A stretch of 42,927 nucleotides of DNA from positions 1 through 42,927 of the IMG/VR virus record IMGVR_UViG_3300043331_000158; one strand, given 5' to 3'. The notes under the pieces are model-generated. The model saw only the letters and a list, made by a program, of their open reading frames with translations. It ran no database searches and had not been told where the DNA came from. The stretch comes from a virus. How positions within the stretch are numbered: position 1 is the stretch's first letter; each line of letters starts with the position of its first letter. Shown here piece by piece: positions 1 through 42,927 of the stretch. Made by a program: the position numbers and the translations under genes.

Positions 1-13
1 TCGCGATGTGCAT
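1..13 (-). CDS. Possible 5' end of a further leftward gene (partial)
   Basis: On the minus strand an ATG at 13-11 is preceded by a purine-rich stretch (GAAGGACAGAGAGAA) that could act as a ribosome binding site. The frame runs off the window after four codons, so no product can be named. It would be the next member of the leftward operon after the gene ending at 48. Confidence 0.25.
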
Positions 14-47
14 TTCTCTCTGTCCTTCAGTGCAGTTCTTGGGAAAC

Positions 48-332
48 TCACGCCACGCGCCGCCGCGCCATCGCCTCTTGTTCAAGCAGCAGTTTCTCTT
101 CCTCGCGCCATATGTACGCGAGCGCGTTGTAGAGCGGCTGGTCGCCAAACCACTTGGGCGGACTGTAGATGATCCGCTTGCGTTCGGATGACGCCAGCTC
201 ATAGAGTAGCTGCACACCATGCTCGCGGCGCTTCAGGTTGCTGGATTTCAGGGCATCGGCGATTTCGGCGCCGTTGTAGATGCGGTCGGATTCGGCCAGC
301 CAGGAAAGGTGGCGATCGCGGTGGTAGGTCAT
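48..332 (-). CDS. Hypothetical protein, 94 aa, leftward operon
   Basis: This is a 94-residue hydrophilic protein, rich in Arg, Glu and Leu, with no signal peptide or membrane segment. The middle carries helix-like text (residues 22-50) and the C-terminal third is a charged Glu/Arg helix. I do not recognise a family. Its ATG overlaps the stop of the upstream gene (329-511) by four bases, so the two are probably translationally coupled. It is the last complete gene of the leftward operon that starts near 2134, and is expected to be expressed early or in the lysogen. Confidence 0.6.
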   Translation of the reverse strand: MTYHRDRHLSWLAESDRIYNGAEIADALKSSNLKRREHGVQLLYELASSERKRIIYSPPKWFGDQPLYNALAYIWREEEKLLLEQEAMARRRVA

Positions 333-511
333 CGCGTTGCCTCCGGCCGCAGCTCTTCCAACTGACCCTTGAGGTCGGCGATGGCCTCTTCCTCGGTGGC
401 GCCAAAGCCCACTGGCGAGCCCTCGCCGTCGTAGGTGTCGTCATCCAGAGCCGACCAGTCGAAGGCGCGGCTGCCGATAGGAGGCGGGGCGTACTTGGTG
501 ACGATCTTCAC
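329..511 (-). CDS. Small conserved phage-type protein, 60 aa
   Basis: This is a 60-residue acidic protein that begins MKIVTKYAPPPIGSRAFDW and ends with an acidic helix containing EEEAIADLKGQLEEL. Small proteins with this layout (short beta-rich start, a Pro-rich Trp/Tyr segment, then an EAIADL helix) are familiar to me from many proteobacterial phages and plasmids, but no function is known. It sits three bases downstream of the 515-796 gene and overlaps the 48-332 gene by four bases. The length looks complete for this type. Confidence 0.65.
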   Translation of the reverse strand: MKIVTKYAPPPIGSRAFDWSALDDDTYDGEGSPVGFGATEEEAIADLKGQLEELRPEATR

Positions 512-514
512 GGC

Positions 515-796
515 TCACCCCTCCCGCCCGGCGCTCAGGTCGGCGAGCACGCCGCTGCGGGCAGGGCCTCGCCGCTCCACCGGGTCATCCATGTCGAGAT
601 CGCCCCGTCTCCCGAGCTGCTCCATGCTGTAGAGCAGCGACGCGTTGTAGGCGTCCTCGAAGGTGCGGGCCCGCAGGATCAGCTCGCCCTCGATCCGGTA
701 CTTGACCGTCCACTCCTTCAGGTCGTCCGCGACGTAGCGGGTGGGGCGAAGCTCAATGATGGGGGCGCAGATGGCCTTGGCGTCGTCGAAGGTCAT
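515..796 (-). CDS. Hypothetical protein, 93 aa
   Basis: This 93-residue protein has an alpha/beta first half (MTFDDAKAICAPIIELRP at the start, then alternating strands such as EWTVKYRIEGELILRA) and a polar, charged, probably disordered tail after residue 65. No family is recognised. It lies 14 bases downstream of the membrane peptide gene and three bases before the 60-aa gene, so it is inside the leftward operon. The ATG at 796 is preceded by GGGAGTACACCCCA, a plausible ribosome binding site. Confidence 0.6.
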   Translation of the reverse strand: MTFDDAKAICAPIIELRPTRYVADDLKEWTVKYRIEGELILRARTFEDAYNASLLYSMEQLGRRGDLDMDDPVERRGPARSGVLADLSAGREG

Positions 797-810
797 TGGG
801 GTGTACTCCC

Positions 811-1008
811 TTACGGCATGATGATGTTGAGGATGACGGCGGATACGATGAGGCCGAGCCCGAAGCCGACACCTAACGCCTGCGCGCGGCCGCGCCGACG
901 GCGTCTGGCGAGGCGGTCGCGAATGACGAAGTGGGGCGGGCTGCGGGGATCGTTGCGGCGCTCGACTGTCTCGACGAGCTGGCGAAGCGAGAGGGGGAGG
1001 TCGTTCAT
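811..1008 (-). CDS. Small single-span membrane protein, 65 aa
   Basis: I start this gene at the ATG at 1008, two bases after the stop of the glycosyltransferase gene. Longer upstream starts would run through that gene in another frame. The 65-residue product has a charged N-terminal half with an Arg-rich stretch (RDRLARRRRRGRAQ) and a C-terminal hydrophobic helix of about 20 residues (VGFGLGLIVSAVILNIIM). By the positive-inside rule the basic part should be cytoplasmic. It could be an accessory to the neighbouring glycosyltransferase or an exclusion-type membrane peptide, but nothing in the sequence proves either. Confidence 0.5.
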   Translation of the reverse strand: MNDLPLSLRQLVETVERRNDPRSPPHFVIRDRLARRRRRGRAQALGVGFGLGLIVSAVILNIIMP

Positions 1009-1010
1009 TG

Positions 1011-1787
1011 TCAGCACTCGTTCCAGAGAATGATCGCCGCCATCAGCACGCCAGCGGCAATGGGAAGCAGGCGCTGCAGGCGCGGGTAGTTGTCGAACAT
1101 GCCGACGCGGAGTTGCACCTTCTCGGCGCTGGTTCTCCCGGTGCGGAACGGGCGCTCCATGGCTCGCAGCAATCTCTTGAACCATGCGCGCCCATGCGTC
1201 TTGTGATGTGCGCTATCGTGTGCGATCACGGGGTTGGCCACCTGACCGACTTCGCGACCGGAGTATGTCAGGGGGATGTAGTGGAAGCGCACATCGGGCG
1301 AGGTCAGGAACGCCCAGATCATGCTGTGCTCGTCATGATTGAGCCCGTTGCTTTCGATCACATCAGCCCAACGGCGTAGGAATGTGCGAGCGCCTTCGAT
1401 TGGGCGGAGGATGACGACGCGCGAACTGGCCTCGGCGGCGATCCAGTGTTGCCACATCTTGCGCTTGCGCATGTTGCGCGCCAGGATCGTGATGCCCACG
1501 TCGCCCGCGATGTCAGCAACCTGTGCGATGTCGCCGCTAACGATGCAGTCCACGTCCATGAGCACAACCGTCTTGCCGGGGTAGGCGTCCATGGCTTCGA
1601 GCGCGACTATTGGCTTGCTCCGGGTGGACCAGACACTCTGAGCTGGCTTGGCGTAGAGGTGGAACGGCACGAAATGCTTGGCCAATCCTGCCGCGAATGC
1701 CCTGGCAAACGGCTCGTAGTTCGGTGTAAACCAGCCCACCGCGAGCCAGTCGCGCGTGATATCGGCCGAGATGAAATCCCCATTCAT
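1011..1787 (-). CDS. Putative GT-A fold glycosyltransferase
   Basis: I chose the ATG at 1787, which overlaps the DUF6197-like stop at 1784 by four bases and gives 258 residues. The larger open frame upstream only reads through DUF6197 in the wrong frame. A hydrophobic strand ending in LMDVDCIVSGD looks like the DxD metal/nucleotide-sugar motif of GT-A glycosyltransferases. It is followed by Trp/His-rich acceptor-side text and a late conserved-looking HD segment. The C-terminus has a hydrophobic patch before NEC. The protein probably transfers a sugar from a nucleotide donor in the cytoplasm, perhaps to lipopolysaccharide precursors or to phage DNA. Its position in the leftward operon fits expression in the lysogen. 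The exact family is uncertain. Confidence 0.6.
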   Translation of the reverse strand: MNGDFISADITRDWLAVGWFTPNYEPFARAFAAGLAKHFVPFHLYAKPAQSVWSTRSKPIVALEAMDAYPGKTVVLMDVDCIVSGDIAQVADIAGDVGITILARNMRKRKMWQHWIAAEASSRVVILRPIEGARTFLRRWADVIESNGLNHDEHSMIWAFLTSPDVRFHYIPLTYSGREVGQVANPVIAHDSAHHKTHGRAWFKRLLRAMERPFRTGRTSAEKVQLRVGMFDNYPRLQRLLPIAAGVLMAAIILWNEC

Positions 1788-2134
1788 GTCCGAGCCCCCG
1801 CGATGTACTTGTCGAACAGGGCGAGCACGGCGGCGTGGCCGTCGCGGGCGTCGTTGATGTCGAAGATCACTTCTAGGCCGTCTTCGGCCACGTCCGGGTG
1901 GACGTGGCAGGTGATGCGCCAGAGCGCGTCCATCTGTCCGGCTATGTCGAGGCCCATCTCGTAGGCGGCCCGTTCGATGGCGCCCGCGAAGCAGTAACTG
2001 ACGGCGTCGCCGGTATCGACATCGGTGGGCTTGCCGTCTACCCCCCGGCACATGGCGCCGCGGCACCACCTGTTGCGGTCGGAGATGATCTCCCGGGCGC
2101 GGGTGACGATCTGAATATCGAGGGGACGTGACAC
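1784..2134 (-). CDS. DUF6197-like protein
   Basis: The 116-residue product starts with GTG at 2134, nine bases after GGGAGG on the minus strand. It has a helix ending in REIISDRNRWCRGAMCR, a central Cys/Ala segment (VSYCFAGAIERAAYE) and a C-terminal part with FDINDARDGHAAVLALFD. This pattern of a Trp-Cys start, a Cys-containing small-residue helix and an ND-x-G-x5-ALFD end is how I remember the DUF6197 family, found in phages and actinobacteria and without known function. It is the first gene of the leftward operon, directly downstream of the PL-like promoter. Confidence 0.65.
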   Translation of the reverse strand: MSRPLDIQIVTRAREIISDRNRWCRGAMCRGVDGKPTDVDTGDAVSYCFAGAIERAAYEMGLDIAGQMDALWRITCHVHPDVAEDGLEVIFDINDARDGHAAVLALFDKYIAGART

Positions 2135-2165
2135 GCTTGAGCCTCCCTTGTTCGGCGCAGGGAGG

Positions 2166-2194
2166 AATTTGCCTCACAGGCGAAAAGCCGTCAA
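2166..2194 (-). promoter_or_regulatory. PL-like leftward early promoter
   Basis: Read on the minus strand, TTGACG (2194-2189) and CAAATT (2171-2166) are separated by 17 bases, a good sigma70 layout. The operator at 2168-2184 covers the spacer and the -10 element, so a bound repressor would block RNA polymerase. The element is almost the same as the rightward promoter at 2971-3000, both starting TTGACGGC. It would drive the genes from 2134 leftward. Confidence 0.65.
2168..2184. promoter_or_regulatory. Operator OL-a (17-bp palindrome)
   Basis: TTTGCCTCACAGGCGAA is an imperfect palindrome of 8-bp half-sites around a central base. It shares the half-site consensus WTYGYCTC with the sites at 2202, 2982 and 3013. 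It lies inside the PL-like promoter. The centre (2176) is 34 bases from the next operator centre (2210). Confidence 0.65.
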
Positions 2195-2201
2195 GCTATT
2201 T

Positions 2202-2218
2202 TTCGCCTCTGAGACGAA
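2202..2218. promoter_or_regulatory. Operator OL-b (17-bp palindrome)
   Basis: TTCGCCTCTGAGACGAA is a near-perfect palindrome and the most symmetrical of the set. It lies just upstream of the PL-like -35 element and just after the repressor-gene terminator. A dimeric helix-turn-helix protein is the expected ligand. Confidence 0.65.
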
Positions 2219-2253
2219 AAATCCGCCACCGGTCGGTTCCGGGTGGCGGATTT
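2217..2253 (-). terminator. Rho-independent terminator of the repressor gene
   Basis: On the minus strand a 12-bp stem (AAATCCGCCACC paired with GGTGGCGGATTT, 2242-2253 and 2219-2230) with an 11-base loop is followed by a run of T ending at 2217. It stands 22 bases after the repressor stop and ends where the PL-like control region begins, so it would insulate the leftward operon from repressor transcription. Confidence 0.75.
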
Positions 2254-2274
2254 GCCACTCTTAGGCGACTGCTT

Positions 2275-2889
2275 TTATTCTGGGGGAAGAACTGCGATGA
2301 TGGGTCGGCAGTTCATAACTTCCTCGTTGAGCATCGGCGGCGCGTTGTGGATGGTGAGGTTGTAGACGCCAGAGCGCGCCCCCCGCTCGATGCGTCTGAT
2401 CATGCCAACGCCGTCCGGCATCAGGATGTGGCACTCGCGCCCGATGCCCACAGAGGGGTCCTCTGGCGTCTTCGGGCAAATGAGAAGCGTGCCCGCATCA
2501 TAGCGCGGGTAGAGGCTCTGCCCCTCTACAAGAAGCGCTATGGCATCACCCATCGCGAGCGGGATCCGCACCTTGGTACGCTTTGCGGTGCTGTCCTGAC
2601 CATGGGGCCTAAGTATGCCGTTTGGGCCGACAACTCCGAATATCGGCACCTCCTGCCACGCGTTGGAGGTGTCCAGAAGCTCCGCCGGCTTGACGCCCAA
2701 CGCGGCGGCAATCTTCCTGAGTGATGAGGCCGTAAAGCCCTTCTTGTGGTTTTCGATGTTGTTGACGTGGCCCGTGCTCAGGCCAGCCTTCTCGGCCAGC
2801 AGCTCCACGGTCATGTCCCGCTCCTTTCTCAATGCCTTAATGCGGTTAGGAATTATCCCCAGGTCTTCCTCGTCGCCAGCATTCGACAT
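2275..2889 (-). CDS. CI-like phage repressor (XRE HTH + S24-type domain)
   Basis: The ATG at 2889 follows GGGAGGG on the minus strand and gives 204 residues. Residues 14-72 form an XRE-type DNA-binding domain, with the helix-turn-helix at about 27-46. Residues about 80-200 form a LexA/CI-type C-terminal domain, with the motif VEGQSLYPRYDAG holding the Ser (125). The Lys expected in the RxERG strand is replaced by Arg (165), and the linker (VPIFGVVGPNG) has no Ala-Gly pair. Self-cleavage after DNA damage therefore looks unlikely, although dimerisation should be intact. The gene is divergent from the Cro-like gene and flanked on both sides by matching operators. It most likely maintains lysogeny by blocking PL and PR. 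Confidence 0.85.
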   Translation of the reverse strand: MSNAGDEEDLGIIPNRIKALRKERDMTVELLAEKAGLSTGHVNNIENHKKGFTASSLRKIAAALGVKPAELLDTSNAWQEVPIFGVVGPNGILRPHGQDSTAKRTKVRIPLAMGDAIALLVEGQSLYPRYDAGTLLICPKTPEDPSVGIGRECHILMPDGVGMIRRIERGARSGVYNLTIHNAPPMLNEEVMNCRPIIAVLPPE

Positions 2890-2916
2890 GAGCGTCCCTC
2901 CCTGTGTGGCACGCCC

Positions 2917-2944
2917 ACCATAGACAACACCTATGACCGTTGAA
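2917..2944 (-). promoter_or_regulatory. Candidate promoter for the repressor gene (PRM-like)
   Basis: On the minus strand TTCAAC (2944-2939) and TATGGT (2922-2917) are 16 bases apart, pointing to the repressor start at 2889. A half-operator (CAGGCGAT, 2957-2964) lies just upstream of the -35 element, where it could act in autoregulation like lambda OR3 or OR2. The match to consensus is modest. Confidence 0.4.
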
Positions 2945-2970
2945 GGAACACCCCCACAGGCGATTTTTGC

Positions 2971-3000
2971 TTGACGGCGAATTCGCCTCTGAGGCAATAT
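2971..3000 (+). promoter_or_regulatory. PR-like rightward early promoter
   Basis: TTGACG (2971-2976) and CAATAT (2995-3000) are 18 bases apart. The operator at 2982-2998 fills the spacer and overlaps the -10 element, and a second operator follows at 3013. The first eight bases are identical to those of the leftward promoter at 2194, so the two early promoters look like copies of one module. It would transcribe the Cro-like gene and the rightward early genes. Confidence 0.65.
2982..2998. promoter_or_regulatory. Operator OR-a
   Basis: TTCGCCTCTGAGGCAAT is a 17-bp palindrome matching the other operators. It lies inside the PR-like promoter. A degenerate half-site, CAGGCGAT at 2957-2964, would be centred 34 bases upstream, the same spacing as between the two left operators. 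Confidence 0.65.
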
Positions 3001-3012
3001 GCAAATCACAGG

Positions 3013-3029
3013 TTCGTCTCTGAGGCAAT
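3013..3029. promoter_or_regulatory. Operator OR-b
   Basis: TTCGTCTCTGAGGCAAT differs from OR-a at a single base. Its centre is 31 bases from that of OR-a. It lies between the PR-like -10 element and the Cro-like start codon, so binding here could block transcription or translation of the Cro-like gene. Confidence 0.65.
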
Positions 3030-3038
3030 ACGCTCCCG

Positions 3039-3299
3039 ATGAAACTCCACGATTGGCTCGTGCAGAATTGCAGGTCGGCAACATGGCTCGCTGAGCAAGC
3101 CGAGTTGTCGGTCTCCTACGTCTACCGCCTGGTCGGAAGAGATGGGGTCGCCGAGCGCACGCCCTCAATCGAGACGTGCGCGAAGATCGCCAAGGTCACA
3201 GGTGGCGAAGTGACGGTGCTCGACTTCATGCCTCCGGAAGACCCGAAGCAAAAAAAGCGTGTCCGCCCTAGTCAGCGGGAGGTCTCCCGCGCCGCGTAG
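3039..3299 (+). CDS. Cro-like helix-turn-helix protein
   Basis: This is an 86-residue DNA-binding protein with a helix-turn-helix around residues 14-32 (ATWLAEQAELSVSYVYRLV). The C-terminal tail is basic (KQKKRVRPSQR). It is transcribed divergently from the repressor and is the first gene after the PR-like promoter, which is the position of lambda cro. The start at 3039 has no clear Shine-Dalgarno sequence, so translation may be weak or depend on a short leader. The likely role is to bind the same operators and shut off the repressor or early promoters in the lytic cycle. The 261 bases downstream (3300-3560) hold no convincing gene. Confidence 0.8.
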   Translation: MKLHDWLVQNCRSATWLAEQAELSVSYVYRLVGRDGVAERTPSIETCAKIAKVTGGEVTVLDFMPPEDPKQKKRVRPSQREVSRAA

Positions 3300-3560
3300 T
3301 AACGCGAAAAGTCTCAGTTGCATCGGTCAGCGTCCCCAACGTTTGTGCCGAGTGCGCCGGCTGGTCTCCCATGCTATCTGACGGTCCGCACGCAACCGCC
3401 GTCAGCCAATTGTCAGCTTACTGGTGCGGGTTGCGTTGTCAACCTGTTGGGCGCGCGTACACCGACCATTGGCGCTTGCGTGTGTTGATTATGCGACAGT
3501 TTGCGTTTCTGGGACGTGGCGTCGCGTTTGTGCGTTCAGCAGAACAACCTGGGGGCTGAC

Positions 3561-3884
3561 GTGACCAAGGCCGAGTGCATCCGGGAACTCTACAAGACGG
3601 GGGAGTACACCACGGCGCAGATCGCGGACGTGGTTGGGTGCCGCGAGGAATACGTGCGCGCCGTGCGCCAAAGAACGAACGAATCTGGGCAGCCGCAGTG
3701 CACTCCTGCTGACACCGCATACTACAAGCGGCGTGGTGCTGACCCGAACTATCGCAAGTGGCGGTCCGACCTTCAGTGCGAGCAGTACCATAACAACCCA
3801 AAGTACCGCGAGCGCCAGCTCGCCGCGTGCAGGAAGTGGTACGCGAAGAGCCGCAAGCGCGCCGCCGAGGTCCGCACGCCATGA
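3561..3884 (+). CDS. Small HTH-containing protein
   Basis: I start at the GTG at 3561, preceded by GGGGG. An ATG at 3501 in the same frame adds 20 residues with no coding character. The 107-residue product opens with a helix-turn-helix-like segment (TTAQIADVVGCREEYVRAV) and continues with a Tyr/Lys/Arg-rich tail that has several Cys and many aromatic residues. It may be a DNA-binding regulator of the early region. The stop codon overlaps the GcrA-like start (ATGA at 3881-3884), so the two are probably coupled. No closer family is recognised. Confidence 0.55.
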   Translation: MTKAECIRELYKTGEYTTAQIADVVGCREEYVRAVRQRTNESGQPQCTPADTAYYKRRGADPNYRKWRSDLQCEQYHNNPKYRERQLAACRKWYAKSRKRAAEVRTP

Positions 3885-4378
3885 GCCTTTGGACCCCAAC
3901 CGACGACGACCTGCTCCGCAAGCTCTGGGCTGACGGCCTGTCCTGCTCGCAGATCGGCATGAGGGTGAGGCGCAGCCGCAATGCCGTAATCGGCCGCGTG
4001 CATCGCCTCGGGCTCCCCGGCCGCGTCACGACATCCCGCATCACCTTCAAGCGGAGCGCGATCCCTCGCAAGGCCCGCCCGTTCATCATTGACGAGAAGC
4101 GCGGGCCAAGCCTGCCTGCAGCTCCGCTCCCGCCTCCCAATGCCGCCGACATCCCCCGCATCTCTTTCGAGAAGTTGGACCACCACCACTGCAAATGGCC
4201 GTGCGCGCCCGAGTGGATCAGCACCAGGGCGCCCTACTACTGCGGGGATCTCCGCATCCCCGGCAGCAGCTACTGCGACCATCATCTCCGGCGCTCCCGC
4301 GGTCTACCCGATCCGAGGCGCCCGGCGCCAGCGGCGCCCGTGCCGGCGGAAGCCGCGCCAGTCCTGGAGGCGGCGTGA
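3881..4378 (+). CDS. gcrA: GcrA-family transcription regulator
   Basis: The 165-residue product has the GcrA hallmark N-terminus: WTPTDDDLLRKLWADGLS, then QIGMRVRRSRNAVIGRVHRL (residues 4-43). The C-terminal part carries the matching Cys/His set CKWP...YYCG...SSYCDHH (residues 104-135), which in GcrA contacts the RNA polymerase sigma factor. GcrA of alphaproteobacteria works with sigma70 at promoters carrying GANTC sites methylated by CcrM. A phage copy could redirect host or phage transcription according to methylation. The ATG overlaps the upstream stop, and the downstream methyltransferase ATG overlaps this gene's stop, so three genes are coupled. The central region is Pro/Ala-rich and likely flexible. 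Confidence 0.85.
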   Translation: MSLWTPTDDDLLRKLWADGLSCSQIGMRVRRSRNAVIGRVHRLGLPGRVTTSRITFKRSAIPRKARPFIIDEKRGPSLPAAPLPPPNAADIPRISFEKLDHHHCKWPCAPEWISTRAPYYCGDLRIPGSSYCDHHLRRSRGLPDPRRPAPAAPVPAEAAPVLEAA

Positions 4379-5274
4379 TGCTCCGCGTCCTCGACATCTT
4401 TAGCGGTATCGGCGGCTTTAGCTTGGGGCTCGAACGGACGGGCGGCTTCAAGACGCAAGCCTTCTGCGAAATCGACCCATTCTGCCGCAAGGTCTTGGCG
4501 AAACATTGGCCGGATGTGCCCTGCTACGAAGATGTCCGAACCCTCACAGCTGACGCTCTTTCCCGAGACGGAATTGCCGTCGATGTCATCTGCGGGGGCT
4601 TCCCGTGCCAGGACGTTTCCTTTGCTGGCAGGCGAGCTGGCCTCGAAGGTGAGTGGTCTGGTCTCTGGTCAGAGTACCGGCGTCTTCTTGGCGAGCTACG
4701 ACCCCGCTTCGCAATCGCTGAGAACGTCCCAGGCTTGCTTAGTCTCGGGATGGCAAGAGTTCTCGGAGACCTTGCCGAGATCGGGTTTGATGCTGTCTGG
4801 GACTGTATACCAGCTTCCGCCATTGGCGCCCCTCACCAGAGAGACCGGGTTTGGATCGTTGCCCACGCCAGCGGCGAGGGGCGGTGGGTACAATCAGTCG
4901 GCGAGCTCGGGAGCAGCCATACGGCCGTCGCTCGAAATGATGGCGCGGCACAATCTTTGGCCGACGCCGACGGTCCAAGACGCCCACGGGAGAGATCGCC
5001 ACAACCAGCGCAATGGTGGCGTGATCCTATCGCTGCTGGGCGAGGCACGCCGCAGGACCTGGAGAACTCCGAGTGTAGGCGAGGCCAAGGTCTGCATGAC
5101 CGGGACGCAGAACCAAGTGATGCTGACCCATCAAGTTGGTGGGCAACTGAACCCGCAGTGGGTCGCGTGGCTGATGGGTTATCCGATCGAGTGGACCAGC
5201 TTAGAGCCTACGGCAACAGCGTCGTCCCGCAGATCCCGGAAATAATTGGCAGGGCGATCCTTGAAGCAGCGTAG
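4378..5274 (+). CDS. dcm: DNA (cytosine-5) methyltransferase
   Basis: This 298-residue enzyme should transfer a methyl group from S-adenosylmethionine to C5 of cytosine in phage or host DNA. Conserved motifs appear in order: motif I DIFSGIGGFSLGL (6-18), the catalytic loop GGFPCQDVS with Cys77, ENV (115-117), QRDRVWIVA (154-162), and motif X YGNSVVPQIPEIIGRAI near the end. The variable target-recognition part is short and low in complexity (165-255). The ATG at 4378 overlaps the GcrA-like stop. Almost the whole second half is also open in the +1 frame (4532-5245, listed separately). It may protect the phage from restriction or act with the GcrA-like protein. All catalytic motifs look intact. 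Confidence 0.88.
   Translation: MLRVLDIFSGIGGFSLGLERTGGFKTQAFCEIDPFCRKVLAKHWPDVPCYEDVRTLTADALSRDGIAVDVICGGFPCQDVSFAGRRAGLEGEWSGLWSEYRRLLGELRPRFAIAENVPGLLSLGMARVLGDLAEIGFDAVWDCIPASAIGAPHQRDRVWIVAHASGEGRWVQSVGELGSSHTAVARNDGAAQSLADADGPRRPRERSPQPAQWWRDPIAAGRGTPQDLENSECRRGQGLHDRDAEPSDADPSSWWATEPAVGRVADGLSDRVDQLRAYGNSVVPQIPEIIGRAILEAA
4532..5245 (+). CDS. Overlapping-frame gene inside the cytosine methyltransferase gene
   Basis: This frame is +1 relative to the methyltransferase and is open for 237 codons from the ATG at 4532 (an ATG at 4514 is also possible). It reads like a real phage family rather than a shadow: a start with SEPSQLTLFPE, repeated Trp/Leu-Pro-Thr-Pro motifs (SLPTPAA, LWPTPTVQDA, WRTPSVGEA), and an end with GGQLNPQWVAWLMGYPIEWT followed by a Ser/Arg-rich tail. 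I remember proteins with these motifs next to phage cytosine methyltransferases, usually called hypothetical or methylase-associated. The final codons come from the same bases that encode motif X of the methyltransferase. No membrane segment or catalytic motif is seen, and the function is unknown. Confidence 0.6.
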   Translation: MSEPSQLTLFPETELPSMSSAGASRARTFPLLAGELASKVSGLVSGQSTGVFLASYDPASQSLRTSQACLVSGWQEFSETLPRSGLMLSGTVYQLPPLAPLTRETGFGSLPTPAARGGGYNQSASSGAAIRPSLEMMARHNLWPTPTVQDAHGRDRHNQRNGGVILSLLGEARRRTWRTPSVGEAKVCMTGTQNQVMLTHQVGGQLNPQWVAWLMGYPIEWTSLEPTATASSRRSRK

Positions 5275-5314
5275 CGTCAGCGTGAGGGAAACAAAGAAAC
5301 AACAGGTAACGTAC

Positions 5315-6448
5315 ATGCGCTTTCTAAAGGCTGCTGAAGATCAGGCGTATCCGCGCCTGAGCCGGGTTTGCATCGCGGTCGGGTTGATCGCGCTTGGCGT
5401 TTCTGCGTTCGGGAGCTGGCGGTTCGGCTGGTCCCTCTCGGAGGACCTTGTCGATCGCACGTGGCTCGCCATCCTGTACGTCTGCGGCGACGTGGCTGCC
5501 GGCGTCCTGGTGGCGGTCGGCGCGACCATGCTCGCAATGCCAGGCTTCGGAAAGAAGGTCGGCGGCATCGCCGCAATGGTCCCGGCGCTCGCCTTGGTCG
5601 CCCTATCCATCCTTTCCACCTTCGGCCTGATGTCCGGCCGGATTGCCACCTTTATGGGGCAGAAGGCCGCCGTGGCCTCCGACGCCGGCAGACTTGCATG
5701 GCTTCGTGGCCAAACGATGAACACCTCGCTTCCAAGGTCGGAGCGCCGCGCTTTCATGGTGGAGGAAAGGCGGGCGTCGGCGGCGGCCAAGAAATCGGCG
5801 GCCGTCGTCACCGATGGGCAGGTGATCGCCATCGTGAACCTTGCCGCCTTGGCGGGATACAAGATCACGCCGGAGGCCGCACAGGTCAGCATCACGCTTG
5901 CATCGTCCACCATTCCAATGAGCGTGAAATTCCTCTGCCTCGGGTTCGGTTTCTTCCTCGCTGGCCTGCGCAAGCCTAACGCCAGCGCGTCCCTTGCAGC
6001 CTCCCCGAAAGGCGGCTCCGGCGGGAACGATGGAAGCGAGAAATCGACTGACGCCTCAAAGGCTAAGCAGCCTGCAAGTGATCCCTCCAGGGTCGTTCCA
6101 ATCCGGGCAACCAAGGTTCCGGGCTACGCGAGCCCTCCCCATACGGGGGAACCGCCTGCAGGCGGACGCGGGGTGAGTAGCGAGCCGCCGCGAGTACCGG
6201 CGCCCGCCCCGAGTGTGTCGCGCTCCCTGCAATCCGAGTACGCCTCCGTTGTGGACTACCTGGCAAGACATCCGAGCGTGTCCCGTCAGAAGGACATCGC
6301 TGACGCCCTGCGCGTTTCAGAGGCCAAGGTCAGCCGCGACCTGAAGAAGCTGAAAGGGCAGGGGAGGGTGCAATCGAAGCGCCAATGGCGCTCGAACGCG
6401 ATCACTTTCACGCCCCGGAGGAATGGCGGCCTCCATGCTGTCATCTGA
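5315..6448 (+). CDS. Membrane-anchored winged-helix protein
   Basis: I use the ATG at 5315, which follows AGGTAA. The longer frame from 5246 overlaps the methyltransferase end. The 377-residue product has four probable membrane helices (about 16-36, 49-74, 84-106 and 200-218), then a polar, Pro/Ser-rich linker (about 220-300). It ends in a winged-helix domain (about 305-355) with the recognition-helix text IADALRVSEAKVSRDLKKLKGQGRV. A DNA-binding domain tethered to the inner membrane by an N-terminal bundle is unusual for a phage early gene. It could bring phage DNA to the membrane or sense membrane state. No exact family is recognised. Confidence 0.65.
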   Translation: MRFLKAAEDQAYPRLSRVCIAVGLIALGVSAFGSWRFGWSLSEDLVDRTWLAILYVCGDVAAGVLVAVGATMLAMPGFGKKVGGIAAMVPALALVALSILSTFGLMSGRIATFMGQKAAVASDAGRLAWLRGQTMNTSLPRSERRAFMVEERRASAAAKKSAAVVTDGQVIAIVNLAALAGYKITPEAAQVSITLASSTIPMSVKFLCLGFGFFLAGLRKPNASASLAASPKGGSGGNDGSEKSTDASKAKQPASDPSRVVPIRATKVPGYASPPHTGEPPAGGRGVSSEPPRVPAPAPSVSRSLQSEYASVVDYLARHPSVSRQKDIADALRVSEAKVSRDLKKLKGQGRVQSKRQWRSNAITFTPRRNGGLHAVI

Positions 6449-6731
6449 TTGGCCGGCGCACGTCATGGGCGCCAGCCGGTCGGTCATCGTCTTGACGCTT
6501 ACGGCAGTCGCCAGTGCGCCGGCAGGATGGAACACAAGGGATCAGTCAGTTGCGTGAGTGTCCGGTGCTGAGTTCTCACGATAGCCGGCTCTCTTGCAAT
6601 GCAGGGGAGCCGGCGACCGAGGCTCTAACGGAGCGAGCCGAGACCACCCAAGGGATGTCGCGCTGCGACCAGTCTCCGCCTGTGTGTCTGCTCGCCCCCT
6701 TGGGGCTCGAAACAAGGAAGGGGAAGTGAAG
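6449..6731 (+). other. Non-coding stretch with possible stem-loops
   Basis: No convincing gene lies between the membrane winged-helix gene and the start at 6732. Several inverted repeats are visible: GCCGGCTC (6584-6591) with GAGCCGGC (6607-6614), and GGCTC/GAGCC pairs around 6630-6650. A weak promoter-like TTGACG stands near 6492. The stretch could be a structured leader or small RNA for the following genes, but this is inference. Confidence 0.3.
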
Positions 6732-7025
6732 ATGGACCTCCACGAATTGAACCGCGCCAGTCATCGATTGGGCCGGGCACGCGCCACGCTCGGATACCTG
6801 GATGACACAACGGCCATGGAAGTGGAGTTGATGGCATCAGACGATGGCTATCTCGGAGCATCGGCACGGATTGAAGATCCAGCAACGGTGGAGGCGATCA
6901 AGGCCCATATCCGTGCAGCGCAAGGGAAGATCGTTGCCGATGCCATCGCCCTTCTGACCGCCCACGGCATCGACATTCCGCCGGAGAACGAGGTCGAAGA
7001 CGACGAAGAGGTGGAAGCAGCATGA
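6732..7025 (+). CDS. Hypothetical protein, 97 aa, acidic tail
   Basis: The ATG at 6732 follows AAGGGGAAGTGAAG, a strong ribosome binding site. The larger open frame from 6594 lacks one. The 97-residue product is helical, with an N-terminal HELNRASHRLGRARATLGYL segment, a middle that looks like a small alpha/beta fold, and a very acidic C-terminus (EVEDDEEVEAA). It is not recognised. The stop overlaps the next start at 7022. Acidic small early proteins in phages are sometimes DNA mimics or inhibitors, but there is no direct sign of that here. Confidence 0.65.
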   Translation: MDLHELNRASHRLGRARATLGYLDDTTAMEVELMASDDGYLGASARIEDPATVEAIKAHIRAAQGKIVADAIALLTAHGIDIPPENEVEDDEEVEAA

Positions 7026-7231
7026 AAACCATCAAGGTCAGGATCGCCCTCGTCATCAACTCAGAAGGCGAGTGGAGCGCAAGCGGATGGGACGGCATGG
7101 AAGACTTCGACGAAGCCGAGTTGGATTTGGGCGGTGATCACGCCGAAGCCCGCTACTGGATCGAGTGTGAAATCCCCGTGCCTGCAGCGTGGAACCACGT
7201 AACGGTCAAGGGCGAAGCCGTGCCCGCCTGA
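7022..7231 (+). CDS. Hypothetical protein, 69 aa
   Basis: This 69-residue acidic protein alternates strands (IKVRIALVINSEGEWSASGW) and ends in ECEIPVPAAW, suggesting a small beta-rich fold. Similar short proteins appear often in phage early regions without assigned function. It overlaps the previous gene by four bases, and a stem-loop follows at 7238-7268. Confidence 0.65.
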   Translation: MKTIKVRIALVINSEGEWSASGWDGMEDFDEAELDLGGDHAEARYWIECEIPVPAAWNHVTVKGEAVPA

Positions 7232-7237
7232 AATGGT

Positions 7238-7268
7238 GAAGGCACCCACTTTGCCGGTAGGTGCCTTC
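7238..7268 (+). terminator. Stem-loop after the 7022-7231 gene
   Basis: GAAGGCACC (7238-7246) and GGTGCCTTC (7260-7268) form a perfect 9-bp stem with a 13-base loop, seven bases after the stop codon. The bases after it (TGAATTGG) are not a strong U-run, so termination may be weak or the structure may protect the mRNA end. Confidence 0.5.
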
Positions 7269-7359
7269 TGAATTGGTCCGGCTCGGGAGCGTGCCACCGC
7301 TCGGGAGCCTGAGTTGAGAGTGCCGCTGCTAACAACAACCCTCCGAATACGGGGCCGTT

Positions 7360-8364
7360 ATGAACAAAAACCCACAAGATGTCAACAGCGCGCAAAGTGC
7401 ATCCACAAGCGATGGTGTCCCGCGTCCCAACGTGATGACTGCCGATCAATGGTTGGAGCGTGTCTTGCACTCCGGCCAGATTACCCGTGTCGCTCAGCAT
7501 TTGGCGTTGGTGGTCTATGCGCTCGCAGTCCGCCAGCAGAAGAACGGCGTCAGCGCATCCATGCGCGACCTGGAGCGCATCACCGGCTGGGGCAGGTCAA
7601 CGATCAGCAGCCACCTGTCTGAGCTAGACGGGTTCCTTCACGTCGGGTTGTCAGCCGGCCGCGGCAAGACCCTATTCGAATTGCAAGGCATGATCGAGGT
7701 CGCCATCGGCGCAGCCGTGGCATCTGGCCTGATCGTGCGCCATCCCGTTGTGGCCAGCCAGCCGGACACTACGCCGGACACTATCCCGGACACTAACGTT
7801 GCGGCGAAGGAGCAGGACACTATCCCGGACACTATCCCGGACACAAAACTTGTGGCCGCAGAGCCGGACGCTATCCCGGACACTACGCCGGACACTAAAT
7901 TTGTGGCCAGCCAGCCGGACACTACGCCGGACACAACAAAAGAAAGTTTCCCCCCATACCCCCCTTCAAAGAAAACAAATACACACACACAGCCGGATGC
8001 ACTTGCAACACGTGTGTGTGTGTCTGGGTCCCCTGGACCTGGGTTCACCCATCTTGGACACGGTGCTTGGTTGAACTGCGAGAGGATTTGGCACCCGCAA
8101 TTTTCAATTTCGATGCCAGCCGTCCAGATGCAGCTTGCACTCAACGTGGCCACCAAGGAATTGGACTGCGCGAACATCTGCAAATCAGCCGCTCTGCAGT
8201 GGGCAGCTGCAATTGAAGGCGGCCAGAAACCCGAGAAAGTCGTTCCGAATAACATCGTTGGCGCGATCGTCGGCGGCGCGCGGCGCGGCGTTTACAGCGG
8301 GTTGGAGCACAGCGCACGCATGGCAGCCGCCAAGCCTAAGCCCTTCAAGCCGTCGAGGTGGTGA
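7360..8364 (+). CDS. Replication initiator-like winged-helix protein with internal iterons
   Basis: The 334-residue product has an N-terminal winged-helix domain (about 26-100, with ASMRDLERITGWGRSTISSHL as helix-turn-helix) like phage replication initiators of the lambda O type. A low-complexity linker follows (about 134-192), made of a 17-residue repeat built on PDTxPDT. The C-terminal domain (about 215-334) is helical and basic at its end (KPKPFKPSRW) and may contact the helicase encoded next. The repeats are also near-perfect at DNA level (separate entry), so the gene probably holds the replication origin it acts on. The helicase gene starts three bases after this stop, so the two are coupled. 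Confidence 0.7.
   Translation: MNKNPQDVNSAQSASTSDGVPRPNVMTADQWLERVLHSGQITRVAQHLALVVYALAVRQQKNGVSASMRDLERITGWGRSTISSHLSELDGFLHVGLSAGRGKTLFELQGMIEVAIGAAVASGLIVRHPVVASQPDTTPDTIPDTNVAAKEQDTIPDTIPDTKLVAAEPDAIPDTTPDTKFVASQPDTTPDTTKESFPPYPPSKKTNTHTQPDALATRVCVSGSPGPGFTHLGHGAWLNCERIWHPQFSISMPAVQMQLALNVATKELDCANICKSAALQWAAAIEGGQKPEKVVPNNIVGAIVGGARRGVYSGLEHSARMAAAKPKPFKPSRW
7762..7936 (+). repeat. Eleven 12-bp iterons in four 51-bp blocks; candidate replication origin
   Basis: The 10-mer CCGGACACTA or a close variant occurs at 7762, 7774, 7786, 7813, 7825, 7837, 7864, 7876, 7888, 7915 and 7927. Within blocks the period is exactly 12 bases. The blocks start exactly 51 bases apart (7762, 7813, 7864, 7915), and the last block is short. 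An A-rich stretch with runs of A and C follows (7936-7990). Lambda has the same plan: iterons inside O followed by an AT-rich unwinding zone. The array is not a CRISPR, because the units are coding and contiguous. Confidence 0.7.
7981..8023. repeat. AC/GT inverted repeat beside the iterons
   Basis: ACACACACACA (7981-7991) pairs perfectly with TGTGTGTGTGT (8013-8023) around a 21-base loop. Such alternating purine-pyrimidine arms could form a hairpin or left-handed DNA. The repeat lies directly after the A-rich zone that follows the iterons, inside the initiator gene. Confidence 0.45.
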
Positions 8365-8366
8365 GC

Positions 8367-9554
8367 ATGAGCGGCATGGAGCGCGCACAGCCCCTCGTGA
8401 TTGTGGCCCACAAGGATCACGCGGCCGTCGCCTACGACATCGGCTATCGGCACATTCAGGTTGTCGATCTCCGCTTTGGCGGCGAGCAGGCCATCAACGA
8501 GGAAGGCCAGTTGCGCATCGGGTGGGACTTCTCGCGCTACCTGATCGCCCTGCCGCCCAAGGGCTATCTGCTTCGCGATGACCTCGCCATGCGCCTTGGG
8601 GATGATCGGTGCTCATGGTGCGACTGGCCGCTATCCGGCGCCGACAAGACGGAAATCGGCAACCGGCTGACCAGTGCCAGGCCGATGTGGACCGACGAAG
8701 TCGCCACCATCGACGATATCCCTGATCCGGGGCCTGAGCAGACGTTCGAGTGCGGGTTCCGCGAGCTGGATGAGCACGGTTTTCGGTTCTCGCTGCCGGC
8801 GTTCATGCCGATCATCGGTCCTTACGGCAGCGGCAAGAGCGTGCTTCTGCGCCAACTCCTGATGCGCTTGTGGCAGATGCACGGGTGGAAGTTCCTGCTC
8901 ACCAGCTTCGAGGAACGCGTCAAGCCCCGCTACCTGCGCGACATGCGCTGGCACATCATCGGCAAGCCGTACATCAACGAGCACGGGGAGATACTCTGGA
9001 GCGACGAAGAAATCGCCAAGGCGGACGCTGAAATCCGCAAGGCGGCCGTGTTCCTGCGCCGCAAGCGCAATACGACGCTGGACCTCGGGAGGCTGCTTGA
9101 TCGCATCGAATTTGCGGTTCGCGTGCATGGCGTCCGCGTGGTGGCGATCGACCCGGTCAACGAGATTGACCACCAAGTCCCCAAGGGGGAGAGCAAGACC
9201 GACTACATGGGCCGGTTCATCATGGCCCTGAAGGCGCTCGCCGACGACTACGGGCTCCTGATGATTTGCTGCGCCCACCCGCCCAAGGACGGCGTCGAAA
9301 AGCGCATCTCGAAAAAGGGCCTCCTGACCCTCAATGACGGCGCCGACACGGCCCATTGGGGCAACAAGGCTGACATCGGTTGGTGCGTGTGGCGCAATAT
9401 CGACGGCCCGACCTACCTGCACGCCGACAAGCTCAAAGACCATGAGACGATGGGCAAGCCTTTCCTTGCCGAGCTGATCCTCAACCCCATGCGCAACGCC
9501 TTCCAGGTCAACCGCATGGGCTATCACATCCTTGCTGATCAGGAGTCTGAGTGA
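8367..9554 (+). CDS. DnaB/RecA-fold replicative helicase-like ATPase
   Basis: The ATG at 8367 follows GAGGTGG, and alternative GTG codons at 8358-8361 lie inside that site. In the 395-residue product, Walker A is IIGPYGSGKS (149-158) and Walker B is RVVAIDPVNEID (257-268). A sensor-like strand LLMICCAHPPKD comes later, followed by text resembling the DnaB/Twinkle helicase core. An early CSWC pair (82-85) could be part of a small zinc site, and no full primase domain is present. It should unwind phage DNA at the fork as a hexamer, loaded by the initiator encoded upstream. The gene is tightly linked to the initiator and to the next small gene. Confidence 0.8.
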   Translation: MSGMERAQPLVIVAHKDHAAVAYDIGYRHIQVVDLRFGGEQAINEEGQLRIGWDFSRYLIALPPKGYLLRDDLAMRLGDDRCSWCDWPLSGADKTEIGNRLTSARPMWTDEVATIDDIPDPGPEQTFECGFRELDEHGFRFSLPAFMPIIGPYGSGKSVLLRQLLMRLWQMHGWKFLLTSFEERVKPRYLRDMRWHIIGKPYINEHGEILWSDEEIAKADAEIRKAAVFLRRKRNTTLDLGRLLDRIEFAVRVHGVRVVAIDPVNEIDHQVPKGESKTDYMGRFIMALKALADDYGLLMICCAHPPKDGVEKRISKKGLLTLNDGADTAHWGNKADIGWCVWRNIDGPTYLHADKLKDHETMGKPFLAELILNPMRNAFQVNRMGYHILADQESE

Positions 9555-9772
9555 TGGACAATTGGAAGCTACGTGAGCGCCTCACGGAGATTGCCCGTCT
9601 GGCGCGCTATGAACTGGATGCTGGCCGATTGGCGTGGCCGACATTGGTGGCTCTAACCGCCATCGAAAGAAGCGCCAAGCTGGCGGTCGCCGAGATGAAC
9701 ACGAAGGCGGGGTCAAACCTAACGCCGACGCCTGCGCATCTGCGGATTGTTCCGGATTGGGATGCGGCATGA
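9554..9772 (+). CDS. Hypothetical protein, 72 aa
   Basis: The ATG at 9554 shares its A with the helicase stop codon. The 72-residue product is mostly one long amphipathic helical region (RERLTEIARLARYELDAGRL), then a Pro/Thr-rich tail. No family is recognised. It is the first of five tiny genes (9554-10665) joined by stop/start overlaps, which probably travel as a translationally coupled string in the replication operon. Confidence 0.6.
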   Translation: MDNWKLRERLTEIARLARYELDAGRLAWPTLVALTAIERSAKLAVAEMNTKAGSNLTPTPAHLRIVPDWDAA

Positions 9773-10047
9773 CCATCTCAGACGACATGGTGGATCGGGT
9801 CGCCTTTGCGATCAGCGGGTCCTACGGGTGTGAGGATGGTGCCGATGGTTTCCGGACGTGCGTGGTTGACTACTGCAGTTGCCGCAACGTCGCCCGCATC
9901 GCCATCGCCGCCATGCGGGAGCCGACTGAGGCCATGATCCGCGCTTGCGATTGGCCCGACACAGATTGGAACAGCGGCTTGGACGATGTCTGGCGCTGCA
10001 TGATCGATGGGGCGTTGAGAGAGCTTCACACGGAGGCCAAGGAATGA
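9769..10047 (+). CDS. Hypothetical protein, 92 aa, Cys-rich centre
   Basis: The ATG at 9769 overlaps the previous stop, whereas the longer frame from 9634 reads through that gene. The 92-residue product begins ISDDMVDRVAFAISGSYGCE, has the Cys group YCSCRN, then AMREPTEAMIRACDWPDTDW. The AMREPTEAMI segment is typical of small phage early proteins of unknown function. Several Cys residues may bind zinc, but the spacing is not a classic finger. Confidence 0.65.
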   Translation: MTISDDMVDRVAFAISGSYGCEDGADGFRTCVVDYCSCRNVARIAIAAMREPTEAMIRACDWPDTDWNSGLDDVWRCMIDGALRELHTEAKE

Positions 10048-10304
10048 GCTCCGAGGCTTTCAGCACCCGTCCCCCCACCATTCCCGAGACGGCCACTCCT
10101 GAGCCTCCGCAGGCATTCCCAGGGCCTATCCATTGGGCCGGGGCGGCGACCTGGTGCCGCTGGTGCGGGGCGGACCTCCCCGTGCGCGCCAAGCCGATCC
10201 GTCTGGGACGCCGCTTCTGCAATGCCGAGTGCAAGGCGGAGCACGACGCGGATGTCCGGAAAGAGGCGGCTGAGAGGGCAGAAGCGAGTGAGGTGGAGTC
10301 GTGA
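10044..10304 (+). CDS. Small zinc-ribbon-like protein, 86 aa
   Basis: The 86-residue product, from the ATG at 10044, has a Pro/Thr-rich N-terminus. A treble-clef-like Cys set follows: WCRWCGADLPV, a basic linker, then RFCNAECKAEHD. The C-xx-C and C-xxx-C pairs about 20 residues apart suggest one zinc ion. A charged Glu/Ala helix ends the protein. Such ribbons bind nucleic acid or protein partners. The gene is coupled to both neighbours by overlaps. Confidence 0.65.
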   Translation: MSSEAFSTRPPTIPETATPEPPQAFPGPIHWAGAATWCRWCGADLPVRAKPIRLGRRFCNAECKAEHDADVRKEAAERAEASEVES

Positions 10305-10495
10305 AACTTACCGAGCGAGGCCAGCGCGAAGTTGGCAACAGCCTCCGGGAGGCCATCGGCCGGCTGGAGCGCAGAGAGGCGGATTTGCGGGCGCAGATGG
10401 GCTTGCTTGAAGCCGAACTGTCCGACTTGGGGAAGATCCGAGCGGCCATCATGCTGGCGGCGGAGATGGCGCGAAAGAGTGGGGGCGTATCGTGA
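10301..10495 (+). CDS. Small coiled-coil protein, 64 aa
   Basis: This starts with GTG at 10301, overlapping the previous stop. Nearly the whole 64-residue chain is a predicted coiled coil (REAIGRLERREADLRAQMGL and onward) followed by an Ala/Met-rich helix. It could be an oligomerising adaptor. No family is recognised. Confidence 0.6.
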   Translation: MKLTERGQREVGNSLREAIGRLERREADLRAQMGLLEAELSDLGKIRAAIMLAAEMARKSGGVS

Positions 10496-10665
10496 GTCAG
10501 AAGCTAACAGCATACATCCGGTTCCCGTGGGTGGACTTTCCGCCAATCAAAACAAAGGTGGAGATCCGCCGGGAGGCGTCCCGGAAGGCTTGGCGCTCCC
10601 GCAAGCGGGTGAAGGCCGCTCGCGAAGCCGCCGAGCAGGCGGGGAATGTCGGGAGGGCGGCTTGA
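10492..10665 (+). CDS. Tiny basic protein, 57 aa
   Basis: The GTG at 10492 overlaps the previous stop (GTGA) and gives 57 residues. The N-terminus is hydrophobic and aromatic (KLTAYIRFPWVDFPPIK) and the rest is strongly basic (SRKAWRSRKRVKAAREA). The charge suggests nucleic-acid binding. Its stop overlaps the TTG start of the downstream methyltransferase, and GGGAGGGCGG at its 3' end would be that gene's ribosome binding site. Confidence 0.5.
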   Translation: MSQKLTAYIRFPWVDFPPIKTKVEIRREASRKAWRSRKRVKAAREAAEQAGNVGRAA

Positions 10666-12107
10666 GCTTCCGCTTTTTCCTCGACGGCCGCGTCACCGTC
10701 CACGCAGGCGACTGCAGGGAGGTATTGGCTTCGCTGCCGGAGAACTCGGTGGACTCCGTGGTGTGCGATCCGCCGTACGAACTGGGCTTCATGGGCCGCG
10801 GCTGGGACCGCACCGGTATCGCCAACGACCTGGGCGTGTGGGCGCAGGCGCTCCGCGTCCTGAAGCCCGGCGGCCATCTCCTCGCCTTCTCCGGCACGCG
10901 CACCTACCACCGCATGACTTGTGCAATTGAGGACGCCGGATTTGAGATAAGAGACCAAATAGGATATTGTTTTGGCAGCGGATTTCCGAAAAGTCACAAC
11001 ATCACAAAGGCCGTCAATGGATGTTCGTGTGAGGGATCGACGTCAGCCGCATCGCTGGTGCAATACGGTTTGCGACCTGTGCTCGAAACCGATGTACCGC
11101 AAGCCGGGCATGATGGCGAAGAACGCGAAGAAGTTTTGTTCGCGGGCGTGTCGGAACCGGGCTTATCCGCTGACGATATGCAATGCGCCTCCGCCGCCGT
11201 TCGGCGCGGCAAACAGGGCGTGGAAGGGAGGCGTCACGTATCGAAGGCGGCGCGGCAATTACGTGTCAGTCAAGTACGTGAGATGCCCAGCCGATCTGCT
11301 CTACATGGCCCGGAGGGACGGCTACGTAATGGAACACCGCCTGATAATGGCGCGTTGGGTCGGGCGTCCCTTGTTGCGGAGCGAGTGTGTGCACCACAAG
11401 GACCACAACCCGCTGAACAATGCGGTGAGCAATTTGGAACTTTGGCCGGACAACCGGACGCACAAGCTGTGGGAGCATGGCAGTTGTGTGGACGGTGCGG
11501 CAAACCGATTGTACCCGAAGGGCTTGGCTCCGCTCTCAAACCAGCATGGGAGCCCATCGTCCTCGCACGTAAGCCCCTGATCGGGACGATCGCGGAGAAC
11601 GTGCTTCGCTGGGGAACCGGGGCGATCAACATAGACGGGTGCAGGGTCGAGGCTGCCGATAACACAACCAAGGAATGGCGCGGCATTGGAGAACGGCCAC
11701 GTGATCAGTACCGGACTGGCACAAGCGGCAGACCCATTCCCACAGACATCGGCCGCTGGCCAGCGAACCTCGTTCTCTCTGACGATGAGGAAGTCAGAGC
11801 GGCGTTCCCGGAGACGGAGAGCGGGGGCGGCAACAAGAACACTGCCAACCGTGACGAGCGCAACGCCTTTGGCAAGGGTCTAGGTCTTGGAAATGGGGAC
11901 GGGATCGGTGGCGACTCCGGCTCCGCCGCCCGTTTCTTCTACACAGCCAAGGCCGGCACAGTCCAATTGGATGGAGCGCGTGAAGTTCAAGCACGGCATC
12001 CGTTATTCCGATCCGTCGTATGCTCGCAGCGCTCGGTTCGTTTGCTCGAGCTCTGGGGCTGGTCAGCGCGCGGGCGAGAAGTTCGTCGCGATCATCCCCT
12101 TCAGTAA
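10662..12107 (+). CDS. Beta-class DNA methyltransferase, interrupted and C-terminally damaged
   Basis: The TTG at 10662 follows GGGAGGGCGG and overlaps the previous stop. The N-terminal part has the catalytic motif CDPPYELGF (DPPY at 36-39) and ends at GSGFPKSHNITKAV. The family text resumes near residue 288 with GSALKPAWEPIVLARKPL and GTGAINIDGCRV. Between them, about 170 residues have no family character and overlap the HNH gene in another frame. After RFFYTAKA the expected C-terminal section (HPTVKP and the AdoMet-binding DPFxGSG motif) is missing, replaced by unrelated residues to the stop. In this permuted class that motif binds the cofactor, so the protein is probably inactive alone. 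It would have modified adenine N6 or cytosine N4. Confidence 0.7.
   Translation: MSFRFFLDGRVTVHAGDCREVLASLPENSVDSVVCDPPYELGFMGRGWDRTGIANDLGVWAQALRVLKPGGHLLAFSGTRTYHRMTCAIEDAGFEIRDQIGYCFGSGFPKSHNITKAVNGCSCEGSTSAASLVQYGLRPVLETDVPQAGHDGEEREEVLFAGVSEPGLSADDMQCASAAVRRGKQGVEGRRHVSKAARQLRVSQVREMPSRSALHGPEGRLRNGTPPDNGALGRASLVAERVCAPQGPQPAEQCGEQFGTLAGQPDAQAVGAWQLCGRCGKPIVPEGLGSALKPAWEPIVLARKPLIGTIAENVLRWGTGAINIDGCRVEAADNTTKEWRGIGERPRDQYRTGTSGRPIPTDIGRWPANLVLSDDEEVRAAFPETESGGGNKNTANRDERNAFGKGLGLGNGDGIGGDSGSAARFFYTAKAGTVQLDGAREVQARHPLFRSVVCSQRSVRLLELWGWSARGREVRRDHPLQ
11017..11580 (+). CDS. HNH endonuclease nested in the methyltransferase gene
   Basis: This frame is +1 relative to the methyltransferase. 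I start at the ATG at 11017, exactly where methyltransferase similarity ends; an ATG at 10972 would extend into conserved methyltransferase sequence. The 187-residue product has a zinc-binding N-terminus (CDLCSKPMYRKP, then FCSRACRNRA). A classic phage HNH core follows: GYVMEHRLIMARWVGRPL, VHHKDHNPLNNAVSNLELW and DNRTHKLWEHG (about 102-155). It should nick or cut DNA with a metal ion. Free-standing HNH genes of this type are mobile and insert in phage genes. The last 30 or so residues overlap resumed methyltransferase coding and look like filler. Confidence 0.8.
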   Translation: MDVRVRDRRQPHRWCNTVCDLCSKPMYRKPGMMAKNAKKFCSRACRNRAYPLTICNAPPPPFGAANRAWKGGVTYRRRRGNYVSVKYVRCPADLLYMARRDGYVMEHRLIMARWVGRPLLRSECVHHKDHNPLNNAVSNLELWPDNRTHKLWEHGSCVDGAANRLYPKGLAPLSNQHGSPSSSHVSP

Positions 12108-12240
12108 GAAGTTGTTTGGCGGCGATCATCTCATGCAATGCGAGGTGCACGCCATCCCGTGCGCAGCTGAAGAAACGCCAGTGGTAGACGAGGGTCGCGC
12201 GAACATTGGAGAGGTTGAGAAGGACAGGCGGAAAGATTGA
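11971..12240 (+). CDS. Hypothetical protein, 89 aa
   Basis: The ATG at 11971 lies where the methyltransferase loses its family sequence. The frame continues 133 bases beyond the methyltransferase stop. The 89-residue product starts MERVKFKHGIRYSDPSYARS, has a Ser-rich stretch, a strand pair with Cys (LMQCEVHAIPCAAEE) and an acidic/basic tail. No family is recognised. The codons are more natural here than in the overlapping methyltransferase tail, which suggests this is the real gene in the overlap. Confidence 0.5.
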   Translation: MERVKFKHGIRYSDPSYARSARFVCSSSGAGQRAGEKFVAIIPFSKKLFGGDHLMQCEVHAIPCAAEETPVVDEGRANIGEVEKDRRKD

Positions 12241-12291
12241 AACTGTTGCGCGGAAGCATGTTGAAACGGTCGACCCGGAATTGCGCAACCC

Positions 12292-12516
12292 ATGAGTGGT
12301 CTAGTACAACAGCGAGAGGTAACAGAAATCCTCATTGCAATAGATGCTCCGCATTTCTACGCGGGCATTGTGGCAAGAGATGGTAAGGTTATCGAAGCCG
12401 CGCACATCGTCAAATACATGAAGGGATGGGACGGCAAGCGTGTGGCCAACTACTGCAAGGCCAAGGGTTGGAACTGGGAAGTGGTGAGTAGAACGACGGC
12501 GACCATGAGGCCGTAA
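12292..12516 (+). CDS. Hypothetical protein, 74 aa
   Basis: This 74-residue protein alternates short strands and helices. It has ILIAIDAPHFYAGIVARDGK and a helix-rich second half with WDGKRVANYCKAKGWNWE. The layout (a strand with Asp, then a small hydrophobic strand) is like small phage early proteins of unknown function. It stands alone with a 51-base gap before it and no obvious ribosome binding site better than the purines at 12281-12288. Confidence 0.55.
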   Translation: MSGLVQQREVTEILIAIDAPHFYAGIVARDGKVIEAAHIVKYMKGWDGKRVANYCKAKGWNWEVVSRTTATMRP

Positions 12517-12574
12517 GAACTGTGCGCGTTGCGTTGCGTTCCGATCAACCTCTGAAACTAGGGACAAGACGCAA

Positions 12575-13246
12575 ATGAACCTTCCAGACTGGTTCGACAC
12601 GAAGCGCAAGGCGCTGACGGTCGTTCTCATCATCGCCGCTCTGATCGTCGGCTTCACGTTCCTCAGCAGGGCGCACGCCGCCGACAAGGGCGCGCAGGGC
12701 AAGATCGCTGCCAACGATCAGACCATCCTCCCCGACCTGAGCAACCTCAAGGTGGCCGGCTCCCCGTGGACGGGCCTCTACGTCGGCGCCTACGGCGGTC
12801 ATGCGTGGAACGACGCGAACGCCACTGAGCACGGTGATCCCGTTTCGTCATCCCAGACCGGATGGCTTGCCTTGGGCGCGCTGGGGTTCAACGTTCAGTC
12901 CGGCAAGCTCGTGTTTGGTCCTGAGGTCTCATACGGCTGGATCTTCGGAGAACTCAACGACAATGGCAATGACAACATTCTAAACGTCGGCGGACGTGCG
13001 GGCGTGCTCGCCAACGACAATCTCCTGTTCTACGGGCACGCCTCATGGTCCCGGCTCTACACCGGCATTGGCAACGTGGACGGCTGGCAGGTCGGCCCCG
13101 GCTTGGAGATGAAGATCCCTGGCACGAAGCTCTCTCTCGATTTCCGCTACGCCTACGGCCAGTGGGACGTGCCTGACTACGCGTGCTTCGAGGATATCGA
13201 ATCCACGTCGCACGCGGTGCTGGCCGGCATCAAGCTGAACTTCTGA
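12575..13246 (+). CDS. Outer-membrane beta-barrel protein, Omp25/Omp31-like
   Basis: The 223-residue product begins with a signal peptide or anchor: a basic start, a hydrophobic helix (ALTVVLIIAALIVGFTFL), then a likely cleavage site after SRAHA (residue 35). The mature part has a Trp/Gly/Tyr pattern (WTGLYVGAYGGHAW) followed by alternating strands, and the chain ends in Phe (GIKLNF), as barrel proteins recognised by BamA do. This matches the Omp25/Omp31 surface-antigen family of Rhizobiales. In a phage early region it may alter the cell surface, for example to block re-infection. The gene has its own ribosome binding site and stands apart from its neighbours. Confidence 0.8.
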   Translation: MNLPDWFDTKRKALTVVLIIAALIVGFTFLSRAHAADKGAQGKIAANDQTILPDLSNLKVAGSPWTGLYVGAYGGHAWNDANATEHGDPVSSSQTGWLALGALGFNVQSGKLVFGPEVSYGWIFGELNDNGNDNILNVGGRAGVLANDNLLFYGHASWSRLYTGIGNVDGWQVGPGLEMKIPGTKLSLDFRYAYGQWDVPDYACFEDIESTSHAVLAGIKLNF

Positions 13247-13318
13247 ACTACCGAGAACTCCTCGGCAGTTGAACAGCGGGGCGCCAGCGTGCGCCCTGCC
13301 TGATGGGAGGGGAAGACG

Positions 13319-13741
13319 ATGACACATCCAAAAGACGTTGCCGACCTGATCAAAGACACGGGCGGCACGGTAACGTCAATGACGCTGATCGACGACGGCG
13401 AGGGCGGTGCGCACGGTGTTGCTACGGCATCGTTTCCATTGCCTAAAGATCACTGGCTCTTCAAGGACGGCTTCGCTGTCCCCCCAATGCCGTTCCGCAT
13501 GGGCACCTCTGATCCGCGCCGGCAGGAGTTCAATGAGATGGTGCGCGCTGCCGCCCGCTACGCCGTTCGCGCTGCCACCATGAACGGCAAGTCAGAGGAT
13601 TTCGACCCGGACGCCATGGAGATGAATTTCGTCATCGGCATGCTCGGGTATCACACGCCGGACGGGTTGGACAGTGAGAGTTGGGCGAACCCAGATCCTG
13701 TGCCTCCTCCGCGTTTTGGCATTCCGGAAGCCACCCCATGA
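13319..13741 (+). CDS. Hypothetical protein, 140 aa
   Basis: The ATG at 13319 follows GGGAGGGGAAGACG, a strong ribosome binding site. The 140-residue product has strand-rich N-terminal text (TVTSMTLIDDGEGGAHGVAT), then hydrophobic and aromatic segments (DHWLFKDGFAVPPMPFRM), a helix with RQEFNEMVRAAARYAVRAA, and a Pro-rich end. There is no signal peptide. It is not recognised. The stop overlaps the lipoprotein start at 13738. Confidence 0.6.
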   Translation: MTHPKDVADLIKDTGGTVTSMTLIDDGEGGAHGVATASFPLPKDHWLFKDGFAVPPMPFRMGTSDPRRQEFNEMVRAAARYAVRAATMNGKSEDFDPDAMEMNFVIGMLGYHTPDGLDSESWANPDPVPPPRFGIPEATP

Positions 13742-13851
13742 CCCGCATCATCCTCCTTTTCCTCGTCCTAACGCTCTCCGCCTGCGAGACCGTAAGGGAT
13801 TTGTCGGTGGAGCTGGATAGGGTGGAACTGAAGGAAGCCCACAATGGATAG
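13738..13851 (+). CDS. Tiny lipoprotein, 37 aa
   Basis: The ATG at 13738 overlaps the previous stop by four bases. The product is 37 residues: Met-Thr-Arg, a hydrophobic run (IILLFLVLTL), then the lipobox LSAC at residue 16, and a short acidic tail. Signal peptidase II should leave a mature peptide of 22 residues anchored by lipid on Cys16. Tiny lipoproteins in phages serve as o-spanin subunits or as exclusion proteins that bind an outer-membrane receptor. The neighbouring outer-membrane barrel makes the second idea attractive, but this is inference. It overlaps the next gene by eight bases. Confidence 0.6.
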   Translation: MTRIILLFLVLTLSACETVRDLSVELDRVELKEAHNG

Positions 13852-14020
13852 AGGCCAGGTTCTCAAGAGCGAGTTCACAGTGGTGCCGGGGATCAACGGC
13901 AGCTTCGTGATCAACTTGCAGGATGGCCGTATAGTCGGGTTCTCCAACGCCTACGACTTGGTGCGGTTCGTTGAGGCCGAAGCTGAGGCGATCCTCAAGG
14001 AAAAGCAAGCGGAGAACTGA
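13844..14020 (+). CDS. Hypothetical protein, 58 aa
   Basis: This 58-residue protein starts inside the end of the lipoprotein gene, in another frame. The N-terminal half is beta-rich (SEFTVVPGINGSFVINLQDG) and the C-terminal half is an acidic helix (AYDLVRFVEAEAEAILKEKQ). It is not recognised. GGAAG (13831-13835), inside the lipoprotein gene, is a possible ribosome binding site. Confidence 0.55.
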   Translation: MDRGQVLKSEFTVVPGINGSFVINLQDGRIVGFSNAYDLVRFVEAEAEAILKEKQAEN

Positions 14021-14023
14021 GAC

Positions 14024-14275
14024 GTGACCGCAGAAGTCATCCGCCTTGGCATCCCCACGAAGGTCGATCACGAGCCCGACTATATCCTGGAGGCAGCCAA
14101 GGGCAACGGCCTTGAAGCTGTGCTTGTGATCGGTTGGCTTGAGAACGGGGAATTTTGGTTCAGCGGATCGACGGGCGATATGGAGCGCGTCGTTTTCCTG
14201 TTGGAGCGGGCAAAGCGAAAGGCGATGGACTTGGTTGTTGCAGATGAACCTGAAACGAGAGGGGACGCGAGTTGA
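14024..14275 (+). CDS. Hypothetical protein, 83 aa
   Basis: This starts with GTG at 14024, ten bases after GGAG. The 83-residue product has a small alpha/beta pattern: AEVIRLGIPTKVDHEPDYIL, then LEAVLVIGWLENGEFWFSGS, then the helix DMERVVFLLERAKRKAMDLV. This arrangement recurs in small phage early proteins of unknown role. The stop overlaps the TTG start of the NusG-like gene. Confidence 0.65.
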   Translation: MTAEVIRLGIPTKVDHEPDYILEAAKGNGLEAVLVIGWLENGEFWFSGSTGDMERVVFLLERAKRKAMDLVVADEPETRGDAS

Positions 14276-14826
14276 GCGACCGCAGACATTGGTTCGTTCT
14301 GCGTTGCAAGCCATCTCTGGAGATCACAGCCGAGAAACAGATCAAGCACCTCGGCATGGATGCCATGGTGCCCTACGTTGAAGGTGGGCGCCGTCCGAAT
14401 AAGAGAACTCAGAGGTATCGGAAGTACAAGTTCCCCCTGTTCCCCGGCTATCTGTTTGCGAGCTGGGTAGATTGGGCGGCTGGGTGGCGACGGATCGGGC
14501 CAAGCCCAGACGAAAAGCACAACCCCGACAGGATAGACGCGATCTACGGTTTTCTCCACCCGGTTTGGACGACCATGCCCTACATTCTCCCGCCGGCAGA
14601 TGTCGAGTACCTGGAGAGCATCGCGGATGGCAAATACAAGCCGGAAGTGCACAATACGCCATGTTTGAAGGTGGGTGACGAGGTGCTCATTTCGGAGGGG
14701 CCGTTTCAGGGCCACAGGGGGAAAACAACCGAAATCCGCGGTGAAAATGTCACTTTGGATGTTCCAATCTTCGGAAAATTCTCCAAAATCAAGGTCGAAG
14801 GGCTTGCAAAGCTGAAGAAAGTATGA
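14272..14826 (+). CDS. NusG-like transcription elongation / antitermination factor
   Basis: This starts with TTG at 14272, after GAGAGGGG, and overlaps the previous stop. The 184-residue product begins RHWFVLRCKPSLEITAEKQI, the first strand and helix of a NusG N-terminal (NGN) domain, and carries the signature FPLFPGYLFA (54-63). A KOW domain follows at about 134-160 (VGDEVLISEGPFQGHRG). NusG/RfaH-type proteins bind the RNA polymerase clamp and prevent pausing or termination. It is the last rightward gene before a 400-base non-coding region and the late block, so it most likely lets polymerase read the long structural operon. Confidence 0.85.
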   Translation: MSDRRHWFVLRCKPSLEITAEKQIKHLGMDAMVPYVEGGRRPNKRTQRYRKYKFPLFPGYLFASWVDWAAGWRRIGPSPDEKHNPDRIDAIYGFLHPVWTTMPYILPPADVEYLESIADGKYKPEVHNTPCLKVGDEVLISEGPFQGHRGKTTEIRGENVTLDVPIFGKFSKIKVEGLAKLKKV

Positions 14827-14834
14827 AATATACT
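14804..14834 (+). promoter_or_regulatory. Weak candidate promoter at the end of the NusG-like gene
   Basis: TTGCAA (14804-14809) and TATACT (14829-14834) are 19 bases apart, longer than ideal. The AT-rich patch is unusual for this GC-rich window. It points toward the late block. No better late promoter is visible between here and 15224. Confidence 0.3.
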
Positions 14835-15224
14835 GCATGTGTGTATCGGTGGCGTGGCGTCATAGGACTGCCCCATCGGCCCAAGGACTACGCGCAACGC
14901 GAAGCGGGTGCCGAGCCACCGCCTCCAAGGCCATGGAGGGGCACGTCTACTCCGATCAGCTCGGAAGCTGGCGCGCAGCTCCGCGCGGTGGGCGCCCGTA
15001 CCCTCCTTGGCATGGGTCTCCTCCGTCTGGGCTCTCTCGCAACGACACGGGCAATCCCCACGGTCAAAGTTCGCGCGGGGTTGCGCGGCGGCTTCCTGCC
15101 TTTTAGCCGCCATGCCCTCCTTTGGGCGTTTCCTCCCTAGACTTGGGCCAGGTGCAGAACTCAGGACAGGGACGCACTGCTACTCACTTGCCTTCCCCAT
15201 ATAGGAATGGTTTAGGGCGAAACA
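14827..15224 (+). other. Non-coding region before the late block
   Basis: About 400 bases hold no gene I can support. A 105-codon frame from 14823 starts as ATGA on the NusG stop, but it reads as Arg/Pro/Gly-rich filler, and frames on both strands overlap it equally. Possible contents are a late promoter, an antitermination site for the NusG-like factor, or a small RNA. The bases before the next start (15210-15224) include TTTAGGGCGAAACA. Confidence 0.4.
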
Positions 15225-15452
15225 ATGACCCAAGACGAAATCTTGGCCGAACCTATTGGAAGCTGGGCCGGCATGGTCGGTCTTGTTGACGAAGAGTTTC
15301 GTGGAATCCCTGGGCTGTTGTCCGCTGATGGCAATGTCATCCCGTTCGCCGACTTCGTGCAGTACATCGGGCCACCTCGCGCCTGGTACGAAGAGCCTGG
15401 TGGAGGCCGCTACTACTATCAGGCGTTCGGATGGCAAAGCGACGGATCCTGA
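15225..15452 (+). CDS. Hypothetical protein, 75 aa
   Basis: This 75-residue acidic protein starts with MTQDEILAEPIGSWAGMVGL and has many aromatic residues near its end (AWYEEP, RYYYQAFGW). It is the first gene of the late block. It is not recognised. The ATG follows AGGGCGAAACA. Confidence 0.6.
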   Translation: MTQDEILAEPIGSWAGMVGLVDEEFRGIPGLLSADGNVIPFADFVQYIGPPRAWYEEPGGGRYYYQAFGWQSDGS

Positions 15453-15648
15453 GAAGATCGTCGCCCGTCTTCAAGACCTGAAAGCGCAAATGCTTGCGCG
15501 AGGCGCGCATACGATCATATGGCGTACCACGCCTACCATTGGACGTCATCCGAATGGGCGAATAGCCTTCTACTGCCGCTTCCACACTCTGCCCAACGTG
15601 CACCTTGAGGGCGGAAAGCCGGAAGGTGAGGAATACCCGGAGGCATGA
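15400..15648 (+). CDS. Hypothetical protein, about 82 aa
   Basis: The coding-like part is the stretch with DPEKIVARLQDLKAQMLARG and GRIAFYCRFHTLPNVHLEGG. The start is uncertain: GTG at 15400 gives 82 residues and overlaps the previous gene by 53 bases, while ATG at 15490 gives 52 residues but cuts the helix. No family is recognised. The stop overlaps the next start at 15645. Confidence 0.45.
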   Translation: MEAATTIRRSDGKATDPEKIVARLQDLKAQMLARGAHTIIWRTTPTIGRHPNGRIAFYCRFHTLPNVHLEGGKPEGEEYPEA

Positions 15649-15984
15649 ACATGACCCCCGCTGAACTCGCCGCCAAGATCGCAGAAGGAAGTCTTCCGCG
15701 TTATCGAGCGGGAGAAGGCCATCGTCAAAGGGCAGATCGTAGAGGCGGTGGAGAAGGTGCTCCTGAAGGACACGCATTGGGGAGCCAAGCAGACCGCCCA
15801 CTATCAGGGTCTTGGTGCTCCGGTTGCTTACGGGAGTGGTGACATCGCCAATATGGCTCAAGGCTTGATCCCCCAGCATTATGGTCAGAACTGGGATGTT
15901 GGGATAGTTGGCGGGATCGGTGGCATCAACCGCCCGGCGGTGAACCGTGAGCCCGTAGGCGATGCCGGTTCTCAAGAACGCTAA
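15645..15984 (+). pseudogene. Small gene apparently split by a +1 frameshift
   Basis: The ATG at 15645 opens with natural text (MNMTPAELAAKIAE), then after codon 14 the frame turns to Arg/Gly-rich filler. From about 15685 the +1 frame carries good helical text, EVFRVIEREKAIVKGQIVEA and onward, then HWGAKQTAHYQGLGAP, to a stop at 15984. That frame has stops just before 15655 and no standard start until GTG 15748. Removing one base near GCAGAAGGAAGTC (15681-15693) would join them into one 112-residue protein. This could be a sequencing error, a real mutation or a programmed shift. It overlaps the start of the small terminase gene by 23 bases. Confidence 0.45.
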
Positions 15985-16633
15985 GCACGAGCGTTTTGCC
16001 CAAGGCATAGCGGAAGGCATGTCGGGTGCCGATGCCTATCTCTGGGCCGGCTATGCCTCAAATGCTAATGCTGCGGCCGTTTCTGCTACCCGCCTGCTAA
16101 AAGATGCTAAGGTCAAGGCTCGGGTTGCTGAGCTATTGAAAAGACGGGAAGATATCGAGGTCAAGGCGACCGAGAAGGCCGTCAACAAGCTCGCCATCAG
16201 CAAGGAACGCATCCTTTCCGAGTTAGCCAAGATCGGTTTTGCTGACATCAGAAGGGCCGTGAAGTGGAACGGCCTAGAAATCAAAGAGGAAGACGCGCCA
16301 GACGGCGGCGACACCCTCGTTATTAAGCACACCTATGCGAACAACGTCCTGTTTCTGAGCAGTGACGAGATTGACGACGAAACGGCTGGCGCAATCGCTG
16401 AGGTCTCGCAGACCCCGACCGGCGGCTTGAAGATCAAGCTGCACGACAAGCGCGCCGCCTTGGTCGACATGGGCAAGCACTTGGGCCTGTTCAAGGAGAT
16501 CCATGAGCATACAGGCCCTGGAGGCGGACCCGTCCAGTTACAGCGGATCGAGCGCGTTATCGTCGACCCTGCAGATACCGACAGCGCGCGCGTTCCTCCC
16601 GCTTCTAAAGCCAAGGCGCTTTCGAGGCGCTAA
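15962..16633 (+). CDS. terS: Terminase small subunit
   Basis: The 223-residue product begins with ERFAQGIAEGMSGADAYLWA and a helix-turn-helix followed by SATRLLKDAKVKARVAELLK (about 40-62), the pattern of the Terminase_2 family. The middle contains ISKERILSELAKIGFADIRR, also typical of that family. It should recognise the packaging site in phage DNA and feed it to the large subunit. The last 131 bases overlap the large-subunit gene in another frame. The C-terminal tail (about 180-223) is Pro/Val-rich and may contact the large subunit. Confidence 0.85.
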   Translation: MPVLKNAKHERFAQGIAEGMSGADAYLWAGYASNANAAAVSATRLLKDAKVKARVAELLKRREDIEVKATEKAVNKLAISKERILSELAKIGFADIRRAVKWNGLEIKEEDAPDGGDTLVIKHTYANNVLFLSSDEIDDETAGAIAEVSQTPTGGLKIKLHDKRAALVDMGKHLGLFKEIHEHTGPGGGPVQLQRIERVIVDPADTDSARVPPASKAKALSRR

Positions 16634-17789
16634 GGGTGGACGCGGCGCAGCTAAGTCGCATTTCTGGTGCGAACTCCTAGTTGAGGAGATGCTATCCGAG
16701 CACCATCGTGTTGCATGCCTTCGCGAGGTTCAGAGCTCGATCAAGGACAGCGTCAAGCAGCTCGTAGAGGACAAGATCAAGTCGCTTGGCGTGGGGGATA
16801 GCTTCAAGATCACGGATCAGGAGATCGTCTGCCACGCTACCGAAAGCCTGATGGTGTTCCGCGGCCTCAAGAACCACACGGCCGCATCGATCAAGTCCTT
16901 GGAGGGGTTTACGCGCGCCTTTGTGGAGGAAGCGCAGACCATCAGCCAGAATTCGATCGACATACTCACGCCTACCATTCGCGCACCTGGGTCGGCGCTC
17001 TATTTCGGCTGGAACCCGATATCGCCCAAAGACCCAGTTGACGCTTTCTTCGATGCCAACAAGCATGATCCGGACTTTGTCCTGGTCAGTGTCACCTACA
17101 AGGATAACCCGTGGTTTCCCGCTGAGCTGCGGCGGGACATGGAGCGGGATCAAAAGAGAGACCCGGAGAAATACGCCCACGTTTGGCTCGGCCAGTATCA
17201 GAAGAACTCCGAGGCCCGTGTCTTCCGCAACTGGACCGTGGATACCTTCGAGGTTCCAAAAGACGCCCGTCCCTACTACGGCGGAGACTGGGGCTTCGCG
17301 ATAGACCCCACGGTATTGGTCCGCTGTTGGATCATGGGCCGCACGCTCTACATAGACCAGGAAGCCTACGAGGTCGGGTGCGCGATAGACAAGACGCCGG
17401 CACTGTTCGACAAGGTGGAAGGCTCCAGGAAGTGGCCGATCACAGCGGACAGCGCCAGGCCGGAGACCATTGATTACATGCGGCGCCACGGCTTCCCGCA
17501 CATTCAGGCAGCTCGGAAAGGTCCGGGAAGCCTAGAGGACGGGATCGAGTTCCTGAAGTCGTTTGATATCGTTGTCCACCCGAATTGTCGGCACACAATA
17601 GACGAGTTCACCTCATACAGTTACAAGGTGGACAAGCTGACGGGTGAGGTTCTGCCGGTGCTGGACGATAAGAAGAATCACGTCGTCGATAGCGTTCGCT
17701 ACGCTGCGGAACAGGTTCGGATGTTCGACGGCGGCACGGTTTACGGTACGCCTGAAAGCGACTTCATGGTGCATGGAACCGCAAGCTGA
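16503..17789 (+). CDS. terL: Terminase large subunit (PBSX/Terminase_3-like)
   Basis: The 428-residue product has the packaging ATPase motif GAKGGRGAAKS (42-52) as Walker A, and FTRAFVEEAQT (about 136-146) as Walker B with catalytic Glu. The nuclease half carries YYGGDWGFAIDPT (Asp262), ITADSARPETIDYM (Asp316) and KKNHVVDSVRYA (Asp396), the three metal-binding acids of the RNase H-like fold. It translocates DNA into the procapsid and cuts the concatemer. The start at 16503 overlaps the small-subunit gene. The similarity I recognise begins at QIPTARAFLPLL (residue 24), so the first 23 residues may be spurious. Confidence 0.9.
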   Translation: MSIQALEADPSSYSGSSALSSTLQIPTARAFLPLLKPRRFRGAKGGRGAAKSHFWCELLVEEMLSEHHRVACLREVQSSIKDSVKQLVEDKIKSLGVGDSFKITDQEIVCHATESLMVFRGLKNHTAASIKSLEGFTRAFVEEAQTISQNSIDILTPTIRAPGSALYFGWNPISPKDPVDAFFDANKHDPDFVLVSVTYKDNPWFPAELRRDMERDQKRDPEKYAHVWLGQYQKNSEARVFRNWTVDTFEVPKDARPYYGGDWGFAIDPTVLVRCWIMGRTLYIDQEAYEVGCAIDKTPALFDKVEGSRKWPITADSARPETIDYMRRHGFPHIQAARKGPGSLEDGIEFLKSFDIVVHPNCRHTIDEFTSYSYKVDKLTGEVLPVLDDKKNHVVDSVRYAAEQVRMFDGGTVYGTPESDFMVHGTAS

Positions 17790-18342
17790 CTTCCGCCTTC
17801 CCCGCCATTGGCCCCGCATCTGGGCTCTCGACATAGACCGCTCCAAAGCCTCGGCCTTGTGGGCGGCCCATGAGCGCGAGGCCGATGTGCTCTACATCTA
17901 TTCCGAGGTGGTCATGCCGCGTCACGAGCTGGCCATCGTGGCGGACACCATCAAGAAACGGGCCGGCTGGGTTCCGGGTCTGTTCGACCATCTGGCGCGC
18001 GGGCGATCCCAACAGGAAGGCCAGCGGATCATTGACGCGCTGCTTGACCTTCGCCTTGATGTGTTCACCTCCAGTGTGGACCCCGACGCTGGCGCTGCCG
18101 AAGTGACGCGTCGGCTGTCCACAAAGCGCCTCAAGGTATTTGACACCTGCACCAACTGGGTCTCGCAGTACCGCTCTTATCGCCGCGACAAAACCGGGGA
18201 GATCGTCGAGGAGTCAGACGGCCTCATGCGCGCGACTCATCTGCTCTGCATGGACGCGCCAAGGCTGGCGATGGATGACATGCAGGCGCATGGGGAGGTG
18301 GACGTGGGGGATAAGGGGCGTAGCGCGGTCACTGGTTACTGA
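17773..18342 (+). CDS. Nuclease-only terminase relative (RNase H-like fold)
   Basis: The ATG at 17773 overlaps the terminase stop region by 17 bases, and earlier starts lie inside the terminase in another frame. The 189-residue product reads like the C-terminal nuclease domain of another terminase family (Terminase_6C type): WPRIWALDIDRSKASALWAA (13-32), GWVPGLFDHLARGRSQ (65-80), LSTKRLKVFDTCTNWVSQYR (115-134) and a final SDGLMRATHLL. It has no ATPase half. The first two acidic positions are present (Asp20/22, Asp72), but Arg153 replaces the last Asp as I align it, so it may be inactive. A regulatory or structural role in packaging is possible. Confidence 0.65.
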   Translation: MEPQADFRLPRHWPRIWALDIDRSKASALWAAHEREADVLYIYSEVVMPRHELAIVADTIKKRAGWVPGLFDHLARGRSQQEGQRIIDALLDLRLDVFTSSVDPDAGAAEVTRRLSTKRLKVFDTCTNWVSQYRSYRRDKTGEIVEESDGLMRATHLLCMDAPRLAMDDMQAHGEVDVGDKGRSAVTGY

Positions 18343-18551
18343 CTTGCGACTTGGACGTGCTTGTAGGTCTCCGGCTGCCATCGGCGTAAGTGCTGGATGA
18401 TGATCTCGATGGGGCCAACGGTTCCCCACCAATCATCACGCCGGGTGACTGGGGCCAATTCGTTCAGAAGCTCAAAGGCTGCCTCTACGTTTGCGTCGCC
18501 GTACAGGTCGCGCAGCGGCAGGATTCTATCCCAGTCGTTAACGTTGTCCAT
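18336..18551 (-). CDS. Small leftward gene, 71 aa
   Basis: The ATG at 18551 gives a 71-residue acidic protein with a well-mixed composition: DNVNDWDRILPLRDLYGD, then ANVEAAFELLNELAPVTRRD and WWGTVGPIEIIIQHLRRWQP. It is not recognised. It lies against the late direction, overlaps the end of the nuclease-like gene by seven bases, and its start is 14 bases from the rightward start at 18566. The composition argues for a real gene, and the orientation suggests expression in the lysogen or as an antisense regulator. Confidence 0.5.
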   Translation of the reverse strand: MDNVNDWDRILPLRDLYGDANVEAAFELLNELAPVTRRDDWWGTVGPIEIIIQHLRRWQPETYKHVQVASQ

Positions 18552-18565
18552 CTGAGGTGGCTCCA

Positions 18566-18706
18566 ATGCCCAAGGGAACGAAGGTCCACAAGATATACGA
18601 CGCTTTGCGCTTCGGGGGAATGCGTCCCGGCAATGCGGTACGCATTGCGCAGTCGAAAACCGGCAAGTCGCTCAAGACCGGCCGGAAGCCGAAAGGGAAG
18701 AAATGA
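18566..18706 (+). CDS. Tiny basic protein, 46 aa
   Basis: The ATG at 18566 follows GAGGTGG at 18554-18560. The product is 46 residues: MPKGTKVHKIYDALRFGG, then a helix with GNAVRIAQSKTGKSL, and a basic end (GRKPKGKK). Small proteins of this type, with an IAQSKTG motif, are common near phage portal genes. They have no known function and may bind DNA or RNA. Confidence 0.65.
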   Translation: MPKGTKVHKIYDALRFGGMRPGNAVRIAQSKTGKSLKTGRKPKGKK

Positions 18707-18875
18707 GCGCCAGCTTGGCGGCTTCGTATCTGGCTTCTATCTCCGCCGACTGCTTCGGACTGTAATGCAGGCGCCGCAGGCCGCAACCGGGATTGTAGGT
18801 GCCGAAGACGCGATCAACGGTGAGAGCCGTTAGCGCATCCATGAATTCAGTTCGCGCCTTGTCTTGATCGTCCAT
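18672..18875 (-). CDS. Small leftward gene, 67 aa
   Basis: The ATG at 18875 gives 67 residues with a helical, charged composition: DDQDKARTEFMDALTALTVD, RVFGTYNPGCGLRRLHYSPK and SAEIEARYEAAKLALISSLS. It is not recognised. It overlaps the 3' end of the rightward tiny gene by 35 bases. Its start is 30 bases from the next rightward start, so this is a second divergent start pair within 350 bases. Confidence 0.5.
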   Translation of the reverse strand: MDDQDKARTEFMDALTALTVDRVFGTYNPGCGLRRLHYSPKQSAEIEARYEAAKLALISSLSASGRS

Positions 18876-18905
18876 AGCTTGCAACTTACCACAAAGGAAC
18901 CTTCG

Positions 18906-19109
18906 ATGCCCTTGAAAACCGACGCTGGCGGCCAGCCGTCCATGGGAAAGCTGGAGCGCGAAGGCGTCTCCCCACGCCGCTGCATCTCCTATGAGGGGCT
19001 TGGCGAGTACGGCGGCGGCAAGGCGGCTCCCAAGTCCGCGCCGAAGTCCGGCTCCAAGCCCAGTGGCGGCCTCGCCTCCGTGCCGATGCGCAAGGGCGGC
19101 GGGTACTGA
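18906..19109 (+). CDS. Hypothetical protein, 67 aa, Gly/Lys-rich
   Basis: The ATG at 18906 follows AAAGGAACC. The 67-residue product starts PLKTDAGGQPSMGKLEREGV and becomes Gly/Pro/Ser/Lys-rich (APKSAPKSGSKPSGG), so it is probably disordered. It precedes the portal gene and overlaps the next tiny frame by one base. The function is unknown. Confidence 0.55.
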   Translation: MPLKTDAGGQPSMGKLEREGVSPRRCISYEGLGEYGGGKAAPKSAPKSGSKPSGGLASVPMRKGGGY

Positions 19110-19171
19110 TGCCCAAGAAACCCAAGACGAAGCCTAAGCCGCGCCCCAAGCCTAGGCCGACTGGTTACTGA
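19109..19171 (+). CDS. 20-residue Lys/Pro-rich peptide frame
   Basis: An ATG at 19109 shares its A with the previous stop, and the TGA ends on the A of the portal ATG. The frame encodes 20 residues dominated by Lys-Pro repeats (KTKPKPRPKPRP). Stop/start coupling on both sides suggests a translated leader that carries ribosomes to the portal gene. Confidence 0.35.
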   Translation: MPKKPKTKPKPRPKPRPTGY

Positions 19172-21477
19172 TGCCCCCCGAGATTGACGACCTCCTGATG
19201 CTCGAAGACCTAGACGGTGGCGAAATGCTGCCTCCGGACATGGGCATGCTGTCCCCGGACACGATGATGCCGGACGAACAGATGCCCATGCTCGACGAGA
19301 TGGGAGAGCAGGAGGAAGACCTGATCCAGCGCCTCCTTCGCTGGGCCGACATTTCCCAGACCCTCAACATCGCCGAGGAGCTGGACGAGACCATCCTCAA
19401 CGACATCGGTCAGCGCGTTGTGCGCGAGTGCCAGATCGATGAAGATTCCCGCAAGGATTGGATGGATAAGACCCGCGGGGCCATGGACATGGCTTTGCAG
19501 GTCGCCAAAAAGAAGATGCACCCTTGGGAAGGTGCCAGCAACGTCATTTTCCCGATTATCACAACGGCCGCGAAGTTCTTCAACTCGCGCGCCTATCCCG
19601 CCATCATCCAGGGGCGCAACGTCGTCAAAGGCGTCGTTGTCGGCAAGGATGACGGTGTCCCGATGCCTCCCCAGATGATGCAGCAGGCACCGGCCGGCGG
19701 CCTCGCCGCGCTCTCCCCGCAGGCGCCGATGCTGCCGCAGCAGGGTGGCCAGCAGTCCCCCATGATGATGGGCCACAACGGCGGCCCGCAGATGGGGGGA
19801 GCCGAGCAACAGCCCCCACAGCAGATGTGGCTTGTCGAGCCGGGCGCCAAGCAGGAGCGCGCCACCCGCATCGGCGAACACATGTCCTGGCAGTTGCTCA
19901 GCATGCCGGAGTGGGAGAGCGACACAGACAAGCTCACCCTGATCCTGCCTATCGTCGGCTGCGGGTTCCGCAAGACCTACTATGACCCGTCCACGGGTGA
20001 GAATTGCGTCCACCTCGTGCTCGCCGAGAATCTGATCATCAACCATCAGGCCAAGAGCATGGAGCGGGCGCCTCGCCTTACGGAGCCCATCGGCCTCTAC
20101 CCCAATGAAGCGGAGGAGATGGTGCGGTCGGGGCTGTTCCTCGATCAGACCTACGAGGGCGACAACGGCGAGGACAAAGACGCGCCCGTCGAGTTCCTGG
20201 AGCAGCACCGCTGGCTGGACCTGGACGAGGACGGCTATGCCGAGCCCTACATCGTCACGGTGCACAAGAAATCCAGCAAGGTGGCGCGCATCGTGGCGCG
20301 CTATGATGCAGACGGCATCAAGATGGGCGAGGACGGCGAAATCCGCCATGTGAAGCCCATCCACTACTACACCAAATACGACTTCATTCCGAACCCGGAC
20401 GGCGGTATCTATGGCATCGGCTTCGGCCAGCTCTTGAGCCCCCTGAACGAAGCTATCAACACCGCGCTCAACCAGACCTTCGACGCCGCGAGCCTGCAGA
20501 ACACGGGCGGCGGCTTCATCGGCCGCGGCATGTCGATGCATACCGGCTCGCTCAAGTTCAAGCTGGGCGAGTGGAAGATGATCAACGCGCCGGGGCAGGC
20601 GCTCAAGGATTCCATCGTCCCGTTCAATCATCCGGGTCCCAGTCCCGTTCTGTTCCAGTTGATCGGCCTGTTGATCGAAGCCGCAAAGGACAGCGCCTCC
20701 GTCAAGGAAGTTCTCTCCGGCGACGCGGCGTTGGCGAACACTCCGCCCACCACGATGATGGCCCTTGTAGAGCAGGGCCTCAACGAATTTACGGCGATCT
20801 TCAAGCGCATCCACAGATCGCTGCAGAAGGAGTTTCAGAAGCTCTACCGGCTCAACTCGATCTATCTGCCGCAGGCGTCGCAGTATCAGGTGGGCGACGA
20901 ATGGCGCGAGGTCACCAAGGCGGACTATGAGCGGGGCGGCGGCGTTCAGCCGTACAGCGACCCCAACATGGTCACGGATATGCAGCGCGCATCGCATGCG
21001 CAGTTCCTGATGACCTATCAGCAGGACCCTCTGATCAATCAGATCGAGGTCCGCAAGCGCATCTTCACGACGGCGGGCATTCCCGATTCCGACAAGCTCA
21101 TCATTCAGCAGCCCCCGGCCGATCCCGCCATCCTGGCGCAGACGGCGCAGCTTGAAGCCGTCAACAAGGAAATCGACAACAAGGCGGCTGCCGCTCAGCG
21201 TGAGCTGGACATCAAGGAAGCCAGCGCCCGCGTTACACAGATCAAGGACTATACGGCCGCCCTGCTCAACGTGGCGAAAGCCGAAGAGGCCGATGCCGGC
21301 ACCGCTCTCGAATACAGTGCGCAATGGCTGAAGGCTATCGAGGTGAGTCTCAATGCGTTGTTGCAGCCGGCCGAAGGCCGCGGTGCCTCCGGTGCCCAGC
21401 GAAGAGCACTGCCGTCGCCGCTCAGCGGAAACCCAGAGGATGCATACATTGGAACCATCGCGAACGCCCTTGGGTGA
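19171..21477 (+). CDS. Portal protein
   Basis: The 768-residue product sits directly after the terminase group and is the right size for a podovirus-type portal. The N-terminus (about 1-50) is acidic and Met/Pro-rich. The middle has long mixed segments including EGASNVIFPIITTAAKFFNS and YTKYDFIPNPDGGIYGIGFG. A Met/Gln/Pro-rich loop near residues 165-225 (QMMQQAP, MMMGHNGG) looks flexible. The C-terminal helical region (about 640-740) would form the barrel. Portals form a dodecamer at one capsid vertex and carry the terminase and later the tail. The antisense frame is open over the same stretch but looks non-coding. Confidence 0.8.
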   Translation: MPPEIDDLLMLEDLDGGEMLPPDMGMLSPDTMMPDEQMPMLDEMGEQEEDLIQRLLRWADISQTLNIAEELDETILNDIGQRVVRECQIDEDSRKDWMDKTRGAMDMALQVAKKKMHPWEGASNVIFPIITTAAKFFNSRAYPAIIQGRNVVKGVVVGKDDGVPMPPQMMQQAPAGGLAALSPQAPMLPQQGGQQSPMMMGHNGGPQMGGAEQQPPQQMWLVEPGAKQERATRIGEHMSWQLLSMPEWESDTDKLTLILPIVGCGFRKTYYDPSTGENCVHLVLAENLIINHQAKSMERAPRLTEPIGLYPNEAEEMVRSGLFLDQTYEGDNGEDKDAPVEFLEQHRWLDLDEDGYAEPYIVTVHKKSSKVARIVARYDADGIKMGEDGEIRHVKPIHYYTKYDFIPNPDGGIYGIGFGQLLSPLNEAINTALNQTFDAASLQNTGGGFIGRGMSMHTGSLKFKLGEWKMINAPGQALKDSIVPFNHPGPSPVLFQLIGLLIEAAKDSASVKEVLSGDAALANTPPTTMMALVEQGLNEFTAIFKRIHRSLQKEFQKLYRLNSIYLPQASQYQVGDEWREVTKADYERGGGVQPYSDPNMVTDMQRASHAQFLMTYQQDPLINQIEVRKRIFTTAGIPDSDKLIIQQPPADPAILAQTAQLEAVNKEIDNKAAAAQRELDIKEASARVTQIKDYTAALLNVAKAEEADAGTALEYSAQWLKAIEVSLNALLQPAEGRGASGAQRRALPSPLSGNPEDAYIGTIANALG

Positions 21478-21739
21478 GATCACCGAGGAGCTGTTCAACG
21501 CCTGGAAGCACCATCCGGTCACGAGGTTCTATCTGCGGTACCTCAGCGACTATGCGCGAGATGGGCACCTCTATCTGGCCGCACTGGTGCGCGGCGCCAA
21601 CACAACGCCCGATCCTTTCCTAATGGGCAGGCTCGCCGGCCATGCGAATGGCGTGGGCGATGCTGGCGCGGTCCAGTACGCTACCATCGTTGATTTCTAC
21701 ACGCCACTAAAGGATATGGAAGAGCAGAATGCAGCCTAG
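21440..21739 (+). CDS. Hypothetical protein, 99 aa, overlapping the portal end
   Basis: The ATG at 21440 gives 99 residues, starting MHTLEPSRTPLGEITEELFN and continuing with HPVTRFYLRYLSDYARDGHL, a helical aromatic segment. It overlaps the portal gene by 38 bases and the next gene by 11. Small helical proteins after the portal are common in podoviruses and may be head or packaging accessories. No family is recognised. Confidence 0.6.
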   Translation: MHTLEPSRTPLGEITEELFNAWKHHPVTRFYLRYLSDYARDGHLYLAALVRGANTTPDPFLMGRLAGHANGVGDAGAVQYATIVDFYTPLKDMEEQNAA

Positions 21740-22193
21740 AATGATACGCATGCAGCACGGGGAGTACGTGGCTACAGAATGGACCGGCGCCAACGAGTCC
21801 GGCATCAGTCCATGTGGAGATCGGGTGCTCATACTGCCTGACAGGTTCGCCGACACCACCTCTGGAGGCGTTATCATCACCGATGACCAGCGGGACAAAA
21901 TGGACACTGCGAGCCAGACCGGCGTTCTCATTGCTTTGGGCGATGACGCTTGGGCGTGGAACAGTGATCGTTCGCGCCGTTTCGAGGGCAAGAGGCCGGA
22001 GGTCGGCCAGCGCGTGATATTCGAGCAGTACGCCGGCACGTCTCTTTGGGGCGCCGATGGCAAGCGTTACCGCCTCATGGACGACAAGTGCATCGGGGGC
22101 CTGTTCGTTGGCAACATTCCCGTTGTCGAGACGGTGAAGCCGAAGAGCAACTTGGCGCGCGTCACGCGCCCGCCGTTGCTCGCCAGAGCCTAG
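21729..22193 (+). CDS. GroES-like co-chaperonin
   Basis: The 154-residue product has the Cpn10 fold text: ISPCGDRVLILPDRF (26-40), a mobile-loop-like segment TTSGGVIITDDQRDK (43-57), TGVLIALGDDAWAW (64-77), PEVGQRVIFEQYAGTSLWGAD (about 90-110) and a C-terminal strand (YRLMDDKCIGG). The residues between 75 and 90 are an extra charged loop compared with host GroES. Phage co-chaperonins such as T4 gp31 replace GroES so that GroEL can fold the large capsid protein. The position between portal and scaffold, upstream of the capsid gene, fits that role. Confidence 0.85.
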   Translation: MQPRMIRMQHGEYVATEWTGANESGISPCGDRVLILPDRFADTTSGGVIITDDQRDKMDTASQTGVLIALGDDAWAWNSDRSRRFEGKRPEVGQRVIFEQYAGTSLWGADGKRYRLMDDKCIGGLFVGNIPVVETVKPKSNLARVTRPPLLARA

Positions 22194-22211
22194 CACACAC
22201 AAGGGGACATC

Positions 22212-23024
22212 ATGACGGGTACAACGAACGGGGTCACCACCCCGGACGACGATGGCGGCATACCTGCCGACTTGCTTGCTGACGGCGAGGCGCCGCCAGC
22301 AGAGCAGCCGAGCGAGGAACAGCAACGTGCGCTTGCCGCTGAGAAGAAGGCGCAGGAGTTGCATGACAGGGTGGCTGCTCAGCAAGAGATGATTGTTGAG
22401 TTGCGCTCCGAGTTGCGCTCCAGTTCCAAAGTCCTGAAGGAGGTGCTGGAGCGCACCAAGGCCGTTGATCAGCGTTCGGTTGAGCAGACGGATCGGGTCT
22501 GGGTCGCCGCAATGGAGGACGCCCGCAACCGGATGCGTCGGGCCTCGACTGATGGCGACACTGCCGCCTTTGACGCGGCGATGCGTGACCATGACACCCT
22601 GCTTCGCAACGCTCCGCCGGAGCCCGCCGTCCTCGAATGGACCCGCGACAACCCGTGGTTCTATTCGGACGACGAACTGCACGACTACGCCATCTCTCGC
22701 GACCAGAGATTGATGGCGAAGAACCCCAACATGCCCTCTCGTGAACGCCTCGCCAAGGTCCGAGAGGAAGTCGTCAAGAGGTTCCCGGACAAGTTCCCGG
22801 ACGCCGCTCCGAAACCACCGCCCGCGGCTGCCGTGACGAGGCCAGGGCCCGCGGCTGCCGTGACGAGGCCAGGGCCGCAAGGTGCCGGAGGCAAGCCGAA
22901 GCCGAAGGGCAAGTCTCTGGCTGATCTTCCAGACGATGCCAAGCAGGCGCTCGCCCGCATCAAGCGTCGCGATCCGTCCTTCACGGATGACGATTACCTG
23001 AAATCCTATAAGTGGGACAACTGA
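22212..23024 (+). CDS. Scaffolding-type protein
   Basis: This 270-residue protein is acidic and Ala/Pro-rich at the start (DDDGGIPADLLADGEAPPAE). It has a long coiled-coil zone (about 35-90, with AAQQEMIVELRSELRSSSK), a helical middle, and a basic C-terminal region (PKPKGKSLADLP, then ARIKRRDPSFTDDDYLK). An acidic N-terminus, central coiled coil and basic end are typical of capsid scaffolds that are removed before DNA entry. It lies before the capsid genes. Two exact copies of a 27-base unit encode the AAAVTRPGP duplication near residue 205. Confidence 0.65.
   Translation: MTGTTNGVTTPDDDGGIPADLLADGEAPPAEQPSEEQQRALAAEKKAQELHDRVAAQQEMIVELRSELRSSSKVLKEVLERTKAVDQRSVEQTDRVWVAAMEDARNRMRRASTDGDTAAFDAAMRDHDTLLRNAPPEPAVLEWTRDNPWFYSDDELHDYAISRDQRLMAKNPNMPSRERLAKVREEVVKRFPDKFPDAAPKPPPAAAVTRPGPAAAVTRPGPQGAGGKPKPKGKSLADLPDDAKQALARIKRRDPSFTDDDYLKSYKWDN
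22821..22874 (+). repeat. 27-bp perfect tandem duplication
   Basis: The unit occupies 22821-22847 and 22848-22874 with identical sequence and duplicates nine residues (PAAAVTRPG). It lies in the linker of the scaffold-like protein. An exact copy suggests a recent slippage event. Confidence 0.8.
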
Positions 23025-23028
23025 TCCA

Positions 23029-23595
23029 ATGGCCGAAGCAACAACTACCGAGACCGGCAAGGCACGCATCAGGCGGTCGGCTACGCTCACGCCGCCGCAG
23101 CCGCTTCCTACCGTTGTCAGACAGACCATCGTCCCGGCTGCGCAGGAGCCCGCGCCAGTCCAGGAAATGAGCCAGGATGATATTTCTGGCTGGCTTCCCG
23201 CCGGCTTCGTGCGCAAGCCATTCGGGGCACAGACGCAGAAGCTGACTTATCCGTCGCGGCCCGGCTTCCATCGCCACTGGTTCAACGACACGCCAGGGCG
23301 CATCGCCAAGGCTCTGGAGGCCGGCTACAAGCACGTCCAGGACAGGGATGGTCGCAACGTCGCGCGCGTCGTCGGCGTGTCGCAGGCGGGTGGCGGGCAG
23401 ACTGCCTTCCTCATGGAAATCCCCGAGCAATACTGGCGCGAGGATCAGGCCATCAAGGACCGCGCTCGCGACGAGTTGGACGCCAAGATCAGGCGTGGTG
23501 TCGTCGCCGGTCATATCCCCAATCAGGACGGCGCTTACCTGCCCACCAATCAGGCTGGCGGCGTCGGTCCGGACATCAAGGTTAACGGTCGGTAG
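23029..23595 (+). CDS. Structural protein of the head module, 188 aa
   Basis: The 188-residue product has a Thr/Pro-rich N-terminal part, then ISGWLPAGFVRKPFGAQTQK and TYPSRPGFHRHWFNDTPGRI. A charged helix near the end reads EQYWREDQAIKDRARDELDA, and the tail is Gly/Asn/Pro-rich. It lies five bases after the scaffold-like gene and before the decoration-like gene. A head accessory role is likely, but no family is recognised. Confidence 0.6.
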   Translation: MAEATTTETGKARIRRSATLTPPQPLPTVVRQTIVPAAQEPAPVQEMSQDDISGWLPAGFVRKPFGAQTQKLTYPSRPGFHRHWFNDTPGRIAKALEAGYKHVQDRDGRNVARVVGVSQAGGGQTAFLMEIPEQYWREDQAIKDRARDELDAKIRRGVVAGHIPNQDGAYLPTNQAGGVGPDIKVNGR

Positions 23596-23647
23596 CGTTC
23601 TGTAGTGTCTCCCCTGCGTTTGTCTCAACTCAGCATAGGAGGCCGCG

Positions 23648-24268
23648 ATGGCCAACCCTACGGCCGGTTTCGGCCTTGAGCCGGTGCGCCGCTCTGGAGC
23701 GGCTTGGACCGGCGAGCCTGTTCCTTGCTACATCGGTACTGGCGTCGGGACAGCCCAGTTCATCGGCGATCCCGTTCTCGCGACCGGCACCAGCAACACG
23801 TCTGTTGTCGAGCACATCGGCGGCAAGTTCGAGCCCGGCACCTTGCCGGCAGTGACGATCGCCGTCGCCGGCTCAACCAACAAGATCTATGGTGTGATCG
23901 TCGGGTTCATGCCGGTGACGCGGGATTCGACGATCTACCGCGAAGCATCGACGGAGCGCGTCGCGCTGGTGTGCCCGGCGTGGCTGCCCGACGTTGTGTT
24001 CCGGGTTCGGGACGACGCAAGCGGCACCATTGGTGCGGCATTGGTATCGGCGAATGCCAACCTCGTTGCCGGCGGCGGTGGATCGACCGTAACCGGCAAG
24101 TCGAGCTGGATGCTCGACGCCACGACCCCCGGCGCCGACGCCACCATGCAGACCACCATTCTGCGGGCGGCGAACATTCCCAACAACGACGCCACTGTGA
24201 CCTCCGCCGTCTGGGAGGTGCAGATCAACCTGCCGCAGCCGTTCCCCGGCATCGTCGGCCTCGCCTGA
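23648..24268 (+). CDS. Head decoration-like structural protein
   Basis: This 206-residue protein is beta-rich, Gly/Thr/Ala-rich and free of Cys clusters. Its text (PTAGFGLEPVRRSGAAWTGE, then IYGVIVGFMPVTRDSTIYRE) reads like a surface decoration or head-fibre protein. The ATG at 23648 follows AGGAGG, a very strong ribosome binding site that suits an abundant virion protein. It precedes the capsid gene by 24 bases. The assignment is by position and composition. Confidence 0.6.
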   Translation: MANPTAGFGLEPVRRSGAAWTGEPVPCYIGTGVGTAQFIGDPVLATGTSNTSVVEHIGGKFEPGTLPAVTIAVAGSTNKIYGVIVGFMPVTRDSTIYREASTERVALVCPAWLPDVVFRVRDDASGTIGAALVSANANLVAGGGGSTVTGKSSWMLDATTPGADATMQTTILRAANIPNNDATVTSAVWEVQINLPQPFPGIVGLA

Positions 24269-24292
24269 TCCTGACAATCGGAGAACACTGCA

Positions 24293-25198
24293 ATGTCGCA
24301 GGTTATCACGTCTGGCATGCATCCCAAGGCCATGTGGCCTGGGATTTGGAAGTGGTGGACGACCGGAATGGAGCATCCTACGCTCTGGACCGAGCTTGTC
24401 GATCAGGAGACTTCCGACAAGGCTTACGAGGAGGTGCCCGAGGATATCGGCTTCAACCTCATCGGCGTCAAGGCTGAGGCTGGCGGCTTCGACTATCAGA
24501 CCGACAGTCAGGGTCCGACCTCGCGCTTCACCCACGTCGCCTATGCCGGCGGCTACATGGTGTCGTTCGAGGAGATGGAGGACAACCTCTATCCAGAGGT
24601 CGGCAAGCGCCGCACGCAGAAGCTCGCAAGGGCGGCACGCGCGACGCATGAGACCACCGTGGCCGGGATGTACAATCGCGCGTTCACGGCTGGCCACACC
24701 GGAGCGGATGGCAAGGTGCTCTGCGCGTCGGATCATCCCACGCAGAACGGCTCGCAGTCCAACCTCCTGACGGCCGCCGACGTGTCGGAAGCCGCCATTG
24801 AGGACGCTCTCATTCAGATCCACAACGCAACTGACAGTGTGGGTCTGAGGGAGAACCTGAAGGCCGTGAGCATCCACGCCAACCCGGCGCAGGAGTTCGA
24901 GCTGACCCGCATCATCAAGTCGGTCCTGCAGAACGACACGCCCAACAACGCCGTCAACGCGATCCGCGTTTCCGGCCAGTTCCCCGGCGGCATCAAGATC
25001 AATCCGTATCTTGACGACCCGGACGCCTGGTTCATCCGTACCGATGCGCAGACCGCATTGCTGCACTTCCAGCGCAACGCTCTGTCGTTTTCGGAAGACG
25101 GCGCGTTCGACAACAAGGTCCAGAAGTACGCCTGCTATGAGCGCTACAGCGTCAAGTGGGCCAACTGGCGGGGCCTTTTCGGAAACGCGGGGAACTGA
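24293..25198 (+). CDS. Major capsid protein (HK97-fold)
   Basis: The 301-residue product starts near WPGIWKWWTTGMEHPTLWTE and has the mixed alpha/beta text of HK97-fold capsid proteins. It includes an E-loop-like segment, a helix with EVGKRRTQKLARAARATHET, and the loop ADGKVLCASDHPTQNG that I associate with Mu gpT-like capsid proteins. The C-terminal strand YERYSVKWANWRGLF is aromatic. It follows the scaffold and decoration-like genes and has the right size. It would form the icosahedral shell with help from the scaffold and the GroES-like protein. The ATG follows GGAGAACACTGCA. Confidence 0.8.
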   Translation: MSQVITSGMHPKAMWPGIWKWWTTGMEHPTLWTELVDQETSDKAYEEVPEDIGFNLIGVKAEAGGFDYQTDSQGPTSRFTHVAYAGGYMVSFEEMEDNLYPEVGKRRTQKLARAARATHETTVAGMYNRAFTAGHTGADGKVLCASDHPTQNGSQSNLLTAADVSEAAIEDALIQIHNATDSVGLRENLKAVSIHANPAQEFELTRIIKSVLQNDTPNNAVNAIRVSGQFPGGIKINPYLDDPDAWFIRTDAQTALLHFQRNALSFSEDGAFDNKVQKYACYERYSVKWANWRGLFGNAGN

Positions 25199-25248
25199 AA
25201 AAGCACGCGGGTAAGCCCGGTGCTGAGTAATCCTTAGCGTCCCACCAC

Positions 25249-25306
25249 AACGCGCGCGCCCGTAGGGCAACCCATCCCTGGCAAGCTCCAGCTGCGGGCG
25301 CGCGTT
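25249..25306 (+). terminator. GC-rich inverted repeat after the capsid gene
   Basis: AACGCGCGCGCCCG (25249-25262) and CGGGCGCGCGTT (25295-25306) pair over 12 bp with a two-base bulge and a loop of about 30 bases. No U-run follows, so it is more likely a processing or attenuation structure that lowers expression of genes after the capsid than a full terminator. Confidence 0.4.
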
Positions 25307-25325
25307 CAAATCTCGGAGAACTGAA

Positions 25326-26267
25326 ATGGGCATGGGTAATTACTCCAACGGCTTCCGCGAGGGCATCATGATCCGCGGCGCCGGCATGTTCGACGCTGGA
25401 TATGGCCGCGTCTGGTACGTTGACGCCAAGACCGGATCGGACGGCAATTCCGGTAAGCGCCGTGATCGGCCGTTTCTCACCATGGACAAGGCGTTTGACA
25501 ACATCGATTCCGGCGACGTGATCGTCTTCCGCGGCAAGGTGCGCGAGGAACTGACCACCCCGGCCGGCGTGTTCGACGTGACCGTCATCGGCGCCGCCAA
25601 TCGTCCGCGTCACGCGGATGACCATAGCGAAAGCTCGTCTCCTGGTCGCGGTTCTTCGGCCGCCTCGTGGGTGCCTCCGGCTTCGCCAACGACTGCAACC
25701 TCGCTGTGCATCGTCCAGCAGCAGGGCTGGCGGTTCGTGAATGTTCTCTTCGATTGCCCTGTGGATGCGGCAGCCGTTCGCCTCAATCGCGACGCGGCGT
25801 CCGGCGACAGTGAGCGGGATGCAAGCCACGCGTCATTCTACGGGTGCCGCTTCGCCAGCGGACTCATAGGCATTCAGAATGCCGGCGGCGCCGGCTTCGT
25901 CCATGTCGACAACTGCACCTTTCACGTCCTTTCCGGGTCTGGTGCGGCTGGCATCAAGTGCACGAGCACGTCTGTCGCGGTGCCCTTGACCTGGATCATC
26001 GAGAACAGCCACTTTCACAACAACGCCAGCCACATCCTGTCGTCCATGTCCTACTCGACGATCAGGAACAACATCTTCGGCCGGTTCACCGCAACGCTGA
26101 GCATCGACATCGACGATCAGCCGAGCGCGAACCAGGGTGAGTACAACGTCATCACTGGGAACTATCTCTCGGGTTCGTTCGGTGTGACTGCCTACCCGGC
26201 CGGATCCAACAACGAATGGGCAGGCAATCAGAACGTTGCCGGCGTGACCACAGCCGATCCGACCTAA
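25326..26267 (+). CDS. Right-handed beta-helix protein
   Basis: The 313-residue product contains the signature start of phage beta-helix proteins: VWYVDAKTGSDGNSGKRRDR, then PFLTMDKAFDNIDSGDVIVF. A ladder of short strands with Asn/Cys/Phe turns follows (NCTFHV, ENSHFHNN, RNNIFGRF). Such folds bind or cut polysaccharides in tail spikes. Here the gene follows the capsid gene rather than the tail-fibre region, so a head fibre or surface decoration is possible. No catalytic residues can be assigned. The ATG follows GGAGAACTGAA. Confidence 0.7.
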   Translation: MGMGNYSNGFREGIMIRGAGMFDAGYGRVWYVDAKTGSDGNSGKRRDRPFLTMDKAFDNIDSGDVIVFRGKVREELTTPAGVFDVTVIGAANRPRHADDHSESSSPGRGSSAASWVPPASPTTATSLCIVQQQGWRFVNVLFDCPVDAAAVRLNRDAASGDSERDASHASFYGCRFASGLIGIQNAGGAGFVHVDNCTFHVLSGSGAAGIKCTSTSVAVPLTWIIENSHFHNNASHILSSMSYSTIRNNIFGRFTATLSIDIDDQPSANQGEYNVITGNYLSGSFGVTAYPAGSNNEWAGNQNVAGVTTADPT

Positions 26268-26285
26268 AGGACCGGGATAAGGGCG

Positions 26286-26477
26286 ATGGCCGATCACTAT
26301 ACCCACGTTTCGTATAAGATTGAGGATGACGACGTGGACGCGGCCATCGCCAAAGCGAGAGAGGTCGCAATCGACAAACTGGGCGGCAAAGATGTCGCCC
26401 TGTGTACCTACTCATGGACTCCGGATTACGTGTGCACGAAATGGATGCGAACCGTTCCGGACACGCCCAACCCTTGA
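26286..26477 (+). CDS. Hypothetical protein, 63 aa
   Basis: This 63-residue acidic protein has the text YTHVSYKIEDDDVDAAIAKA and AIDKLGGKDVALCTYSWTPD, a strand-helix-strand pattern. It starts 18 bases after the beta-helix gene and precedes the structural gene at 26501. It is not recognised. Confidence 0.6.
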   Translation: MADHYTHVSYKIEDDDVDAAIAKAREVAIDKLGGKDVALCTYSWTPDYVCTKWMRTVPDTPNP

Positions 26478-26500
26478 AAAGCTGATTGGAGTCCTTCACT

Positions 26501-26878
26501 ATGGCTGCATCCTCGGAATACGTCTACAGCGGGAACAAGCGCAAGCTTCTGCACCTCCACAATCCAGACGGCACCGATGAGAGTGCCGGCGTCGTCAAGA
26601 TCGACGTATCGGCGTTGACGTTCAACGGTGGCCAGGTTCCGACCTACGTTGTCGTGGATTGGGTCAGCTACAATGTGAACGGCGATCCGGTCATCCTCTA
26701 CTTTGACGCCAACACAGATGACGTGCTGGCCGTGCTCGGGCCGGGTCAGGGCGAAATCGACTTCACAGCATACGGCGGTAAGAAAGACCCGAAGTCGACT
26801 GGATTCACGGGCGACGTGAAGCTCGTGAATGTGTCGGGCACAGAGTACGACATAACCATCGCCTTCAGGCCCCATTGA
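26501..26878 (+). CDS. Structural protein, 125 aa
   Basis: The ATG at 26501 is used; the frame is open from 26486 with a TTG start, but GGAG at 26488-26491 lies in that extension. The 125-residue beta-rich product starts AASSEYVYSGNKRKLLHLHN and has FNGGQVPTYVVVDWVSYNVN and YFDANTDDVLAVLGPGQGEI. The composition is that of a small virion protein. Its position after the capsid and beta-helix genes supports a head role. No family is recognised. Confidence 0.6.
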   Translation: MAASSEYVYSGNKRKLLHLHNPDGTDESAGVVKIDVSALTFNGGQVPTYVVVDWVSYNVNGDPVILYFDANTDDVLAVLGPGQGEIDFTAYGGKKDPKSTGFTGDVKLVNVSGTEYDITIAFRPH

Positions 26879-26879
26879 G

Positions 26880-27650
26880 ATGTTCGGCCGTCCCCTCTCC
26901 GGCAGACCTCTATCCGGCCGCCCCTTGTCGGGACGCGGCTTCGGGGGGCGGGCGTCCCGTGCCGGAGGCGGGGCGTCAGCGTTTACTCCGCTCGCCGTCT
27001 CGCCCTTCCTGTGGCTCGATCCGTCCGACATCTCGACGCTGTTCCAGGACGCGGCGATGACGACGCCCGTGGAGGCAAGCGACGATCCCGTGGGCGCCAT
27101 GCTCGACAAGTCCGGCAACGGCAACCATTTCGTGCAGGGCACGGCGGGATCGCGGCCGCTCTACAAGACCAGCGGCGGCCTGCACTGGCTGGAATACGAC
27201 GGCTCCGACGACGCCATGCAGGTAACCTACGCCGGCACATTTGCCCAGCCCTTGGACCGTGTTTCGGCATGGCGCCGGTTGTCGGCCGACAACGTCGGCC
27301 GCCTGTTCCGGGATACGGGCTCCATCAACGGGCAGCTCTATTTCGAGAACACAGACGAGGTGCGCATCTTCAGCGGCGTCGAGGGCGACGTGACGCGGCC
27401 GATCCCGGATGTCGATGCAGACTTCATCGTCACCGAGAGACATTCCGGCGCGGCCAGCCGGCTTGCCATCGACAACGGTTCCTATGATACGGGAGACGCG
27501 GGCACGGCGAGCACCGATGGCACCGGCACCGGCGTAGGCAACAAGCCCAATGTGCGGTTCTATGGTGCCGTGCAGAAGTCCGGATTGACCGACGGCCAGA
27601 TTGCCCAGCTCCGCACCTACTTGGCAGCAAAGCAGGGGCGGGTGCTGTGA
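26880..27650 (+). CDS. LamG/concanavalin-like virion protein with RPLSG repeats
   Basis: The 256-residue product begins with three copies of RPLSG (MFGRPLSGRPLSGRPLSGR), then a Gly/Arg-rich linker. From about residue 40 it has the text LWLDPSDISTLFQDAAMT, MLDKSGNGNHFVQGTAGSRP and DGSDDAMQVTYAGTF, which I recognise as the LamG-like (concanavalin A) domain common in phage structural proteins. The end is a short helix (LTDGQIAQLRTYLAAKQG). Such domains bind sugars or support trimers. It is placed in the head-to-tail structural block, and its stop overlaps the next tiny gene. Confidence 0.7.
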   Translation: MFGRPLSGRPLSGRPLSGRGFGGRASRAGGGASAFTPLAVSPFLWLDPSDISTLFQDAAMTTPVEASDDPVGAMLDKSGNGNHFVQGTAGSRPLYKTSGGLHWLEYDGSDDAMQVTYAGTFAQPLDRVSAWRRLSADNVGRLFRDTGSINGQLYFENTDEVRIFSGVEGDVTRPIPDVDADFIVTERHSGAASRLAIDNGSYDTGDAGTASTDGTGTGVGNKPNVRFYGAVQKSGLTDGQIAQLRTYLAAKQGRVL

Positions 27651-27745
27651 CCTGGACTTGCATTCACCCCATCTTCGCCGTAGCGGCCTTCGGCCTTGGG
27701 GCCGTGTTCGCCTGGTGGCTCATAAGCACCGCCAAGAGAGATTAG
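27647..27745 (+). CDS. Tiny membrane peptide, 32 aa
   Basis: A GTG at 27647 overlaps the previous stop (GTGA). The 32-residue product is almost entirely one hydrophobic helix: CIHPIFAVAAFGLGAVFAWW, then LISTAKRD. It may sit in the inner membrane. Membrane peptides in phage structural blocks can be holin-like or accessory, but no role can be read. An 11-codon frame (27749-27784) links it to the next gene. Confidence 0.5.
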   Translation: MTWTCIHPIFAVAAFGLGAVFAWWLISTAKRD

Positions 27746-27780
27746 CCGATGGCCCTTCTCTCAACGCCTGGCGGCCTCCG

Positions 27781-28467
27781 ATGACCTTCCCGGTTGTGGC
27801 CGGCTCAACCAGCAACACTGACGGCGCTGGAACAACGTCTCACACAGTCAATCTGCCTGCCAGCATAGCGGCCGGAGATATGCTGATTGTGATCTCCGGT
27901 GGCACCATCAGTGCTACAGTTACAGAGGCCGGAGACTGGGACGAGCTTTTCGAGCAGGATTCGGAATCCACAATCACCCTATGGGGCATGTGGAGGATCG
28001 CGGATGGTACTGAAGGGGCGAGCGTAGTTTTTACGACCGGCACCTCCGTGCAGTGGAGACACATCAGTCTGCGCATTACAGGGCATTCTGGAAACGCGCC
28101 AGAGGCTTTAGCGATAGGCGGAGCGGCCGCGGGTGGCGATCCACCGGAATTGACCCCGTCATGGGGATCCGCTGACACGCTCTGGTTGACTGGCGTTCGT
28201 GGAACATTGGGTGTGGATGCCAATCCTACGCCACCCACAAACTACACACTGGTGCAGAGCAACGACGGAGGCGCGGGAGCGGGCTGCGTTGCGGTGGCAC
28301 GTAGGGACTCGGCGGCATCATCTGAAGATCCCGGCATTTGGGAGGGCGGTTCCGGCATCAGCAATGGTTTCGCTAGAGCGAGCGTGACCATTGGTGTGGA
28401 GCCTGCTGCATCCTCTGTGTCACTGCCGATCTTCGCAGATCACTATCGAAAGATGAAGGCGGTATGA
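27781..28467 (+). CDS. Beta-rich structural protein, 228 aa
   Basis: The ATG at 27781 is used; longer frames cross the tiny membrane gene. The 228-residue product is Thr/Ser/Gly-rich with a strand ladder: VVAGSTSNTDGAGTTSHTVN, IAAGDMLIVISGGTISATVT and STITLWGMWRIADGTEGASV. This resembles the carbohydrate-binding or collar-like beta-sandwich proteins seen in many phage tails. No catalytic feature is seen. Confidence 0.6.
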   Translation: MTFPVVAGSTSNTDGAGTTSHTVNLPASIAAGDMLIVISGGTISATVTEAGDWDELFEQDSESTITLWGMWRIADGTEGASVVFTTGTSVQWRHISLRITGHSGNAPEALAIGGAAAGGDPPELTPSWGSADTLWLTGVRGTLGVDANPTPPTNYTLVQSNDGGAGAGCVAVARRDSAASSEDPGIWEGGSGISNGFARASVTIGVEPAASSVSLPIFADHYRKMKAV

Positions 28468-28471
28468 CGCC

Positions 28472-29275
28472 ATGATGTTCCTGAAGCAGAGCACGGCGTC
28501 GCAATCGGTGCTGATCGGTCCATTCATAGACGAGACCGACGGCATCAGCGCCCTGACCGGACTCACCATAGCCAATACCGACATTCGCCTCTCTGCCAAC
28601 GGCGGCAACATGGCGGCCAAGAACTCGGGCGGCGGAACACACGACGAGCTTGGCTTCTATACCATCACGCTAGATGCGACCGATACGGCGACGGTTGGGC
28701 GACTACAATTGGTCGTGCACGCCACTGGTGCACTTCCCGTATACCATGAATTTCAGGTGGTGGAGGAGGCAATCTCCGCAGCATTGTTCGATGCCTCGGC
28801 CACAGGCGCACTGCCAGTGTCTACTGGCGGGATTGCGACAACGGCATTTGCGACCGGAGCCATCGATGCCGCTGCGCTGGCGGCGGATGCAGGCACGGAG
28901 ATCGGAACGGCGGTTTGGGCGTCGGGCACCCGCACGCTTACCGCGCTGGATGAGAATAGCACAACTCTGGACCTTGATGCGACCATCCGCGCTGCGGTAG
29001 GTCTTGCATCTGCCGATTTGGACACACAGATCGCTGCGCTTCCGACGGCGGCGGAGAATTTTACAGCCGCACTCACAACGCAGTTGACGCAATCCTACGC
29101 CTCCAACGGCACCGCGCCGACATTGGCGCAGGCGATATTCGCTATCCATCAGCGTCTCATGGCCTTCGCCATAAGCGGCACTTCTCTCACGGTAAAGCAG
29201 CTCAACGGCTCCGATACCGCATTCGTCGTGACGCACGACAGCGCGGACGAACCGACAAGCGCGGCCCGATCCTGA
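28472..29275 (+). CDS. Virion protein with Ala/Thr-rich repeats, 267 aa
   Basis: The 267-residue product starts with a domain that I recognise from phage structural genes (FLKQSTASQSVLIGPFIDET and DGISALTGLTIANTDIRLSA). A long Ala/Thr-rich helical repeat region follows (about 105-220), and the end is a beta segment (SLTVKQLNGSDTAFVVTHDS). The combination suggests a fibre or baseplate-like protein. It lies four bases after the previous stop and four bases before the next gene, in the structural operon. Confidence 0.6.
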   Translation: MMFLKQSTASQSVLIGPFIDETDGISALTGLTIANTDIRLSANGGNMAAKNSGGGTHDELGFYTITLDATDTATVGRLQLVVHATGALPVYHEFQVVEEAISAALFDASATGALPVSTGGIATTAFATGAIDAAALAADAGTEIGTAVWASGTRTLTALDENSTTLDLDATIRAAVGLASADLDTQIAALPTAAENFTAALTTQLTQSYASNGTAPTLAQAIFAIHQRLMAFAISGTSLTVKQLNGSDTAFVVTHDSADEPTSAARS

Positions 29276-29279
29276 TCCC

Positions 29280-29885
29280 ATGCGGAAGCGCGACACAAAG
29301 CATCGTGGTGATTACCTTGTCATCTGCGACCGATCGGGGATGACCTTCTGGCGCTCCGAGTGCGTCAAGGAATGGAACGGGCTGCTCGTATACAAGGATT
29401 TCGTGGATCCGCGCCATCCGCAAGACCTGATCCGCGCCCGGCGCGAGAACCTGAGCATCCCGGATGCCAGGCCGCAGCGGCGGATCGAGGATGAGCGCTC
29501 CGTAGGTCCGCTCATCACCGAGGTCATCGAGGGCGACGAAGACGTTGTTGCCGGAGGCGGTATCGAAAGGGCCTCCATACACTCTATCGTCACGATGGGC
29601 TACGGCGACGGCATCGGTTCTCCGGGCGCGGTGACGACGGCGGGCTATAATACGGTTGGCGTGCAACCCAACATTCCCGGCTCCATCTTCCTCGCACTCC
29701 CGGTCACCAGCACGAACCGCATGCAGGCGGGCGACAGGATCGGCGTCTACCTCGATGTGGGCGATCTGCACATGACCAGCATCTCCGAGATCATCGGTGC
29801 CCAGTTGATCGTGATTGCGGCTGCATTGCCGGATCGGGCTTCGCCCGGAAACAAGGTGATAAACTACGACAGGACGGCGAGCTGA
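29280..29885 (+). CDS. Structural protein, 201 aa
   Basis: The 201-residue product begins KRDTKHRGDYLVICDRSGMT, with FWRSECVKEWNGLLVYKDFV and DPRHPQDLIRARRENLSIPD next. This text is common to a phage protein family with a Cys/Asp turn at the start, often found in tail assembly regions. The second half is beta-rich and Gly/Ala-rich (SPGAVTTAGYNTVGVQPNIP). The ATG follows the previous stop by four bases. The function is not defined. Confidence 0.65.
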   Translation: MRKRDTKHRGDYLVICDRSGMTFWRSECVKEWNGLLVYKDFVDPRHPQDLIRARRENLSIPDARPQRRIEDERSVGPLITEVIEGDEDVVAGGGIERASIHSIVTMGYGDGIGSPGAVTTAGYNTVGVQPNIPGSIFLALPVTSTNRMQAGDRIGVYLDVGDLHMTSISEIIGAQLIVIAAALPDRASPGNKVINYDRTAS

Positions 29886-30844
29886 TGACGGTCTCGAACA
29901 GCTCCGACTTCAACCGCACGCGCGATCAGATTTGCGTGCGCGCACTGCGCATCTGCGGTGTCGTCAAGGCTGGCGAGACGCCGAATGCCCATCTTCTCAA
30001 TGACACCGCCGAAGCCCTCAATGCGATGGTCAAGAGGTGGCAAAAAAAGCCTAACCTCAAGGTGTGGACGGTCACGGAAGGGACGTTGTTTCCGCAGGCG
30101 TCGCAGGCAAGGTACGCGCTTGCGTCGAGTAGCACCGATCACGCGACGGAAACCTTCTATCAGACCACCATCTCCGTCACCGAGGCGAGCGGCCAGACCA
30201 CGATCTCCGTTACCTCTACTGCCGATATGACGGTAGCCGACAATATCGGCATTGCGGTGGACGACGGCACAATCCACTGGTCAACGGTCGCAAGCAAGAC
30301 ATCCTCCACCGTCACCATCAACGATGCCTTGGACGATGACGCGACGGCCGGCAACGCGGTATTCAACTACACCACCAAGCTGGTGCGGCCTCTGAAGATC
30401 GTCGATGCCCGGCGCTACAACATCGCCAGTGGCCTGGAGACATCCATCGGCGATACCCAAGGCTCGCTCATGGCGAGACTGGACTATCAGGCGCTCCCGA
30501 ACAAGGCGCAGACCGGAACCATCAACCGCGCCTTCTATGACCCGCAAAGGGATACAGGGTACCTGTCCCTTTGGCAGCCGCCGACCACGGTTACCGAGCT
30601 CGTGAAATTCACGTTTCACCGGCCGATCATGGATTTCGATGCGGCGGGGGACAATCCGGACCTTCCGCCGGAATGGATCGATGCCCTCGTGTTCAATCTG
30701 GCGGCGGCGATCATGGTCGAACATGACGCGCCGATGGAGCGGCAGACGAGCATCGCGACGCAGGCAGCCTCGTATCTGGACGACGTTGCCGGCGACGATC
30801 GCGAGCAGGAAAGCCTGTTCATGCAAGCGGACATGGGGCCCTAG
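29885..30844 (+). CDS. P22 gp4-like head-completion protein
   Basis: The 319-residue product shares its start base with the previous stop. It begins with a helix typical of the gp4/tail-adaptor family (TRDQICVRALRICGVVKAGE, TPNAHLLNDTAEALNAMVKR and a Trp). It then has the middle pattern DARRYN...LARLDYQALPNKAQTG, and ends with PPEWIDALVFNLAAAIMVEH. An inserted Thr/Ser-rich beta segment (about 90-160) is longer than I expect. Such proteins bind the portal after packaging, seal the head and form the tail attachment site. The next gene encodes the gp10-like partner. Confidence 0.75.
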   Translation: MTVSNSSDFNRTRDQICVRALRICGVVKAGETPNAHLLNDTAEALNAMVKRWQKKPNLKVWTVTEGTLFPQASQARYALASSSTDHATETFYQTTISVTEASGQTTISVTSTADMTVADNIGIAVDDGTIHWSTVASKTSSTVTINDALDDDATAGNAVFNYTTKLVRPLKIVDARRYNIASGLETSIGDTQGSLMARLDYQALPNKAQTGTINRAFYDPQRDTGYLSLWQPPTTVTELVKFTFHRPIMDFDAAGDNPDLPPEWIDALVFNLAAAIMVEHDAPMERQTSIATQAASYLDDVAGDDREQESLFMQADMGP

Positions 30845-30847
30845 CGC

Positions 30848-33025
30848 GTGCCTCCCGTTCCGTTCGCCGTCCAATCATACCGCCACGACAGTCTGCCCAT
30901 CTCGGCGCAGCGCGTGCTCAACATGTATGCTGAGGCGCAGCCGCAGGGTGCCCGGTCTCAGGTCGCGCTGCTCGGCTGCCCCGGCATATCCACATTCGCC
31001 ACAGCCGGCGCCGGCCCAGTCCGAGGCGCCCATCTGTTGGGCGGCATCCTGTACGTCGTGTCCGGCCCATGGCTCTACTCTATCACCAACGCCGCGACGC
31101 CCGTTGTAACTCAGCTCGGCGGACAGATATCGGGAACCGGCGTCGTCTCCATGGCCGACAATGGAACCGAGCTGGTCATCGTCAACGGCTCCAACGGGTA
31201 TATATACGATACCGGATCTGGCTTCCGCCTCATAACCGATACCGACTTCGATGCTGCCGACACGGTGGCCTTTCTGGACAGCTTCTTTACCTTCAACCGG
31301 AAGGGCACGGCCCAGTGGTTCCGATCGGACTCTCTCGACGGCACGTCCTATAATGCGCTGGCGTTCGCGACGAAAGAGAGCAAGTCTGACAATATCCTCG
31401 CCGTCGTGAACCTGAAGCAGGTCGCCTATCTGCTCGGGTCTGTGTCGAGCGAGTTGTGGGCAAACGTCGGGGCCGCCAATTTCCCGTGGCAGAGGTTGCC
31501 GGGCGGAACGATAGACCGGGGCATCATCGGCTCATACGCGTGGGCGCAGGAGGACCAAGCCCTCTTCCTTGTCGGCGATGATCGCATGACCTACAAGATC
31601 AGCGGCACTCAGTTGCAGCGGATTTCCACGCACGCCATCGAGCAGGCGTTCCAGAAATACACGGCGATCTCTGACGCCTTCGGGCTTGCCTACACGTGGA
31701 ACGGTCACAAGATGATCGCTTTCACGTTCCCGACGCAGGACGCGGACCTCGGGGACACGACAACGTGGGAGTATGACATCGCGACCGGCCTTTGGCACGA
31801 GCGGCTTTCGTATGACATCAACGGAACCCCGCTTGGCCGCTGGCGCGGAAACGTTGCCATTGAAGCCTATGGAAAAATCCTGATCGGCGACGCGTTCTCG
31901 GGCAAGATCGGGTATCTTGATCCCACGGTTGAGACGGAATTCGATTGCCCCATGTATGCGCAGGCCACGTCGCCACCGTACCATGCCGGCGACAAGCCGC
32001 TGTTCCACTCGGATTTCACGCTGGACGTAGAAGCCGGCGTTGGCCGCAGTGAGCCGAGCCCAGCCGACGTTGTGGAAGGCAACGACGCCTTCACCAAGAT
32101 ACTCCTGTCCTTCGATGACTGGGATGGGTCTACGACTATCACGGATACCAGCTCTGGTGGCGCTTCAGGCGATTGGGAGGCCAATGGTGGCGCCGCCATC
32201 GATACGGGCGATCACCAGTTCGGGTCGGGATCGCTTCTGTGCGACGGCACGGGGGACTTTGTCTCGACGCCCGACCATGCGGACTTCACGCTGGGGTCTG
32301 GGGACTTCACCGTAGATGTGTGGTTCCGGTGCGATGCCGCAGGCGGGACCGTACAGCGGCTCTGCGGCCACGGCGACAATTCTGGCCTCGCGGCGTCGCA
32401 CGCCTGGGATATCTTCCGCACCTCCGGCAATGTGATCCAGGCGCGCGTCTCCAACGGGTCGGCCTTCACGTCGGTGACCGGCACGACGCAGTTCACGAGT
32501 GCCGCCAACACGGGCTGGCACCATCTGGCGTTCGTGCGCACGAGCGATGTGCTGAAGCTCTTCATCGACGGCGTGCAGGAGGGCTCCAACACGGCCTTCG
32601 CCGCCACCGTCCTCGACGGCGCCAATGCCCTGACGGTGGGCACCAACATCCCCTCCGGCGCCAACGACGGCACCGACTGGAACGGCGGTATCGACGAGTT
32701 CCGCCTCTCCGTCGGCAATGCCCGCTGGACCACCACCTTCACGCCTCCTGTAGGCCCGTACAAGACCGCAGCGCAGATTGCCGTTGCTTCTGCGGGGCAA
32801 AATCCGCAAGCGATGCTCGACATCTCTGACGACGGCGGCCGGACCTTCGGGCCGTTGCAGCCTTGGGCAGCGATGGGAGCCCAAGGCGCTTACAAGACCT
32901 GGGTACGCTGGGATCGCCTCGGGAAGACGGAACGGGGCGGAACGCGGGTTTATCGCGTCACCGTCTCCGATCCGGTCAAGAAGACCATCATCGGGGCGCA
33001 TGCCAACATGAAGCCTGGGATGTGA
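30848..33025 (+). CDS. P22 gp10-like DNA stabilisation protein with a LamG-like insertion
   Basis: The GTG at 30848 starts a 725-residue product. Residues 1-410 read as a phage stabilisation protein of the P22 gp10 type (VPFAVQSYRHDSLPISAQRV, SQVALLGCPGISTFATAGAG, YDIATGLWHERLSYDINGTP and DAFSGKIGYLDPTVETEFDC). That protein plugs the head and links the tail. The family text resumes at about residue 645 (AMLDISDDGGRTFGPLQPWA) and ends with a basic core and IIGAHANMKPGM. Between them, about residues 415-632 form an inserted LamG-like beta-sandwich (LLSFDDWDGSTTITDTSS, LCDGTGDFVSTPDHADFTLG and GSGDFTVDVWFRCD). This could bind sugar on the host surface. Confidence 0.75.
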   Translation: MPPVPFAVQSYRHDSLPISAQRVLNMYAEAQPQGARSQVALLGCPGISTFATAGAGPVRGAHLLGGILYVVSGPWLYSITNAATPVVTQLGGQISGTGVVSMADNGTELVIVNGSNGYIYDTGSGFRLITDTDFDAADTVAFLDSFFTFNRKGTAQWFRSDSLDGTSYNALAFATKESKSDNILAVVNLKQVAYLLGSVSSELWANVGAANFPWQRLPGGTIDRGIIGSYAWAQEDQALFLVGDDRMTYKISGTQLQRISTHAIEQAFQKYTAISDAFGLAYTWNGHKMIAFTFPTQDADLGDTTTWEYDIATGLWHERLSYDINGTPLGRWRGNVAIEAYGKILIGDAFSGKIGYLDPTVETEFDCPMYAQATSPPYHAGDKPLFHSDFTLDVEAGVGRSEPSPADVVEGNDAFTKILLSFDDWDGSTTITDTSSGGASGDWEANGGAAIDTGDHQFGSGSLLCDGTGDFVSTPDHADFTLGSGDFTVDVWFRCDAAGGTVQRLCGHGDNSGLAASHAWDIFRTSGNVIQARVSNGSAFTSVTGTTQFTSAANTGWHHLAFVRTSDVLKLFIDGVQEGSNTAFAATVLDGANALTVGTNIPSGANDGTDWNGGIDEFRLSVGNARWTTTFTPPVGPYKTAAQIAVASAGQNPQAMLDISDDGGRTFGPLQPWAAMGAQGAYKTWVRWDRLGKTERGGTRVYRVTVSDPVKKTIIGAHANMKPGM

Positions 33026-33029
33026 GGCA

Positions 33030-33524
33030 ATGGCCATCCCAGCCGCCGCCAAGCCCACGCCGCTCCCGAGGCTCAACGCCAACTCCCCGCTTGCGGGGGG
33101 ATTCAACGGCGGTCCTTCCATTGATGCCCTCCAGCATTTTGAGCGCATGCGGGGATATGTGGTGGGCGCCGGGCGCATTATCCCGTGCTCAGCAACCAGT
33201 TCGTCCAACCTCTACACGCTCATTCCTAACGGCACGGGCGGCGAGGATGGCGAGTCCCCGTTGCTAGAGGGCGACTACAAGTTCGGGGACTGCTTTCTGT
33301 TCGTGGCCGATGCAGCCAGCACCGGGAGCGTCACGGCGCGAGTTGCCCTGAAGCGGCAGTCTGGCCAGATCACCGATGTCTACCTGGACACGATCAACGT
33401 CTACAAGACGCACGGGACGGTGGCGGCGGGGAACGGGGACATCCTGGAGGATGGGGTCTATCTGGCGGTGTACGCGTATCATCTCAACTCGAATGCTGGC
33501 GGCCTGGTCCTTATCGGTGTTTAG
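33030..33524 (+). CDS. Structural protein, 164 aa
   Basis: The 164-residue product starts AIPAAAKPTPLPRLNANSPL, then has DALQHFERMRGYVVGAGRII and a beta-rich, Gly/Tyr-rich second half (YKFGDCFLFVADAASTGSVT, KTHGTVAAGNGDILEDGVYL). It follows the gp10-like gene by four bases. It probably belongs to the tail needle or plug assembly, but no family is recognised. Confidence 0.6.
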   Translation: MAIPAAAKPTPLPRLNANSPLAGGFNGGPSIDALQHFERMRGYVVGAGRIIPCSATSSSNLYTLIPNGTGGEDGESPLLEGDYKFGDCFLFVADAASTGSVTARVALKRQSGQITDVYLDTINVYKTHGTVAAGNGDILEDGVYLAVYAYHLNSNAGGLVLIGV

Positions 33525-33525
33525 G

Positions 33526-33602
33526 CGCGCCGTTGAGGATTCGAACCTCAATCCTCCCGCTGGACAGGCGGGCGTCCTAATACCTTGCCTAGACGACGGA
33601 AC
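33526..33602 (-). tRNA. tRNA-Asp(GTC)-like sequence, possibly degenerate
   Basis: On the minus strand the sequence folds like a tRNA. The T arm is TGAGG-TTCGAAT-CCTCA, the anticodon stem is CCCGC/GCGGG with the loop CTGTCCA (anticodon GTC, Asp), the D arm is GTCT...GGAC, and the acceptor stem is GTTCCGT/ACGGCGC with one mismatch (T3-C70) and a wobble. Faults are C at position 37, where a purine is normal, only one base between acceptor and D stem, and no encoded CCA (G then CC then T). It may be a functional but unusual tRNA, a decayed tRNA, or an old attachment site. It lies between two structural genes, against their direction. Confidence 0.55.
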
Positions 33603-33616
33603 ACATCGGAATCCTA

Positions 33617-34396
33617 ATGCAAGTCGCCGTCTCTCGCCACACTGAAGCCGCGCACGTCAACAGCATCCTGAACCACCCCGACGTGTACCCTTTCGTCAAG
33701 GGCGCAATGGAGGGGCCGTTCGATCTGAGCGCAGAACTCACCAGCGACAATATCGTGGCGCTCTATGGCGAGCACGGCGGGCAAGTCTATCAGCGGCTCC
33801 TGCCGTGCCTGTGGGAGGCGCACAGTGCTGTGACGCCGGCCGGGCGCGGGCCTTGGGCTTTGGAAGCCACGCAACAGTCCCTTGCATGGATGTTCACGCA
33901 CACTGACGCCGCTGAAATCGTAACGAGATGCCCGCAAGGCAACCTGCCGGCGAAGGCGCTCGCGAGACTGATTGGCGGCAGCCTGCAATTCACCCGTCAA
34001 GACGGGTGGGTGAAAGACGGAAAGTCCATTTCAGCCGAAGTCTACAGCCTTAGAGTAGAGGACTGGATGCGGAACGCTTCCAACCTCGTTGAAAGGGGCC
34101 GCTGGTTTCACGAAAGGCTAGAGGCAGAGCTTGAAAGGCACGGGGCTAAGGAGCTTGCACATCCTGACGATGAAAACCACGACCGCTACGTCGGCGCGGC
34201 CGTGGAGATGTTCTTCGGCGGCCAGCCATTGAAAGCCCAAGTGCTCTACAACCGCTTTGCCGTCATGGCCGGCTACCACCCGATCCAAGTCGTAAGCCTC
34301 GATCCGCTCGCCGTCGATATCGGCACGGCACTCCTGATCATGCGTGAAGATGACTTCTACATCCCAGACCTAAAGCAACGCGCACAGCAAGGCTGA
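33617..34396 (+). CDS. GNAT-like acyltransferase-fold protein
   Basis: The 259-residue product begins with a motif series I recognise from phage genes of the GNAT fold: AVSRHTEAAHVNSILNHPDV, then QVYQRLLPCLWEAHSAVTPA and GRGPWALEATQQSLAWMFTH. The Gly/Arg-Gly-Pro turn before the helix matches the acyl-CoA binding loop. The last third has no family signature (DDENHDRYVGAAVEMFFGGQ and later text). A catalytic role is not proven and the fold may serve structurally. It lies in the tail and ejection block. Confidence 0.6.
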   Translation: MQVAVSRHTEAAHVNSILNHPDVYPFVKGAMEGPFDLSAELTSDNIVALYGEHGGQVYQRLLPCLWEAHSAVTPAGRGPWALEATQQSLAWMFTHTDAAEIVTRCPQGNLPAKALARLIGGSLQFTRQDGWVKDGKSISAEVYSLRVEDWMRNASNLVERGRWFHERLEAELERHGAKELAHPDDENHDRYVGAAVEMFFGGQPLKAQVLYNRFAVMAGYHPIQVVSLDPLAVDIGTALLIMREDDFYIPDLKQRAQQG

Positions 34397-34401
34397 TACG
34401 A

Positions 34402-35109
34402 ATGCCTACGGCAGCAATCATCGGTGCCGCCACGGTTGGCGGAAGCCTGGTGCAGGCCAACGCGGCGCAAAAGGCCGCCAAGATGCAGTCGCAAGCCGCA
34501 CAGCAAGCGCGGCAGGACATGCTGCCGTTCGCCTTGCCAGGGCAAGGGGCGGCGTCTGCTCTGGCCAACCTCTATGGCATCGATCCGGCAACGGGACAGT
34601 TCGATCAGAATGCGGTTTTCAACCCGGCTTCGCTTGACACCTTCCGGCGATCGCCGGATTATCAGTTTGCGTTCAACGAGGGCCTGCGCGGACTGGAGAA
34701 CTCCGCTGCGGCTCGCGGCATGCTCCGTTCCGGGAACACTTTGCGGGACATCACCGGGTTTGGTCAAGGGTTGGCAACGCAGACGTTCGGCAACTACCGC
34801 GGCGCACTGCAACAGCTTGCGCAGCTCGGGGCCGGGGCGGCCGGTGGCGCCGGCAATGCCGCGATGGCGGCGGGTGCGGCCGGCGCATCTGGCGTCATAG
34901 GCAGCGCCAACGCTATTGCAGGCGGGCTCGGCAGCCTCGGAAACTTCTTCATGTTGCAGAACCTCTTGAACCCGGCAGCAAGCGCCTACGGAAAGACGAC
35001 GCCCGTTCCGGGCTTTAGTGGCGTTGGCGGTGGACTTGGTGGCTACACGCCGGGAATGATCTATCCAACGCCCTACGTTGCCGGTGGACAGATGGCGGGA
35101 CCGTTCTGA
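34402..35109 (+). CDS. DNA ejection protein, P22 gp7-like
   Basis: The 235-residue product starts with a hydrophobic Ala/Gly-rich helix (AIIGAATVGGSLVQANAAQK). It then has DMLPFALPGQGAASALANLY, the text EGLRGLENSAAARGMLRSGN and helices containing RDITGFGQGLATQTFGNYRG. A Gly/Ala-rich hydrophobic region (about 135-180) and a Gly/Pro-rich C-terminus follow. Small ejection proteins of podoviruses such as P22 gp7 are of this type: they leave the virion and form a channel across the cell envelope. It is the first of the ejection genes, and its stop shares a base with the transglycosylase start. Confidence 0.7.
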   Translation: MPTAAIIGAATVGGSLVQANAAQKAAKMQSQAAQQARQDMLPFALPGQGAASALANLYGIDPATGQFDQNAVFNPASLDTFRRSPDYQFAFNEGLRGLENSAAARGMLRSGNTLRDITGFGQGLATQTFGNYRGALQQLAQLGAGAAGGAGNAAMAAGAAGASGVIGSANAIAGGLGSLGNFFMLQNLLNPAASAYGKTTPVPGFSGVGGGLGGYTPGMIYPTPYVAGGQMAGPF

Positions 35110-35696
35110 TGCCCTACTATACACCCGGCCTCGCGGCCCTCAATATCCGCCCGCCACAGTCTCTAGGACTGCAGAACGTCTTGGGGCTCATGCGCCTTCA
35201 GAATGGTGGCGGCCTCGGGGGACAGATGCAGCCGCCCAATGGCGGACTGGCGGACATCTCGCGGGTTCTCGGGGCTGGCAACGTGAATCAGCCGCCACCG
35301 CCTAGCACGCCACCTCCCGGCAACGGCGGGTCCGATCTGGACCGCGCCATCGGCGCTATATCCCGTATCGAGAGCGGCGGCAACTATTCCGCCTTGGGGC
35401 CGCAGACCAACAACGGCGCCCGTGCCTATGGGCGGTTTCAGGTGATGGACTTCAACGTGGGTCCCTGGACTGAGCGTTGGTTTGGCCGGCGCCTCACGCC
35501 CGAGGAATTCCGCAACAGCCCCGAGGCTCAAGACGCGGTCTTCCGCGGGCAATTTGGCATGTACATGAACCGCTATGGCCCGGCTGGCGCAGCCAGCATG
35601 TGGTTCACCGGGCGGCCCAACGCGCCCAATGCCCGCGATATCCTGGGCACCAGTGGTGCGGAGTACGTCAGGCGCTTTCTCGAAGGATACCGCTGA
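35109..35696 (+). CDS. Virion-associated lytic transglycosylase
   Basis: The 195-residue product has a Pro/Gly/Asn-rich N-terminal part (1-75). The SLT-type transglycosylase core is RIESGGNYSALGP (86-98, catalytic Glu88), then RAYGRFQVMDFNVGPWTERW (105-124), and FRGQFGMYMNRYGPAGAASM (145-164). It cleaves peptidoglycan at the start of infection so the ejected DNA can cross the cell wall. The catalytic region looks complete. It shares its start base with the previous stop and its stop base with the next start, inside the ejection block. Confidence 0.8.
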   Translation: MPYYTPGLAALNIRPPQSLGLQNVLGLMRLQNGGGLGGQMQPPNGGLADISRVLGAGNVNQPPPPSTPPPGNGGSDLDRAIGAISRIESGGNYSALGPQTNNGARAYGRFQVMDFNVGPWTERWFGRRLTPEEFRNSPEAQDAVFRGQFGMYMNRYGPAGAASMWFTGRPNAPNARDILGTSGAEYVRRFLEGYR

Positions 35697-37525
35697 TGCC
35701 CTACGGTCTAGCAGCCTATCAGCTCCGCCCGCAAACGTTCGATCCCGCCGGGATGCTTCAGGCCGCGACGAACATCCAGAGCGCGCGCACGCAGGATGAA
35801 TTGCGCCGGACCCAGCTTGCGGACGCACGCGAGCGGCAGGAAGCCCTTGCGGCGTTCCGCAACGCGGGCGGGATCAACAATCCCAGCGCCTTGCGCCTTC
35901 TGTCCGGTCACCCCGACCTCCTGAATACCACGCTCACGAGCCTAAACGCGCGCAACCAAATGTTCGCGATGGAGAACGCCCGCTCTGCCCAGCGCGTTAT
36001 GGCGCTTCCCGAGGGCAGTCAAGAGCGGGCGGCCCTCTATCGTCAGGAATTGGAGCGCGCCCGCAGCGAAGGCCGCATCGACGATGCCCGGTACCAGCAC
36101 CTCCTGGGGCAGCCGCCAACCAACCTGTTCCTGCAGGACTTGATATCGCAGGCGCAGCCGCTCAATGCGGGCATGAGCCAGCGTGAGATCCTGCGGCTGT
36201 TCGGCTTTGGCGATGCCGGAACCACGGAGCAGCCCCCGAATACTCAAGCGCCGCCGCCCAACACTCAGAACCCGCTGTTGCGACTGCTCCCGCCTGTAAC
36301 TGAGACGCCACCTCCGGACCTCGAAAGGCTCGGAAGGGTGGAAGACCTCACCGGACTCGGCCCGGATGCCGGCGCCAGTCTGTTGCGCAATCCGCGCGGC
36401 CTTACCAACATGGTGCCCAACATACAGGGTGTCCAGGACTATACGGGGAGCGGCAGGACCAACACGCCTCCGCCTGACCTGCTCGGCACCGGCAATCTGG
36501 AGATCCCACCCGTTCAACCGCCGCCGCCTCCCGACAATCGCCCGTGGTGGCAGCGCCTGTCAGCCGGCTGGCGCACCAACTTGGATGCGCGCATGGATGA
36601 ACTGCGCCGGGAGAATGCCGACCGCGTTGGCCCGGCCGGCAACCCCGGCGGTCTCTTGCTTCCGATCGATCCGCGAGCGATTGCCGAGCTTTCGCGCACG
36701 CAAACGCAGCCGCCCGATGCCAGCGCGCCGCCTCCTGACACTGGCAACCTTGTTCCCTCCGCCCTGGAGCAGTCGTTCATCGGAGACCAGACGGGGCAGA
36801 CGCCGCCTCCGCCTCCCGCGCCCCCGCCGACTGCCCAGCCGCCCAGCGGCCGGACGCCGCCCGGCTTCGCCGGTCTCCGGGGCGCCATCGCCAATCTGAG
36901 CCACGAGCAGCGCGTCGCCGCCATGCTCCACATGCTCAAAGGTGAATACGGCGAGGTGGCGAAGATCATCAATGGCGCGAGGACTGCGGAAGAGCGTGCG
37001 GAGGCTGAGGCGCGTGGCAAGGCGCGCGGCGAGGCGCAGGCCAACCTGCCGCAGGCTCTCAACTTCGGCGAGCAAATCATCCGCAACATTGATGAGGTCA
37101 TGAACGATCCATACCTCGGATACGTGACCGGCATGCAGACCGCGTTCAACCCGCTTTCATTGCTCCCAGAGAGGTGGCAGCCCACGACGCCGTGGGGCCG
37201 TGATACTATGGCGCGGCTGGAGCAGCTTCGCGGCCAGACGTTCCTGCAGGCATTCCAGATGCTCAAGGGTGGTGGCAACATCACTGAGGCTGAGGGTCGC
37301 AAGGCGGAGCAGGCTATCGCGCGTCTCAATGACCTTGGCCAGACAGACGCGGGATATATGCAGGCATTGCAGGACGCCCGCCGCGAGATTTGGGAACTGA
37401 TGAACATCGCGCGCGTGCGCGCTGGGCAGCGGCGCGTCCCGTATCAGGCGCCCGGCCAAGCCGATGCCGAAGGGTGGATGAACATGGGCGGTGGCGTTCG
37501 CATCCGAGAGCTTGGCGGTAGCTGA
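35696..37525 (+). CDS. Large ejection (internal virion) protein A
   Basis: The ATG at 35696 overlaps the transglycosylase stop. The 609-residue product is Gln/Arg/Ala-rich and helical at the N-terminus (FDPAGMLQAATNIQSARTQD). The middle, about 180-410, is low-complexity and Pro-rich (PPPNTQ, PPDLERLGRV, PPPPDNRPWW). A helical domain follows at about 420-600 (RVAAMLHMLKGEYGEVAKII, then FLQAFQMLKGGGNITEAEGR). By composition, size and position it is one of the ejection proteins that leave the virion with the DNA. No exact family is recognised. Confidence 0.65.
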   Translation: MPYGLAAYQLRPQTFDPAGMLQAATNIQSARTQDELRRTQLADARERQEALAAFRNAGGINNPSALRLLSGHPDLLNTTLTSLNARNQMFAMENARSAQRVMALPEGSQERAALYRQELERARSEGRIDDARYQHLLGQPPTNLFLQDLISQAQPLNAGMSQREILRLFGFGDAGTTEQPPNTQAPPPNTQNPLLRLLPPVTETPPPDLERLGRVEDLTGLGPDAGASLLRNPRGLTNMVPNIQGVQDYTGSGRTNTPPPDLLGTGNLEIPPVQPPPPPDNRPWWQRLSAGWRTNLDARMDELRRENADRVGPAGNPGGLLLPIDPRAIAELSRTQTQPPDASAPPPDTGNLVPSALEQSFIGDQTGQTPPPPPAPPPTAQPPSGRTPPGFAGLRGAIANLSHEQRVAAMLHMLKGEYGEVAKIINGARTAEERAEAEARGKARGEAQANLPQALNFGEQIIRNIDEVMNDPYLGYVTGMQTAFNPLSLLPERWQPTTPWGRDTMARLEQLRGQTFLQAFQMLKGGGNITEAEGRKAEQAIARLNDLGQTDAGYMQALQDARREIWELMNIARVRAGQRRVPYQAPGQADAEGWMNMGGGVRIRELGGS

Positions 37526-39963
37526 TGGCACGCTTTGAAGTCGAGAGAGACGGCCGGCGCTTCGAGGTTGATGCGCCGGACCGGGAAACGGCGCTCCGTG
37601 CGGTTGGCATCAACCGCCGGGCGCCGGAGTCCTTCGGTGAGTATGCTGGCGGTCTCGCAAGGCAGGCGGCTCAGGGCCTTACCTTCGGCTTTGCCGATGA
37701 GGCGGAAGCCTTGGCCAGGTCTGTCGGTGGCAGCGACTACGGGGAGACCTTAGAGCAGATCAGGCGCGAGAACGAGCGGTTTTCCGAGCGGCATCCCCTC
37801 GTCTCGACTGCGGCGAACATTGTCGGTGGCGTGCCTACGTTGGCTTTCGGTCCAGGCGCGGCGGCGGCGCGATGGGCTCAGGCTGCCCGCACGCTGCCAA
37901 CCGGGGAACGCGTTGCCGGCACGATCGGTCAACAGATACGTCGGTCTACTGCGCTTGGGAGCGGCGTTGGCGCTGCCTACGGCCTCGGTAGCGGGGAAGG
38001 CGGACCGGGGGAGCAGGGTAACTTCGCAGACCGCATTCCGACCGCCCTTACCGGCGCTGCCTTCGGTGGCGCACTCGGGGCGGCTACGCCGCCCGTCGCC
38101 AACGCCATATCGGCCGGCATCCGCAACCTGCGGTCAGCTCCCGCGAGCGGCGATCCGCACTACCGCGTCGCCGCCGGCATGGGTGACGAAACTCTGGACG
38201 ACCTCGCAAACGCCGCCGCCTTCGGCACAACGAACGAGAGGGTCAACCGCCGCACACTCGATATTCTAGGTCGGGAAATGGTGCGAGCGAACGGCGACCG
38301 CGTTACCGCTGCGCAAGAGACCATCCGCCGGATACAGGCAGAGCATGGCGTAAGCCGAGCGACGGCGGAAAGCAACCTGCGCCAGCTTCTGCGCGTGCAT
38401 CGTGACAGCGATCTCATGCTCGGCGAATATCCCGCCGTCTCCGGTTCCGACCGTGCGACGCGCAACATGCAGGCGGCCAACGTCACCGATGATATGGCCG
38501 GCGCCTCGCGTGAGGTCGGGACGCAAGACCTTATCGATTACGTCGCCAACTCCGGCACGATGGCGTCGGCGCAGAACGTTCGCAACGCGATAGGGAACCG
38601 GGCGGAAACGCTTGGCGATCGCACGCGGGAAATCGTCGGGCGCCTGTCGCCGGGCCAGAGGACGATTGAGGATGTCGAGGATATGCTGGCCAATGTCCGG
38701 CGTTCCGGTCAAGCCGATTATGATGCCGTCTACAGGGCGCCCAATGGGCTTGGGCCTGATGGACAACCGGTCATCAACCAGGGCCGGCTCTTCTCTGGCC
38801 TGAATGCGGCGGTACAGCGTGCACTCGGTCGCATGCGGAATATGGGCGGCGACCAGCTCGACGCGATGCGTCAGGCGTTGGATCGGTTCTATATCGCTCC
38901 GCATCAGGGCGTGGCCGGTCGCGTAGCGGCGGAACAGAACGTCTTGGCGCCGCGCTTGGGCGTGCCGTTGCTGGAGGAGCAGCTAAGGCAAGCACGCCGG
39001 GCTTTCTCGGAGGCGAGCATCAACCGCGCGCCTCGCGCGACGCTGGACGAAATGCGGCGTGACATCCTCGATCTTTCCGAGCGCCTTACGCTTGCGCGCC
39101 GCGAGGCAACGGTTCCCAACGAGCGGGCACTCACTACGTCGCTCGAGGCGGCTCAGAACGCAAGGTCGGCCATCCGAGGCCAGATCGAAGCGGTGCGCCG
39201 CGCTGGCCGCACAGATATTGCCGGCATCCTGCAGCCGCTCTATGACGACATCACCCGCGTCATGGAGCGGGCAAGCCCGCTGTGGGCCCGCGCCAATCAC
39301 CGCTGGGCAGAGATGCGTCTGGAGGAAGCGGCGACGGAGCTGGGCGACGCATTCTCGAAACGGGCCGGCCCGCGCTACCGCGAGCAACTGCGCCAGTTCC
39401 GGCGACTTGCTCCCGAAGCGCAGGACATTGTTCGGGTGCATTTCGTGCAGCAGATGCTTGACCAGATAGAAAACGCCGTGCGCCTTGGTTCCCAGCAAAA
39501 CCTCGGGCGGCTGTTCTCCACCGGTCACACGCGAGACGCCATCCGTACCATCCTCGGGGACGATGCGGCCGTCGAGGTCGCGCGCATGATCCGGGATGCG
39601 AATGTCATGGCGCGCTCGCAGGGCATGCTCAGGGGATCGCAGACACATCGCCGTGGACAGGTCCAGCAAGAGCAGGACGCCGACATCAATACCGTCGTTG
39701 CGGCAACGAACTTCGATTGGGGCAACTGGCGTCAGGCGGCATTCCAGAGGCTACGGGAAGTATGGAGGGAGCGCCGCAACCGTGCGATGGGCCGCACCCT
39801 CGCGACGCCTATGCGCGACATGCCGGCTGTTTCCGAGCAGATAGAGCTTATGCGCCGGGCGGCGGAGCGTGTTCGTCAGGCGAACGCGCCTCGATTGCCT
39901 CCGGCTTCTCTGCGGGGGGCTCTTCCCTTTGTTGGTCCTTTGGCTCCAACGGGGAATAGGTGA
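37525..39963 (+). CDS. Large ejection (internal virion) protein B
   Basis: The 812-residue product starts ARFEVERDGRRFEVDAPDRE and has the segment GGLARQAAQGLTFGFADEAE that I associate with phage internal virion proteins. Gly/Ala-rich possible membrane-active stretches lie at about 90-200 (TALGSGVGAAYGLGSGEGGP), and long helical regions follow (270-780, with many Arg/Glu/Gln). It should be one of three proteins ejected into the cell envelope. The ATG overlaps the previous stop. Its last 116 bases overlap a leftward membrane gene. Confidence 0.65.
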   Translation: MARFEVERDGRRFEVDAPDRETALRAVGINRRAPESFGEYAGGLARQAAQGLTFGFADEAEALARSVGGSDYGETLEQIRRENERFSERHPLVSTAANIVGGVPTLAFGPGAAAARWAQAARTLPTGERVAGTIGQQIRRSTALGSGVGAAYGLGSGEGGPGEQGNFADRIPTALTGAAFGGALGAATPPVANAISAGIRNLRSAPASGDPHYRVAAGMGDETLDDLANAAAFGTTNERVNRRTLDILGREMVRANGDRVTAAQETIRRIQAEHGVSRATAESNLRQLLRVHRDSDLMLGEYPAVSGSDRATRNMQAANVTDDMAGASREVGTQDLIDYVANSGTMASAQNVRNAIGNRAETLGDRTREIVGRLSPGQRTIEDVEDMLANVRRSGQADYDAVYRAPNGLGPDGQPVINQGRLFSGLNAAVQRALGRMRNMGGDQLDAMRQALDRFYIAPHQGVAGRVAAEQNVLAPRLGVPLLEEQLRQARRAFSEASINRAPRATLDEMRRDILDLSERLTLARREATVPNERALTTSLEAAQNARSAIRGQIEAVRRAGRTDIAGILQPLYDDITRVMERASPLWARANHRWAEMRLEEAATELGDAFSKRAGPRYREQLRQFRRLAPEAQDIVRVHFVQQMLDQIENAVRLGSQQNLGRLFSTGHTRDAIRTILGDDAAVEVARMIRDANVMARSQGMLRGSQTHRRGQVQQEQDADINTVVAATNFDWGNWRQAAFQRLREVWRERRNRAMGRTLATPMRDMPAVSEQIELMRRAAERVRQANAPRLPPASLRGALPFVGPLAPTGNR

Positions 39964-40198
39964 TCCAGCCCATCTTGGCGCGTATCCAGGCGACGGCGCC
40001 AAGCAACAATTGCCATCCGGCACCGTAGGTGATTGTCCACGCAAGCATCACGCCGCCGACAATGGCGCAGGTCCAGTTGCCCTCCGTGATGCCGAAGAAG
40101 ATGCCGACGACGATTGCCAGCACACTTAGACCAGTGGCGTAAGAGACGCCAAAGCGTTCCGCCTTCCACCATTCCCGCCAGTTGAAACGCACCCTCAT
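39848..40198 (-). CDS. Leftward two-span membrane protein, holin-like
   Basis: The 116-residue product begins RVRFNWREWWKAERFG. Two hydrophobic stretches follow (SVLAIVVGIFFGI at about 25-37 and CAIVGGVMLAWTITYGAGWQLL at about 44-66), and an acidic, Pro/Lys-rich tail follows from residue 82. Such small two-span proteins fit a holin or antiholin, which controls the timing of lysis at the inner membrane. It is transcribed against the late genes, overlaps the end of ejection protein B by 116 bases, and its start is 15 bases from the rightward start at 40214. No endolysin is visible nearby. Confidence 0.5.
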   Translation of the reverse strand: MRVRFNWREWWKAERFGVSYATGLSVLAIVVGIFFGITEGNWTCAIVGGVMLAWTITYGAGWQLLLGAVAWIRAKMGWITYSPLEPKDQQREEPPAEKPEAIEARSPDEHAPPPGA

Positions 40199-40213
40199 AG
40201 GCGCACATCTAGC

Positions 40214-42244
40214 ATGGCAACCACACCGGAAGAAATAGAGCGCAACGCTCGGCTTGTGGGCAGCGAGCTGGCCCGCTATCTCCAGCGTGCGACTGCGGGG
40301 GATACCGGCGCGACGCCTCCGGGCTCGCCGCCTCCCACTCCCAACGTCCCGCCTCCGGCCGATGTGGAGGCAATCGTCAGGAGCCCCGGCAATCGATTTG
40401 AGGCGCCGCTGGAGGCCCCGCCTCCGTCATTGGAGAACAGGGTACCTCCGCAGGGCTTTCCTTCGCCGCAGCCACCTCCGCCCATCACCTACAGGCTCGG
40501 GCCGCAGACGCCGGAGGAGGACGAAAGGGAGCGCATACGGGGCGCCGATGAGCTGGAAATGGGGTCGCAGCTCATGACCATGATGGGGCCGTGGGGGCCA
40601 CTCATGAACGGCATCGGTCGCGGTGTAGGTTGGCTCGGCAGCCGCGTTGGCTCCATGATGCAGGCTGCGCCCAGAACCGCAGCGGCAGGCATTGCCGGCG
40701 GCGCCACCATGTTGGGGACGGCCGAGACGCAGCAACCGGAGCCCCGAGAGCCGGGAAATATCGTCGATCTTCGCACGAGGCGACAGAGAAGCCGCGACGA
40801 GCTATCGAGCGCAGAAGCCAGGGTCACAGAATTGACCGGAAACCAGACGCTGATTGAGAGGGCGGCTGCCGGTAATGCCAGCATTGATGATGTCAAATCA
40901 ATTCAGAGGATGCTCGGGCGTCTAAACCTTTATCAGGGTTCCGATGATGGGGTTTGGGGTGGCAGAACACGGCAGGCGGCAGAGCGTTATCTTCAACGCA
41001 TACGCACAGACTTGCTCTCAGCAAATGAGAGGATCCCAGGGCTGAGAGAGACAGATACGCGATTGCAGGGGGAACTCAACAGTGCCGTGCTCGATTGGCG
41101 CCGGCAGCGTATCATGGGCAACGTGTCTGGATTAGAGCGCTTCATTCAACAGAACCCGCTTCTCATTGGCGCGATTGGCGGTCCTGTATCTGCCGGTCTT
41201 TGGCGCTGGCTTGCTGTACGCGCCGGCAATGCGACGCGTGCGGAAACCATCGGCAACGCCAACAGACTGCTTGACCCGATCAGAACGGGGAGCGCCGATG
41301 ACGCCGCGCGTGCTGCCGCGCTCAATCGCTTCTATCGAGGCGGCGGCGCACGCAACGATCCGTTTCCACTCAATCGGGACGCCCCATTGGGCTTCAGCGC
41401 GGCAGAGAACCAAGCATCCGCCTCGTCACTCTATCCGCCGGGGCGGATGTTCCAAAGTCGAGATGTATTCCGCATGGGCGGTTTCGGCGTAGTGGCCGGT
41501 CTCGGTGAGGAACGCATTGCCGCGGCGCAGCGGTCGCTTGATGAGGCGCGCCGTATCGCGCGCGATGACCCGAGCGAAACGAATATCCAGAATGAGCGCG
41601 CCGCCGAACAGCAACTCTCGCTCATAACTGCAGGCGCTCGCATCGCACAGGGCGCGCTGGCAACCTATCCCATTACGCCGGCATCGGCACGTTTGCGATA
41701 CCGCAATACGGCCGCCGACACGCATATTGCGGAGCAGGAGGCGGCGCGTCTGAACCAGTTGCTTGGCCCACGCACGCAAGAACGCGAGATGCAACGCCGG
41801 GTAGAGCTTGAACGCCAATCCGCCCAGCAGAGATTGCAAGACCAGCAGCGGTTGCAGGAGCAGGAGCGGCAGGCAGCGCAGCGGCGTCTGGAGCAGGAGC
41901 AGCGAGAGCGTCAGCGGCTCGAAGAGCAGCATCGGCTACAGGAGGCGCAGCGTCAGGCCGAAGAGCAGCGGCGGCGGCTGCAGGAGCAACAGGAATTCGG
42001 ATACCGCCGACGCAATCCTAATCCCGAGGACCCGCGCGGGCATTGGGTTGCGCCGCGTGCGCCTGGCACTCAACCTGAAATCGGAGAGAGGTGGGTCTCG
42101 GAGGCCGGCAACAACATCAGGACATGGGATGGCAGGCGTTGGGTTGACGAACGGGGCATGCCAGCGAGCCCGCCACCATCGCAGCCCAGCCGCAGATGGC
42201 GGCGCGTGTCATTTCTTGAACCGTCGGACCGTAACGTCGGCTAG
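40214..42244 (+). CDS. Ejection protein C with a peptidoglycan-binding-like motif
   Basis: The 676-residue product has a Pro/Thr-rich N-terminal part (to about 110). A Gly/Met-rich hydrophobic stretch may contact membranes (MMGPWGPLMNGIGRGVGWLG, then RTAAAGIAGGATMLGTAETQ). A motif like a peptidoglycan-binding repeat follows (IQRMLGRLNLYQGSDDGVWG, about 228-250), then helical sequence. A striking Gln/Arg/Glu-rich coiled coil lies at about 505-595 (RLQEQERQAAQRRLEQEQ). The end is aromatic (WDGRRWVDERG). It is probably the third protein of the ejectosome. The ATG follows only a weak ribosome binding site. Confidence 0.65.
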   Translation: MATTPEEIERNARLVGSELARYLQRATAGDTGATPPGSPPPTPNVPPPADVEAIVRSPGNRFEAPLEAPPPSLENRVPPQGFPSPQPPPPITYRLGPQTPEEDERERIRGADELEMGSQLMTMMGPWGPLMNGIGRGVGWLGSRVGSMMQAAPRTAAAGIAGGATMLGTAETQQPEPREPGNIVDLRTRRQRSRDELSSAEARVTELTGNQTLIERAAAGNASIDDVKSIQRMLGRLNLYQGSDDGVWGGRTRQAAERYLQRIRTDLLSANERIPGLRETDTRLQGELNSAVLDWRRQRIMGNVSGLERFIQQNPLLIGAIGGPVSAGLWRWLAVRAGNATRAETIGNANRLLDPIRTGSADDAARAAALNRFYRGGGARNDPFPLNRDAPLGFSAAENQASASSLYPPGRMFQSRDVFRMGGFGVVAGLGEERIAAAQRSLDEARRIARDDPSETNIQNERAAEQQLSLITAGARIAQGALATYPITPASARLRYRNTAADTHIAEQEAARLNQLLGPRTQEREMQRRVELERQSAQQRLQDQQRLQEQERQAAQRRLEQEQRERQRLEEQHRLQEAQRQAEEQRRRLQEQQEFGYRRRNPNPEDPRGHWVAPRAPGTQPEIGERWVSEAGNNIRTWDGRRWVDERGMPASPPPSQPSRRWRRVSFLEPSDRNVG

Positions 42245-42436
42245 GCGGGATGCGGCGAGCACCACAATAGGGCCGACTACCAGAATGACGGCAGCCGCGA
42301 AGAACATCGAGGTTGCCGTCGCCTGATCGACGGTTCCCGAGGCGCCGCCTATCAATGAGGCTGAGCATAGGGTGATCATGGCGCCTATGAGCACGTTGCA
42401 CAGCGTCGCTTCAATTTTGGCAATCATCTGACCCAT
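42209..42436 (-). CDS. Second leftward small membrane protein, 75 aa
   Basis: The ATG at 42436 follows AAGG on the minus strand; a TTG at 42442 is also possible. The 75-residue product has two hydrophobic helices: VLIGAMITLCSASLIGG, then ATSMFFAAAVILVVGPIVVL. It ends with a basic tail (ASRLADVTVRRFKK). Like the gene at 39848-40198 it is a two-span protein, so the pair could be a holin and antiholin, or exclusion proteins. It overlaps the end of ejection protein C by 36 bases and stands before the tail-fibre start. Confidence 0.5.
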   Translation of the reverse strand: MGQMIAKIEATLCNVLIGAMITLCSASLIGGASGTVDQATATSMFFAAAVILVVGPIVVLAASRLADVTVRRFKK

Positions 42437-42497
42437 CCGCAACCTTACCCACCAAATCTAAGCGCGCCATCGCGCGTCTGCAAGAGGAACATGAGCC

Positions 42498-42927
42498 TTG
42501 GCGATCTTGCTGCCCCTGCCCAAATTCCAGTTCGTCAACTCTGCCGGCCAGCCCTACGCTGGCGGAAGCCTGACGTTCTACCTCACCGGCACCACGACGC
42601 CGCAGGACACGTTTACAACGGCTGCCTTGAGCGTTGCCAACTTCAACCCAGTGACCCTAAATTCCGCCGGCTGGCCAGCGACCGATATCTTCCTGTCCCC
42701 CGGCGTCAAGTACAAAGTCGTTCTGAAGGACAGTGCGGGCAATGAGATTTGGACTGTTGACCCGGTCTCGACAACCGACCTCGCCAGTGTACCGCTGTGG
42801 AGCAGCGTTGCCGGCAACCCGAATGGCAATACGGCCGGCACCGCGGCGTCGTCAGGCGTGCTCCCAAGCATGGTATGGGATCGCACCAATAACGTCATGT
42901 ATGTATGCGTCACAACGGGCTCGTCAT
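42498..42927 (+). CDS. Tail-fibre or tail-spike protein, N-terminal part (runs off the window)
   Basis: I use the TTG at 42498, eight bases after GAGGAA. The frame is open to the window end (143 codons). The ATG at 42491 belongs to a different frame that reads as filler. The text starts with AILLPLPKFQFVNSAGQPYA and continues with GGSLTFYLTGTTTPQDTFTT and NPVTLNSAGWPATDIFLSPG. This is the familiar N-terminal adaptor domain of phage tail fibres and spikes, which attaches the receptor-binding protein to the tail. The receptor-binding part lies beyond the window. Confidence 0.8.
   Translation, partial: MAILLPLPKFQFVNSAGQPYAGGSLTFYLTGTTTPQDTFTTAALSVANFNPVTLNSAGWPATDIFLSPGVKYKVVLKDSAGNEIWTVDPVSTTDLASVPLWSSVAGNPNGNTAGTAASSGVLPSMVWDRTNNVMYVCVTTGSS

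Follow-up and report, generated by a model that had tools for sequence, protein, structure and literature searches.

In single-chain C5-cytosine methyltransferases motif IX and the recognition domain are located together in the small domain (PMC3404938). In M.AquI the catalytic half and the half containing motif IX are on separate polypeptides, and M.EcoHK31I consists of two polypeptides, of which the larger has motifs I–VIII and X and the smaller motif IX only (PMC3404938, with reference to Lee, Kam and Shaw 1995).

The window, as we call the whole 42,927-nucleotide stretch of viral DNA analysed here, contains a C5-cytosine methyltransferase ORF of 298 aa (alpha; 4378..5274, plus strand). Nested in its +1 frame is a second, phrog_1008-like ORF (beta; 4532..5245, plus strand), which has 237 aa if counted from the ATG at 4532. 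The first-pass annotation had described both frames in this form. Its statement that the second protein has no assigned function was wrong, since beta, by its sequence, carries motif IX and is the probable site of the recognition region. The features of the two ORFs make it very probable that they encode a naturally split C5 methyltransferase, in which alpha would provide motifs I–VIII and X, and nested beta a putative recognition region together with motif IX.

Two overlapping ORFs and their dual coding

Alpha contains motifs I–VIII (residues ~1-168) and motif X (residues ~269-298), and is without motif IX. It matched PF00145 with E 9e-40, the alignment covering profile positions 2-165 only, and phrog_363 with E 1e-79; its PDB matches were to HhaI/HaeIII over residues 2-162. 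The Pro-Cys-Gln of motif IV, which includes the catalytic cysteine (residues 76-78; 4603..4611, plus strand), was invariant in two alignments. Motif X, which reads GNSVVPQ in the alpha frame (5212..5232, plus strand), was likewise conserved in two alignments. The AF2 pLDDT of alpha was ~97 at residues 1-168, <50 at residues 169-262 and ~95 at residues 269-298, and Foldseek placed alpha on the large domain of HhaI/HaeIII with an rmsd of 1.5 over ~166 columns. By this model, residues 169-262 are a segment without predicted fold.

A GcrA-like regulator ORF (3827-4378; PF07750, E 1.7e-22) ends in TGATG, bases that it has in common with the methyltransferase start, and the two are therefore probably coupled in translation. 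GcrA homologues elsewhere react to DNA methylation, as established for Caulobacter. Another, different DNA methyltransferase is encoded in the same phage (10332-12107, plus strand; phrog_67, E 1.5e-33).

Beta matched phrog_1008 with E 1.6e-24, and the same PHROG was matched by 119/119 beta proteins. Searches of Pfam, NCBIfam and PADLOC matched no family to beta, and none was found by direct profile search of PDB sequences. The AF2 model of beta was of low confidence (pLDDT 63) and had no fold match in the PDB; such a poor single-chain prediction may be expected if folding of the protein needs a partner. The Ser/Arg tail of beta largely reflects the frame of methyltransferase motif X.

Because a choice of loci by beta similarity would have biased the selection, 80 viral loci, 77 of them distinct, were fetched by methyltransferase alignment alone. 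In 77/77 distinct loci a homologous +1 ORF was present, and always in the same phase. For the null, the alpha protein was kept fixed and its synonymous codons were shuffled. The longest +1 ORF of the 77 loci had a median of 231 codons versus 98 in the shuffles, and the +2 frame showed no excess (47 versus 61). The genomes in the stop and four-fold tests extended down to 42% GC. These shuffles, applied to loci chosen by the methyltransferase, also rule out the +1 ORF as a passive echo of methyltransferase conservation.

The dual-coding span comprises alpha residues 58-275 (4549..5202, plus strand), where +1 stops were depleted and the synonymous sites of alpha were conserved. In 65 distinct genes, observed and expected +1 stops were 8 and 42 at residues 58-70, 3 and 29 at 71-100, 5 and 120 at 101-130, 0 and 58 at 131-165, 0 and 38 at 166-250, and 10 and 48 at 251-275. 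Outside residues ~58-275 stops were as common as in the null or commoner: 113 were observed and 78 expected at residues 1-20, 130 and 79 at residues 276-298. Four-fold site identity of alpha was 0.26-0.30 outside the span, which equals the null, and was raised only inside it, with a peak of up to 0.78 at residues 251-275. Among close relatives the ratio of changes at position 3 to changes at position 1 of the alpha codons was 3.3 and 2.3 outside, and 1.9, 1.25 and 0.60 inside. We regard dual coding in two frames of one gene as real, and as confirmed at the level of sequence.

The first-pass annotation had proposed that a conserved enzyme gene is overprinted over most of its length; the stop and four-fold footprints, with the 77/77 loci, bear this out and indicate selection on both frames. 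Many +1 stops in homologous genes, or a second frame free of constraint, had been named as signs to the contrary; both were looked for and neither was found. The extreme constraint expected at each position holds in parts but is not equal at every base, because alpha dominates up to motif VIII and beta from motif VIII to motif X.

All loci found in searches with the +1 protein encoded a methyltransferase on that DNA as well. The +1 ORF was in the same phase in 231/232 of these viral and bacterial loci, the one exception being a frame-joined gene (L178). In this gene, from a Bryobacterales MAG (L178 4772-5608), the N-half of alpha and the C-half of beta are in one frame; the join may be natural or may result from an indel in the assembly. 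Beta was never seen apart from an overlapping methyltransferase in the ~380 loci checked. The expectation that homologues of the +1 frame occur only inside methyltransferase genes was thus upheld, and beta as an independent stand-alone gene is not supported.

Motif IX and the segment that precedes it

Conservation in beta is highest at LNPxWVEWLMGFPxxWT, directly before motif X of the alpha frame. In the window this motif IX of the beta frame is LNPQWVAWLMGYPIEWT (5147..5197, plus strand), assigned with a matrix from 59 canonical enzymes, a fused clade, and PDB and Pfam comparisons. At this place canonical C5 methyltransferases of the same genomes that have no nested ORF carry an in-frame motif IX (e.g. 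LTPLECESLQGFPDDW...GNSV); methyltransferases with a nested ORF have no motif IX in their own frame.

The matrix, built from the 59 canonical methyltransferases without a nested ORF, picked the LNPxWVEWLMGFPxxW site in the majority of the 239 beta proteins, with a median score of 3.7 versus -9.9 for shuffled sequences. Applied to the alpha frame, it gave -12.8 versus -12.3 for shuffled sequences. The beta scores are far under those of canonical motifs (3.7 versus 29.8), and one homologue (L450) has LLTPEDGEELMGYPQEWT, a near-canonical motif IX. On these comparisons of sequence, the conserved end of beta is the C5-methyltransferase motif IX that is missing from alpha.

In a clade of 12 viral contigs, here called fused, LNPDWVEWLMGYPISWTDGGSRMQRLMALGNSV is found in the methyltransferase frame, so that motifs IX and X are in one chain. 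The IX-to-X distance in this clade is 33 residues, and from the start of motif IX to GNSV there are 99 nt, versus 77 nt in the split type. PF00145 aligned with the fused-clade protein over positions 2-322 of 324, versus 2-165 for alpha of the window. The best PDB matches of the fused-clade segment, which were weak (E 0.017), were to plant DRM C5 methyltransferases and fell exactly on motifs IX-X. The remainder of the nested +1 ORF is kept in these contigs, without motif IX. A similar in-frame motif IX was seen at an Actinomadura locus (L202).

The interval between motifs VIII and IX (4873..5127, plus strand), whose alpha translation has pLDDT <50 at residues 169-246, evolves mainly as beta code, as indicated by a swap of codon positions. 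In 15 close pairs of split-type sequences (22 genes), a set made up of alignable pairs only, substitutions per codon at alpha positions 1/2/3 were 0.362/0.092/0.050; the N-terminal control from the same 15 pairs gave 0.12/0.053/0.545. Amino acid identity in the interval was 0.90 for the +1 frame versus 0.60 for the alpha frame in these pairs. The fused clade had 0.372/0.165/0.130 substitutions per codon in its VIII-IX interval and identities of 0.77 (+1) versus 0.56 (alpha), and from IX to X the normal pattern returned (0.165/0.10/0.399). In a broader alignment, where protein alignments were noisy, the VIII-IX ratio was 0.92.

Since the DNA between motifs VIII and IX evolves as +1 code, the target-recognition region is probably contained in beta. 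Going by position and selection only, the middle of beta is a putative recognition domain. The corresponding segment of alpha, as modelled, is best read as an unfolded linker in the wrong frame.

A proposed enzyme of two chains, and other explanations

The motif distribution, the dual coding, the +1 selection between motifs VIII and IX and the enrichment of start codons and ribosome-binding sites are demonstrated by the sequences; the mechanism that we propose goes further. One C5-cytosine methyltransferase would be made as two chains from overlapping frames. Alpha would be the catalytic large domain, with AdoMet binding, the catalytic Cys (PCQ) and C-terminal helices with motif X. Beta would be translated from its own internal start codon within the alpha message, and would supply a substitute for the recognition domain, followed at the C-terminus by motif IX. 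We infer that the two assemble into an active enzyme, which would methylate phage DNA as its likely target, presumably protecting it against host restriction.

Independent translation of beta bears on an improbable alternative, programmed frameshifting, by which a single chain would be read in frame 0 for motifs I–VIII, in the +1 frame for the recognition region and motif IX, and back in the first frame for motif X. The order in the message (I–VIII, +1 segment, X) would let a product of two shifts resemble a complete enzyme; two shifts would, however, be needed, and an open, constrained +1 frame begins already at residue ~58, far ahead of motif VIII, although a shift after VIII would not call for this. 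Moreover, beta start codons and Shine-Dalgarno sites far exceed the synonymous null: 94% of the +1 ORFs had a first ATG, versus 41% of the synonymous shuffles, and 4 nt or more of Shine-Dalgarno match stood before it in 40% versus 4.8%. The beta ATG of the fused clade is preceded by GAGG or AGGAGG and comes directly after +1 stops, which also argues against frameshifting. In a marine subgroup the sole early ATG directly follows a +1 stop and has AGGAG nine bases upstream. In the window the ATG at 4532, which is without a clear Shine-Dalgarno sequence, is the start best supported by position in homologues; the alternative ATG at 4514 would give 243 aa, and the stop is at 5243-5245.

Slightly less probable than frameshifting is that beta, a protein in its own right, has an unrelated function, for instance as a methylation regulator or an anti-restriction factor, with the methyltransferase gene serving only as its location, and that its likeness to motif IX is convergent. 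Beta exceeds motif IX in size, has no known domain and is conserved also upstream of motif IX, under alpha motifs IV-VIII, and in the fused clade it persists without motif IX, all of which would suit such a role. Against it, motif IX is absent from alpha and present in beta at the right place, and in the fused clade it stands in frame with motif X at normal spacing and completes the Pfam model; the association with an overlapping methyltransferase at every locus checked also speaks against a role of this kind. A non-coding origin of the +1 ORF, as a by-product of high GC and of the codons that the methyltransferase uses, can practically be dismissed: spurious long ORFs are common in GC-rich DNA and the window has other antisense ORFs, but the stop depletion and four-fold conservation relative to shuffles appear at methyltransferase-chosen loci, down to 42% GC and at residues ~58-275 only, and the codon positions are swapped in VIII-IX.

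Elsewhere in the window there is an antisense ORF pair, 19171-21477 (plus strand, 768 aa) and 19210-21522 (minus strand, 770 aa). The plus-strand ORF encodes a portal protein (phrog_1216, E 9e-22); the minus-strand ORF, for which PHROGs gave no match, is probably a shadow of GC-rich sequence.

Occurrence and relation to known enzymes

In tblastn searches the +1 product was found in 203 phage records, and its leading matches, from phages of cyanobacteria, mycobacteria and paenibacilli, coincided with methyltransferase matches. There were at least 575 viral relatives. The nested pair was present in 28/399 sampled Pseudomonadota genomes and in 4/5426 E. coli genomes; loci were also found in genomes of many bacterial phyla and on one archaeal plasmid. 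In most records checked, RefSeq E. coli records included, the nested ORF is unannotated.

Several genomes contain more than one copy. A prophage region of E. coli PT62 (L442 42-1028 and 3000-3737) has two nested methyltransferases of two subfamilies ~2 kb apart, of which PGAP annotates the alpha frames only. One viral contig carries nested methyltransferases in tandem (L309 133-1952), and in one Myxococcus genome (G005; contigs C124, C801 and C977) the nested pair occurs at least three times. In E. coli PCP07014 (L443 3003-3764) alpha has an internal stop and beta is interrupted, as in a decaying copy.

We think it rather likely that the split enzymes form a widespread class of C5 methyltransferases, mainly of phages and prophages, in which the whole specificity half has moved to an overlapping frame as a gene of its own. 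The recognition part would thereby be free to diverge or to be swapped for another, with a wrong-frame linker left in alpha. Few long same-strand overlaps known from prokaryotes and their viruses would be as widely conserved as this one. A dual-coding gene of ~220 codons conserved in phages and prophages of many bacterial phyla is rare. A split enzyme would explain why such methyltransferases seem to be without recognition domain and motif IX, and would give PHROG 1008 a function. From it one would predict that, where the beta start has been recoded, cloning or assaying the annotated methyltransferase by itself may be unsuccessful or misleading. The fused and split clades offer a natural experiment on the origin and resolution of overlapping genes.

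A search of the open literature, with most subscription journals outside its range, found no paper on the overlap as a family, mentions of M.EcoHK31I aside. The 'g50 internal gene' of the Paenibacillus phages Redbud and Rani (REDBUD_51, RANI_51) is the same nested ORF. These records and PHROG 1008 name it 'hypothetical' or 'DNA methyltransferase' and leave the overlap and motif IX unmentioned; in other records examined the methyltransferase is annotated at most.

The large domain of alpha is the same as that of the canonical monomeric enzymes M.HhaI and M.HaeIII, but the recognition domain and motif IX that these have in their single chain are absent from alpha. As in M.AquI (CYCGRG), motif IX is split from the catalytic half. 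The small subunit of M.AquI, however, comprises motif X as well as motif IX, along with half of the variable region; in the window's pair motif X belongs to alpha, and one gene lies within the other. In M.EcoHK31I (YGGCCR) the small chain is reportedly encoded in a different frame within the gene of the large chain, and the two are said to be required together in vitro. The window's pair is like M.EcoHK31I in having an alpha chain without motif IX and a small chain with it. It is unlike M.EcoHK31I in that the recognition domain of that enzyme is predicted in the large chain, whereas here the VIII-IX interval is under selection in the nested frame.

Follow-up and report, generated by a model that had tools for sequence, protein, structure and literature searches.

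A phage DNA methyltransferase gene whose frame stays open across an HNH endonuclease gene encoded in its +1 frame

Results

An HNH gene overlaps a methyltransferase gene

The stretch of DNA analysed here (the window, 42,927 nucleotides) is IMG/VR virus record IMGVR_UViG_3300043331_000158, which encodes a terminase, a portal, a head protein and a DnaB-like or primase/helicase protein. It carries a DNA methyltransferase (MTase) ORF, which we take to be of the beta-class N6/N4 type, and, within this ORF and in the +1 frame relative to it, an HNH endonuclease gene (Table 1). Read in the MTase frame (positions = 0 mod 3), the sequence contains no stop codon from 10305 to 12104, and the out-of-frame arrangement given in the preliminary description of this DNA was confirmed.

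Table 1. Features of the methyltransferase locus, in window coordinates
Feature	Position	Strand	Basis
DNA methyltransferase (MTase) ORF, host frame	10662..12107	+	phrog_67 E 8e-34; PF01555 24.6 bits (cut-off 26.7)
DPPY motif of MTase	10767-10778	+	
Conserved GSGFPKSHN codons left of insert	10974..11000	+	alignment with empty homologue L184
Inserted cassette, 173 codons (519 nt) open in MTase frame	about 11001..11519	+	absent in L184
AAAGG, candidate Shine-Dalgarno of HNH gene	11006..11010	+	sequence
HNH endonuclease gene, 187 aa	11017..11580	+	+1 relative to MTase; phrog_20891 E 2e-16; PF13392 24.4 bits; 29-row alignment
CxC codons in MTase frame, left Cys pair of cassette	11022..11030	+	counts in inserts
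Zinc-finger cysteines C19, C22, C41, C45 of HNH protein	11071..11151	+	alignment of 29 sequences
HNH core (EHR...VHH.DH.P.NN..NLEL..N..HK)	11335..11466	+	alignment columns; AlphaFold pLDDT
CxxC codons (CGRC) in MTase frame, right Cys pair of cassette	11487..11498	+	counts in inserts
HNH ORF tail over conserved MTase codons (GLGSALKPAWEPI...)	11520..11580	+	alignment with L184, L186, L094

Besides DPPY, the window MTase contains the GSGFPKSHN...GSALKPAWEP block of a phage DNA methyltransferase, whereas the HPT[VI]KP and DP[FC].GSG motifs were found in none of the six frames of the whole window. The protein is thus without its C-terminal part (HPTVKP, DPF.GSG), and its similarity to MTases stops near FFYTAKA, a point that the preliminary description had missed. 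Judged from these motifs, the window MTase is probably inactive through loss of its C-terminal part. Because the C-terminal motifs are gone, selection for MTase function cannot now be acting on this copy, and the functional argument therefore depends on its relatives.

The PF13392 (HNH_3) score of the HNH protein lay just under the gathering cut-off (24.8 bits). In the 29-row alignment C41 and C45 were invariant, C19 and C22 were present in at least 90% of the rows and many columns of the HNH core were invariant or nearly so. AlphaFold modelled residues 91–150 with pLDDT block means of 91–97. The best solved-structure match of this model was the homing enzyme I-HmuI (Z 6.0, rmsd 4.8, 79 aligned), a weak match (Foldseek E 0.44) at a level where Z below 8 can mean a mere common arrangement; it alone exceeded Z 5, and it excludes no other family.

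A relative with an empty site defines the insert

Similarity to uninterrupted MTases runs through GSGFPKSHN and is found again from GLGSALKPAWEP (11520 on). The top match of a scan with the MTase C-flank (best 80 of 405), L184, reads GSGFPKSHN-QPGGWGTALKPSWEP and represents an empty site for the window cassette; alignment with it gave the insert edges of Table 1. The earlier proposal, in which a homing insertion kept the host frame open and gave the MTase an internal segment, is supported; the segment amounts to about 173 additional residues. The HNH frame extends about 60 nt past the right edge of the insert, into conserved MTase codons. The span from GFPK to LKP was 240 nt or less in 127 of 157 distinct HNH-less sequences, and 558 nt in the window. 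Other inserts of about 400–520 nt, with no open second frame, were also seen between the same MTase motifs.

The methyltransferase frame avoids stop codons over the HNH gene

Related loci were gathered from an IMG/VR scan with the HNH (best 80 of 100), from loci fetched with the MTase (best 80 of 178), from a GTDB contig scan with the HNH alignment (13 loci) and from some named phage records; L114 and L167 were removed as repeats of L008 and the window, respectively. An HNH profile match was present at 100 gathered loci, at 88 of them above 150 bits. We called a locus nested when its HNH scored over 150 bits and an MTase N-part lay within 800 nt upstream in any frame, which held for 85 of the 88. 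At every one of these 85 loci, which span 30% to 72% GC, the HNH gene was +1 relative to the MTase and the MTase frame had no stop over it; at seven of them (L133, L137, L146, L148, L157, L158, L161) further MTase N matches lay in other frames. The three remaining loci above 150 bits were L091, whose contig is cut and starts inside an MTase with an open frame, L130, which has no MTase, and L174, where the MTase N part lies 1001 nt upstream of the HNH and the MTase ORF ends before it. Also left out of the 85 were L042, L066 and L084 (other HNHs, +2, no stops), L162 (truncated, 140 bits, +1, no stops), L178 (71.8 bits, MTase 1390 nt upstream, +1, no stops) and L038, L163, L164, L165, L166, L179 and L180 (weak HNH, MTase N part absent upstream). 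The preliminary description had suggested that the insertion might be recent, and this was not supported, as the arrangement is common to the 85 loci and HNH identities to the window in the 29-row alignment fall to about 40%.

In the +1 relation, an MTase-frame stop requires T as the last base of an HNH codon, followed by a codon that starts with AA, AG or GA. Among 74 representatives of the nested loci (<90% nucleotide identity), no stop was found at 3418 such opportunities versus 770.7 expected, and T, never used at these places, ended 22.8% (1937/8505) of HNH codons elsewhere; the pooled log10P of −459.6 assumes independent loci and is made an overstatement by their kinship. The representatives below 45% GC, 22 in number, contributed 353 of the 3418 opportunities. 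For the window alone the figures were 0 stops at 38 opportunities, with 6.1 expected (log10P −3.07, P about 8.5e-4). The third frame of the same nested stretches contained 724 stops (9.8 per locus), and the control set of seven HNH genes that are not nested in an MTase (L130, L163, L165, L166, L174, L179, L180) showed 63 stops versus 58.4 expected, with L174, which lies near an MTase, showing 1 versus 5.0.

These counts bear on the simplest alternative, that in a genome of high GC content a long frame has stayed open across an unrelated gene by chance. The window has 62% GC, a composition at which long chance ORFs are common, and six-frame ORFs abound in it; but such an account has to accommodate the absence of all of some 771 expected stops, also in low-GC representatives, next to a third frame full of them. 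We give it practically no credence, and a chance open frame was rejected on the stop-avoidance count.

Another alternative, raised in the preliminary description, is a spliced intron. It would belong to group I, to group II or to a new type and carry the HNH gene, and the open frame would be incidental. It is common for HNH genes to be carried by group I introns. Covariance-model searches with Rfam found no intron in the window at the gathering threshold; a permissive search of 10400–12400 (E up to 5) returned only an ffh sRNA (E 1.4, below its gathering score), and at gathering thresholds eight relatives gave a tRNA and no intron, though absence of a match is no proof. The intron is disfavoured because splicing would not require an open frame and so offers no reason for such stop avoidance; moreover, in-frame deletion alleles of a related cassette (below) retain the MTase frame. 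We consider this explanation very improbable, and rejected it as the best reading on the Rfam result and the stop avoidance.

The C-part of the MTase was found in the same frame at 67 of the 85 loci, only in another frame at 7 (L088, L131, L135, L138, L140, L142, L147) and not at all at 11, which include the window and are accounted for in part by contig ends. Most, not all, host MTases thus look intact, and some look broken or cut off. In this virus, the whole MTase may be a dead remnant and the HNH gene a free gene, the open frame being left from earlier selection. The C-terminal motifs missing from all window frames speak for such a remnant; against it, no stop interrupts the frame across the cassette even now, and the pattern seen throughout the family calls for selection that has lasted. 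We regard it as the less likely case for the window, albeit one with an appreciable chance of being right. It is compatible with a mobile cassette as the main reading for the HNH family.

Residues of the insert in the methyltransferase frame appear little constrained

Differences in the HNH frame were distributed over the three codon positions as 0.154/0.100/0.363 (only 4 close pairs), as for a protein-coding gene; HNH codon position 3 is position 1 of the MTase frame. Over 300 distant pairs (mean HNH identity 48.8%), residue identity in the MTase frame was 24.5% versus 22.2% in a null made by synonymous recoding of the HNH without stops, and 214 of the 300 pairs lay above their own null. These values suggest that the MTase frame is kept open and little more, with a small residue-level constraint being possible. 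The preliminary description had named, as a finding that would speak against it, an insert conserved in protein sequence in the MTase frame of relatives: the insert is indeed shared by relatives, but its identity is close to the null, so that conservation of this kind was not clearly seen.

In the AlphaFold model of the MTase of the relative L094 (mean pLDDT 63.8), parts of the MTase core were above 90, while residues 161–298 of the insert were below 50 but for one residue, and the blocks with the Cys pairs reached 61–73. Variable stretches outside the insert (about 41–80 and 361–470) were likewise low, so low confidence is not special to the insert.

The Cys pairs were counted over 197 distinct sequences from GFPK to LKP, 40 of which matched the HNH profile out of frame (among them L081, L082, L083 and L085, which are of the near-identical Molly type described below). 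Cys pairs stood on both sides in 35 of the 40 HNH-carrying inserts, on the right only in 1 and on neither side in 4, versus both sides in 3 (L026, L210, L248), the left only in 2 and neither side in 152 of the 157 HNH-less sequences. L210, scored here as HNH-less, has an HNH on the opposite strand. The Cys pairs may close the loop at its ends, perhaps with zinc.

The insert might instead be a functional domain of the MTase, for example a target-recognition part, over which the HNH is an older or younger overlapping gene. This would fit the Cys pairs, which flank most HNH-carrying inserts and are rare elsewhere, the slight excess of MTase-frame identity over the null and the inserts of about 400–520 nt that have no open second frame; however, the identity is low, the predicted confidence of the insert is low as well and MTases exist that have no insert. 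We judge a functional domain unlikely. Selection on MTase-frame residues was not adopted as the main force, the excess over synonymous recoding being small.

Initiation of the HNH gene

The program-listed HNH ORF begins at a TTG (10972) and ends with a TGA (11578–11580). We judged the ATG at 11017, which has the sequence AAAGG 6 nt upstream, to be the better candidate start. Upstream of this ATG the HNH frame is open from 10963 across MTase codons, and an AAAA run lies in this stretch of overlap.

Starts were compared among 31 representatives whose cassettes are bare, with the ambiguous loci L102–L105 counted as bare and L171 as an intein. A Shine-Dalgarno-like 4-mer or longer preceded a start in the HNH frame in 14/31, in the MTase frame in 3/31 and in the third frame in 0/31. 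A start before the zinc finger was present in 30/31, 28/31 and 5/31, respectively, a count from which no conclusion was drawn, since the search stops at the first stop codon, shortening the third frame. Instead of having its own start, translation of the HNH could begin in the MTase and change frame by programmed +1 frameshifting, so that the HNH protein would be fused to the N-terminus of the MTase. Such a fusion is suggested by the upstream opening of the HNH frame over MTase codons, by the AAAA run and by the low number of representatives in which the HNH frame has an ATG with a Shine-Dalgarno-like site (7/31); but such sites are much more frequent before HNH-frame starts than in the MTase frame of the same stretch. 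The counts favour internal initiation, short of proof, and we think frameshifting improbable.

The same HNH family occurs in apparent inteins

The 85 loci were sorted by where GFPK lies with respect to the HNH: 46 appeared to hold the HNH in an intein, 34 held it bare as in the window and 5 were ambiguous; the intein class was defined by an HNH just before a GN/SGFP-type junction (intein C-end) in the MTase frame. Of the ambiguous loci, L102–L105 are Cys-pair cassettes at the intein site, and L171 has an intein N-part and no C-junction that could be found. Both intein ends were recognized by pattern in 37 loci, with several misclassed by the pattern (e.g. L138, L134, L148, L171). A profile of 28 N-terminal intein parts matched the solved structure of the AceL NrdHF intein (6zgq, E 1.3e-7) and a DnaX mini-intein (E 0.0018), and single N-terminal parts matched Pfam or NCBIfam intein models weakly. 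ShiLan gp65 carries an intein at the same site (YG/C...GN/SGFPK). No Hint splicing domain was found in the window MTase ORF by Pfam or NCBIfam, so the window element is not recognizable as an intein, in line with the earlier statement; the reasoning given there, that the frames differ, is insufficient, since the same HNH family is also out of frame in apparent inteins of related MTases.

In the HNH tree the context changes five times, and an AU test against a single intein clade gave a modest p of 0.034, a test that presumes groups named beforehand, whereas here L102–L105 were assigned to the bare class and L171 to the intein class by hand after the first tree. The window HNH falls in a set of 8 rows that have no Hint (SH-aLRT 99); its nearest relative is that of L094 (71% identical over 153 columns).

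A related mycobacteriophage cassette bears marks of mobility

Five phages, Molly, StellaBean, Lamina13, Optimus and SG4, carry another HNH (PF01844) in the +1 frame at the same place, with Cys pairs; it is annotated as a nested CDS only in Molly, StellaBean and Lamina13. The 687-nt Molly-type insert was 99.3–99.9% identical in all ten pairs of the five phages, while its flanks were 81.4–94.2% (N) and 64.5–89.6% (C) identical. This contrast of insert and flanks is the pattern expected of a mobile element and supports mobility; the signature of an element more alike than its hosts was seen for this mycobacteriophage cassette and not in the family to which the window element belongs. The Molly cassette has an empty relative in Rufus, and comparison of Molly with Rufus indicated that the cassette takes the place of variable codons and is not a clean insertion. 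In Abrogate and Oogway, two different in-frame deletions have removed most of the Molly-type HNH, and both Cys pairs and the MTase frame are retained, which supports the view that the HNH of this cassette is dispensable.

Further ORFs were found hidden in the same methyltransferase. At L210 (same virus as L211), an antisense HNH_3 protein (29.8 bits, above the cut-off) has GGAGGT before its ATG, and the MTase frame has 0 stops in the 155 codons over it versus 6 and 12 in the other forward frames; a scan for close relatives of this element returned the same virus only. In four loci, a small zinc-finger ORF lies in the +2 frame at a further MTase site, SAARFF/Y.AKA; these ORFs were found by a pattern requiring an open frame, so that their openness is no evidence.

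Discussion

The insert, the frame relation, the host frame open at 85 loci, the conservation of HNH residues and the avoidance of MTase-frame stops are read directly from the sequences, and we think it probable that they reflect a mobile HNH homing cassette in a phage MTase gene, one that would do its host little harm because the host frame stays readable. In the mechanism we propose, ribosomes translating the MTase would continue across the cassette without a change of frame, and the MTase would thus carry a largely disordered loop of about 170 residues with Cys pairs (CxC, CxxC) at both ends. The HNH protein would be made separately from the internal start, ATG 11017. Its targets would be MTase alleles that lack the insert, cut close to the strongly conserved SGFPKS codons, and repair of the cut allele would copy the cassette in. 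The open host frame would substitute for the self-splicing by which introns and inteins spare the host. Several observations count against such a homing cassette: the window MTase is without its C-terminal motifs and the host genes of some relatives are broken or cut off; Shine-Dalgarno-like sites precede the HNH start in under half of the bare representatives; the homing signature comes from the mycobacteriophage cassette; most distant pairs exceed their null in MTase-frame identity; and the non-nested HNH of L174 also has fewer stops than expected.

A broader claim goes together with this one, and we lean towards it by a small margin of confidence. It holds that an endonuclease hidden in a host-readable frame is a general and repeatedly evolved alternative to self-splicing, that a single HNH family alternates between two settings, bare cassettes with Cys-pair closure in the host frame and Hint inteins, leaving the intein frame open as well, and that other HNH families have come to use a similar device, including the remaining forward frame and, in one case, the antisense strand, at several sites of one methyltransferase.

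What had been published as an oddity of a few mycobacterial phages thereby becomes a rule that can be measured over viral loci of 30% to 72% GC: no stop stands in the host frame over the HNH, where almost one opportunity in four would have given one. Evidence for long-lived dual-coding DNA is seldom so clean, and the same holds for a third way, beside introns and inteins, in which a selfish endonuclease can inhabit a gene and leave it unbroken. The alleles with a deleted HNH, the sites that lack the insert and the intein forms are ready material on translation of the insert, on the role of the Cys pairs and on homing.

Comparison with known systems

I-HmuI, the best solved-structure match of the window HNH, is encoded in a group I intron; no intron was found in the window with Rfam.

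An element of the same kind, the ShiLan element, has been described in mycobacterial viruses: a zinc-finger HNH is encoded out of frame within a phage methylase gene, the methylase frame has no stop, neither an intein nor an intron was detected and the distribution is disjunct, as of a mobile element (Arsenault, Gosselin, Gogarten 2025, PMC11855218). Its insert was predicted to loop out, leaderless translation was suggested and no ribosome-binding site was detectable (PMC11855218). The window element resembles it in being an out-of-frame zinc-finger HNH in the same kind of phage methylase with an open methylase frame, and it has three traits by which a hidden HNH in a methylase is recognized, namely insertion relative to homologues, an HNH in another frame and no methylase-frame stop. 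It lacks, however, those of the ShiLan element proper, which lies within ALKPxxEP, in the third frame (+2), has a GTG start 18 bp in and ends with TAAC in most copies (PMC11855218), whereas the window element lies after SGFPKSHN in the +1 frame, starts with ATG behind AAAGG, ends with TGA and is flanked by Cys pairs. The HNH proteins differ too, that of the window being 32% identical over 125 aa to that of Mantra.

According to its genome announcement, Applejack carries an out-of-frame HNH, gp55 (PMC12613952). Molly gp61 and Applejack gp55, annotated as nested CDSs, are like the window element in their MTase insertion region, the +1 frame, the Cys pairs on both sides and the open host frame; they differ in that their HNH is of the PF01844 type and that of the window HNH_3, and in that the Molly type is near-identical in five phages whereas the window family is diverse.

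An intein with its own LAGLIDADG endonuclease is described for the same methylase (Gosselin et al. 2023, PMC9957025), and ShiLan gp65 has its intein at YG/SGFPK. The 46 apparent intein loci share this host gene and site but encode an HNH endonuclease, which lies +1 relative to the intein frame; no Hint is present at the window. An account of an out-of-frame HNH in an intein, or of a stop-avoidance count, was not found in the literature searched; a preprint on actinobacteriophage inteins of 'non-canonical architecture', outside that reading, may describe such an intein.

The kind of arrangement is therefore already known from the ShiLan element (PMC11855218) and from Applejack (PMC12613952). 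What is new here is the window family and its spread, which in the IMG/VR and GTDB scans extends far beyond mycobacteriophages, together with the loci whose HNH is borne by an intein, the antisense case, the Cys-pair flanks and the HNH-deletion alleles of the related cassette.

Variants of the insertion in the methyltransferase gene

The Molly cassette, the related mycobacteriophage insert with another HNH in the +1 frame, exists in nature as shortened alleles with in-frame deletions in Abrogate (L266) and Oogway (L267), and in both the methyltransferase frame and the Cys pairs at the two cassette ends are retained. At the intein site YG|SGFPK, loci L102–L105 carry a bare HNH cassette with Cys pairs and without the Hint domain, and the methyltransferase intein of L086 (LR756508.1, a 484-kb phage) has an HNH in its +1 frame; this source is a large phage record without annotation. 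A GTACCATA-like stretch, reading PYxH in the methyltransferase frame, recurs directly at the HNH start codon of a number of bare loci, among them L098, L109, L116 and L125; this stretch may serve to initiate translation or supply an additional metal ligand.

In one virus, represented by L210 and L211, the HNH_3 gene inside the methyltransferase gene is antisense and has a strong SD. The methyltransferase frame has no stop there and is flanked on either side by Cys pairs. In L059 this methyltransferase region is split by an HNH-like ORF of another kind, and the methyltransferase frame contains stops; this counter-example is broken or otherwise handled.

3' end and +2-frame ORFs

In the 11960–12290 region of the window, methyltransferase similarity ends at FFYTAKA; the C-terminal motifs HPT[VI]KP and DP[FC].GSG are found nowhere in the whole length of the window, and the unassigned ORF in place of the C-terminal part matched no family above the cut-off.

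Four loci hide a small HNH-like zinc-finger ORF with the motif RHHDDY.KPLEIRWLC..CH in the +2 frame at the methyltransferase site SAARFF|Y.AKA, for which Pfam gave matches under the cut-off or none. Insertions of the type of the published ShiLan +2-frame HNH (PMC11855218) lie near KPxxEP in L042, L066 (both AT-rich IMG/VR viruses), L084 and L269, with the methyltransferase frame open.

Positions of ORFs in or beside the methyltransferase gene
Feature	Locus	Position	Strand	Basis
HNH_3 gene	L210	1549-2016	minus	
HNH_3 gene	L211	1998-2465	antisense to methyltransferase	
Interrupting HNH-like ORF	L059	3204-3981		
ORF replacing C-terminal part	window	11887-12240	+	no family above the cut-off
+2-frame zinc-finger ORF	L016	3882-4283		
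+2-frame zinc-finger ORF	L088	2500-2952		
+2-frame zinc-finger ORF	L121	4064-4468		
+2-frame zinc-finger ORF	L184	2992-3393
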